38,817 bases of DNA. It comes from a virus. Under the pieces are notes generated by a model that saw only the letters and a list, made by a program, of their open reading frames with translations, made no database searches and had not been told where the DNA came from. The position numbers were made by a program, and so were the translations under genes. The stretch's first letter is position 1. Every line of letters begins with the position of its first letter. The DNA is taken from positions 1 to 38,817 of IMG/VR virus record IMGVR_UViG_3300033145_003114; one strand, given 5' to 3'. This document shows positions 1 through 38,817 of this stretch, one piece after another.

Positions 1-124
1 CTGCTGCTATTTTTATCAATTGTTTAGCTTGTTTAAGATTACAATCGTGATTACTTCCTATTTCAGCGATTATAAAACACGATTCTTTTTCACCAATATA
101 TTTACTACCAATTTTTATTCTCAT
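1..124 (-). CDS. pseI: Pseudaminic/sialic acid synthase, N-terminal fragment (runs off window)
   Basis: Only the first 41 codons are present; the gene continues past the left edge. The ATG at 124 lies 2 nt after the stop of the upstream SpsF-like gene. The translated start contains FIIAEIGSNH followed by LKQAKQLIKIAA. This is the hallmark N-terminus of the NeuB/PseI family, which condenses phosphoenolpyruvate with an amino-hexose to give a nonulosonic acid. PseI is preferred over NeuB because PseB and PseC homologues lie just upstream in the same operon. The catalytic core and the C-terminal antifreeze-like (SAF) domain are outside the window, so the substrate cannot be decided from this fragment alone. 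Confidence 0.8.
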   Translation of the reverse strand, partial: MRIKIGSKYIGEKESCFIIAEIGSNHDCNLKQAKQLIKIAA

Positions 125-126
125 TG

Positions 127-885
127 CTAGGACTCTTTAACCAAATTTTTTAGACGTTTGTGGTAATCATGAATATTTTCTTCTTCCTCGTTTATAAATT
201 GAGGATTTTTCTCAAGAAAATCAAGAATTTCTTGTAGATGAAAAATCTTATTTTCTTTATATAAAAAAGAAAAAATAGACTTTATTCGTTGAAAATCTTT
301 TTCAGTATCTACTGTCAAATGAATATGAGACCAATCTTGTTTATTTCCAACACTAACAATTTTGTATTGTTTTTCATTTTTCCAGATATAAAGTATAACA
401 TGTTCTCGTTCTATAGATGATTTTGCTTCATACCATGCTTTTTCCAAAAGTAAAAAAGAAAAAATTCCAACTGCTGCGATGCCAGAAGGATAGTTTAAAC
501 TTCCTCGTACATAGTCTATTTTTCCATTATATTTTAAATAGTGACCAATCACTCGATCAATGATTTCAGGATCAATCAAAGGACAATCACCGCAAAATCG
601 AGCAATAATCTGAGCTTGATAATATTTTGCAGTTTGATAAAATCGGTCCAAAACATCTTTTTCACTTCCGGTAAAAGTTTTCAAATTTAAATCTTTAGCA
701 AGAAGAGTAATTGGTTCATCTATTTTCTTATCAGTTGTCGCTATGACAAGCTTATCTAAAAACTTAGAATGTTTCAATCTATTTGCAGTATGCCAAAGTA
801 CGGGTTTATCAACTATTTTTCGCATCATTTTACCCGGCAATCTAGTAGAACCCATTCTAGCTTGAATTATTCCTATAACCTTCAT
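127..885 (-). CDS. SpsF/NeuA-like sugar cytidylyltransferase
   Basis: This 252-residue protein belongs to the SpsF (COG1861) branch of the CMP-sugar synthetase superfamily. It opens with IIQARMGSTRLPGKM, the nucleotide-binding loop. It also has TDKKIDEP (about 50-57), GSEKDVLDRFY (about 73-83) and FCGDCPLIDPEIID (about 97-110); the latter carries the acidic metal-binding residues. In pseudaminic and legionaminic clusters such proteins sit beside the synthase and are thought to activate the nonulosonic acid with CMP, which would fill the PseF role here. It overlaps the upstream methyltransferase gene by 4 nt and is followed directly by pseI. The exact sugar is inferred from neighbours. Confidence 0.8.
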   Translation of the reverse strand: MKVIGIIQARMGSTRLPGKMMRKIVDKPVLWHTANRLKHSKFLDKLVIATTDKKIDEPITLLAKDLNLKTFTGSEKDVLDRFYQTAKYYQAQIIARFCGDCPLIDPEIIDRVIGHYLKYNGKIDYVRGSLNYPSGIAAVGIFSFLLLEKAWYEAKSSIEREHVILYIWKNEKQYKIVSVGNKQDWSHIHLTVDTEKDFQRIKSIFSFLYKENKIFHLQEILDFLEKNPQFINEEEENIHDYHKRLKNLVKES

Positions 886-1514
886 TTTTTCTTCAATAAA
901 AAAATAGTACTTTGTTTTTTTGTATTCTGAAATTGTAAACGAACTTCTTTAACTAATTTTAAATTAGGAATAAGATTAAGATAAAGTTTTACAAAATTCG
1001 TTTTCCATAATAATTCATTACAACCCCGATATTTTACTACCTTATATATATTTGAAAAATATTCGGAACCCCAAATATAACTTGAAGTGCATCTAGCTAT
1101 CTCATTTAATATTCTATTAAGATTTTTCGGAGCAATGTGGATAAGAAGTCCGGCAGTAAAAATCAGATCGAAATATTCATCCTTAAATGGAAGATTAGAA
1201 GCTGAACCTTGAATAATATTAATTTCATGAACACGGGATTTAGCAATTTCAATGGCATAACTTTGCAATTCGATCCCAAATAAATTTATAAAACCCATTT
1301 GCTTCAAACAAAGTAGTTGATTTCCAATATTACAACCAACTTCTAAAATTCGAATTGAACGATTGAAACTACCCAAAAAATTTTCAATTATTTTAGTCCG
1401 GCTAATACCGTAATTCTTTTTAAAAAGAGAATTCATTTGCACTATGGAAGAAAAATTACGATTGGTGTAGTCTTTGCCAAATTTTCCTTGCCAAATTTTT
1501 TCTTGTAAATTCAT
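882..1514 (-). CDS. Class I SAM-dependent methyltransferase
   Basis: A 210-residue Rossmann methyltransferase. The SAM-binding glycine loop is ILEVGCNIGNQL at about residues 55-66. It is followed by the acidic end of strand 2 (FGIELQSYAIEIA), a motif II-like NLPFKDEYFDLIFTAGLLIH (about 105-124) and the post-core helix around NRILNEIARC. The gene lies between pseC and the SpsF-like gene with 4-nt overlaps on both sides, the position often taken by sugar-modifying enzymes in pse-type clusters. The likely role is O- or N-methylation of a nonulosonic acid or its precursor. The sequence does not reveal the acceptor. Confidence 0.75.
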   Translation of the reverse strand: MNLQEKIWQGKFGKDYTNRNFSSIVQMNSLFKKNYGISRTKIIENFLGSFNRSIRILEVGCNIGNQLLCLKQMGFINLFGIELQSYAIEIAKSRVHEINIIQGSASNLPFKDEYFDLIFTAGLLIHIAPKNLNRILNEIARCTSSYIWGSEYFSNIYKVVKYRGCNELLWKTNFVKLYLNLIPNLKLVKEVRLQFQNTKKQSTIFLLKKK

Positions 1515-2662
1515 AATTTTATCTCTTGGATTATTTTTATAACTCGTTCTATATCAGCATCTGTCATCGCTGGATAAATCGGGATGCTAATTTCTCGTTC
1601 ATAAAAATCTTCTGCGTTTGGGCAACCTTCTAAAGAATAACCTAATTTTTGGTAATATGGATGTCGATAAATTGGTAGATAGTGAACTTGAACTCCTAAT
1701 CCTTGTTCTCGCAATTTATTAAAAATTTTTTTTCGCTCATTTTTGTATTTTTCTTTCAGTCGAATAGGATATAGATGCCAAGCAGATTGAGCATAAGATT
1801 TTTCTACCGGGATATCAAACCAAGAATTATCTCGAAAAGCATTAGAATATATCCTTGCAATTTCTCGACGCCGAGTAATAAACATATCTAATTTTTTCAA
1901 TTGAGAAATTCCAAGAGCTGCTTGGAAATCAGTCAGATTGTAATTATAACCCAAAAGTTGCATTTCGGAATACCATCCTCCAGGATAATTTTTAACTTTG
2001 AATTCAACCGGATCTTTAGTGATGCCTAAGCCTCGAAACACCTTCAATCGTTTATAAAATGCTCTACTATTTGTTGTGATTGCACCTCCTTCACCTGTAG
2101 TTATTGATTTAAGAGGATGAAAACTAAAAATAGTCATATCGGAGTCCCGACAGCTTCCAATCTTTTCATTAAAATATTTTGCTCCTAAAGCATGGCAAGC
2201 ATCTTCTATTATTAGAAGATGACGGTATCGAGCAATAGCCCGGATTGTTGTCAAATCTACAGGATGTCCACCATAATGAATAGGAACAATTGCAATTGTC
2301 TTTTTCGTAATCAATTTTTCTATATTCTTAAAATCAAGATTTCCAGTATTAAGTTCTATATCAACAAAAACTGGTTCGGCTCCTAGAAATAAAGCAGCAT
2401 TACTTGTAGAAACAAAAGAAATCGGTGAAGTGATAATTTCATTACCCGATTTAATACCTGCAGCGAAATAAGCAGCGTGAAGAGCTGCAGTTCCTGAGGA
2501 GAATACTACCACATATTTCGCTCCGGTATAATTTTGTAGAGCTTTCTCAAACTCTTCAATTTTAGGTCCTCGTGTAATCCAATCACCTTTCAAAACATCA
2601 ACAACCGATTCGATATCTTTATTATCTATCCATTGACAACTATAGGACAAAAATTCACTCAC
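1511..2662 (-). CDS. pseC: UDP-4-keto-sugar aminotransferase, PseC-like (DegT/DnrJ/EryC1)
   Basis: This 383-residue PLP enzyme has the usual family length. It shows SCQWIDNKDIESVVDVLKGDW at the start, the phosphate-binding FSSGTAALHAAYFAAG (about 54-69), HYGGHPVDL, IEDACHALGA (PLP-contacting Asp and His), and the Schiff-base lysine in FSFHPLKSITTGEGG (about 180-194). The FHPxKxITTGEGG form and the late VHYLPIYRHPYYQ are typical of PseC, which transfers an amino group to UDP-4-keto-6-deoxy-L-AltNAc made by PseB. It directly follows the PseB-like gene with a 4-nt overlap. A neighbouring pathway such as legionaminate or a viosamine-like sugar is the main alternative. Confidence 0.88.
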   Translation of the reverse strand: MSEFLSYSCQWIDNKDIESVVDVLKGDWITRGPKIEEFEKALQNYTGAKYVVVFSSGTAALHAAYFAAGIKSGNEIITSPISFVSTSNAALFLGAEPVFVDIELNTGNLDFKNIEKLITKKTIAIVPIHYGGHPVDLTTIRAIARYRHLLIIEDACHALGAKYFNEKIGSCRDSDMTIFSFHPLKSITTGEGGAITTNSRAFYKRLKVFRGLGITKDPVEFKVKNYPGGWYSEMQLLGYNYNLTDFQAALGISQLKKLDMFITRRREIARIYSNAFRDNSWFDIPVEKSYAQSAWHLYPIRLKEKYKNERKKIFNKLREQGLGVQVHYLPIYRHPYYQKLGYSLEGCPNAEDFYEREISIPIYPAMTDADIERVIKIIQEIKL

Positions 2663-3660
2663 TCTTCAATTTCCTCTTTTGATAAATTTTGAATCATTGC
2701 GTGAAGTTTTTGCTTAGAAAGCCAATGAGGATTATTTTTACTAGTATATTTAAATCCAAGAGAAAGGCGATTACTGCCTAATTTTTTTGCCTTCCGACCC
2801 CAAAAAGGATGTTCTGGTTCAATAATAAAATAATCATTAAATTCCAACGAATGTTGCGCTTCTTCTTCCGTCAAAAGAGTTTCATCGATTTTTTCACCAG
2901 GACGAATTCCTATTATTCTTTTTTCAGCACTCGGAACAATTGCATCTGCTAAATCAATTATTTTAATGCTAGGTATTTTAGGAATAAAAATTTCACCACC
3001 CTGCATTTTATCAATACAAAAAATAATAAATCGCACAGCTTCTTCTTGGGTAATCCAAAATCTAGTCATTTTTTCATCAGTTATAGTAATAATGCCAGTT
3101 TGTTTTTGTCGGAGGAAAAGTGGAACAACACTTCCTCTACTACCTACAACATTTCCGTATCTGACACAACTCATTTTAATGTTTTTGCCACTAGCATATG
3201 AGTTTGCTTGAATAAATAGTTTTTCTGCTACTAATTTAGTTGCTCCATATAAATTTATTGGATATGAACATTTATCGGTACTTAATGCCATTACTTTCTC
3301 AACCTTGTTATCAATTACTGCATCTATTACATTTATTGTTCCATTAATATTTGTTTTAATCGCTTCGATTGGATTGTATTCACAAGTTGGAACCTGTTTC
3401 AATGCTGCCGCGTGAATCGTTATATCAACATTATTCATAGCTCTATATAATCTATCTCTATCTCTAATATTTCCGATAAAGAATCTAAGTCTATTATTTT
3501 TAAATCTTTCTCTCATTTTTTGTTGTTTTAATTCTCCACGAGAAAATATTCGAATTGTTTTTGGCTGAAATTCATTAAGAACAATTTCTACAAATTTTTG
3601 TCCAAAAGATCCTGTGCCTCCAGTAATCAAAATAATTTTATCTTTAAATAATGCTTTCAT
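2659..3660 (-). CDS. pseB: UDP-GlcNAc 4,6-dehydratase (inverting), PseB-like
   Basis: Extended SDR enzyme of about 333 residues. It has the NAD-binding ILITGGTGSFGQKF near the N-terminus, a central MALSTDKCSYPINLYGATK carrying the YxxxK catalytic pair with the conserved STDK, and RYGNVVGSRGSVVP. This combination is diagnostic of the PseB/FlaA1/CapD-short group, which makes the 4-keto-6-deoxy sugar that begins pseudaminic acid synthesis. Two ATGs are possible, at 3672 and 3660. I chose 3660 because the protein then starts MKALFKDKIILITGG like its family, although the purine tract before it is close. The gene overlaps the MAF-like gene upstream. Confidence 0.9.
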   Translation of the reverse strand: MKALFKDKIILITGGTGSFGQKFVEIVLNEFQPKTIRIFSRGELKQQKMRERFKNNRLRFFIGNIRDRDRLYRAMNNVDITIHAAALKQVPTCEYNPIEAIKTNINGTINVIDAVIDNKVEKVMALSTDKCSYPINLYGATKLVAEKLFIQANSYASGKNIKMSCVRYGNVVGSRGSVVPLFLRQKQTGIITITDEKMTRFWITQEEAVRFIIFCIDKMQGGEIFIPKIPSIKIIDLADAIVPSAEKRIIGIRPGEKIDETLLTEEEAQHSLEFNDYFIIEPEHPFWGRKAKKLGSNRLSLGFKYTSKNNPHWLSKQKLHAMIQNLSKEEIEE

Positions 3661-4363
3661 ACCCTTTCCCATAAAAATAACGTTGTATTTCTATACCATA
3701 AGATTTAAATATTTCAGCCAACCAAATTTGTCCTTGCATATGCTTAACAGAATGTCGAGCTTTTCCTTCTTGCCATTCCTGTGGATATTCTTTAAAAGGT
3801 TCTCTGAGAATTTTTCTCATTTCTCCCCGATGGGCATGGTATTGAAATTTTCTAGCACATTCTTCACAACCCACTAACGTTACTCTTTTTGCTCCCAAGA
3901 CAACTGCAGCCTGAATTGGTGGATGTGAACTGGTTCCGAAAGAACGAAAAACGGTTGATTTTCCAGCCATAATTTCTTTTACTGCTGTTATAAATCTTTC
4001 TTTACTATGACCTCCAATAGCAGATTTGGCATAAATTGGAATTTCACCATACTGACCAGTTTGATTGTAAGGACGTCCCAAACTATCATGAGTACAATCT
4101 ACTGGACAAAAACAAATAAATTTAGGTAAAAATTTTGAGTATAGGTCTGGATATTTATCTCGTAATATTTTTAAAGGAAGAGCATGAACGCAAGAATGAA
4201 ATGTAGCATTTGGGATACCAAGACATGACATATTAACTGTAATCACGATTTTATCATCAAAAAAATTATCTGGAAAATCATCCAAACTTGGACCAGAACC
4301 AGCTATAAGAATTTCTTGACCTTTATATTTATTTCTTAAATTAGAATCTTCAATAAATCTCAT
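3644..4363 (-). CDS. DUF115/MAF-like glycosyl-transfer protein, copy 1
   Basis: A 239-residue protein with a Rossmann-like start, ILIAGSGPSLDDFPDNFF (about 18-35), then DDKIVITVNMSC. A second conserved block, AAVVLGAKRVTLVGCEECA, lies at about 153-171 and is followed by YHAHRG. The GSGPSL loop plus LGxxxVxLVGxE is the signature of the DUF115 (MptE-like/MAF_flag10) fold. In motility-associated factors this domain goes with transfer of pseudaminic acid onto flagellin. The next gene upstream (4360-5091) is a clear paralogue. ATGA coupling links the two, and a good AGGAG precedes this start. Transfer of a nonulosonic acid to a protein acceptor is inferred from family and context. GT42-type sialyltransferases have a similar N-terminal motif and remain possible. 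Confidence 0.55.
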   Translation of the reverse strand: MRFIEDSNLRNKYKGQEILIAGSGPSLDDFPDNFFDDKIVITVNMSCLGIPNATFHSCVHALPLKILRDKYPDLYSKFLPKFICFCPVDCTHDSLGRPYNQTGQYGEIPIYAKSAIGGHSKERFITAVKEIMAGKSTVFRSFGTSSHPPIQAAVVLGAKRVTLVGCEECARKFQYHAHRGEMRKILREPFKEYPQEWQEGKARHSVKHMQGQIWLAEIFKSYGIEIQRYFYGKGYESII

Positions 4364-5091
4364 ATTATTCTCCTATATCCTTCATTGTAAAGATATTTTT
4401 GGATTTTTATTCCATAATTAGAAAATATCTCTGTTAACCATTTTGTTCCACTACGCATTTCCTGAAATGTAATTTCAATTTCTTTTCGGAATTCTTTAAA
4501 AGTTTTGTATCGAGAAATTACTGTACTAAATCTACCACTTTCAGGAGCTTCAAGAACATTCCCTCGTAATTGTTCGTCACAACCCGCTAGGGTAATTTGA
4601 TTGGCACCTAGAAAAATAGCAATTTCTATTGCACCATGAGCAATAGCACTCCACATTAAAATATAAATTGACTGATTTTGAAATTGTAGAAGATTTTGTG
4701 CCATTTTTTCAAAAATTGATTTTCTGTCAGGAACAGGATCTCGTTCCCAAGGTACGTAAATCATTTCGCTACCGACATCACCTAGTCCAAATAAATTTTT
4801 CTTCGGATTATATCTGGCAGGATCATTTGGATCGGGAAGATAGCAACAAATAAACTTTTCAAGACAATTAGGTATCTTCCGCCGGGCTTCTTCGACTACA
4901 CTTTGATGATTAGTAAAAAAAAATTTAGATTTAGGGAGAGCAAGGCACATGTAATTCAAAGTGATAATTATTTTATCTTTAAAGAAATCACAAGGATAGT
5001 CATGAAAAGAAGGACCTGGACCAACTATCCAAATCTCTTTATCTTTATATCTTCCCCGAAATTCTTCTAATGTTCTATATTTTCCTACCAT
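4360..5091 (-). CDS. DUF115/MAF-like glycosyl-transfer protein, copy 2
   Basis: A 243-residue paralogue of the protein at 3644-4363. It shares IWIVGPGPSFHDYPCDFFKDK near the N-terminus and IFLGANQITLAGCDEQ in the C-terminal half, and both proteins end in a similar way (a tyrosine-rich segment, then G-Y-x-x-I-I). An in-frame TTG at 5112 would lengthen it. I place the start at the ATG at 5091, which has a close AGGGAG and leaves a 7-nt overlap with the LicD-like gene. The fold assignment rests on the GPGPSF loop and LGAxxITLAGCD. Two diverged copies side by side suggest two acceptors or two linkages. Activity is inferred, not shown. Confidence 0.55.
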   Translation of the reverse strand: MVGKYRTLEEFRGRYKDKEIWIVGPGPSFHDYPCDFFKDKIIITLNYMCLALPKSKFFFTNHQSVVEEARRKIPNCLEKFICCYLPDPNDPARYNPKKNLFGLGDVGSEMIYVPWERDPVPDRKSIFEKMAQNLLQFQNQSIYILMWSAIAHGAIEIAIFLGANQITLAGCDEQLRGNVLEAPESGRFSTVISRYKTFKEFRKEIEITFQEMRSGTKWLTEIFSNYGIKIQKYLYNEGYRRII

Positions 5092-5741
5092 TTTCTCCCT
5101 CTTTTTAACCAATCAAGTCTCGCCTGCCCGTCAATTCGGGTTGCGTACGGCCAAGGAGATTCAGGCATATTTTGAACTAAAGCAATTTTCCATTGTTTAT
5201 TTTTCATCCAAGAATAACCCATAACAGGAGTTTTCCAATCAGTTCCAAAATTCATTTCTATCCATTTTTCAGGAGGTTTTGGAACTAAAAATGTTTTTCC
5301 TAAAAATTCAAATTCTTGGGGTGGATCAAACATACCCCTTGGGAAAAGAGTCATAGCAGCTCCAGCATCTCGTCCTAGATAACAAGTAATTGCACATAAA
5401 AATTTTGGATCTTTAGATGGATAAAGAATCTTGAAACCAAAAGTTGATTTACCACTAATCGGAGAATGAGCAAAAGACCAATGAATCGATGTTCCATTTG
5501 GAATATTATAAGTTTCCCAGATATTGCATCCTTCTTTGGTAAAATGATTTATCATAGCGACAATATTTTCATAAGGAATCGAAGACAGGATAAAGAAGTC
5601 AAAATCACCATCCCAAGGAAGTAAACGATTTTCTCTTACTGCTCCCAATAAAATTCCTTGACACAGAATTAATGGTACTTCATATTTATCAGCAACTTCC
5701 TTGACATGAAGAAAATTATCAATTTTTTGTTTTTCATCCAT
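5085..5741 (-). CDS. LicD-family phosphotransferase-like protein
   Basis: A 218-residue protein whose first 55 residues match the LicD nucleotidyltransferase-fold core: a helix ending in DKYEVPLILCQG, then ILLGAVRENRLLPWDGDFDFFIL. The GxLLGAxRxxxxxPWDxDxD motif holds the metal-binding aspartates. LicD proteins move phosphocholine or related phospho-groups from CDP carriers onto glycans. The cluster also contains a LicC-like cytidylyltransferase (8788-10206), which supports a CDP-linked donor. The start has a strong GAGGAG. The sequence around it, AGGAGTTAATTTTTATGG, is almost identical to the initiation site inside the split ligase. The transferred group cannot be identified. Confidence 0.7.
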   Translation of the reverse strand: MDEKQKIDNFLHVKEVADKYEVPLILCQGILLGAVRENRLLPWDGDFDFFILSSIPYENIVAMINHFTKEGCNIWETYNIPNGTSIHWSFAHSPISGKSTFGFKILYPSKDPKFLCAITCYLGRDAGAAMTLFPRGMFDPPQEFEFLGKTFLVPKPPEKWIEMNFGTDWKTPVMGYSWMKNKQWKIALVQNMPESPWPYATRIDGQARLDWLKRGRKW

Positions 5742-5746
5742 AAAAA

Positions 5747-6556
5747 TTAACTCCTCAATTGTAATTTATTATCTTTCCAAAAATACGGTATTTGATCCAC
5801 TCGTTTCTTTTTCCCACCAGCTAATTGTCGATTGTTTTCAAATTCTTGAGCAAATTGCTTTGGATTCAAAAGTCCCCATTTATGGCGAGTATGAGTTTGA
5901 TGTAACATTCTGAAAGAAGAAATATCAACACTGGGAATTACTCGTTCAATGGCATCATAGATAATCCATCCATCCCAAAGTTGTCTTCCTAAAAGAAAAT
6001 CGGGCAAATACCCTTTAGGATAGAGGTTTTTTGTGAAAATATAACAATCGCAAGAACCAGGATGTCGAAGTCTTCCATGTTTATAAATTAATTCTTTAAG
6101 AGAATTTTTCCATTCTCCAGAAAAATTAACTTTACCTATAGACATTTCTTTACTTTCTTTAACTGTGCCATTCCATTCGGAAAACAGATCGTATCTTCTA
6201 GCTAATAGAAGAAATTGGTTAAATGTTATTTTTATTGTTTTGATCATATCAGTTAAATCTTCTAACAGAATAACATCAGAATGAAGATAACAGAGAATTT
6301 CTGAAGAAGCTATCTCTTGAGCTGTTTCAAATAAATGATTAAGATAAGGGGTGCCAAAATTATTTACTTTTGCGTCTTTAAAATGTTTCAGGTTCAATTC
6401 TTTGCAAATAGCTTCTGTACCAGATTCATTGCCAAATAAAATAATTTCAGCTTTTGGTTGCGTAAGCTTCCAACTAGTAATTGCATTTATTTGATTTGTT
6501 TTAAAAAGTCCATTTGGAATATCAGCAAAAACTCTGGGAAAAGAAAAAATGGTCAT
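5747..6556 (-). CDS. GT-A-like glycosyltransferase, single domain
   Basis: A 269-residue protein related to the two halves of 6560-8116 and to 12646-13428. The shared layout is an N-terminal TIFSFPRVF, then NAITSWKLTQPKAEIILFGNESGTE (about 24-48), FGTPYLNHLF, a CYLHSDVILL segment that looks like a GT-A DxD-type metal site (about 89-98), and a distal LLGRQLWDGWIIYDAI, also seen in relatives. The pattern suggests a soluble sugar-nucleotide-dependent transferase. There is no signal peptide or membrane segment. It lies in the middle of the glycan operon. The donor and acceptor are unknown. Confidence 0.65.
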   Translation of the reverse strand: MTIFSFPRVFADIPNGLFKTNQINAITSWKLTQPKAEIILFGNESGTEAICKELNLKHFKDAKVNNFGTPYLNHLFETAQEIASSEILCYLHSDVILLEDLTDMIKTIKITFNQFLLLARRYDLFSEWNGTVKESKEMSIGKVNFSGEWKNSLKELIYKHGRLRHPGSCDCYIFTKNLYPKGYLPDFLLGRQLWDGWIIYDAIERVIPSVDISSFRMLHQTHTRHKWGLLNPKQFAQEFENNRQLAGGKKKRVDQIPYFWKDNKLQLRS

Positions 6557-6559
6557 TGA

Positions 6560-8116
6560 TTATTCTCGTTTTTTAATTTTCAGATCCTTAGTAAAAATGT
6601 ATTGTGAATTATTTATATTGCCACCAGCAATTGCTGCTCCCCTGATCAATTCAAAATTTATTCTCGTTTCTATTTTGAATTGATGAGGTGCTACTGATTT
6701 CTCATTTCTTATATGTGTACAATGAATAGCGGTAATTACATTCATAGCGTCAATCACCGGAATATTTCGTTTAAGCATTTCATAAATTAACCAGTGTTCC
6801 CAATAGGGTCTGCCAAGTAAAAAATCAGGAAATTTTGAAATAGAAGGGAGAGAATTAAGAGTAAAAATAAAATAGTCTATATTAGACGGAGATAGTAAAT
6901 TGCCCTCGGTTTTGAGAAGTGTTTTTAATTTTACTTGCCAATTTTCTGTGAAGTCAATTTCATCCGAAATTTTTAAATTCCATTTTTGACCGATGATTAA
7001 AAATTCACGAAATTTATCTCTTGCAATTTTAATCATTTTTTCCAAATCACCAATTAGAATCAAGTCTGTACTGATAAAACCCAAAGTGCCATGAATTGCA
7101 TTTGCCAGCCCTCTATCAAAAATTGATCGGATTCTCGGCGTATAAAATTTTTTACCCATATCATTTATTGCAATTTTTTCAGGGCATCGATAAATTCGTT
7201 GTGATTCTAATGCCATTCTCTCATTTCCAGGTGCATTTCCAAGAAGCACAATTTCACTACTTGGGCAGGAGGCAAGCCAACTTTTAATCGCATTTCTTTG
7301 AATTCGATCAAATTCTCCTTGAAAATACCGAGGGTGGGTAAATAAAGATAGACTTTTATTCCGTTGAAGAATTCCATTTTCCAAGATAAAATTAGCATCT
7401 CGACAGGCTTTTTTCCCAGAACAAAGTTTTTCATTAATATCAGCTTCTTTCCAAAAATTATCAGTACGAGTTTTAACAGTATGTTTTTGATGAATTGTCA
7501 TGATATCCGGAGTAATATCAATTATTGGTATCTGTCTTCGCCAAGCATCATAAATAAGCCAGGCATCATAATAAAAAGTTCCGATATTAAAAGGAGGGAC
7601 TTCGGGATATAGATCTTTTGGAAATACGAAAAGATCAGTTCCGGCAACCGAGGTTTTGCCAATTTCTTTCCGGCGAGCAAAAGGATGGAGTAATCCTTTA
7701 TTCATTAGAATAAAATCTTTCCAATCCTCTGTCGGAAGAAGTTGAGAAATTTCTGAATCGTATCTAATTCCGATCATTAAAAATTTCTCAAATTTCTTGC
7801 GAACTAATTCAACAGCCTTTTCTAAATTTCCGATAAGCATGCAATCAGCATTAATAAAAGCTAATATCTCATTTCGGGCTTCTTGTTTTACCTGTTGAAA
7901 CAAACTACTAAGCAATGGCGAACCTAAATCCCCTGATCGAACACCATGTAAATGTTGGATTCCAAATTGTGCAGAAACTTCAGAAACTCCTTCAGCATTC
8001 GCCGCTAAAATTATTTCGCTATTGGGACATTCTTCTTTCCAAGTCCGGATTGCATTACGCTGAATAATTTCAAATTCTCCTATAAAATCTTTAGGCATAG
8101 TAAAAATTGAAATCAT
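6560..8116 (-). CDS. Tandem two-domain GT-A-like glycosyltransferase
   Basis: A 518-residue protein made of two related modules, about 1-250 and 256-518. Each begins with a short beta-strand (SIFTMPKDF; SLFTHPRYF), then IQRNAI-x-(T/S)W, a strand (SEIILAANAEG; SEIVLLGNAPG), and a putative metal site (FINADCML; FISTDLIL). Each ends with a W-LIYD/E region (YYDAWLIYDAW; YWEHWLIYEML). The metal-site aspartates are present in both halves, so both may be active, as in bifunctional polysaccharide synthases. It overlaps the DUF268-like gene by 4 nt. It arose by duplication and fusion of the same unit found as single domains at 5747 and 12646. Confidence 0.65.
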   Translation of the reverse strand: MISIFTMPKDFIGEFEIIQRNAIRTWKEECPNSEIILAANAEGVSEVSAQFGIQHLHGVRSGDLGSPLLSSLFQQVKQEARNEILAFINADCMLIGNLEKAVELVRKKFEKFLMIGIRYDSEISQLLPTEDWKDFILMNKGLLHPFARRKEIGKTSVAGTDLFVFPKDLYPEVPPFNIGTFYYDAWLIYDAWRRQIPIIDITPDIMTIHQKHTVKTRTDNFWKEADINEKLCSGKKACRDANFILENGILQRNKSLSLFTHPRYFQGEFDRIQRNAIKSWLASCPSSEIVLLGNAPGNERMALESQRIYRCPEKIAINDMGKKFYTPRIRSIFDRGLANAIHGTLGFISTDLILIGDLEKMIKIARDKFREFLIIGQKWNLKISDEIDFTENWQVKLKTLLKTEGNLLSPSNIDYFIFTLNSLPSISKFPDFLLGRPYWEHWLIYEMLKRNIPVIDAMNVITAIHCTHIRNEKSVAPHQFKIETRINFELIRGAAIAGGNINNSQYIFTKDLKIKKRE

Positions 8117-8787
8117 TTCGCAATCCTTAATTTAAAACAACCTACTGCATAATAGTGAGGAATTGAATAGGTCGCTTTCTCTTTTAAACAAGTCTCTTTA
8201 TCTGTTTGGATGTAAATATTATTTTCTCCTTCTTTTCTCCAGTAAGCTTCATCTTCTATTTTCCACCCTTCTAATAATCTAGGTAATCGTTTCTCACCAT
8301 AAATTCGGTGATAATAACCAATTGTATCATCTATCCCAATAGGAATCTGAAGAAGATGGAATCCTTCAGACCTAATAAGATGTCTCATTAATTTCATAAT
8401 CTTTAAATCTTGATCTGGCTCATCTTTGCTACTATAACGACCAGCAAGTCCTGCATGCTCTATACTAGAAAGATTTGTAATAAAATCAGGCATAACAGGT
8501 GCCTCTGGCCATATCCCAGTAAAACCCATAAATTGACTCTTGGCAAATTCTTCTTCAGAAAATAAATCTGTTATATCCCCCTGAATATATTTTAAGTTAG
8601 GCAATTGTTCTGGCATTTTTGGTGGTGCAATATCGATACAAATTACATTAAATCCATGTTTTGCTAAAATTCGACCATATCCTGCCTCACTTCCGCTGCC
8701 AAAATCTAAGATAGTTCCTCCTAAATTTTTAAGTTTAAGCATAAACCACGCTTGCCCTAAACTATCGCTACCTTCAATATCTTTCAT
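8113..8787 (-). CDS. SAM methyltransferase-like protein (DUF268-like)
   Basis: A 224-residue protein with a SAM-binding GTILDFGSGSEAGYGRILAKHG (about 34-55), an acidic strand-2 end (VICIDIAPPK), and a segment NLSSIEHAGLAGRYSSKDEPDQDL (about 125-148). That last segment resembles the SSxEHxGLGRYGDxxDPxGD block of DUF268 proteins and O-antigen-associated methyltransferase-like families. It is followed by LMRHLIRSEGFHLLQIPIG, a typical beta-4/5 region. It lies between two large glycan genes and directly abuts the upstream LicC-like fusion. It probably methylates a sugar or a phospho-substituent; which one is not evident. Confidence 0.6.
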   Translation of the reverse strand: MKDIEGSDSLGQAWFMLKLKNLGGTILDFGSGSEAGYGRILAKHGFNVICIDIAPPKMPEQLPNLKYIQGDITDLFSEEEFAKSQFMGFTGIWPEAPVMPDFITNLSSIEHAGLAGRYSSKDEPDQDLKIMKLMRHLIRSEGFHLLQIPIGIDDTIGYYHRIYGEKRLPRLLEGWKIEDEAYWRKEGENNIYIQTDKETCLKEKATYSIPHYYAVGCFKLRIAK

Positions 8788-10206
8788 TTATTTTCTCTTG
8801 AATAAATAGACCATCGTCGCTGTTTCTTGATGGTGTTGATAAAGCTTTTTAAGACTAATTTGCTTAAATCCTGCTTCTTCAAAAATATAACTATAAGTAA
8901 TAGGTTTTCTATAAATAGCAGTATATTCTGATTTTAGATTTTCGGAATATTTATCAATTATCTCAAAGTTTTTTCCTAAGAGACTAACTGATTCTTTTAA
9001 AAAAACGAGACTTCCTTTTTGAGTCATATATTTAAGATTGTCAACGATAGTAGGCAAATCTTTATCATCGATATACATTAGTACTGCTGAAATAAGAACA
9101 AAATCAAAAGGAACAACACTACTTTGGAAATCGAGAATCGAGGATTGAAAGTAAGTGATATTAGGAGCAACATTTTCTTTCTTTGCTATATCTAAAAGAG
9201 CTTTAGAAGAATCGATAGCCAATACTTCTTTACATCTTTGAGCAAGGAAAGTGGAAAGTCTACCTGTTCCACAGCCTAGATCTAAAGCTTTACAATTTTT
9301 AGGCATTTCTATTTTAGCGAGTTCTTTCTTTTCTAATTTATCTCGTTCCAATACTAGGTCAGACTTCTCAAAAAGAGTTATACTTTTTGTATTCATTTTT
9401 CCATATTTTTCTGCTCGTCTATCCCAAAATTCATCTAATTTTTTATAATCCAATTTTCGTGGATTATCTTTTAGATTTTCTTCTCTGATTCGTTCTAAAT
9501 CTTCGATTTTATCTACATCTGCCCATTTTAATCCAGTGACATCATGAATATAAATTGCAGATTCAGGTAAGTGTTTTGCAATAACTATATCAAAATAGAC
9601 ATTAACATTGGTTTGCTTTATTTCTTCCCAAAGCCATAATGCAAGTCTTTTACCATATTTTGAAGTTAATTTTAAAATACCTGTTGATTTATATTGATTG
9701 AATCCAAACTCAGTTACGGGTTTTCTGACTATCTCTATTTTTTGAATTCTTCCATTTTTATTTACAGTAGATCTACTTCCTTCATGTTCTGGACTAAACC
9801 AAGAAACAATCCAATATGACTTATTTTGACTTCGTGCTAATACTCCTGAAATTAATGCCTCTTCAAAAAATGTATCTCCTTCAATCAAAATAGTTCCTTC
9901 TTTTAAATATTTCCTAGCTAAAAAAAGAGAATACATCGAATTTGAACGGTGAAAAATTTCATTTCGGATGTAAGAAATTGGCATACCTTGATATTCGAGT
10001 CCAATCCAATCTTTTACAATATCTCCTAGATAACCGATCACAATTACCGTTTTCTGAATACCATTTTTAATCAAAATTTCCAAAGTATTTTCAAGAATTG
10101 GTTTACCATTTATCTTAGTTAAACATTTTGGATCCTCAAGAGTTAATGGACGAAGCCTTCTTCCAAAACCTGCCGCTAAAATTATTGCATTCTTAATTTG
10201 AGACAT
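8788..10206 (-). CDS. LicC-like nucleotidyltransferase fused to SAM methyltransferase
   Basis: Two enzymes in one chain of about 472 residues. The N-terminal half is a nucleotidyltransferase: IILAAGFGRRLRPLTLEDPKCL with the product-binding NGKPILENTLEIL, then IRNEIFHRSNSMYSLFLAR. The N-S-M-Y-S-L form is characteristic of phosphocholine/phosphonate cytidylyltransferases (LicC, PntC) rather than glucose-1-phosphate enzymes. After a linker around DEFWDRRAEKYG comes a class I methyltransferase with ALDLGCGTGRLSTFLAQ and VLAIDSSKALLDIA. Two starts are possible; the ATG at 10206 is preferred for its AGAGGGG and shorter 14-nt overlap. Together with the LicD-like gene it suggests a CDP-activated, perhaps N-methylated, substituent. 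This last point is inference. Confidence 0.75.
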   Translation of the reverse strand: MSQIKNAIILAAGFGRRLRPLTLEDPKCLTKINGKPILENTLEILIKNGIQKTVIVIGYLGDIVKDWIGLEYQGMPISYIRNEIFHRSNSMYSLFLARKYLKEGTILIEGDTFFEEALISGVLARSQNKSYWIVSWFSPEHEGSRSTVNKNGRIQKIEIVRKPVTEFGFNQYKSTGILKLTSKYGKRLALWLWEEIKQTNVNVYFDIVIAKHLPESAIYIHDVTGLKWADVDKIEDLERIREENLKDNPRKLDYKKLDEFWDRRAEKYGKMNTKSITLFEKSDLVLERDKLEKKELAKIEMPKNCKALDLGCGTGRLSTFLAQRCKEVLAIDSSKALLDIAKKENVAPNITYFQSSILDFQSSVVPFDFVLISAVLMYIDDKDLPTIVDNLKYMTQKGSLVFLKESVSLLGKNFEIIDKYSENLKSEYTAIYRKPITYSYIFEEAGFKQISLKKLYQHHQETATMVYLFKRK

Positions 10207-10897
10207 TTTCCCCTCTGGCATAGTTGACAACCGCTTTAGCGTATTCGTATGTAGAATCGATTATTGGCTTACTGAAAATACTAGTATAATGAAAAATAAT
10301 TGACAATTCAGTACATGCCAAAATAATCGAATCTATCTGATTTTTATAATTATCAACCAATTCGATAAATCTTGCCTGCTTTTCCTCGCCAACATTTTCT
10401 GATTTTAATTTTATTTCTTCGAGAATATCAGTAACTAAATCAGCCCATTTTCCCTGTGGATAAACTGCCTCGGATAAATGTTCTGAATATAATTTTTTTT
10501 GAGTTGTAATATAGCCACCAAGAATCAGAGGCTTTTTAAATCCTCGTTTTTTGATACCATCAGAAGCAATTTTAACTATATCTAAAAGAGGTATTTTGAT
10601 TTTCGAGATAATTTCATCGTGAAAATAATGAGCTGAATTACAAGGCATAGCAATAAAATCAGCCCCAATCAAAGAAAGTCCTTTTATACTTTCTATAATT
10701 CGAGGTACTGGGCTTGCTTCTCCATACAATATAGACCGAGTTCTGGATGGAATTTTAGCATTACAATCGATTAGAATCCTCAAATGTTCCCAATCTTTTT
10801 TTGCTGGAGTTAAATCTATGAGTTTTTGAAAAAAGGATACAGTAGCATATGGCCCCATACCACCTACAACTCCAATAATTTTTTGTTTAAGATTCAT
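10193..10897 (-). CDS. Aspartate/glutamate racemase family protein
   Basis: A 234-residue member of the Asp/Glu racemase superfamily. It has IIGVVGGMGPYATVSFFQKL at the N-terminus, the first catalytic cysteine in FIAMPCNSAHYF (about 77-88), and the second in SIILACTELSII (about 190-201). Both cysteines of the two-base mechanism are therefore present. PLP-independent enzymes of this family interconvert L- and D-aspartate or glutamate. The start is placed at the ATG at 10897 rather than the GTG at 10900; it overlaps the dehydrogenase gene upstream. Its setting in a glycan operon suggests a D-amino acid is attached to the sugar, but no obvious amide ligase is visible. Confidence 0.8.
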   Translation of the reverse strand: MNLKQKIIGVVGGMGPYATVSFFQKLIDLTPAKKDWEHLRILIDCNAKIPSRTRSILYGEASPVPRIIESIKGLSLIGADFIAMPCNSAHYFHDEIISKIKIPLLDIVKIASDGIKKRGFKKPLILGGYITTQKKLYSEHLSEAVYPQGKWADLVTDILEEIKLKSENVGEEKQARFIELVDNYKNQIDSIILACTELSIIFHYTSIFSKPIIDSTYEYAKAVVNYARGENVSN

Positions 10898-12230
10898 CAC
10901 TATAGATTCCTACTGCACAATATGTAACTCGTTTTTGATTTTGAAACTTTGACGCATCTAAAATTCGCCAGCAATCAATTACTGTAGCGCCTTCCTTAAA
11001 ATCTTGAGGTTCTAAATCTTGGAATTCTTTACAGGGATTAGCAATGATTACAACATCAGAATGGTTGAGAAGATTTTGTATAGCAAATCCCCACTTGATA
11101 TTTCTACCAATTGCTAAAACTTCATCAAAACTTTCAGGTTTTAATGGATCAAATATCCGAACCATTATTCCATCGTCTGAGATTTTCTGAGCAATTTTCA
11201 ATCCTTGAGATTTTTCAGTTTCGCTTGTATTCGGTTTAAAAGCAATTCCCAAGATACCAACTTCTCCATTTACAGGCAGAATTTTTTTAATCCAATTTAC
11301 AATTCGTTCCGGTTGTCTATTATTGATAGCATCAGTTGCTTTTGAGAGTGAAGCGTTAATATCAACTTGAGAAGACCAATAAGCTAAAGCTTTAGAATCT
11401 CTAGGGAAACAATGGCCAGCAAATCCTAAAGCTCCTTTAAAGAATTTTGTTCCGATCCTTGAATCTTGTCCAATGGTAGAAGTAATAGTATCAACATTTG
11501 CTCTAGGTATTCGTTCACAGATTTCAGCTAGATTATTAGCGAAAGAAATTTTAGTTGTTATATAAGCATTTAAAGCAATTTTAGCAATTTCTGCATTTGT
11601 ATAATTCATGTGTATAATAGGAGGATTATTCAAAAATAGTTGTTTATAAAGTTTTTTTAATCTTTTTCCTGCTTCGGGGTTTGATTCTCCAATAATTACA
11701 AAATCGGGATTTAAATAGGTTTCGATAACACTCCCAATTGCCACTAATTCCGGACTGTAGCATAAATCAAAATCTTTTCCACATTTTTTTTTACTGGTTG
11801 TTTCAATAATTTGTTTGATTTCATCCATTGTTCCTGGCATAACTGTACTTAAAATTACGATCAAAAGATATTTTTCTTCTTTAAGAGATCCAAGTATCCT
11901 ACCTATATGATCACTAACTTGAAAAAGAAATTTTCCAGAAAAAGCACCAGATGTTTCACTAGGAGTAGGAAGGATAACAAAAAGAGTCTCAGCAAAATTA
12001 ATAGCACACGGTAAACAGGTACCCATAGTAAATGGACCTGGATAATCATGAAATCGACGTAATAGTTTCAAAACTTCTGGTTCTACTATTGAAGAATCGA
12101 AATTTTGAATTTGGATTCGTCTATCACGACTCTTCTCTATACCCATAACTTTAAATTCTCGTTTTGCTAAAGCACATGCAATTGGAAGTCCTAATTTTCC
12201 TAAGCCGATAATACCTACTTTCGGTTTCAT
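10887..12230 (-). CDS. UDP-sugar 6-dehydrogenase (UDP-Glc/GDP-Man dehydrogenase family)
   Basis: A protein of about 447 residues with all three family domains. The NAD site VGIIGLGKLGLPIACALAKR is at the start, followed by ILSTVMPGTMDE, YSPELVAIGSVI, the central NAEIAKIALNAYITTKISFANNLAEI, and the catalytic cysteine in GALGFAGHCFPRDSKAL. The C-terminal NAD-like lobe shows VGILGIAFKPNTSETEKS. The start at 12230 has an ideal AAAGGAG eight bases upstream and an ATGA overlap with the previous gene. A longer in-frame start at 12293 lacks both. With the UDP-GlcNAc 2-epimerase in the same cluster, UDP-ManNAc oxidation to UDP-ManNAcA (WecC role) is the best guess. UDP-glucose is an alternative. Confidence 0.85.
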   Translation of the reverse strand: MKPKVGIIGLGKLGLPIACALAKREFKVMGIEKSRDRRIQIQNFDSSIVEPEVLKLLRRFHDYPGPFTMGTCLPCAINFAETLFVILPTPSETSGAFSGKFLFQVSDHIGRILGSLKEEKYLLIVILSTVMPGTMDEIKQIIETTSKKKCGKDFDLCYSPELVAIGSVIETYLNPDFVIIGESNPEAGKRLKKLYKQLFLNNPPIIHMNYTNAEIAKIALNAYITTKISFANNLAEICERIPRANVDTITSTIGQDSRIGTKFFKGALGFAGHCFPRDSKALAYWSSQVDINASLSKATDAINNRQPERIVNWIKKILPVNGEVGILGIAFKPNTSETEKSQGLKIAQKISDDGIMVRIFDPLKPESFDEVLAIGRNIKWGFAIQNLLNHSDVVIIANPCKEFQDLEPQDFKEGATVIDCWRILDASKFQNQKRVTYCAVGIYSDES

Positions 12231-12649
12231 TTTATCAACTCCTTTGGAATTGTTCTTAATAAAGAAATGAAAAACGTGAGTTGTTCCTTCCATCTTTTAT
12301 TATCAAGCCATAAACAATACCTACACTTGTTCGTTTCTAACATCAACTCGACAGTGACCCCCTCAAGCTCAGCCATTGGTCGCAAGAGGAAATCTATCGT
12401 GTCTTTTTCACTTAGCATACATCGAAAGTCAAAATGTGCTCTTCTATCGTTATTGCCATTGTGCCCACAGCAGGACTGCGTAGTGACAAGAAATTGAAAC
12501 TTGTTAATCTCCGAAAGATAGTCAACAAGGTTTCTGTCTATAGACATATCAAAATCGTCATCTGCAATCGTCTTTTTCAATCGATCCATTCGATATTTTT
12601 TTTCTTCTTTAGTTAAAATATTGCCAACAAATTGATCTAATTCACTCAT
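12227..12649 (-). CDS. Unknown cysteine-containing protein in glycan operon
   Basis: A 140-residue protein I do not recognise. It has a charged helical N-terminus (residues 1-40), a central TTQSCCGHNG (about 56-65) followed by AHFDFRC, and a late CRYCLWLDNKRW (about 109-120). The five cysteines and nearby histidines could bind a metal. The TTxSCxG pattern distantly recalls TYW3-like proteins, but that is weak. The start has a clean AAAGGAGAG. It is coupled by 4-nt overlaps both to the glycosyltransferase upstream and to the dehydrogenase downstream, so it is certainly part of the operon. No membrane segment or signal peptide. Confidence 0.7.
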   Translation of the reverse strand: MSELDQFVGNILTKEEKKYRMDRLKKTIADDDFDMSIDRNLVDYLSEINKFQFLVTTQSCCGHNGNNDRRAHFDFRCMLSEKDTIDFLLRPMAELEGVTVELMLETNKCRYCLWLDNKRWKEQLTFFISLLRTIPKELIK

Positions 12650-13428
12650 CGAAATCTCTCCTTTATTTCTTCTTTACTTAATTTTCTGCATCCAGTTTCT
12701 TCAACTAACCAATTGGCGTTAAAACAATAGCATAATCTATTTTGGTGTAGACTAGTATTCCAATGAAGTTCTTCTTGAGGCCGTTGTCGAGAATGCTCTA
12801 AGTGGATAATAAAAGCGATCTTAGTTCCATCCAACAATGGTACTTCTTTTCTGCGTAAAGCATACCAAGGAAGCCAATTATCCCAACCCATTCGAGCAAT
12901 TAAGAATGGTGGAATCTCATCGAACAATCCCCTCAAAAAGAAAAAATAATCTATTCCGGAACTCCAATGAATCTTTCCATTTTTCTTGGTAAAAGATATA
13001 ATTTTTTCTTCCCAATTGACATCTCCAAAATTTATTTCTTTATCAAAATGAACATCCCATCGTTGTCCAATCGTGAGAAAATTATTCCATTTATTCTTGT
13101 GTAGGCAGTCAGAAACTTTTTCAATCATTCGTCTAAAGGAAGAAGTAAGAATTATATCAGAATTAATATAACACATTCGAGCGAATTGTGTTGTACTCTG
13201 AGCTCGAAAAAATATTTCATTTATATAAGGAGTTCCATAAGCACCACGTTTTAATCCAGTTATTCTTTGAGCTGCAATTTCACTGGCTATCGATTCAGTC
13301 CCATCCTCATTTCCAAAAATTATAATGTTTGCATTAGGAAAAATTTTTCTCCAACTACGAATAGCATTTTTCTGATGAATATCTATTGTTCCCTTGAAGA
13401 GTTTACAAGTTGTAAAAATAGTTAGCAT
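12646..13428 (-). CDS. GT-A-like glycosyltransferase, single domain
   Basis: A 261-residue member of the same family as 5747-6556 and both halves of 6560-8116. It shows MLTIFTTCKLFKGT, IHQKNAIRSWRKIFPNA, IIIFGNEDGTES, YGTPYINEIF and the putative metal site CYINSDIILTSS (about 99-110), ending with ARMGWDNWLPWYAL. The start is set at the ATG at 13428 because it aligns with the N-termini of the paralogues. The upstream in-frame ATG at 13476 would add 16 residues that overlap the methyltransferase gene. A likely sugar transferase; donor and acceptor are unknown. The C-terminal tail ends in a short charged helix. Confidence 0.65.
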   Translation of the reverse strand: MLTIFTTCKLFKGTIDIHQKNAIRSWRKIFPNANIIIFGNEDGTESIASEIAAQRITGLKRGAYGTPYINEIFFRAQSTTQFARMCYINSDIILTSSFRRMIEKVSDCLHKNKWNNFLTIGQRWDVHFDKEINFGDVNWEEKIISFTKKNGKIHWSSGIDYFFFLRGLFDEIPPFLIARMGWDNWLPWYALRRKEVPLLDGTKIAFIIHLEHSRQRPQEELHWNTSLHQNRLCYCFNANWLVEETGCRKLSKEEIKERFR

Positions 13429-13430
13429 TT

Positions 13431-14033
13431 TTATTTCTCTACCACAAATCCAAATACTCTTAATCCGTGTCCACAAACAATCCCAATTTCGCTGTCTTCG
13501 GATTTAAGAACATCTTCAGGAATTTTCCCGGTTACAAATCCCAAGGGAATTCCTACTAGACCATCAAAATTAGGCTGATGAAATAAAAAAGATCCTCCTC
13601 CACAATTGATGTCAGTTGTAACCGCTAGGAGACCACTAGGCTTCAAAACCCGTAATAATTCATTAATACTATTCATGGGGTTGTCCCAAATGTGTTCAAT
13701 AACAGAAATACAAAAAATTCGATCGAAATAATCTGGTGGATATGGAGTATTCCGAATATCAGCTTTCTTAAAATTTAAACCCGGTAAATTATGATTATCA
13801 ATATCAATACCATGAGTTTCGCAGCCTTTCTGTATGCAATATTTTGCTATTGGGTCCCCAACACATCCGGCGCTCAAAATTCTCAATCTTTCTTTAATAT
13901 CCGAATTGAGTATAACCCATGGCCACTCCCACAAACGGCTCCACGGAATAATCTTCAATTTTTTAATCAATCTTTTAAATTCTGGTTTTTCAATATCTGA
14001 CTTAATACCCCAACCTTTAGCTCTTATGTTCAT
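13431..14033 (-). CDS. Class I SAM-dependent methyltransferase
   Basis: A 200-residue protein with a degenerate SAM loop, RILSAGCVGDPIAKYCIQKG (about 51-70), the acidic THGIDIDNHN, and DYFDRIFCISVIEHIWDNP (about 99-117), which is a classic motif of Methyltransf_11 enzymes. This is followed by INELLRVLKPSGLLAVTTDI. The first glycine of the GxGxG loop is an alanine (SAGCVGDP), still compatible with SAM binding. It lies directly downstream of the WecB-like gene and 2 nt before the next glycosyltransferase. It probably modifies a sugar in this cluster; the acceptor cannot be read from the sequence. Confidence 0.7.
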   Translation of the reverse strand: MNIRAKGWGIKSDIEKPEFKRLIKKLKIIPWSRLWEWPWVILNSDIKERLRILSAGCVGDPIAKYCIQKGCETHGIDIDNHNLPGLNFKKADIRNTPYPPDYFDRIFCISVIEHIWDNPMNSINELLRVLKPSGLLAVTTDINCGGGSFLFHQPNFDGLVGIPLGFVTGKIPEDVLKSEDSEIGIVCGHGLRVFGFVVEK

Positions 14034-14045
14034 AGAATTTTCCTC

Positions 14046-15167
14046 CTATTGACAAAGTTCCGGCAATAATTTTACTATTTTTTCAGCAGCCCTTCCATCT
14101 CCATATAAAAACTTGTGTTCAACTGCCATTTTTCGATAATCTTTTTGGCAAACATAGTAATGTAAAGCAATTCTATAGATATCCTGAATTTGAGTTCCAA
14201 CTATTCGAGCAATATGAGCATTTATACTTTCAGGTCGTTCAGTGACTTCTCGAAGAATCAACACAGGTTTACCAAAGTAAGATGCTTCTTCTACAAGACC
14301 CCCAGAGTCTGTCAGGATAAGAAAGGAAGCTTTTATCCAAGATAAAAATTCGGGATAAGATAAAGGTGAGATAACATGAATATTAGAAAATCCTTTTCCA
14401 AAGTCCTTGAAAACTTTTTGTACACTAGGATTAGGATGTAAAGGAAAAATAATCTGAAATTTATTCGAGGTATCAGCGATCTTTTCTAAGGCTAATCTTA
14501 TATTTTGCATAGGTTCTCCGAAATTTTCTCTACGGTGAACAGTTACAAGAAAAAAGAGACGATCTTTCATATCTTCTTGAAATTCTTTAGTTATTCTTAC
14601 TTTGTTCTGCTTTACCATATATTCCAGAACATCTATTATAGGATTACCTGTAATAAAGATTTGATTCTCTGGGATATTTTCTTGGAGAAGATTTTGTTTA
14701 GCAATTTCAGTAGGAGCAAAATGATAACCGGAACAAGCAGATATCATTCGCCTATTTATTTCTTCTGGAAATGGATTGAAGGAAAGATGGGTTCGAAGAC
14801 CTGCTTCAATATGGCCTAAACGAACTCGGGCATAATAGGCGCTTAAAGAAGCACTCAAGGCACTAGTAGTGTCCCCTAGAACCAAAACTAAATCTGGTTT
14901 TTCTCTAAGAAAATAATCGGTGAGTATTGGAATCAATTTAGAGGTTAAACCAGAAAGAGTTTGATTTTTGATCATGACTTTGAAATTACCGGTGGGCTTA
15001 ATATCAAAAAAATTAAATGTTTGTTGGAGAAGTCCCGAATGCTGACCTGTAGAAGCAATTAAAGTTTCAAATTGTTCTGGATATTTTTGAAGTTCTTTGA
15101 TAATTGAAAAACATTTTATAGCTTCTGGTCGTGTTCCTATAATAATTACGATTTTTAATCGCTTCAT
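14046..15167 (-). CDS. wecB: UDP-N-acetylglucosamine 2-epimerase (non-hydrolysing)
   Basis: A 373-residue protein of the expected family length. It begins KIVIIIGTRPEAIKCFSII, then STGQHSGLLQQTFNFF, VLVLGDTTSALSASLSAYY, GHIEAGLRTHLSFNPFPEEINR (with the conserved EAGLRT and PEE), TVHRRENFGEP, and ILTDSGGLVEEASYFGKPVLILREVTERPE. These are all hallmark blocks of the GT-B-fold WecB/MnaA family that converts UDP-GlcNAc to UDP-ManNAc. It is the first gene of the glycan block after the structural genes. It pairs with the UDP-sugar dehydrogenase at 10887-12230 as a likely UDP-ManNAcA route. Confidence 0.93.
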   Translation of the reverse strand: MKRLKIVIIIGTRPEAIKCFSIIKELQKYPEQFETLIASTGQHSGLLQQTFNFFDIKPTGNFKVMIKNQTLSGLTSKLIPILTDYFLREKPDLVLVLGDTTSALSASLSAYYARVRLGHIEAGLRTHLSFNPFPEEINRRMISACSGYHFAPTEIAKQNLLQENIPENQIFITGNPIIDVLEYMVKQNKVRITKEFQEDMKDRLFFLVTVHRRENFGEPMQNIRLALEKIADTSNKFQIIFPLHPNPSVQKVFKDFGKGFSNIHVISPLSYPEFLSWIKASFLILTDSGGLVEEASYFGKPVLILREVTERPESINAHIARIVGTQIQDIYRIALHYYVCQKDYRKMAVEHKFLYGDGRAAEKIVKLLPELCQ

Positions 15168-15208
15168 TAGAATCCCTTTTTCGGAATTTTTTTTTATTTA
15201 AGAAGCGT

Positions 15209-15826
15209 TTATTCTTTTTTTAATCTCTCTAGTCCGAGTTCCAAGTGATGTGGAGTGGAACTGCGGCTATCAACAAATTCTACAAAATCAACTCGATATC
15301 TCACATTAGAGTAGTATACGATATCATTTTCTAAAATCGGTGTCAATTCAACGTATTCGCAAAATAATTTAGAAATCGTCTGTACTACTCCCCCGGGAAG
15401 AACGATTTGAACTCCTCCTCTTTTAAGATCTACCCAACAGTTCATTGCTGCAAAAATTTCAATTTCTTGTTCTATAGGTTGATTTGTTGGAGTCACTGCA
15501 AGAATTTTTATATTTCCTATAATTGGTTCAGTAATAAAACCAACAGTAGTAATCGAGGTGATCGATGTAAAACCTTTACTTCCATTTACTGGACCATTTT
15601 GTATAAAAGTAAAAGTCTCCGAATCAGGTATCCCAGAAACAATTCCATCGACTACTACTACCCCGCTTCCGGTAGAACACCCAGAAATTATAATAGAAAG
15701 ATAGACTTCTTGGGCAGGTTGTCGATCTAGAACTGGAGCAGCTGTAATTTGAGTTGATTCTAAAAGAACATTAGTTTTTCGTGTAACCCGACAATCGCGT
15801 AAAGAAATTAAAGACTTAAAACTCAA
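15209..15826 (-). CDS. Putative virion structural protein (head-closure/connector region)
   Basis: A 205-residue beta-rich protein of unknown family. It is rich in Val, Ile, Thr and Gly, with stretches such as GCSTGSGVVVVDGIVSGIPDSETF (about 51-74) and a C-terminal charged segment VEFVDSRSSTPHHLELGLERLKK. It follows the gp6-like connector gene, where head-tail joining proteins usually lie. A head-completion or neck role is therefore plausible but rests on position only. It is the last structural gene before the glycan cluster. No membrane segment or signal peptide. Confidence 0.55.
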   Translation of the reverse strand: MSFKSLISLRDCRVTRKTNVLLESTQITAAPVLDRQPAQEVYLSIIISGCSTGSGVVVVDGIVSGIPDSETFTFIQNGPVNGSKGFTSITSITTVGFITEPIIGNIKILAVTPTNQPIEQEIEIFAAMNCWVDLKRGGVQIVLPGGVVQTISKLFCEYVELTPILENDIVYYSNVRYRVDFVEFVDSRSSTPHHLELGLERLKKE

Positions 15827-15863
15827 TTCAATATCCTATAATTTTTACTAGAAGAAGCAGGAA

Positions 15864-16469
15864 TCAAACCGCCTGATCTCGAAAAGAATTTAAAACTCGC
15901 CTAGTAGATGCAGAAAAACCGTATGTTTTAGAGGAAGCTTTATCCTGGTGAGTATCTCTTCTATAAGCATAATCTCCAATTTTTTCATAACTCAAGTCTT
16001 CATCTTCCCGAGAACGAAATCTTGAACTGGTTTCTCGTTGACATGCTCCCCGTAGAGATTTGGGGATATCAGAGATCGGAGTATAACCTGCTCGATAAGT
16101 TACTTCTACGGTTTGTAACCCTTTGGTGAAGTAAGATTCTTCTAAACAAATTTGCCCGACTGCCGGATAAAGTTTATATAAATCCGGAGTAACAGAAAGT
16201 CCTGCATCTGTTAATCCGGCAATTGACCAAACAGGCCATTCTTTCAATTGGATACATCGTTCCCGTGTCGTTTCGATGTCAAAAACTTCTGTCCAATCGT
16301 AAATAAACATCCAATAATCCATATAATCCTGAAAATCTGCAGTAACATCTTCGAGAATTCCTTGTAAAATTACATCATGGATAGTGGTCCCGGCAAGACC
16401 CATGTAAGATTTGGTTTCAGATAAATTACAAAAAGTATGGGTGATACCACTTGGAAAGATTAAAGACAT
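15864..16469 (-). CDS. Head-tail connector protein, gp6-like
   Basis: A 201-residue protein. It has an early helical region with a conserved aspartate-rich segment (TADFQDYMDYWMF, about 45-57), VTPDLYKLYPAVGQICLEESYF, VEVTYRAGYTPISDIPKSLRGACQRETSSRF (about 123-153), and a C-terminal STRRVLNSFR. The xxYxAGY-xxxxIPxxLRxAcxxexssxF block followed by a C-terminal VLNxFR is typical of phage_connect_1/gp6-like connectors that dock under the portal. The position, two genes after the major capsid protein, fits. The gene starts 108 nt after the previous stop, in the only intergenic space here with a strong hairpin. Confidence 0.75.
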   Translation of the reverse strand: MSLIFPSGITHTFCNLSETKSYMGLAGTTIHDVILQGILEDVTADFQDYMDYWMFIYDWTEVFDIETTRERCIQLKEWPVWSIAGLTDAGLSVTPDLYKLYPAVGQICLEESYFTKGLQTVEVTYRAGYTPISDIPKSLRGACQRETSSRFRSREDEDLSYEKIGDYAYRRDTHQDKASSKTYGFSASTRRVLNSFRDQAV

Positions 16470-16498
16470 TTTAATTCTTTCTTGGTGAGAAGAGGATG

Positions 16499-16551
16499 GC
16501 GCTCGCTTTTTTATTTCGGTTTTTTTTATCCCTTTTCAAAAAAACGAGCGC
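16499..16551. other. Inverted repeat between capsid-module and connector genes
   Basis: The arms GCGCTCG (16499-16505) and CGAGCGC (16545-16551) are perfect complements and are extended inward by T6 opposite A7. This gives an interrupted stem of about 13 bp around a 25-base pyrimidine-rich loop on the plus strand. It fills most of the 108-nt gap between 16578-17183 and 15864-16469. Neither strand has a good U-run straight after the 3' arm, so it is not a standard rho-independent terminator. A transcript-stabilising or processing hairpin that sets capsid-gene expression above downstream genes is possible. Confidence 0.6.
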
Positions 16552-16577
16552 TCATAATCTTTTTATCTTCGCATTTT

Positions 16578-17183
16578 TTACGCGAGGATCTCGTATTCAA
16601 GTTGTGCTGTTAGCCCCGTGATAGTCAATCCAGGATAATCACCGCTATATCCAGGAGTACCTCCTGCTGAACCAGGAGTAATACCAGCCAAAACAACCAG
16701 AGTAATGTTAGATTGGCGTGGAATGTATTTATTACACCAGACTAAATTCATATTACTGAACCTAGCTGCTGTAAGAGCATTTTCTGCATCTACATTCAAC
16801 CAAGCTACACAATAACCTGCAGCTGGAGTTTCTGGATGGTAAGCGATAATCGCCAGTTGGACATAATTCTCCAAAGCATCTGGAGTTACCGCTACTTCTG
16901 CACTCACAGCGCAACCGACGGTCGTCTGATCATCCTGACCTTCAGTAAGTGGTGCAGTTGGGAAAAATGGAGGAGTATCCTGATCACGTCCAACATGTTC
17001 TCTACCCGTAGCTTTGATACTACGATCTGGTTTGTGAAGAGGGAACTCTAATCCATTTACCGTTTGGGTCGGAGTAAGACCCACGCAGCCTTCATAGAGA
17101 GTAATTTCCCGATTTCTTGTATCATCACGATTTATATTGCCAACGTTGACTACGAGATGTCTGACGATAGTATCAACTGACAT
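16578..17183 (-). CDS. Putative capsid decoration protein
   Basis: A 201-residue protein with no recognised family. It lies 21 nt after the major capsid protein gene, the classic position for a head decoration or head-stabilising protein. The composition is beta-rich with many Thr, Val and Gly: a central AVSAEVAVTPDALENYVQLAIIAYH (about 91-115) and a glycine-rich GITPGSAGGTPGYSGDYPG near residues 167-185. It has no signal peptide or membrane segment. Its threonine-rich surface-type sequence would be a natural target if this virus glycosylates its capsid, but this is speculation. Confidence 0.5.
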   Translation of the reverse strand: MSVDTIVRHLVVNVGNINRDDTRNREITLYEGCVGLTPTQTVNGLEFPLHKPDRSIKATGREHVGRDQDTPPFFPTAPLTEGQDDQTTVGCAVSAEVAVTPDALENYVQLAIIAYHPETPAAGYCVAWLNVDAENALTAARFSNMNLVWCNKYIPRQSNITLVVLAGITPGSAGGTPGYSGDYPGLTITGLTAQLEYEILA

Positions 17184-17204
17184 TTATTTTCTCCTCTGTC
17201 TTCG

Positions 17205-18479
17205 TTAGCATGGGCCAACGTTAATTCCTACTCCTACTGGAGTTTCAGTTGCACAGACATACATCCCTTGAAAATCTAGTCTTTGCGTCGCAACTCCAAT
17301 AGTTTGGTCTACTTCAATATCATCTTTCGTCTTCAGCGTTACTTTTCGTCTGTCTCCGAACAAAAAACCATCTCGATAAACCAGAATAAGGATTGTTCGA
17401 TTATTCCCTGCTCCGGAATAAACTCCCGTCGCATCCAAATCGGTACGAACATACTCACTAACCACGATAGGAATATTATCAAATTTTCCCAATTCTCCTT
17501 TCAGGATTGTAGCCTGAGGACCATATTTATCTACGGTTAAGACATCTGCATTATTCAACAGCGAGAAATAACCACAGATACTAGTAATCCAGGCAAGCCT
17601 TCCAGGATCAGCTCCATAAATTCCCATAGCTCTTCTTATAGCGCGTAAATTTGCGGTGTTAAAAGTACCCATATCAACTTCTATAGCTCCGCAATTACGA
17701 GCCCACCATCTCAATCCATTCCACGACCATCTTGCATCAAGAGGATTGATTACATCATTGTCCTGGTGAGGAGCGGGCATAATATCTCCATTGATTGTGG
17801 CCTGTTCTTCAGCAACTGCTAAAGCTTCTACCAATCGTTCCTTAATAAAAGGAAGAACTGGTACGAGAGAATCTTCAGTCATTTCTTCTGAGAATACAAC
17901 TCGAGATGCAAGCTTTACAGCTTCGAAAGTTACTCTTCTCGTTCGTGGAGTAGATGCCATAATCTTGACTGACGAATCAACCAATGATTCTGGAGTCTTG
18001 TAAGCAGTAGCATCTGCACCTTCTGCTGGAAATCGATAGGTAGGAGTAGGCATGGTGAATCGTTTGAAAAGAGCTGCTACTTTGAGTTCAAGTTTAACTC
18101 TTTCGAGCAATTCCCTGGAAAATCCAGTGGGAATCCATTCATAACCTTCTCCTGTAGTCTGAGAGTCCATTGCTTTTCGCAATTCAGACATATCTGTATC
18201 ATAGGTTTTCCACAATTCTAAATCTTGGGGATTACGTTTAAGAATTGCAGAAAGTATGTACAAATCATCCGCTTTCCTTAAAACTTCTGGCTTTATGGAC
18301 GAAAAAGACGCTGACGAAATATCGAATTCCGCTTTTCTTAATGGCCTTTGCAGCCTATTTTGATCCATAAATTTTCTTATGGAAGTCTCAACTTGTTTGC
18401 TTATAAATTGAGCATTTTTTTTATCTTTGATTTTAGTTCGGACCTGACCAATGAGTTTTCGAGCTTCTTCGACTTTCAT
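17205..18479 (-). CDS. Major capsid protein, HK97 fold
   Basis: A 424-residue protein in the usual size range. The N-terminal 100 residues are charged and helical, like a delta-domain. Then comes RKAMDSQTTGEGYEWIPTGF (about 101-120), a common entry into the mature HK97-like domain, followed by VAALFKRFTMPTPTYRFP and FEAVKLASRVVFSEEMTEDSLVP, the helix-spine region. Next is EEQATINGD, a well-known capsid signature (about 228-236), and later blocks around LAWITSICGYFSLLN and TDLDATGVYS. It starts with TAATG coupling to the putative scaffold gene. The start of the mature protein is likely close to the AMDSQTTGEG region, but the exact cleavage point is not visible. Confidence 0.9.
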   Translation of the reverse strand: MKVEEARKLIGQVRTKIKDKKNAQFISKQVETSIRKFMDQNRLQRPLRKAEFDISSASFSSIKPEVLRKADDLYILSAILKRNPQDLELWKTYDTDMSELRKAMDSQTTGEGYEWIPTGFSRELLERVKLELKVAALFKRFTMPTPTYRFPAEGADATAYKTPESLVDSSVKIMASTPRTRRVTFEAVKLASRVVFSEEMTEDSLVPVLPFIKERLVEALAVAEEQATINGDIMPAPHQDNDVINPLDARWSWNGLRWWARNCGAIEVDMGTFNTANLRAIRRAMGIYGADPGRLAWITSICGYFSLLNNADVLTVDKYGPQATILKGELGKFDNIPIVVSEYVRTDLDATGVYSGAGNNRTILILVYRDGFLFGDRRKVTLKTKDDIEVDQTIGVATQRLDFQGMYVCATETPVGVGINVGPC

Positions 18480-19111
18480 TAGTCCCCACCTCCCGAATCA
18501 TCTGTTACCCTTTCCAAAATCTCATCGATTTTCTTCTGAACTTCATCTCTGTCGAAATCATCTGATTCTGTAAGTTTAGCCAAATTTTTTAAATCCTTTT
18601 CAAGTTCTTCAGAAACTTCCGCACTTTCAATTTCACTCGGGGTTCGAATTAGATTTTTCTTCTGTTTCTGTTTCTTTTTCTTATCTTCCTCATCTTCATC
18701 CTCTTCATCTTCGTCTTTTTTCTTTCGTTTCACATTCTCTATTTCTGCCTTTTTCTCGTCTCCAGGTTTCTGATACTTATATTTGGCTTTATACTTATAA
18801 CCGATGAGTTTAGAGAGTAAGCCGATTACCATTTTTATCTGTCTAATGACATCGGGTGGGAGGGCAAGTTCTTCGGTCCGTTCGAATTCCATTATTTCGC
18901 CGGTTTCCAAATTTTTCGTTTCAAAACCCATAAAATTTGTCCTCCTTAATTCTTCTTCTGAAACTTTAGAAATTCCATCTTTAGAATCTCTTTTAATCAA
19001 TAAAAATTTTCTCCGAGTTGCTGCTTTATCTACTAAGGATATCTCTTCTACTAAAAGATTTAAAATCCTTTTCATTCCTTCACTCAAGCCTTTAGGCCCT
19101 AATCGGATCAT
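18479..19111 (-). CDS. Putative scaffold / XkdF-associated protein
   Basis: A 210-residue, highly charged protein between protease and capsid genes. Residues 20-50 contain VEEISLVDKAATRRKFLLIKR, a block common in XkdF/prohead-protease-associated proteins. Residues about 120-150 form an extreme Glu/Asp/Lys run (DEDEEDEDEEDKKKKQKQKK), followed by an acidic C-terminus. Composition, size and place match phage scaffolding proteins that are later degraded by the protease. The gene overlaps the upstream protease by ATGA and the capsid gene by TAATG, a tightly coupled assembly operon. The alternative is a C-terminal accessory part of the protease. Confidence 0.6.
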   Translation of the reverse strand: MIRLGPKGLSEGMKRILNLLVEEISLVDKAATRRKFLLIKRDSKDGISKVSEEELRRTNFMGFETKNLETGEIMEFERTEELALPPDVIRQIKMVIGLLSKLIGYKYKAKYKYQKPGDEKKAEIENVKRKKKDEDEEDEDEEDKKKKQKQKKNLIRTPSEIESAEVSEELEKDLKNLAKLTESDDFDRDEVQKKIDEILERVTDDSGGGD

Positions 19112-20805
19112 GCAACTACCTCCGGAGTTAAAAGAGCATGTCCACCAATGGAAGCTCCAGTAAGTTCTTTACTTTTAATTTTTTGCCAAATGTTCTCGTC
19201 ATTTACCCGTAAGGTTAATACCCATGAACCCTTACGGACAATTTCAGTTCCTTCAAAATAATCTACCGGTGACTGATAGCATTCTAAAATCGCAAATTCA
19301 TTGTTCCAACCATGTTTCCACGCATCATCATTGGGACCAAGAATTTTTTCTTCCATAGGAAACAAGTTACCTGCCCGATCTCGATGCATCACTTCTGTAT
19401 TTTTATACTGTTCCATCCATAGATACATAGCATTCTGAATTTCTCCTTCTGAAACTATATGTCCATGATTATCAACTACTTCTGGTTCGAGAACGATCAT
19501 CTTTACAATATGCTCATCATTATCAATTTTTAAAATAGGAGAAAAATTTTCGATGTACTTTCTAATAGTAGATTGTTCCTCGGGACCTGGTTGTCCAGTG
19601 CCTGGCCTTTCTGCCCGGCGCATCTGAGCACCACACTTAGGGCATTTGAGATCCATGCAGTGTTTTTCAGATTTGATCTTATAGCCACATTTAATACATT
19701 CACACTCAAATTGTTCTTTATCATCCTCTAAAATATCTTCAGTTTTAGGAACAGAACGCAAAAGTTCAAGTTGTTCTTCTTCAAAATTGGCAATTTCTTC
19801 TTCGGTTAAACCAAATTCTTCCGCTAATAATTTCATATCTGGCTTATTTTGTCCAAATTGCATGGTCTCATTATTTTCCTCAGATTCCAATTCTAAATCC
19901 TCATAAAGTTCTTCTTCCGGATTTCGTGCTTCTTTTTTTTGTTTCATTTGACCATCGCATTTGGGACATTCTTTTATTTTCTCATCCTTTTCGTCTTCTT
20001 CTACAGCCTCAGAATAACCACATTTTTCACAGACCCATGCTACATAAGGTTCTTCACTTTTATCCTTTTCCAACATCAACTTGGGTCCGCCGGCCGGATC
20101 TAAAACAAGAGCTTGGGAGACAAAACGAATATCAGTAGCCCGTCCATCTTGTTCCGTGATTTTAACTCGGGGAGAAATTCCCCAACGGGAGAGACCATCT
20201 TCAGATTCTTCTAATTGGTAATGCGTTTTTTCCGCTGCGGATTTATCTACTAAATAAATATCAGCAACAATTGCTTTTTGTTCAGAATCCCAACGAAAAT
20301 TTTTGGCTTCTCCCAACCAATTTTTACAAGCATCATCATGATCCCAAAATAAAGAAGTCCGTTTGCGTGCTTCCACATCTTCAGGATCAGGCTTTTCATT
20401 TAAAACTGCAACGCATGGTTCAAGTTCTTCGCCGGGATAGAATAATCCATTGGCTACGCCTTCTTTAAGAATAATCCTATCTTTAATAATATAAGGAATT
20501 TCAACTTCTTGTTTATCGTTTAGGCGAATGGTAATAATTTCTTCGGGAATTTCCCAATCTTTGGGCCACTCAGAAAGTTCATCGAGAGGAGTAGAAATCT
20601 TCATTAATTTTGCAGCCCGTTTTACCCATTTATCTCCCACTTTCTTATAAAGTTTCTTGAATTGGGACCAGGCTACGGCAGCAGGTTCTTTAGCACCACC
20701 AGCTTCAGCGCTGTCATTTATTTTGGCCCATACATTCGCCTGAGCTAATGAAAGACCGGCACCTTTTAAACCTTTTGGTATCTCTGCTATAGATGAATAA
20801 GGCAT
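19108..20805 (-). CDS. Prohead protease, XkdF-like, with ChaB and zinc-ribbon domains
   Basis: A 565-residue multi-domain protein. Residues 1-63 form a ChaB-like domain (MPYSSIAEIPKGLKG... to VAWSQFKKLYKKVGDKWVKR). Residues 80-235 are an unassigned part with VDKSAAE and SRWGISPRVKI. Two zinc ribbons follow: CEKCGY...CPKCDGQM (about 255-286) and CECIKCGY...CPKCGAQMRR (about 367-396). The C-terminal 150 residues match XkdF-type serine proteases: MIVLEPEVVDNHGHIVSEGEI, TEVMHRDRAG with the candidate His, and GSWVLTLRVNDENIWQKIKSKELTGASIGGHA with the candidate Ser. The start has AAAGGAGTTGACTG. ChaB-protease fusions are known; the double zinc ribbon is less usual. Confidence 0.78.
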   Translation of the reverse strand: MPYSSIAEIPKGLKGAGLSLAQANVWAKINDSAEAGGAKEPAAVAWSQFKKLYKKVGDKWVKRAAKLMKISTPLDELSEWPKDWEIPEEIITIRLNDKQEVEIPYIIKDRIILKEGVANGLFYPGEELEPCVAVLNEKPDPEDVEARKRTSLFWDHDDACKNWLGEAKNFRWDSEQKAIVADIYLVDKSAAEKTHYQLEESEDGLSRWGISPRVKITEQDGRATDIRFVSQALVLDPAGGPKLMLEKDKSEEPYVAWVCEKCGYSEAVEEDEKDEKIKECPKCDGQMKQKKEARNPEEELYEDLELESEENNETMQFGQNKPDMKLLAEEFGLTEEEIANFEEEQLELLRSVPKTEDILEDDKEQFECECIKCGYKIKSEKHCMDLKCPKCGAQMRRAERPGTGQPGPEEQSTIRKYIENFSPILKIDNDEHIVKMIVLEPEVVDNHGHIVSEGEIQNAMYLWMEQYKNTEVMHRDRAGNLFPMEEKILGPNDDAWKHGWNNEFAILECYQSPVDYFEGTEIVRKGSWVLTLRVNDENIWQKIKSKELTGASIGGHALLTPEVVA

Positions 20806-21004
20806 CAGTCAACTCCTTTGCAAATATTTTTTGGAGTTTATAAACATCAGAGAAATTTTTCTTATTGTATAATTTGTATTTTGGCAATTCTTCTGTCAAG
20901 CATTGGGTAGGAATCAAAAGAAGTGAAATATTGATTAAGACTAGATTAACAAGCACAAATTATCTTTGAAAAATTAACTGGAGTAATTTTTGGGAAAGGC
21001 TAAA
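20806..21004 (-). promoter_or_regulatory. 199-bp intergenic gap; weak promoter candidate
   Basis: One of the longest gaps in the window, directly upstream of the protease-scaffold-capsid operon. On the minus strand it contains TTGACA (20894-20899) and TATACAAT (20864-20871). The spacer is 22 bp, too long for a good sigma-70-type promoter. A host or phage RNA polymerase with other rules could still use the AT-rich TATACAAT element. A strong Shine-Dalgarno for 19108-20805 lies at the downstream end. I see no tRNA or stable hairpin. An 80-codon reading frame that enters this gap overlaps the protease gene out of frame and is not convincing. Confidence 0.25.
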
Positions 21005-22936
21005 TTACTTTCTCGGTTCCCCCGGCAAAGCTGATTTACTAAACACCCAATTCTCGCTTCTAGGGGATTCACGTTTAGCTATCCAGTATCCTTTGAGTTT
21101 GCTGCCATGAAACATAAATGAAACAAAATCGCTGGTATCCGAAGCTATATTAACTGAACCTGAATCAACTTTATCAGCATAGGCCAAAATTTTTTTATTG
21201 GGATTTCCCCATTCAGGATGGTTGGGTGGAATAGATTTATTATAAAAATTTATCCATTCTTTATTAGGTTTTCCTTCTGGAGTTCCCGTACAATAATCCC
21301 GGCGTATACAATTTACACCTTCTGGTTTTTCCAAGGGATTATTCATCATTCCGGCAAATTCATCTAAGCATTTTTCACCTTTATCAAGAAGAAGATCCCA
21401 GTGATCGACAGACATACCCCTAACAACAAAAGCTCCACGCCAATGTAATCTACGCAATAAGAATTTAGCCTTCTTCAATTCTTTTATCTCTGATAATTTG
21501 ACTTTATGAATTCTAGCTTTAGCATAACCTTCAGATTTCCACTCAAAACCCTCACCTATAGTTCCAGTATCCATTGCCTTTTTGATGGTTATCCCATGAG
21601 TCTTTAAAATTTCCTTTACTTTCTTTTGCCAGTATTCTCTATCAAAGCCAATAGGCAAGAGCTTTTCAGCGATTTTCTCGATAATTTTTTCATCATTCCA
21701 CCCCTTAGCTTTTAATTCTCCATAAGTCATTAGAACAATAGCTGTATCGGTCTGGAGATCCCGAGATAATTTCAATTTTCTCGCCTTTATCTCATCCCTT
21801 TCGATCAAATCATTATAAGCCTGATCAATGAGCTTAATTTTTTCTGCTTTAGATTTGGAGTCAGGCCACCAACGGAATTCGGCTTTGATTTTCTTCTCCC
21901 ATTCTGGAGGAAGCCAGGATTCACCTTCCGGTGGAGCAACATCTTTTCGAGATCTTCCTCGAGGAGAGAGAAGATATGGGAGTTGGCCCTTGGTTGTATG
22001 GGCTCCGAGCCATGTTTGCCATTGCAATCTAGCTTTAGGCTTTTTTCTCCATTCTGGACGAACTGGGATAAGGCGGAAAATAAGCCGGCCTTTGAAATGT
22101 TTGCCATCTAAAAACCACTCGTTAAAATATGCTTTTTGAGTTCCCTGATACGACATTCCTTCATCTACAGCCCGGAAAACCCCCCATTCAAATCTGCTGG
22201 CCCCAACAGAGCCCGGGGGAAAAGCAACATCTCTAACATTAAGCCACTGAATTGGTTGATCTGATTTTTTGATTGCTACACATTTGACATTCCTGTCACC
22301 CATGTCCGGCTGGAATTTGAAAATCTTAGAATCATTCCAAGGATATTTTTTGAAATCGCTTAATGAATCAATCCTTTCTTTAATCGCTCCTTCTACTTGA
22401 TCGGTAATTGTGTAACCCTCCAAATGATCGTTTCTCTTGAACCTCAAATCTTTATGAATGCTCTTCCCTCTCGAATGATCCGTAAGTATAAACCATCCTT
22501 TCGGATAATCTTGCGGTCTTTTCTTTTTGGCTAAATCCTCTTCCCAGATTCCGCCCATACCCTTAGCTTCAAGAACTTCCTCCCAAGTAGGAGCCTCTAT
22601 TTTTTTTCTTTTGACTATAGGAATTTCAATTCCCATCTCCTGAGCAAATTCTTCTGCTAATCGAATTATCTCAAATTCAGCAATATCAGCCAATTCTCCT
22701 GAATCTCGATCCGCTTTATTATGCCGAATAACAAATTCTTGAAATTCTACATTATTAAAATCAGGATTTTTTTTAATAAATTCTAAAAAATAGCCACAAC
22801 CATAATCGCAATATTTTTCATAATCTATTGCTAGGAGAATTTCTTCTGGTTCCAGATCAAAATGCTCGGATATAAATTCCAGATATTCGTCTAGTGAAGA
22901 TAAATAATCGATTTCTGAAAATAATTGTTCATTCAT
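21005..22936 (-). CDS. Double LigD-type 3'-phosphoesterase-like protein
   Basis: About 643 residues. A first LigD_N-like (PE) domain spans roughly 140-290: WFILTDHSRGKSIHKDLRFK, with the His/HxDxR metal-site pattern, later PPGSVGASRFEWG and HFKGRLIFRLI. A second, at about 495-640, has FVVRGMSVDHWDLLLDKG and ends KLKGYWIAKRES with ENWVFSKSA; its HWDLLL lacks the usual arginine. PE domains remove 3'-phosphates and ribonucleotides to heal ends for ligation. The linker holds KAMDTGTIGEGFEW (about 453-466), very like the major capsid protein's KAMDSQTTGEGYEW. The ATG at 22936 has GAGGAAC upstream; an in-frame TTG lies 12 nt earlier. Both the enzymology and any virion role are inferred. Confidence 0.72.
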   Translation of the reverse strand: MNEQLFSEIDYLSSLDEYLEFISEHFDLEPEEILLAIDYEKYCDYGCGYFLEFIKKNPDFNNVEFQEFVIRHNKADRDSGELADIAEFEIIRLAEEFAQEMGIEIPIVKRKKIEAPTWEEVLEAKGMGGIWEEDLAKKKRPQDYPKGWFILTDHSRGKSIHKDLRFKRNDHLEGYTITDQVEGAIKERIDSLSDFKKYPWNDSKIFKFQPDMGDRNVKCVAIKKSDQPIQWLNVRDVAFPPGSVGASRFEWGVFRAVDEGMSYQGTQKAYFNEWFLDGKHFKGRLIFRLIPVRPEWRKKPKARLQWQTWLGAHTTKGQLPYLLSPRGRSRKDVAPPEGESWLPPEWEKKIKAEFRWWPDSKSKAEKIKLIDQAYNDLIERDEIKARKLKLSRDLQTDTAIVLMTYGELKAKGWNDEKIIEKIAEKLLPIGFDREYWQKKVKEILKTHGITIKKAMDTGTIGEGFEWKSEGYAKARIHKVKLSEIKELKKAKFLLRRLHWRGAFVVRGMSVDHWDLLLDKGEKCLDEFAGMMNNPLEKPEGVNCIRRDYCTGTPEGKPNKEWINFYNKSIPPNHPEWGNPNKKILAYADKVDSGSVNIASDTSDFVSFMFHGSKLKGYWIAKRESPRSENWVFSKSALPGEPRK

Positions 22937-22957
22937 TTTGTTCCTCAAGTTTAGATT

Positions 22958-24760
22958 TTATACTTCCTTTATTCGATGAATTGCTGAAAATTCTGGTTTT
23001 GGATCTCCGACATTTGTTGGATTTTTAGTTTGTTCAACCAGAAGAGTATCGGGGGAAATTGCTTCATAGAGACTACCACCAAATTGAATTTTCCACGAAC
23101 CCTGCCGATTAAAAATATAAACAGGCGCATATAATCGATTAGAACTCGGATGCCAAGCATGTAAAAGGCTTGCTCCATATTTACCTTGGTCTTTGTCTTC
23201 ATTCAAAATGACCTGAGTTGAACCCCAACCTCCATTTTCATATGTCCGCATCAAAAGACTGTATCTCTGAGGATATGTCCCCCAACCCATCCCTTGCCAC
23301 ATTACATGGATTCGATTTTGAGTATCCACCGAAATTGAAGGATAACGCTGTACATAGTTCATATCAGTAATATGAGTAGGACCGGACCATACACCATTTA
23401 TTCTTCTATAATATTTAATATTACGAACTCCAGAAAAAGTTCCCCCAAGTCCTGTTTGTGAAAGGACAAAATGAATGTTTCCATCAGAATCAGTTGCAAT
23501 GGAAAAACCATTTATAGCACCAGAAGGATAAGTTCCAGTACAAATAAGTGTATTGTTAAGTGCATCATAATAAGAATTTCCATTTATATAAACAATTTCG
23601 GCACTATTAGAGGGATTAATATCTAATGTTACTGCTTCACCTGTATCAATTGGTGCCTCTGCGTGTTGAAATGAACTATTAGAGGAGGGTTGGAGCCAGT
23701 ACCGAATTTTTGTTCCTCCGAATGCTACCACTGCTAATCTATTGCTAGACAGCATACTCACGGCAGTATCCACAGATGGTCCACGTTCACCTAGATATCT
23801 TCCTTTACTAGTTTCATAATTAATAAATTCATCATATATTAATCCAGACCCTCCTCCTAAAAAACTAAATACTCCACCCCTTGTTCCGGGGACATAACTA
23901 ATTATTTTCTTAACACCGGAAGTTTGCCCAATAACTTCATTTCCAACTGCAAAATTGAAGGGATAAGGAGTGGGAGAATCAATTGAATCTATCAATGAAC
24001 CGTAATAAAAATTAGAAAGAGTCCAAGTGCCGCCTGCGCTTCTCTTTACATATCTTCCAGTATGTATAAGTCCGTGGTCAGTGTCAGGTTGGTCATGGAA
24101 AACAATATGGGGGTTGCTATTGGAATCAACTGCGATACTGGGATGATTTTGTGTATATGTAGTTAAACCGGGAGTCGGGTCTTCAATGGTCCATGTTCTT
24201 CCATAGTCATCAGAATAAGCATAATAGACCTTCCATATATCGCCACTAAATAAGTATTTTCGGAATGCACAATGGACTCTACCATCGGGGCCAACCACTA
24301 GTTTTCTTTGCTGTGGATTTTCGAGAGTATCCGTAATAACATTTTCATTCGCTACAATGTAATCCTCTGCTGCTGGAGCTTGGTAGCCATCACTACCACT
24401 CCAGAATTGGAATTCATGGAGTCGCCAATTACCACCAGAAACTCTGCGAATAGTAATACTCTTAAGTTTGATAAGACTATTAAACTCTATTTCAAACCAA
24501 GTTAGAGCGGGAATGGTTCCTTGCCAATAGATCCAAGTGCCTTTATAAATTTCTATATTGGTAGCATCGTTACCAGAGGTGTCGGAGCAATAAATTCTAA
24601 TTTTATAACAATATATATCGGCTGCCACTTTCAATGCTAAAGTAGCTGTAACACCAGTTTGACCACTAGCATAAGTACCCAAATTCCCATCATAGGCATT
24701 AGCTTCATTAGTCCATTTACCGTTAGGATCTGAATAGCTTGTCGGCGATATCCACCCCAT
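22958..24760 (-). CDS. Discoidin/BNR-repeat adhesin-like virion protein
   Basis: A 600-residue protein. Residues 1-125 resemble a discoidin (F5/8 type C-like) carbohydrate-binding domain: ANAYDGNLGTYASGQTG, YKIRIYCSD, ITIRRVSGGNWRLHEFQFW. The rest shows BNR/sialidase-like beta-propeller repeats: DGRVHCAFRKY...YAYSDDYGRTW, SNSNPHIVFHDQ, DGNIHFVLSQ, QNRIHVMWQG. Asp-box features are partial (SDDYGRTW) and no sialidase catalytic set can be read. The likely role is receptor or glycan binding at the fibre tip or capsid surface. It starts after a strong AAGGAAGGAG. It follows other fibre-like genes and precedes the phosphoesterase gene. Confidence 0.65.
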   Translation of the reverse strand: MGWISPTSYSDPNGKWTNEANAYDGNLGTYASGQTGVTATLALKVAADIYCYKIRIYCSDTSGNDATNIEIYKGTWIYWQGTIPALTWFEIEFNSLIKLKSITIRRVSGGNWRLHEFQFWSGSDGYQAPAAEDYIVANENVITDTLENPQQRKLVVGPDGRVHCAFRKYLFSGDIWKVYYAYSDDYGRTWTIEDPTPGLTTYTQNHPSIAVDSNSNPHIVFHDQPDTDHGLIHTGRYVKRSAGGTWTLSNFYYGSLIDSIDSPTPYPFNFAVGNEVIGQTSGVKKIISYVPGTRGGVFSFLGGGSGLIYDEFINYETSKGRYLGERGPSVDTAVSMLSSNRLAVVAFGGTKIRYWLQPSSNSSFQHAEAPIDTGEAVTLDINPSNSAEIVYINGNSYYDALNNTLICTGTYPSGAINGFSIATDSDGNIHFVLSQTGLGGTFSGVRNIKYYRRINGVWSGPTHITDMNYVQRYPSISVDTQNRIHVMWQGMGWGTYPQRYSLLMRTYENGGWGSTQVILNEDKDQGKYGASLLHAWHPSSNRLYAPVYIFNRQGSWKIQFGGSLYEAISPDTLLVEQTKNPTNVGDPKPEFSAIHRIKEV

Positions 24761-24774
24761 AGCACTCTCCTTCC

Positions 24775-24825
24775 TTATGCAATAGCTTCATGTACCTTGT
24801 CTCGTGTCTTTTGAGTAATCCACAT
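24775..24825 (-). CDS. Possible 16-codon micro-ORF
   Basis: A tiny frame MWITQKTRDKVHEAIA with a TAATG overlap on the stop of the upstream lysine-rich gene, preceded by a purine-rich A/G tract. Its stop lies just before the Shine-Dalgarno of the adhesin gene. It fills the whole gap between these genes, so it may act as a coupling leader. It could equally be a leftover or chance frame. No homologue recognised. Confidence 0.25.
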   Translation of the reverse strand: MWITQKTRDKVHEAIA

Positions 24826-25262
24826 TATTTCTTTTTCTTTTTCTTTTTCTCTTCTACTTCAACTTCCTCAGCCTCAAATACCCGTTCAAGAAGTTCATCC
24901 TCATTTTTTCCTGAATCCTGAAATTGTTCAAATGCTCTCACAAGTAAATCATATTCCTCTTTTTGTAAAAGAATCTCATCGTTATATAAACAAAGTTTCT
25001 TAGCTAAAGGATTTCGTTTCTCGTATGCTTGCCTCGCATCCATTTTAAGCATATAAAGCACATTCGCCATACTCTCGTTTACCGCATAATCTTGTTCTAT
25101 TGTCTTTCGCATTATAATATTTTGAATTTCTTCTTTTGACCAACGGTCTGATTCTTGAATAGCAGAAACTACTCCCGGAGTTTGCAATATTTTTTGCATA
25201 ATCTGCGATTGGATATTCATCTTAATTTTGTAAGGTTTTAGATTTATTTTTCTTACTTTCAT
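24825..25262 (-). CDS. Small helical protein with lysine-rich tail
   Basis: A 145-residue, mostly helical protein of unknown family. The central part (about 20-125) contains IQSQIMQKILQTPGVVSAIQ, SMANVLYMLKMDARQAYEKR and LLVRAFEQFQDSGKNEDELL. It ends in an EEVEVEEKKKKKKKK-type alternating acidic then basic tail. It lies in the fibre gene block between a 78-codon gene and the adhesin. It might be a chaperone or minor virion protein; position is the only clue. The low-complexity tail is encoded by repeated AAG/AAA codons, which could also be slippery. Confidence 0.55.
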   Translation of the reverse strand: MKVRKINLKPYKIKMNIQSQIMQKILQTPGVVSAIQESDRWSKEEIQNIIMRKTIEQDYAVNESMANVLYMLKMDARQAYEKRNPLAKKLCLYNDEILLQKEEYDLLVRAFEQFQDSGKNEDELLERVFEAEEVEVEEKKKKKKK

Positions 25263-25274
25263 TTATTTCTCCTT

Positions 25275-25511
25275 TTATAGATTATTTATCTCGTCCTTGA
25301 ATCCTGTCAACATATCAACTCTACCCTGTTCATTCACTATTACCTCACCACTATTATCTGAATCCTTCTGAAGTCTGTTCTTCAATGCTATTTTAATCTT
25401 CGCCTTGGTCACGTTATTCAAGAACTGGGTAAAATCAGCCAAAGTCTCCCAACTCTGAATATACTCAATAAAATACTTTTGAATCATATTTAATTTGTCA
25501 TTGTCTGTCAT
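25275..25511 (-). CDS. Small helical protein, unknown function
   Basis: A 78-residue protein with KLNMIQKYFIEYIQSWETLADFTQFLNNV and a basic segment KAKIKIALKNRL, ending in a small acidic region. The start has GGGAG five bases upstream. It sits directly after a frameshifted gene remnant and 12 nt before the lysine-rich gene. No family recognised. The pattern is typical of small fibre or tail accessory genes of phages (chaperone-like), but there is no motif to prove it. Confidence 0.55.
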   Translation of the reverse strand: MTDNDKLNMIQKYFIEYIQSWETLADFTQFLNNVTKAKIKIALKNRLQKDSDNSGEVIVNEQGRVDMLTGFKDEINNL

Positions 25512-25520
25512 AATTTCTCC

Positions 25521-25663
25521 CTAATTCCCCAGTGCCAGGAGTTCCTGTGTAGGAATACCCAGCTTCTGGGATATTTTTTCAAATATTTACCATCTTCTCT
25601 ATCTTTGCCACTTCATCCCATATTGTGTTGGGTTATTTCTCTGTCTGCATTTTCTTCACTCAT
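25521..25663 (-). pseudogene. Remnant of a small helical protein gene, two frameshifts
   Basis: The 161-nt gap upstream of 25275-25511 reads as one small protein only if two single-base shifts are allowed. The pieces are MSEENADREITQH from the ATG at 25663, then TIWDEVAKIEKMVN in the next frame, then IFEKISQKLGIPTQELLALGN ending at the TAG at 25521-25523. Each piece is protein-like and the last ends just before the next gene's Shine-Dalgarno. The unbroken frame from the ATG stops after 16 codons. This is a decayed gene, or an intact gene of about 48 codons hidden by sequence errors. Confidence 0.5.
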
Positions 25664-25672
25664 AGTTTCTCT

Positions 25673-27130
25673 TTATATCCACCAACCCTTAACAACCATG
25701 TTGATAGTTGTCCAAGTGGTATTCACCGTTGAATACTCTATTTTTCTATTTGAATCAAGAGCAACTATCACATCGCAACAAAAAGGAACGTTGGCTACTT
25801 GAGTTCGTATTTCAACTCTATTATACGCATTGACGTTACCATTTTCTCTTATCCCCATATAACTGTTAGCGGCATCATCTTCAACGATCATGCGAAGAGT
25901 AACGGCTTTTGCACCCGCAGGGATAATACTGCTTAAATCTAAGTCATACCAACCCCCGTCAGTAGTAAAGTCCCCTATTTGAAAATCATAACCGCCATAA
26001 TCTCCCCTATCTACATAAGCTCCTATACTCAACACATTGTTAATTGAGTTGTTATTCATATCCAAATTACCAGTGGAGATTGTAACATTGCCACTGGTGT
26101 CAAGCACAATGCCGTCGTTCCAGGTGATAACCCCTCCTTGAGCTACACCACTGTCATACTGGAATGAAAGTTTATCATTGTATTTAGAAAAGTAAAAATT
26201 ACTTCCAGCATCAGAACTTTTACTAGCATTATCAAAATATGAATCGAAAAATATACCAACAAAATCATGACGCCAAGACAGAATTTGCATTACAGGATAG
26301 TTGTCAGTTATTGTAGTCCACTGAACATGAGGCCCTGCAACATTTGCATTCGCCCCATCCAGAGCCAGCATAGCAGCACCTATACCACCATGGGGGATGG
26401 CTAAAGTGCCTATGCCGACTTTGCCATCTGCTTGAAGGACAATACCATAATTCCAAGTAAATACATTTCCTTGAGCTATAGCAGAATCGTAGACAAAAAG
26501 AAATTTATCATTTGTTTTTACAATACCGAAGTTCGAATTGGCATCGCTACTTCTCCATGCTCCATCCCAATAACCATCAAAGAAAATTTCTATACTATCA
26601 TGATTTTTAACTCCAATTTGTAATGCTGGATAATCATCAGTATTTACAGTAAATTGGATATATGGTCCATTTGGATCATTGCCTAGACCTTCCAGTGCCA
26701 GCATCGCATAGCCAATTCCGCCATGAGGTACAACTGCTGTCCCTAAACCAATCTTCCCATCACTTCCCTGTATAAATAATGCATTCGGAGCTCCGACTCC
26801 CTCCCATCTGAAATCTACATCCACTCCACCTTCATTCCAGACTACGGTGTCGGTTCCTGCTTCAGTAATATCAATTACATCTAATCCACCGACTACTACT
26901 CGCAGGCGATCATCGGTGAAGCGGAGGTAGGTGTCTAAGTCTCCATAATGGGCTATATATTCTGTAGGTTGAACTCCATTTACATCAATTCTCTGGTATC
27001 GGGCTCCATCGGCAAAGAAATCAATATATTCTTCCGCAGCTATTACATAAGTATCGCTATCTGCATCGGTAATACGATCATTTAATGCTTGAGCTACTTG
27101 TAATCTTCCATATTCATCATAAACTTTCAT
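25673..27130 (-). CDS. Fibre/spike-like protein with tandem 110-residue repeats
   Basis: About 485 residues. The N-terminal 110 residues (YDEYGRLQVAQALNDR...) look like a phage fibre shaft start. Then come two tandem units of about 110 residues (about 124-233 and 234-343), each with DGK(I/V)G(L/I)GT, a shared IPHGGIG/VPHGGIG, YP-(A/V)-x-QI, FFD-(G/S)-Y, a SSDA-(N/G)-SNF segment and an ITW/FTWN strand. The C-terminal 110 residues form a beta-rich tip domain (YDFQIGDFTTDGGWYDLDLS, SYMGIRENG, CCDVIVALDSN). The ATG at 27130 has AGAGGAAAG and TAATG coupling; an upstream TTG adds 7 residues. Likely receptor-binding or surface fibre. Confidence 0.65.
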   Translation of the reverse strand: MKVYDEYGRLQVAQALNDRITDADSDTYVIAAEEYIDFFADGARYQRIDVNGVQPTEYIAHYGDLDTYLRFTDDRLRVVVGGLDVIDITEAGTDTVVWNEGGVDVDFRWEGVGAPNALFIQGSDGKIGLGTAVVPHGGIGYAMLALEGLGNDPNGPYIQFTVNTDDYPALQIGVKNHDSIEIFFDGYWDGAWRSSDANSNFGIVKTNDKFLFVYDSAIAQGNVFTWNYGIVLQADGKVGIGTLAIPHGGIGAAMLALDGANANVAGPHVQWTTITDNYPVMQILSWRHDFVGIFFDSYFDNASKSSDAGSNFYFSKYNDKLSFQYDSGVAQGGVITWNDGIVLDTSGNVTISTGNLDMNNNSINNVLSIGAYVDRGDYGGYDFQIGDFTTDGGWYDLDLSSIIPAGAKAVTLRMIVEDDAANSYMGIRENGNVNAYNRVEIRTQVANVPFCCDVIVALDSNRKIEYSTVNTTWTTINMVVKGWWI

Positions 27131-27456
27131 TAGCTTTCCTCTACCCCCCAAATCTCATAATCAACTTCATTGGCATTTTCAGCATATCCTTCGATTAAAT
27201 CTCCCGGTCCTAGAGTCATTTCATCGTCGTAGATCATCGAATTTCGAGCTTCTAACATCATATCTCGAGGAATAATATATTTAGAAGTATTACCCGAAGG
27301 TTTGACAAATAAATTTACCGTCATTCCCGCTACGGTACAGGTATTAACATAATTGACAGTTTTAATGATAGTGGAAATTCCTACAGGAACCGTATATAAG
27401 GTTTCTTTCGCCGCCGGTAGTTGACCATAACCAAGATTTACAATTCTAAATGTCAT
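27130..27456 (-). CDS. Small beta-rich virion-type protein
   Basis: A 108-residue protein of beta-strand character: LGYGQLPAAKETLYTVPVGISTIIKTVNYVNT, VNLFVKPSGNTSKYIIP, then DEMTLGPGDLIEGYAENANEVDYEIWG. The pattern of a VPxGxxTIIKxxxxxNT strand followed by LxPGDxIxGYA is common in small phage structural proteins near fibre genes, where it forms a jelly-roll-like fold. It lies between two fibre-like genes with a TAATG overlap downstream. A fibre-attachment or baseplate accessory is likely; the exact role is unknown. Confidence 0.55.
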   Translation of the reverse strand: MTFRIVNLGYGQLPAAKETLYTVPVGISTIIKTVNYVNTCTVAGMTVNLFVKPSGNTSKYIIPRDMMLEARNSMIYDDEMTLGPGDLIEGYAENANEVDYEIWGVEES

Positions 27457-27457
27457 T

Positions 27458-27922
27458 TTATAATCCCAACCAATCTAAGGCATTGGTTTCTCCACTAGTT
27501 GCTGCTATTGCCTCGGCGTCCGTATATTTAACATGGTGTTGAGAAGCAGAGACATTAGCTAAACTAATGTGATTTTTTTCAGCTAAATCATTTAGATTAA
27601 TATCTCCAGAAACTGTTTTGACATGGTGACTACCGGAGACCACATCATCAAGCGCAGTGTGTGAAAGACGAGAACCGATTGCTAGGGCTTCTAGGAGTGC
27701 TACAATCTGTTCTCCGGTCATTGCTCCATTTTCTCCACCCGGAAGACTATCAATCCATTTGACTAAAAGAGCTTTTGTATTGGGATCGATCCCGATCAAT
27801 TTAGATTTTACTACTTTTGTATTCTGAGCTAGACCTTTACTTTTAAGGAGAAGTGCATTATCACTTTTATCCACTGCAAAAGCATGAATTTCGGCTAATT
27901 TATGATCTTGGCGTAAAGCCAT
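27458..27922 (-). CDS. Fibre/tail-associated protein with HH-V repeats
   Basis: A 154-residue protein with an N-terminal extended region (DHKLAEIHAFAVDKSDNALLL) and two related segments, LDDVVSGSHHVKT (about 91-103) and LANVSASQHHVKYTDAEA (about 120-137). The second is the classic LxDVSxxQHHxKYTDAEA shaft motif found in many tail fibres, where the histidines line a trimeric coil. The protein ends in a short WLGL. It lies directly downstream of the ligase gene and upstream of other fibre proteins. It is probably a small trimeric fibre or an adaptor. Confidence 0.6.
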   Translation of the reverse strand: MALRQDHKLAEIHAFAVDKSDNALLLKSKGLAQNTKVVKSKLIGIDPNTKALLVKWIDSLPGGENGAMTGEQIVALLEALAIGSRLSHTALDDVVSGSHHVKTVSGDINLNDLAEKNHISLANVSASQHHVKYTDAEAIAATSGETNALDWLGL

Positions 27923-27934
27923 TTATCGTTCCTC

Positions 27935-30205
27935 CTAATATTGATGAATTGCTTCCATAATTTCCATTTGAGTTTTTTTGCCTGGAGTTCTGGCAGCAGA
28001 TTCTCGAGCAATGCGTTCCATATCATCTATAGTATCAGGGACTGTTCTAGTCGGGTCAATTTCCCTTAAATTGGGAAACATCCAAGCGAATAGTTCGCGT
28101 CCATCAGTCTTAAATTTTCTTACCAAAATTGGCCTTACAGTCACGATGTCCCCTATTTTTGGTCCCGGTTCTAATTTCTTGGCATAAGTATTTCCGTAAG
28201 CATATTCGCCAAGTTTACCAGGAGAAAAACCTCTGGCCATTTGCCAGATGCGAGGATCTTCGGTGCCTTGCCATTTTTTCTTGGAGGCATTCCATTTGAG
28301 GGAGAGATCTCCTAGTGTTAATTTGCGATCAGAATATATTGCTTCGAGTTTTCCAGTTTTGCCTCTATAAGCACATCTCAAAATGTAAGTTTTGGACTTT
28401 TGCTGAAGACGTTTAAAAGTAGAAATTGCTTCTTGGCCGGTGAGATCGGATTTAGGGACTTGACCTTTAGGGAAAGGGAACGGCTTACGATAGATGCCTA
28501 TCACCGAAGTTTTGAGTTCGAAGGCCAACTTCAGTTTTGAATTATGTACTACCACCGGGGTAGCAAAAGTTCCTCGCGAAGTTTCAAAATGATAGATTTT
28601 GCCCGAGTAGGGAATTTTCTTTATTGATTTAATTGGAAGAATAAAAAATTTCATTCCTTTCCTTTTATTACTTCCTTCTGTTAGATTAATCCAGCCAAAT
28701 TCATGAAGAAATACGGGACTGAATTTATTCCATTCCATCATTTTTGCATCTGTAGTCAGAAATTTAGAAATTCCTTGAATATCTAAAATATGCTCTTGAA
28801 TCTTTCTACTTCGGCCTAATTTGCTCGGATTAATCCTCATTGCTTTATTTTTACGATTTTGGATATACCAGCTTGGCAAAATTCCAAAACGACTAAAAAT
28901 TAAAACTAAACCCCAAGCTAATTCTCTCGAAACGGTTAGGCATTGCCCTGTAGTCATCGATCCATCTCCAGCCCAATAACCTTTAAGAAATGATTTTAAT
29001 TTACTCAGATTTGAGTTTAAGAGCCATGAAGGAAGCTTTTTAGTATAAGAATGACTTCCGAAATGATACTTCAAGAACTTGGTGAGTCTAGGATCTTTGA
29101 TCGTAAAGCGTTTCGGCTCGATGGAATAATTCAAATTAAGTCTTTCTATAAGTTTTTGAATTCTCCTATAATTTTCAGATTTATTCGATTGGGCAATCCG
29201 AATACGACTCGGATGATCGGAATAACCTTCAGAAACAAACCAACCACAAAGTTCAAAAAAATCATAGGAACGCGAACGATTCTGATCTTTATTAACAGGA
29301 AAGGGTTGTAAAGGCGGAAACAACAGATAATCCTCGATTCGAATATCTTCTGCCCGAACCCATTTCAAATTTTTTCTGAAATCTTTATCCAAAGATTTTA
29401 TTTTCGATGGTCGAACTCTTCTGGCAGTTTTTCTCAGCTTTTCCATTCGCCACCAATCCTCTCGATACGATTTTCGTTTTCGCCACAATCGTCCATTTTG
29501 AATTACAAGAACTCTGTGTTCTGGAGTCAAAGAAAATTCTGGCAAATTAGAGGGTTTAATCCGAACCAGATTGCCATTGAAATCGGAAGTTTCAATCGCT
29601 TTAATCGAAGCAAATTTTCCATTATGATCGTAAACTTTTCGACTAATTTTAGCTTTCTTAGCCTCGATAACTGAAGAATTACCATATAAATAACCATCAG
29701 CAGGTAAACACCATTCCCCGGTTCGTCCACTCAAATTGTATTTCCCCTCAACGGATTTACACATTACCCCCTCACTGCCGGCCGCTTTAGAAAGTCTCTC
29801 TACACATTTATCAAATTCTCTCCTATTAGTAACAATACAAGGTTCGACTCGTTTCAAATGTTTTAAATCTTTTGGTAAAACTTTTTTGAGATAAATCTGC
29901 CGTTCTTTCCATGGAAGATTAATCAAAGATTTTCCATTATAATAAACAATGTCGAACACATTGCATCGAATATCGATGTCTCTAAGGGGAGTTTTAGAAA
30001 TCACAATTTTAATCATTTCGTGTCTGGGGATAGGAGCGCCACTTTCCCAAATCACAGTTTCCCAATCTAAAATTACAGATTCACAGGGAAGTCCTTTTAT
30101 CTCCTTGACGATGTCTGGAAGATACGGAGCACGATCACGTTTTCTATCCTCAGTAAAAACCCAGACTTTATTCTTATCTCGATGACCACATAAACGAATG
30201 CCCAT
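27935..30205 (-). CDS. ATP-dependent DNA ligase, C-terminal part, with intein
   Basis: 756 residues before splicing. It begins MGIRLCGHRD, which is the second half of ligase motif I (KxDG-x-R); the lysine is in the upstream gene. Motif III is ILDWETVIW (about 45-53; usual LDGE is LDWE). Motif IIIa is NVFDIVYYNG. Motif IV is EGVMCKSVEGKY (about 145-156). Motif V is broken by an intein after GRTGEW (residue 165) and resumes as SKLKLAFELKTSVIG (from 556), then an OB-fold region with VRPILVRKF. Spliced, it would have about 366 residues. The ATG at 30205 follows AGGAGTTAAATTTT. It should act as a complex with the product of 30218-31441; activity is inferred. Confidence 0.78.
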   Translation of the reverse strand: MGIRLCGHRDKNKVWVFTEDRKRDRAPYLPDIVKEIKGLPCESVILDWETVIWESGAPIPRHEMIKIVISKTPLRDIDIRCNVFDIVYYNGKSLINLPWKERQIYLKKVLPKDLKHLKRVEPCIVTNRREFDKCVERLSKAAGSEGVMCKSVEGKYNLSGRTGEWCLPADGYLYGNSSVIEAKKAKISRKVYDHNGKFASIKAIETSDFNGNLVRIKPSNLPEFSLTPEHRVLVIQNGRLWRKRKSYREDWWRMEKLRKTARRVRPSKIKSLDKDFRKNLKWVRAEDIRIEDYLLFPPLQPFPVNKDQNRSRSYDFFELCGWFVSEGYSDHPSRIRIAQSNKSENYRRIQKLIERLNLNYSIEPKRFTIKDPRLTKFLKYHFGSHSYTKKLPSWLLNSNLSKLKSFLKGYWAGDGSMTTGQCLTVSRELAWGLVLIFSRFGILPSWYIQNRKNKAMRINPSKLGRSRKIQEHILDIQGISKFLTTDAKMMEWNKFSPVFLHEFGWINLTEGSNKRKGMKFFILPIKSIKKIPYSGKIYHFETSRGTFATPVVVHNSKLKLAFELKTSVIGIYRKPFPFPKGQVPKSDLTGQEAISTFKRLQQKSKTYILRCAYRGKTGKLEAIYSDRKLTLGDLSLKWNASKKKWQGTEDPRIWQMARGFSPGKLGEYAYGNTYAKKLEPGPKIGDIVTVRPILVRKFKTDGRELFAWMFPNLREIDPTRTVPDTIDDMERIARESAARTPGKKTQMEIMEAIHQY
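28541..29710 (-). mobile_element. Intein with LAGLIDADG homing endonuclease in ligase motif V
   Basis: Codons 166-555 of the ligase part (390 residues). The splice junctions are W|CLPADGYLYG and VVVHN|SKLK: Cys1, a penultimate His, terminal Asn and Ser+1 are all present. Block B is LTPEHRVLV (about 226-234, TxxH). The C-terminal blocks are KIYHFETSRGTF and TPVVVHN. Two LAGLIDADG-type motifs lie at about 318-327 (LCGWFVSEG) and 407-416 (LKGYWAGDGS), each with an acidic residue, so the endonuclease looks intact. Once spliced out, the ligase reads GRTGEWSKLK, a normal motif V. It is in frame and appears active. Confidence 0.9.
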
Positions 30206-30223
30206 AAAATTTAACTCCTAACA
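30203..30223 (-). other. 21-nt in-frame segment splitting ligase motif I
   Basis: Read as codons it is TGT TAG GAG TTA AAT TTT ATG, lying between GAT (D406 of the upstream protein) and GGC (G2 of the downstream one). It holds a stop, an AGGAG Shine-Dalgarno and a start, and its length is a multiple of three. Removing it restores EEKFDGIRL, a textbook KxDG motif. AGGAGTTAAATTTTATGG differs by one base from the start site of the LicD-like gene (AGGAGTTAATTTTTATGG). Confidence 0.85.
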
Positions 30224-31441
30224 ATCAAATTTTTCTTCGATAGCTATAGGTATCTTGGGATCTGTTAAAAGATATTTAGATACCCACATTTTCCACAATT
30301 TCTCTTTGTCAAAAAATTCGTAGGATCCATATCCTGTCCTAGCTTTTAGCGGCGTAAACGCCACTCCCGGTTTAATTTGTTGATCCTTCATTATTATCAA
30401 TTCCCGTTCCTCGGGTTTTAGGAATTCCACCTTTAACCTCGCCAATGGAACATATGATGTGAATTTGCCTTCGGGATCTGGCACCATATGCACATCATCA
30501 CCCAAAGCTCTTGGTTTTTTTTCTTGGGATTCGAGAAATTTGGAGAATTCTCCTTCAGCATCTCTTCGGAAACGTATTCGATTGTTTAAATTTTCATTAA
30601 GAAAAGATCTTAATCGAAATTCGAGATCTCCTAGAAATCGTTCTATTGCATTCTCTCCCGTCGGGAAGTTAATCCATACGTCCAAGTCCTCCCCCCTGCC
30701 CGAAACAGCAACGCTGCCAACGGCTGCTAGGAATAAATCTTTTAAATAGAAGCCTGGGCCATAAATCTGAGCCAAATCATCGATGTATACATATGGTTCC
30801 CTTACTCGAATTCCCATATTTTCGATGGTAATTTCATCTAGCTCATTCTGGATTCTATGTTCCATTCCTCTTCGTCTCATTTCTTGAACTATGAGAAGAT
30901 GAGCATTGATTGCCAATTCATCCGAAGCTCTAGCTCCTCTTTCTTCCCAAAATTTATGTACTTGAGCATGGAGGGAAACCAGTGCTTTGTTACTCAATTC
31001 TTTCAATTCTTCAGCAGCTATTCGAGGGTCAAATTTTTCTTTTTTAAAAATTACTTCTCGGATGGAAGTCTGAGTTTCTTGCTTTTTAATCTTGCGCGGC
31101 TGGGTAAAAGGGAAAAAATCACGAATTTCGTAAGCGATAAGACTTTGACTTTCTGGCCATAGTTTTTCCCGTTCTAATTCATCTATTCTATGTTTTGATT
31201 CAAGAGCTTTAAATTCCTTTAAATTAATCTCTTTAGGCTCTTTGCATCTGATAAAACCAAAAGCTCCTCTATCATAGTCACAAAGGATTTTAAATTGAGA
31301 TAAATCTAATTTTTTATTTTTGACAATTAGCGTCTTTTCTCTCTTCCAAATCATTTCAGCATGAGGCGAAACCAGAGGAAGCCCACTCTTAACCAATCTT
31401 TCCAAGAGAATCATAAATAATTGATAACTAGTTTTCTTCAT
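30218..31441 (-). CDS. ASCH-like/nucleotidyltransferase protein carrying the N-terminal half of DNA ligase
   Basis: 407 residues with four parts. Residues 20-112 resemble an ASCH/PUA-like domain (EMIWKREKTLIV, GFIRCKEPKEINLKEF, AYEIRDFFPF). Residues 140-200 are helical (LVSLHAQVHKFWEE, NAHLLIVQEMRRRGMEH). Residues 230-340 include a Pol-beta-type nucleotidyltransferase motif, AAVGSVAVSGRGEDLDVWI (about 240-258, GS..GRGxDxD). The C-terminus, from about 358, is the start of an ATP-dependent ligase (GVAFTPLKARTGYGS) and ends EEKFDC, with the adenylation lysine at 404 and the protein ending one residue later than KxD. The next residue of the motif begins the downstream gene. The NTase substrate is unknown. 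Confidence 0.7.
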   Translation of the reverse strand: MKKTSYQLFMILLERLVKSGLPLVSPHAEMIWKREKTLIVKNKKLDLSQFKILCDYDRGAFGFIRCKEPKEINLKEFKALESKHRIDELEREKLWPESQSLIAYEIRDFFPFTQPRKIKKQETQTSIREVIFKKEKFDPRIAAEELKELSNKALVSLHAQVHKFWEERGARASDELAINAHLLIVQEMRRRGMEHRIQNELDEITIENMGIRVREPYVYIDDLAQIYGPGFYLKDLFLAAVGSVAVSGRGEDLDVWINFPTGENAIERFLGDLEFRLRSFLNENLNNRIRFRRDAEGEFSKFLESQEKKPRALGDDVHMVPDPEGKFTSYVPLARLKVEFLKPEERELIIMKDQQIKPGVAFTPLKARTGYGSYEFFDKEKLWKMWVSKYLLTDPKIPIAIEEKFDC

Positions 31442-31505
31442 AAAAATTTACCTTTTTAAACAATTTTTGTTTTTTTTTAAATGATTATAAATACTAATTT
31501 CATTT

Positions 31506-31742
31506 TCATTGTCCTAAAAGAAAAATAGTTCGAACGAGTAAAGCAGTAAAAGCTGAAGAAAGGATCCAGATAATTGTAGAAACAGCCCAAGATGGCCGCC
31601 TTCCCCACAGTTCTACTTTTTTGACTAGACCTTTGAAGTCATTATTTTTAAATTCATTAAACATTTTAATAAAATTATCTACTCGTTCTCGAGTAATTTG
31701 TTCAAATGCACTTCCTTTCAAATTATCAGGATTCTTTTCCAT
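31506..31742 (-). CDS. Small membrane protein, holin-like candidate
   Basis: A 78-residue protein with an amphipathic, charged N-terminus (residues 1-48) and one hydrophobic segment near the C-terminus, WAVSTIIWILSSAFTALLVRTIFLL (about 52-76), long enough for one or two turns beyond a single membrane span. This layout resembles XhlA-type phage membrane proteins and small holin-like proteins. No endolysin is visible beside it, so a lysis role is only a suggestion. It lies between the methylase and ligase genes. It could instead anchor another protein. Confidence 0.5.
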   Translation of the reverse strand: MEKNPDNLKGSAFEQITRERVDNFIKMFNEFKNNDFKGLVKKVELWGRRPSWAVSTIIWILSSAFTALLVRTIFLLGQ

Positions 31743-31763
31743 TTTTTCTTTTTCCTTTTTTTT

Positions 31764-33182
31764 CTATTTTTCTACCGGATGAGCTTTTCCGTTTATGATT
31801 CTGTATTCAGGATGAAAGGTAACTTTTCCCCGTTTTAGAACTTCTTGCATTACTCGTTCGCCAAAATCCAGACACTCCTCTTTACTTTTAAACTCTGTCT
31901 TCCTGCCTTTAAGAATATTTGCATATTTTGCTGCACATAATTTCAGATCATCGCCTAATTGCTTATCATTGATTTTGCTAGGTTCATAACCTTCTAATTT
32001 AAAAAGAAGTTTTTCCAATCTTTCAAAAGTTTTGATTTCAGAGTTAGAAGCACAGAATAAATTCTCTTTAACATTTCGAGCAGCAACTGGATTAGTTCGG
32101 TTTCCTTGCGGCTGGGAACCAGTACTAGATTTCGATATTCCTATTTGTTTTACATTCTTCTTCAATTTAGAAAGTTCTTTTCCCCACTCTATAGCAGAAG
32201 GAGAAGAGGTAGAAACAATCAAAAGATTTGTTCTACTCGCTAATTTTGGAAGGAAATTAATTATATCTTCTTTAGTCGGATCTTTTTCTTCAAATTTCTT
32301 CTGCATCAAAACTGAATTAGCATGAACATAATGTTTGAAATAATTTATCCCTTCCTGCGGGCCTGCAGGAAAATAAGGAGGATCAAAATAAATTACATCA
32401 GCTTTAGGAATTGTTTCGTTAAGAATATTTCTATTAAAAATTTTACCTTTTCCTCCCACTTCTCCGATTAATTCATTGATATCTTTTATACATTTGGATA
32501 AGTCACTGAGTACTTGTTCTTTGCTGTAAGGCTCTTCTTCTGAAATAAAAGCTGCAAAGCCTCTAAAGTAATGCTGTAAAAGAAGAGATATTGTTGCCAG
32601 AGCTGTTTTTTGTTTTCCTTTAGAAAATTTTTTATAGGCTCCAACTACCAATCCATCTATCAATCGTTTCGATTCTAATTTTTCCGGTCTTTTGAGTTCT
32701 GATTTAGAAAGCCAGCCAGATATCGAAGGGGAGTTTTTAAAAATCTTTTCATCTTCTTCACTCAATTTTTCCCCTTGAAAAATTCCTCTAGAATAATAAT
32801 AAGCAAGAGGGCATAAATCATTACCAATAATTTTGATACCTTGCTTAGCTGCTTCTATCAAGAGGTGAGAACTTCCACAACAAGGATCAAATAAGGTCTT
32901 AGTGTTCTTTGGAACATATTTTATAATTGCATTTACGAATTGGCGTTTGGATCCTAAATAATTGGAAAGAATTTCTTCTCGATTAAATATAGGATTGGCA
33001 ATTTTCTTGTTTGGGATTCCAAAAGTAGAATTATCTAAAGCTATCTCAACTGGAATACTAGGACAAAATTTCTTAGCAAGTTCCGATATTTTTTGTACTA
33101 GTTCCTCGTGTCTCATACTGATTGCTTCTTTACCGAAATGGGTAAAAATAATTTTTGTCATTGGTGTTTTTTTCATTTTCAC
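31764..33182 (-). CDS. D12-class DNA adenine methyltransferase with extended C-terminus
   Basis: A 472-residue protein. The N-terminal part has ILSNYLGSKRQFVNAIIKYVP (about 49-69), the FxGSK-like SAM entry of Dam-type enzymes. Then come TLFDPCCGSSHLLIEAAKQG (motif I, about 95-114), IIGNDLCPLAYYYSR, and the catalytic DPPY in ADVIYFDPPYFPAG (about 262-275). The last 60 or so residues after LKLCAAKYANILKGRK look like a separate small domain. The total is longer than the roughly 270-residue stand-alone Dam. It may protect phage DNA from restriction or mark it. The specificity is unknown. It overlaps the metallo-beta-lactamase gene by 4 nt. Confidence 0.82.
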   Translation of the reverse strand: MKMKKTPMTKIIFTHFGKEAISMRHEELVQKISELAKKFCPSIPVEIALDNSTFGIPNKKIANPIFNREEILSNYLGSKRQFVNAIIKYVPKNTKTLFDPCCGSSHLLIEAAKQGIKIIGNDLCPLAYYYSRGIFQGEKLSEEDEKIFKNSPSISGWLSKSELKRPEKLESKRLIDGLVVGAYKKFSKGKQKTALATISLLLQHYFRGFAAFISEEEPYSKEQVLSDLSKCIKDINELIGEVGGKGKIFNRNILNETIPKADVIYFDPPYFPAGPQEGINYFKHYVHANSVLMQKKFEEKDPTKEDIINFLPKLASRTNLLIVSTSSPSAIEWGKELSKLKKNVKQIGISKSSTGSQPQGNRTNPVAARNVKENLFCASNSEIKTFERLEKLLFKLEGYEPSKINDKQLGDDLKLCAAKYANILKGRKTEFKSKEECLDFGERVMQEVLKRGKVTFHPEYRIINGKAHPVEK

Positions 33183-33754
33183 TTTCCTTGCAACAAAGCC
33201 ATCTGAGTTGTCATGCTAGCATGACCTACCCGTTTCCCCTTAATAGTCCTAACGATATCTCTTGTTAAAGAAGAACCATCCCCAACATAAATAGAAAGTT
33301 CTTTAAGTATAGATTTATCAGGAATATCTAGAATATCGGGAAAATATCCAATTTTTCCCTCATCTGTTTCAATAATTAATCCACTCATAGGAGCTTTAGT
33401 AGAATGTTCAACGGAGATTTCTTTGGCAGGAATAGAACCGAATTTGAAATCTCCTTTCACTATTCGTCGATTCTTCAAAGGAAATTTATTTTCGGGGAGT
33501 CTATCGCTAGTCTCTTTAGACATAAATACCGGAATATTCGTTTCTTCCCCTTTTAATCCAAGAGCGTGATCCGGATGAGCGTGGGAAATCCAGATAAAAT
33601 CAGGATTAATGAATTTTAATTTCCCCTGCCAACTTTTACCGAAATCTAAAAGGATTATTTTGTTGTGAGTTTCAAGTCGAATCGCTGAATGGTTTTTGTG
33701 AAATTTAGAAGTTTTTTCAGTTTCGCCTCTAGTTCCTAAAAAAGTAAGTTTCAT
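33179..33754 (-). CDS. Metallo-beta-lactamase-fold hydrolase
   Basis: A 191-residue protein with the full metal-ligand set. The start is MKLTFLGTRGETE. HAHPDH (about 59-64) follows PDFIWISHAHPDHALGL, a second His lies in EISVEHSTKAPM, the bridging Asp in IGYFPDILDIP, and the last His in KRVGHASM near the C-terminus. The family covers nucleases (RNase Z, SNM1/Artemis-like) and other hydrolases. There is no beta-CASP insertion, so a CPSF/Artemis-type identity is not supported. It sits directly after the portal gene, coupled by 4-nt overlaps to both neighbours. A nucleic-acid end-processing role is inferred from the ligase and phosphoesterase context only. Confidence 0.75.
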   Translation of the reverse strand: MKLTFLGTRGETEKTSKFHKNHSAIRLETHNKIILLDFGKSWQGKLKFINPDFIWISHAHPDHALGLKGEETNIPVFMSKETSDRLPENKFPLKNRRIVKGDFKFGSIPAKEISVEHSTKAPMSGLIIETDEGKIGYFPDILDIPDKSILKELSIYVGDGSSLTRDIVRTIKGKRVGHASMTTQMALLQGK

Positions 33755-35082
33755 CGTGATTCCTTAATTTTTTTCTTTAAACGTTTTCTTAAAGCAACAA
33801 TAAAATCTTCTAATTCTGCTTCACTTAATTCGGAATCCTCGCCATCTTCGGAAATAGTTATATATTTTCCTCGAATAGTTCGCTTATCTCCCCCTTCGAT
33901 CTCTTCCATCTGATAAAACTTCTCTCGAACTTCATTTGCTGTCATAATACCCGAATCCGTCAGGCCACAAGAAATTTTTTGTTTGGCTTCTTCAGATTCT
34001 TGGAGTGCTTGGACAGTGGAAAGATCAAATTCTCCTATGAGACGGGGACCATATCGAGGAAGCAGAAAGGCAGTTACATATTCCTGCATTTTTATCAATT
34101 TAGGAAGCATAGTATCTTCCCAAAATAATTTTTTTTGTTCTCGAGAATTAGCATAATTGGCATACTCAAAGAGACCAACGATAGCTGGCGGAACTCCATA
34201 AGCCGCTAGAATTTCTTCTCGGGTCATTTTTCTTTGAGCGATGAATTCCATGTCAGTATGACTTGATGTAATTCCCTTATACTTCAATCCTTCCTCCAAG
34301 ACTGGAGTTTTAAAGGCTTTTTGATAGCCTCCATATTTTCCGATCCATTTCGCATTTAGTCTTTTCATAGCTTTATCAGATAAATGACGATCTGTTTCTA
34401 AGACGCCCATAATCCGAGCACCAGCTTTAAAAAATCGAGCATTAAAATCCAGAGAATAAAGATCAAGAATGATAGATTTTTCTGCTGCTGTATTAGCTGA
34501 AGTTCCATAAAGTTCAGATTTAGAAGAAAAATATTTGAAATGAAGGACATCTTCGGGCAAGAGTCGGACTTTGCGTCCATTTATTTCATAAGTATAACTT
34601 TCAATCAGTTCCTTTTTGGAAGGATTAATTTTCATATGATCAGGACGAAGAACATAAATTTCGCCCGGAGGTTTTTTACCTTCAGAAACTAATTCCCAAT
34701 AAGAATTTCCAGTGAGCTCAGCAAAAGCAAGGGTAGATTCCCAGAGATTAAATCTTGTAGTATAAGGATTAGGCAACTCTAAAATATAATTACATAATTT
34801 GTCAATTATCTCGACACGCTTGCTGTTTTTGGTCGCTCGTCTTTTATAAATTTTAAAAGGAACTTTTGCTCCAGTTGTAGCAATCCTAAAGACTGCGGCA
34901 TAGGTCCAAATCGCTTTTTCATAAGTTCCTAAATAATCACCTGTTTTAGCCGGCTTATCTTCCCACTGTTGACTTTCTGCTAACTCAGGTAAAGTCTGAG
35001 AACTATCGCGTATTGGAACATATCCAAAGCGTTTTAAAACCGGGGCAAAACGATCAATTAACTTCGGTCTGCCTTCAGCCAT
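33751..35082 (-). CDS. Portal protein, HK97 type
   Basis: A 443-residue protein of usual length. It contains WTYAAVFRIATTGAKVPFKIYKR (about 55-77), LPNPYTTRFNLWESTLAFAELTGNSYW, PEDVLHFKYFSS, and ILDLYSLDFNARFFKAGARIMGVL, followed by MEFIAQRKMTREEILAAYGVPPAIVG. The last element (REEIxAAYGVPPxxxG) is the diagnostic clip/wing-proximal motif of HK97-like portals. It lies three genes after the terminase. The C-terminal tail is highly charged (EDSELSEAELEDFIVALRKRLKKK). The start has AAAGGG upstream. It forms the dodecameric DNA channel of the head. Confidence 0.93.
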   Translation of the reverse strand: MAEGRPKLIDRFAPVLKRFGYVPIRDSSQTLPELAESQQWEDKPAKTGDYLGTYEKAIWTYAAVFRIATTGAKVPFKIYKRRATKNSKRVEIIDKLCNYILELPNPYTTRFNLWESTLAFAELTGNSYWELVSEGKKPPGEIYVLRPDHMKINPSKKELIESYTYEINGRKVRLLPEDVLHFKYFSSKSELYGTSANTAAEKSIILDLYSLDFNARFFKAGARIMGVLETDRHLSDKAMKRLNAKWIGKYGGYQKAFKTPVLEEGLKYKGITSSHTDMEFIAQRKMTREEILAAYGVPPAIVGLFEYANYANSREQKKLFWEDTMLPKLIKMQEYVTAFLLPRYGPRLIGEFDLSTVQALQESEEAKQKISCGLTDSGIMTANEVREKFYQMEEIEGGDKRTIRGKYITISEDGEDSELSEAELEDFIVALRKRLKKKIKESR

Positions 35083-35094
35083 TTAAATTCCCTT

Positions 35095-35661
35095 TCAACA
35101 AGTTTTAGTTAAAACTAACCAGGATCTGATAATGATATCGGTATAAGATTCGTTTTCAATTCGTCCACGTATATACTTTGGTCCAGTAGTTATCGGTAAA
35201 GTACATTGAGAAGCCGTCAAACCTAGAGGTGTATAGCCCGCAGGAATATTATCAAATGCACAATTTGTAAATCCGGCATAAGCACAAGAATCCCAGTTAA
35301 TATTATCCGGTGAAGTTTCTAAAGAAACCATTACGCTTAATCCACAATGTCCAGCAGCTCGTTGAACAGTAAAAGCTATTTCTTTCGTATCTTCTAATTC
35401 AACGGGATCGGACCAAACGATTGTCCCAGCAAGAACACACAGTCCAAGATAACTAATGCCATCGGTCAATCCTTGAGAACCAAAGAGAAGATAATTTTCT
35501 TTATAGGTATCAAGGTGAAGACAGATTGATTGACAAATTGCAGTCGGTATCGGATCAGTATTTTGAATCGAAACTGGAAGAGAATCGCAAGATTCTGCGT
35601 TCTGAAGCATCTGGTATAGACATCTGACGACATCATCAAGATTTGGGGGCCATAGTGCCAT
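35095..35661 (-). CDS. Cysteine-rich putative virion protein
   Basis: A 188-residue beta-rich protein with about eleven cysteines spread along its length, among them CLYQ, ESCDS, AICQSICLH, GHCGLS, DSCAYAGFTNCAF and a C-terminal KTC. It has no signal peptide or membrane segment. It lies between the terminase and the portal, where head accessory proteins can occur. The cysteines may form disulfides in the mature virion or bind metal. No family is recognised. The central motif TVQRAAGHCGLSVMVSLETS is strand-like. Confidence 0.5.
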   Translation of the reverse strand: MALWPPNLDDVVRCLYQMLQNAESCDSLPVSIQNTDPIPTAICQSICLHLDTYKENYLLFGSQGLTDGISYLGLCVLAGTIVWSDPVELEDTKEIAFTVQRAAGHCGLSVMVSLETSPDNINWDSCAYAGFTNCAFDNIPAGYTPLGLTASQCTLPITTGPKYIRGRIENESYTDIIIRSWLVLTKTC

Positions 35662-35709
35662 AGTATTCCTCCTTCGTTTTACTCTGTAAAAATTCTTTTT
35701 TTTTCAATT

Positions 35710-36240
35710 CTACAAATGTAAATGATACCAAATTTTTATTTTTACTGTATCTTGTTGCGCAGCATTTGATGAGGCCAATTTTGCTTGAATTTGTGAATTA
35801 GCATCACAATGACATGTAAAAATATTAAGTCCTTCAACATCATCTTTTTTATCGGAACGAGAAAAAGTAGCTTCAACAATTTTAGAAGTTCCTTGATACA
35901 ATCTGACTTCATAGTCGCCATTGGCACTAGGTGATAAAAGATGGAGATGATGAATATGAAATTCCCTAGTAATTGTATTTGCAGGAACTATCTCGGCAAA
36001 ATCTCCAAGAGTATAGGCATCAAGATGGGATGTCGTCAAAATTCCTGCGGCTAAAGATGGATAAACGAGTTGACACGTATGCTGCTCTTCCCATATATCA
36101 CGCAAGAAACCAAAAATAGTTTGTGCATCATGACCATCGTTTCGATTACCAATTAATTGAGTAACAAATTCATTAAGTAAATTATCGGGAGGAGGCACCA
36201 GTAAATTAGCTATACCCGTATATCCGCCTATTGGTGACAT
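35710..36240 (-). CDS. Putative virion protein
   Basis: A 176-residue protein, probably beta-sandwich, with no recognised family. Noticeable parts are LVPPPDNLLNEFVTQLIGNRNDGHDAQTIFGFLRDIWEE (about 13-51), a hydrophobic/beta core HIHHLHLLSPSANGDYEVRLYQG (about 94-116), and a C-terminal strand VKIKIWYHLHL. The YEVxLYxG and KIKIWYHxH pattern is common in small phage head or fibre proteins that share a jelly-roll. It lies between two other unassigned structural-type genes. The role is inferred from place and composition. Confidence 0.5.
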   Translation of the reverse strand: MSPIGGYTGIANLLVPPPDNLLNEFVTQLIGNRNDGHDAQTIFGFLRDIWEEQHTCQLVYPSLAAGILTTSHLDAYTLGDFAEIVPANTITREFHIHHLHLLSPSANGDYEVRLYQGTSKIVEATFSRSDKKDDVEGLNIFTCHCDANSQIQAKLASSNAAQQDTVKIKIWYHLHL

Positions 36241-36241
36241 T

Positions 36242-36604
36242 TTATGCTCCTTCCATTATTCTTATATCAGACATGGTCAAGGCAGATTCGCCGACTGCAT
36301 AAAGAATAATATTTTGATCCAAATTAATTGCGAAAGCCTGTCTAGCTATGAATGGATGTCCAACCGCAACAGTTTGGTCGATAGAATCCAAAAAATAAAT
36401 AGAATAATCGCTGTTATTATAAATTGAAATCCACCTACGGTCTATCAATGAAACTGTCGGCAATGCTACTGGTGTCAACCCAACTTGAACCGCACTCATC
36501 CGAATTTTCTTCGTTATCCAATCGCCCACCGGAACTGGATAAGGTCCTCTTACATTAACATCTTTCTGATTAGAACTAAATTGTTGAATTACGGGATAAG
36601 GCAT
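36242..36604 (-). CDS. Small beta-rich putative virion protein
   Basis: A 120-residue protein with PYPVIQQFSSNQKDVNVRGPYPVPVGDWI, then SLIDRRWISIYNNSDYSIYFLDS (about 51-73) and ILYAVGESALTMSDIRIMEGA. The R-x-x-I-x-I-x-N-x-x-x-x-x-I-x-F pattern followed by a short terminal strand that ends with an E-(G/A) motif is frequent in small head or fibre proteins encoded beside the terminase of Caudoviricetes. No enzymatic motif. It starts 13 nt after the large terminase stop. Confidence 0.5.
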   Translation of the reverse strand: MPYPVIQQFSSNQKDVNVRGPYPVPVGDWITKKIRMSAVQVGLTPVALPTVSLIDRRWISIYNNSDYSIYFLDSIDQTVAVGHPFIARQAFAINLDQNIILYAVGESALTMSDIRIMEGA

Positions 36605-36619
36605 TTAATACCCCCCTTC

Positions 36620-38170
36620 CTAAAAAACTCTTGACAAAACTCCTTCCAACTCTTCATCCTCTTCATCTTCTTCGTCATCGCCAATAAATCGAATACTCGG
36701 TTCTTCTTCTCCTCTACGAGCAGCTCTATCAGCGAGCCACATTGACATCAATAAATCTGAGGCACCAATCGGATGATTACTCAATTCCTCTCTCCACTGG
36801 CATATTTCACACTTGCAAGTCGATCCGTGTCTTAAATCAGGAATTTTCCATAATCCTTTTTCCATTTGCAAAGCGATTCCAGGAAGCCCGATCGCTAAAT
36901 CTAGTTTTTGACTTCCAGTATAGTAACCTTCTATAGGAAGTTCTTGACCTCCTACCATTTCTTCCATCCATTCAGCTAGAGTGTGTTGGTAAGCATTATT
37001 TTCTACAAAAATATCGAAAGGTTCATGTTTTTTATAAACATCTAGAAGCTGCCGGGCAGTTTCAGGACCCGACCAATGGCCGGCTCTAATATCAACTGGC
37101 CAACGAATAAGACTTTCTGGGTCTATTGCTAAAGTAAAAATAGCTGATTGAGCATTTTGTCTCTTGATTCCACCCAAATCCACTCCGGTGAATCTCGGAA
37201 AATCTTGAGGAGCTTCTAAATCTTTTAATTCAGCATCTTCATCCATCAATATTGTTGATGCTTTCAAACCTTTAGTAAAAGGAAACATTCTGCTTTCTAA
37301 TGCTTGATGCCTGAAAGCTCGATTAAAATCTAACGATCCTCTTTCCTCAAAAGTGGAGATTAATCGTTTTGTTGGCCATTCTCCTTTCCATATGGGAAGG
37401 TGTCGGACTCTTCCTTTTTTCGTTCCTATCCATTCTTCAATATTTTTGAAATCTTTAGAAATTGCTTGATTCAAAATGTGATAGTGATAATTCGGCTTTT
37501 TAATTTCATGAGTTAAATCTTGATGGTGCCAAGCATTGCAGATATAGGTAACTCTTCCATCCTTAACTAATAAACCCAACCAGGTGGCAGTATAAGCCCG
37601 AATTACCATTTTTCTTAAGGCCGGTTGAAGGATAGCATTTCTAAAATCTACCGGATCGTCAAACATCAGATCAGTAGCTCTATCACCGCTACCCGTAGAA
37701 AGAATACCCAATGCTTCTATAGAAGCATCAACTGCTGATACGTCTCGTTTTACGGTAACTTGGTGTTTGGTCCAAGTCCCTCTCGCTGCTGGTTGAAGAT
37801 TGGGAAAGACTTCATGAAGTTCTTTATTAGATTCAATTTTTTTTGAAATAGCTCCTAAAATATCAACAGCTTTATCATCATTACAAGAAATAATCTTTAA
37901 TAGTCGATTGGGATTTTTACCTAATTTATAAAGAGGCCGGACTAAGGACATCTCACAACTTTTTCCGTGTTCCTGGGGCGCAAAGATTAGAGCACGATCG
38001 TATTTATCAGCAAATTCATGCCAGTGTTCTTGAAATTTTTGAAGTTTCCATCCAAACACAAAACTAACAAATGCACCTATTTTTTTTCTGGCTCTTAAAA
38101 CTCTTTGTCGGTGTTTCAAATTTTTTAATCTTAAAGACTCTGCTGGCAAAATTTCCATAGCTAACGGCAT
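36620..38170 (-). CDS. terL: Terminase large subunit
   Basis: A 516-residue packaging motor. The ATPase half has a deviant Walker A, IFAPQEHGKSCEMS (about 59-72), a Walker B LMFDDPVD (about 170-177), and the coupling segment around YICNAWHHQDLTHEI. The C-terminal nuclease has GVDLGGIKR (first Asp, about 325-333), FVENNAYQHTLAEW and GASDLLMSMWLADRA. It translocates DNA into the prohead through the portal and cuts the concatemer. The terminal residues are very acidic (DDEEDEEDEELEG) and could contact the small subunit or portal. The gene begins 9 nt after the small subunit and ends in TAG. Confidence 0.93.
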   Translation of the reverse strand: MPLAMEILPAESLRLKNLKHRQRVLRARKKIGAFVSFVFGWKLQKFQEHWHEFADKYDRALIFAPQEHGKSCEMSLVRPLYKLGKNPNRLLKIISCNDDKAVDILGAISKKIESNKELHEVFPNLQPAARGTWTKHQVTVKRDVSAVDASIEALGILSTGSGDRATDLMFDDPVDFRNAILQPALRKMVIRAYTATWLGLLVKDGRVTYICNAWHHQDLTHEIKKPNYHYHILNQAISKDFKNIEEWIGTKKGRVRHLPIWKGEWPTKRLISTFEERGSLDFNRAFRHQALESRMFPFTKGLKASTILMDEDAELKDLEAPQDFPRFTGVDLGGIKRQNAQSAIFTLAIDPESLIRWPVDIRAGHWSGPETARQLLDVYKKHEPFDIFVENNAYQHTLAEWMEEMVGGQELPIEGYYTGSQKLDLAIGLPGIALQMEKGLWKIPDLRHGSTCKCEICQWREELSNHPIGASDLLMSMWLADRAARRGEEEPSIRFIGDDEEDEEDEELEGVLSRVF

Positions 38171-38179
38171 TTTCTAATC

Positions 38180-38665
38180 CTAAACAACGATTCTATTTTC
38201 TCTACGTCGTTTTGCTTTCGCTTCTTCTTCTTTTATTAACCGTTGGACTTCTTCTTCACTATCCAAATCATTAGCATTAGATTCAACTGGTCTATTGAGG
38301 GTTGATAAATTTGCTTTGATGCCAGACAAAAGAAGTGCTTTATCAATCAAAGTTGATGCAGCAGAAATAATTTCTTTTAATTTTCCATCTTCTTTCGCTT
38401 TTATGATTAATTCATCAATCAGATCAGAATCAAGTAATTTTTTAATGCCTTCCCAAGTCTCCTTGAGAATATCGTCAATTTGTTTCTTTTCAATACCGGC
38501 GTATTCACTGAAATAGGAGTTTTTCCAAGTTATAATAGTTGTAAGAGGAATGCCGGTCTCTCGGGCTGTTTTTTGAGAATTTCCTCCGTTAAGAGCTAGT
38601 TTAGTTAAAACTTCCGTTCTCTCCGCTAAAGTATAGGAACGATACTGGTTTCGACCCTTAGCCAT
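38180..38665 (-). CDS. terS: Terminase small subunit
   Basis: A 161-residue protein. Residues 10-55 hold a helix-turn-helix, YTLAERTEVLTKLALNGGNSQKTARETGIPLTTIITWKNS, typical of small terminases and transposase-like DNA binders. The rest is helical and ends in a charged segment (EEEAKAKRRRENR). It recognises the packaging site and regulates TerL. It is the first gene of the block and has a strong GGAGGG (38671-38677) before its ATG. Assignment is by HTH plus direct adjacency to TerL. Confidence 0.82.
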   Translation of the reverse strand: MAKGRNQYRSYTLAERTEVLTKLALNGGNSQKTARETGIPLTTIITWKNSYFSEYAGIEKKQIDDILKETWEGIKKLLDSDLIDELIIKAKEDGKLKEIISAASTLIDKALLLSGIKANLSTLNRPVESNANDLDSEEEVQRLIKEEEAKAKRRRENRIVV

Positions 38666-38727
38666 TTTAATCCCTCCAGTATTTTTTATATTATTTTCTG
38701 ATAAAATTAATTTGGCATTTTGGTTTC

Positions 38728-38756
38728 TTTATGGAGAAAGGTGTTATGGAAGTCAA
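38728..38756 (-). promoter_or_regulatory. Candidate late promoter before terS
   Basis: On the minus strand TTGACT (38751-38756) and CATAAA (38728-38733) are 17 bp apart, 5 of 6 and 4 of 6 matches to a sigma-70-type promoter. It lies about 60 bp upstream of the terS start, in a 152-nt stretch to the window edge that has no convincing gene. If real it would drive the whole late block. The upstream neighbour is not in the window, so read-through cannot be excluded. Confidence 0.4.
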
Positions 38757-38817
38757 GGTTTATGATTAAACGGATTTAAGGAAAATGGGATGGAAAGCAA
38801 ATGTAGGGAAGACTAAA

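Follow-up and report, generated by a model that had tools for sequence, protein, structure and literature searches.

The locus described here raises the question whether a virus can use an ATP-dependent DNA ligase whose motif I is divided between two separately translated chains. On the minus strand of the window, i.e. the whole 38.8-kb stretch of viral DNA that was analysed, motif I of such a ligase is broken as EEKFD/GIRL by a 21-nt junction, TGT TAG GAG TTA AAT TTT ATG, which separates the GAT codon of the aspartate from the GGC codon of the glycine (Table 1). The ORFs upstream and downstream share one frame, and the in silico deletion of the junction restores EEKFDGIRL. As they stand, the residues of KxDGxR are not found on one continuous chain, they are divided into KFDC followed by a stop and MGIR. 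An earlier note on this DNA had described a split within KxDG by a stop-SD-start segment of 21 nt, and this description proved to be exact when compared with the minus-strand ORFs and the junction sequence.

Table 1. Features of the split ligase locus and its neighbourhood (positions refer to the window).
Feature	Position	Strand	Basis
Ligase-splitting junction: Cys codon TGT, stop codon TAG, Shine-Dalgarno core (GGAG) that overlaps this stop, and a spacer leading to the ATG start	30203-30223	-	read from sequence
K404 codon, motif I lysine, expected AMP carrier	30230-30232	-	sequence and alignment
Upstream ORF, 407 aa, ending ...PKIPIAIEEKFDC (EEKFDC) and stop	30218-31441	-	translation
Parts of the upstream ORF: a region that by eye resembles nucleotidyltransferases (GSVAVSGRGEDLDVWI), the N-terminal segment of the ligase (AFTPLKARTGYGSYEFFD), the motif I strand	30218-31441	-	
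Downstream ORF, 756 aa, beginning MGIRLCGHRD	27935-30205	-	translation
Motifs of the downstream ORF: III (ILDWETVIW), IIIa (NVFDIVYYNG), IV (EGVMCK), V, C-terminal OB part	27935-30205	-	alignments
LAGLIDADG intein, about 390 aa (CLPADGYLY...VVVHN/S), at ligase motif V	28541-29710	-	sequence
Neighbouring conserved protein, 647 aa, LigD-type phosphoesterase-like by eye (a lead only)	21005-22948	-	homologue in L002, 9399-10919

The half behind the junction alone matches the Pfam profile DNA_ligase_A_M (PF01068) above the cut-off (E 5.6e-20), which identifies it as the adenylation domain of an ATP-dependent DNA ligase, and all four motifs III, IIIa, IV and V are kept (V as W-SKLKL in the alignments). 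Motif V is interrupted by an intein inserted between GRTGEW and SKLKL, which was missing from the earlier note; without it, the ligase part of the downstream ORF comprises 366 aa. Profile searches detected no second ligase domain in the 38.8-kb record, and none in addition to the split ligase in the records of the other viruses with this gene arrangement. The neighbouring 647-aa protein gave no Pfam match.

Scans of viral contigs yielded about 80 loci with related ligases. In nearly all of them motif I is unbroken and lies inside a single long ORF, which is often fused to metallo-beta-lactamase, methyltransferase, phosphoesterase-like or protease-like parts. A search of metagenomic relatives for the same junction had been suggested before, and the split was indeed found at the same place in three other IMG/VR contigs, L013 (3300037673_000031), L002 (3300033150_002982) and L089 (3300029891_000071), resulting in four contigs in total, all from uncultivated viruses. 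L013 reads AAG TAC GAT TGC TGA GGT GCT TCC ATG GGC GTT AGA, i.e. KYDC and stop, then MGVR (pattern KYDC-TGA-GGTGCTTCC-ATG-GGC). L002 and L089 are cut further, since motif I stands alone on a minigene of 14-16 codons, the stop of which overlaps the next start (ATGGTTGA). In L002, the upstream ORF ends with ...NKWMIKYMKDC and stop, followed by two small ORFs and the minigene MPRIPVAIEPKFDG, whose terminal GAT GGT TGA contains the ATG of MVEFSIRLTGHRD. Correspondingly, the upstream ORF of L089 ends with ...LIENWVLKNDR and stop, followed by small ORFs and the minigene MSNLESTIAVETKFDG, which overlaps the ATGGTTGA start of the downstream ORF MVDFRIVIHRKG. The downstream chains of these two viruses begin with MVEFSIRL (L002) and MVDFRIVI (L089), without the motif glycine at the start. 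When further minigenes were sought by their pattern (GATGCC...AATTCGATGGTTGA), the matches other than L002 and L089 were all unrelated and due to chance, an exact 26-nt search of the viral contigs with the window junction gave zero matches, and a final scan with the upstream piece added one contig, L106, with an intact ligase. Isolate phages and plasmids contained only distant ligases; the first scan of genome contigs found none and the second a single distant match (L080).

Some general features of these loci should be mentioned as well. These viral ligases often contain inteins, for example at motif V of the window ligase and at the same site in L007. The ligase region is located between portal and protease/capsid genes (L004 6402-10586; L002 3491-7417; ligase ORFs of L011 and L017). 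It is often part of giant fused ORFs of up to 2845 aa, of which the one in L004 apparently ends maturation-protease-like; such ORFs possibly represent a polyprotein that is packaged with the head. Small ORFs occur between or beside the ligase pieces (L002 7437-7904, L089 6289-6872, window 31506-31742) at positions that vary among the relatives, and several of them have a membrane segment predicted by eye.

The junctions look like translation starts. In the window and L013, Shine-Dalgarno (SD) sites overlapping the upstream stop precede the downstream start, with -6.8 and -6.9 kcal/mol, respectively, compared to a median of -6.4 for the genes of the window. The minigenes of L002 and L089 have strong SDs of their own (-8.4 and -11.5), whereas those of the downstream ATGs are weak or absent (0.1 and -3.3) and a hairpin encloses or flanks the ATG, an arrangement that fits translational coupling. 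The earlier note had also suggested that a start cassette was gained or duplicated, because a near-copy of the junction start site exists elsewhere in the window. This second site at 5739-5757 on the minus strand (TGAGGAGTTAATTTTTATG) differs by 2 mismatches in 19 positions, and only 0.09 such near-copies are expected by chance in shuffled sequences. However, it is the normal SD, AT-rich spacer and ATG of another gene, and its likeness to the junction can be functional. Moreover, the insert of L013 has 18 nt and a different sequence, and the cassette is absent as such at the L002 and L089 junctions. The duplication was not borne out, and a mobile start cassette was likewise rejected, given that these three relatives each carry a different junction.

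Both halves of the ligase are under purifying selection. When the window is compared with L002, the halves have pN/pS values of 0.36 and 0.34, as opposed to the higher values of 0.48 for the portal and 0.51 for the capsid protein, with synonymous sites near or at saturation. Over the 12 codons of motif I (window versus L002 minigene) it is as low as 0.15, a value from a small sample. Among the 80 loci scanned, in-frame stops inside the adenylation domain were found in L013 only; the stop of L009 is situated at the far end of the match, and the frameshift of L028 is elsewhere. In L028, around 5806-6000, the frame is lost approximately 25-40 codons past motif I and a restart was not seen, which is probably due to a sequencing error or decay. 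The split ligases themselves display neither relaxed selection nor further lesions. Relatives with decayed halves, which had been named beforehand as a refutation, were searched for and none were found. The conserved halves and the lack of other stops argue against decay as well as against an assembly error. Furthermore, intact single-chain homologues exist in relatives while both pieces are conserved, as is the case for genes in pieces.

Trees were computed from the joined ligase parts. They place L089 next to the intact ligase of L015 (support 100/100) and the window next to L002 (99-100). Forcing all four split ligases into a single clade lowers the log-likelihood by 45-48 and is disfavoured (AU p 0.028 and 0.045); window, L002 and L013 as one clade are not rejected (p 0.34, 0.52). 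Given this position of L089 beside an intact ligase, there were probably two or more independent fissions at the same place, unless recombination moved the junction. In this regard, the minigene leaders of L002 and L089 are somewhat alike (GGAGnTGATGCC; p 0.002 by shuffling), but in the 27 nt of motif I L002 and L089 are no closer than window and L002 (19/27 each). A recent transfer of the minigene from one of these two viruses to the other is suggested by the leaders, whereas motif I gives no support for it. Possibly, a small indel just after motif I is sufficient to create a stop together with a ready-made overlapping start as in L002 and L089, because GAT GGN holds an ATG in another frame.

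AlphaFold2 models were built with the stop read as a residue, i.e. with bridged halves, and therefore fall short of proof. In the L013 model (mean pLDDT 85.6), the break lies in the turn that connects two successive strands, the first (residues 61-65) ending at the lysine of motif I and the second comprising residues 76-83, and the insert (69-73) is the sole internal stretch with a pLDDT below 50. Residues 19-439 of this model align with archaeal and human ligases across both halves (Z 24.9 for 2cfm), which includes the nucleotidyltransferase and OB folds. The read-through model of the window has the same arrangement, it is weaker (64.6) because of the intein, and in Foldseek it retrieves ligases covering the same domains. 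The two strands of a hairpin can still pair when the turn between them is cut, which makes non-covalent assembly of the halves plausible as judged from the models.

Hence, we regard it as fairly probable that these viruses make an ATP-dependent DNA ligase as separately translated chains, which would assemble non-covalently into a composite active site. The upstream chain would supply the N-terminal segment of the ligase together with the lysine-bearing strand of motif I, while the downstream chain, which would start at the motif glycine, would bring the remaining nucleotide pocket and the OB part. Its translation may be initiated by its own SD overlapping the upstream stop in the window and L013, and by coupling to the motif I minigene in L002 and L089. 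Removal of the methionine, which is expected before glycine, would make the motif glycine the N-terminus of the downstream chain in the window and L013. The chains would then join across the turn of two neighbouring strands without a covalent bond. Translation, methionine removal, assembly and ligase activity of the split chains are all inferred. The two-subunit ligase of the earlier note is in so far upheld as the split is exact, shared with relatives and subject to purifying selection, which makes several chains the best supported reading. The more far-reaching proposal of an obligate multi-chain ligase, with the lysine motif provided in trans (as a peptide of 14-16 residues in L002 and L089) and with independent origins of the same break in two or more virus lineages, is put forward tentatively, as a serious possibility that is slightly less likely than not. 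What speaks against a multi-chain ligase is that no loop of the active site is more conserved than the one affected by the break, that the downstream chains of L002 and L089 do not start with the motif glycine, and that non-covalent assembly with such a short lysine peptide is demanding; moreover, the split is seen in four contigs only.

Motif I, the site of adenylation, is broken in every split member, and L002 and L089 encode it solely on a short peptide, which may act as a coupling leader. It could thus be assumed that ligation was lost in the downstream half, that the halves were kept for separate roles, for example to bind DNA or AMP or, next to the capsid genes, to serve in the virion, and that motif I became a mere tail or leader of another gene. 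We consider this rather unlikely, since the amino acids of the motif I peptide are conserved despite saturated synonymous sites, the other motifs of the nucleotide pocket are kept and a mere leader does not need KFDG. An error of assembly or a recent pseudogene in the window is almost certainly not the explanation: its junction is known from an assembled contig alone, but the same split in contigs from other metagenomes, the proper SD sites and the conserved halves largely refute it.

A full-length ligase could also result from programmed recoding, by read-through of the stop in the window and L013, where the halves are in one frame, or by a +1 frameshift in L002 and L089, whose halves overlap and whose stop codon is TGA. 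The regulated read-through of TAG proposed in the earlier note was not supported, and recoding in general appears very unlikely. In the window, TAG serves as a normal stop codon that terminates 9 of the 41 genes, and no tRNA gene is present; the relatives use TGA, and L002 and L089 are out of frame. A conserved stop or shift site that would give an intact motif was not detected, as stops, frames and insert lengths differ among the four. Read-through would insert 6-7 residues within KxDG (CXELNFM or CXGASM) and a frameshift would yield KFDG plus 1-3 extra residues, none of these products having KxDGxR. Moreover, the in-frame junctions of the window and L013 resemble ordinary SD gene starts without special folding; for the same reasons, an archaeal BHB-type mini-intron was rejected for the window. 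Another suggestion, which is compatible with a multi-chain ligase, refers to the origin of the break, which could have been left by a lost intein or other mobile insertion at motif I. Inteins sit inside motif I of L068 (KWDGM/C...HN/SFQIH) and just before it in L093 (...HN/CQKKYDG), the Cys after KFD or KYD is the residue an intein would start with, and small genes lie between the ligase pieces of L002 and L089. This origin is nevertheless improbable. With Gly as the +1 residue, an intein at D/G would be at odds with standard intein chemistry. The break is flanked by a single Cys upstream instead of intein fragments, the intein of the window being at motif V, the 21-nt junction holds no homing endonuclease, and the small ORFs inserted in L002 and L089 lack endonuclease matches in Pfam and PHROG.

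A multi-chain ligase would not be the first phage enzyme in pieces. The NrdA of Aeh1, split by mobE, and gp43A/43B of phages 44RR and 25 belong to this group, as does the T4 topoisomerase gp60/gp39 (PMC2988022). Aeh1 NrdA and gp43 of phage 25 are active though split, the gp43 halves co-purify with activity, and in 44RR gp43 is split by a short intercistronic sequence (PMC2988022). The virus ligase, as predicted from sequence, resembles them as a phage replication enzyme made of separately translated chains that need reassembly, but it is another enzyme, it is cut within a covalent catalytic motif and it includes minigene forms. A homing endonuclease is present at the break of Aeh1 nrdA, it is not needed for 44RR gp43 and none was seen here. 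Fractured genes with split inteins are similar in that the break lies inside a conserved active-site motif and the upstream half ends in Cys; however, the downstream half here starts with Met-Gly and N- and C-intein fragments are absent. The joined halves share motifs and fold with ATP-dependent DNA ligases (PF01068; Pyrococcus, Thermococcus, human Lig1), but solved enzymes of this type consist of one polypeptide with an intact motif I. The ligase of the archaeal virus ANMV-1 (KP703175), a distant viral relative with 24-28% identity, is annotated as one gene. Searches of an open-access literature library brought up no ligase with a split in motif I. Hence, split phage enzymes are known, and the cut in motif I of a ligase, its recurrence and the lysine minigenes are the new aspects.

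Motif I is about the last site at which an enzyme with covalent catalysis is expected to tolerate a break, and annotation pipelines would label the half with the lysine as a hypothetical protein. If the multi-chain reading is true, these viruses would possess a naturally split ligase that could be applied in switchable or proximity ligation and that tests whether an active-site strand can come as a peptide, and they would be well suited to explain how viral enzymes come to be encoded in pieces.
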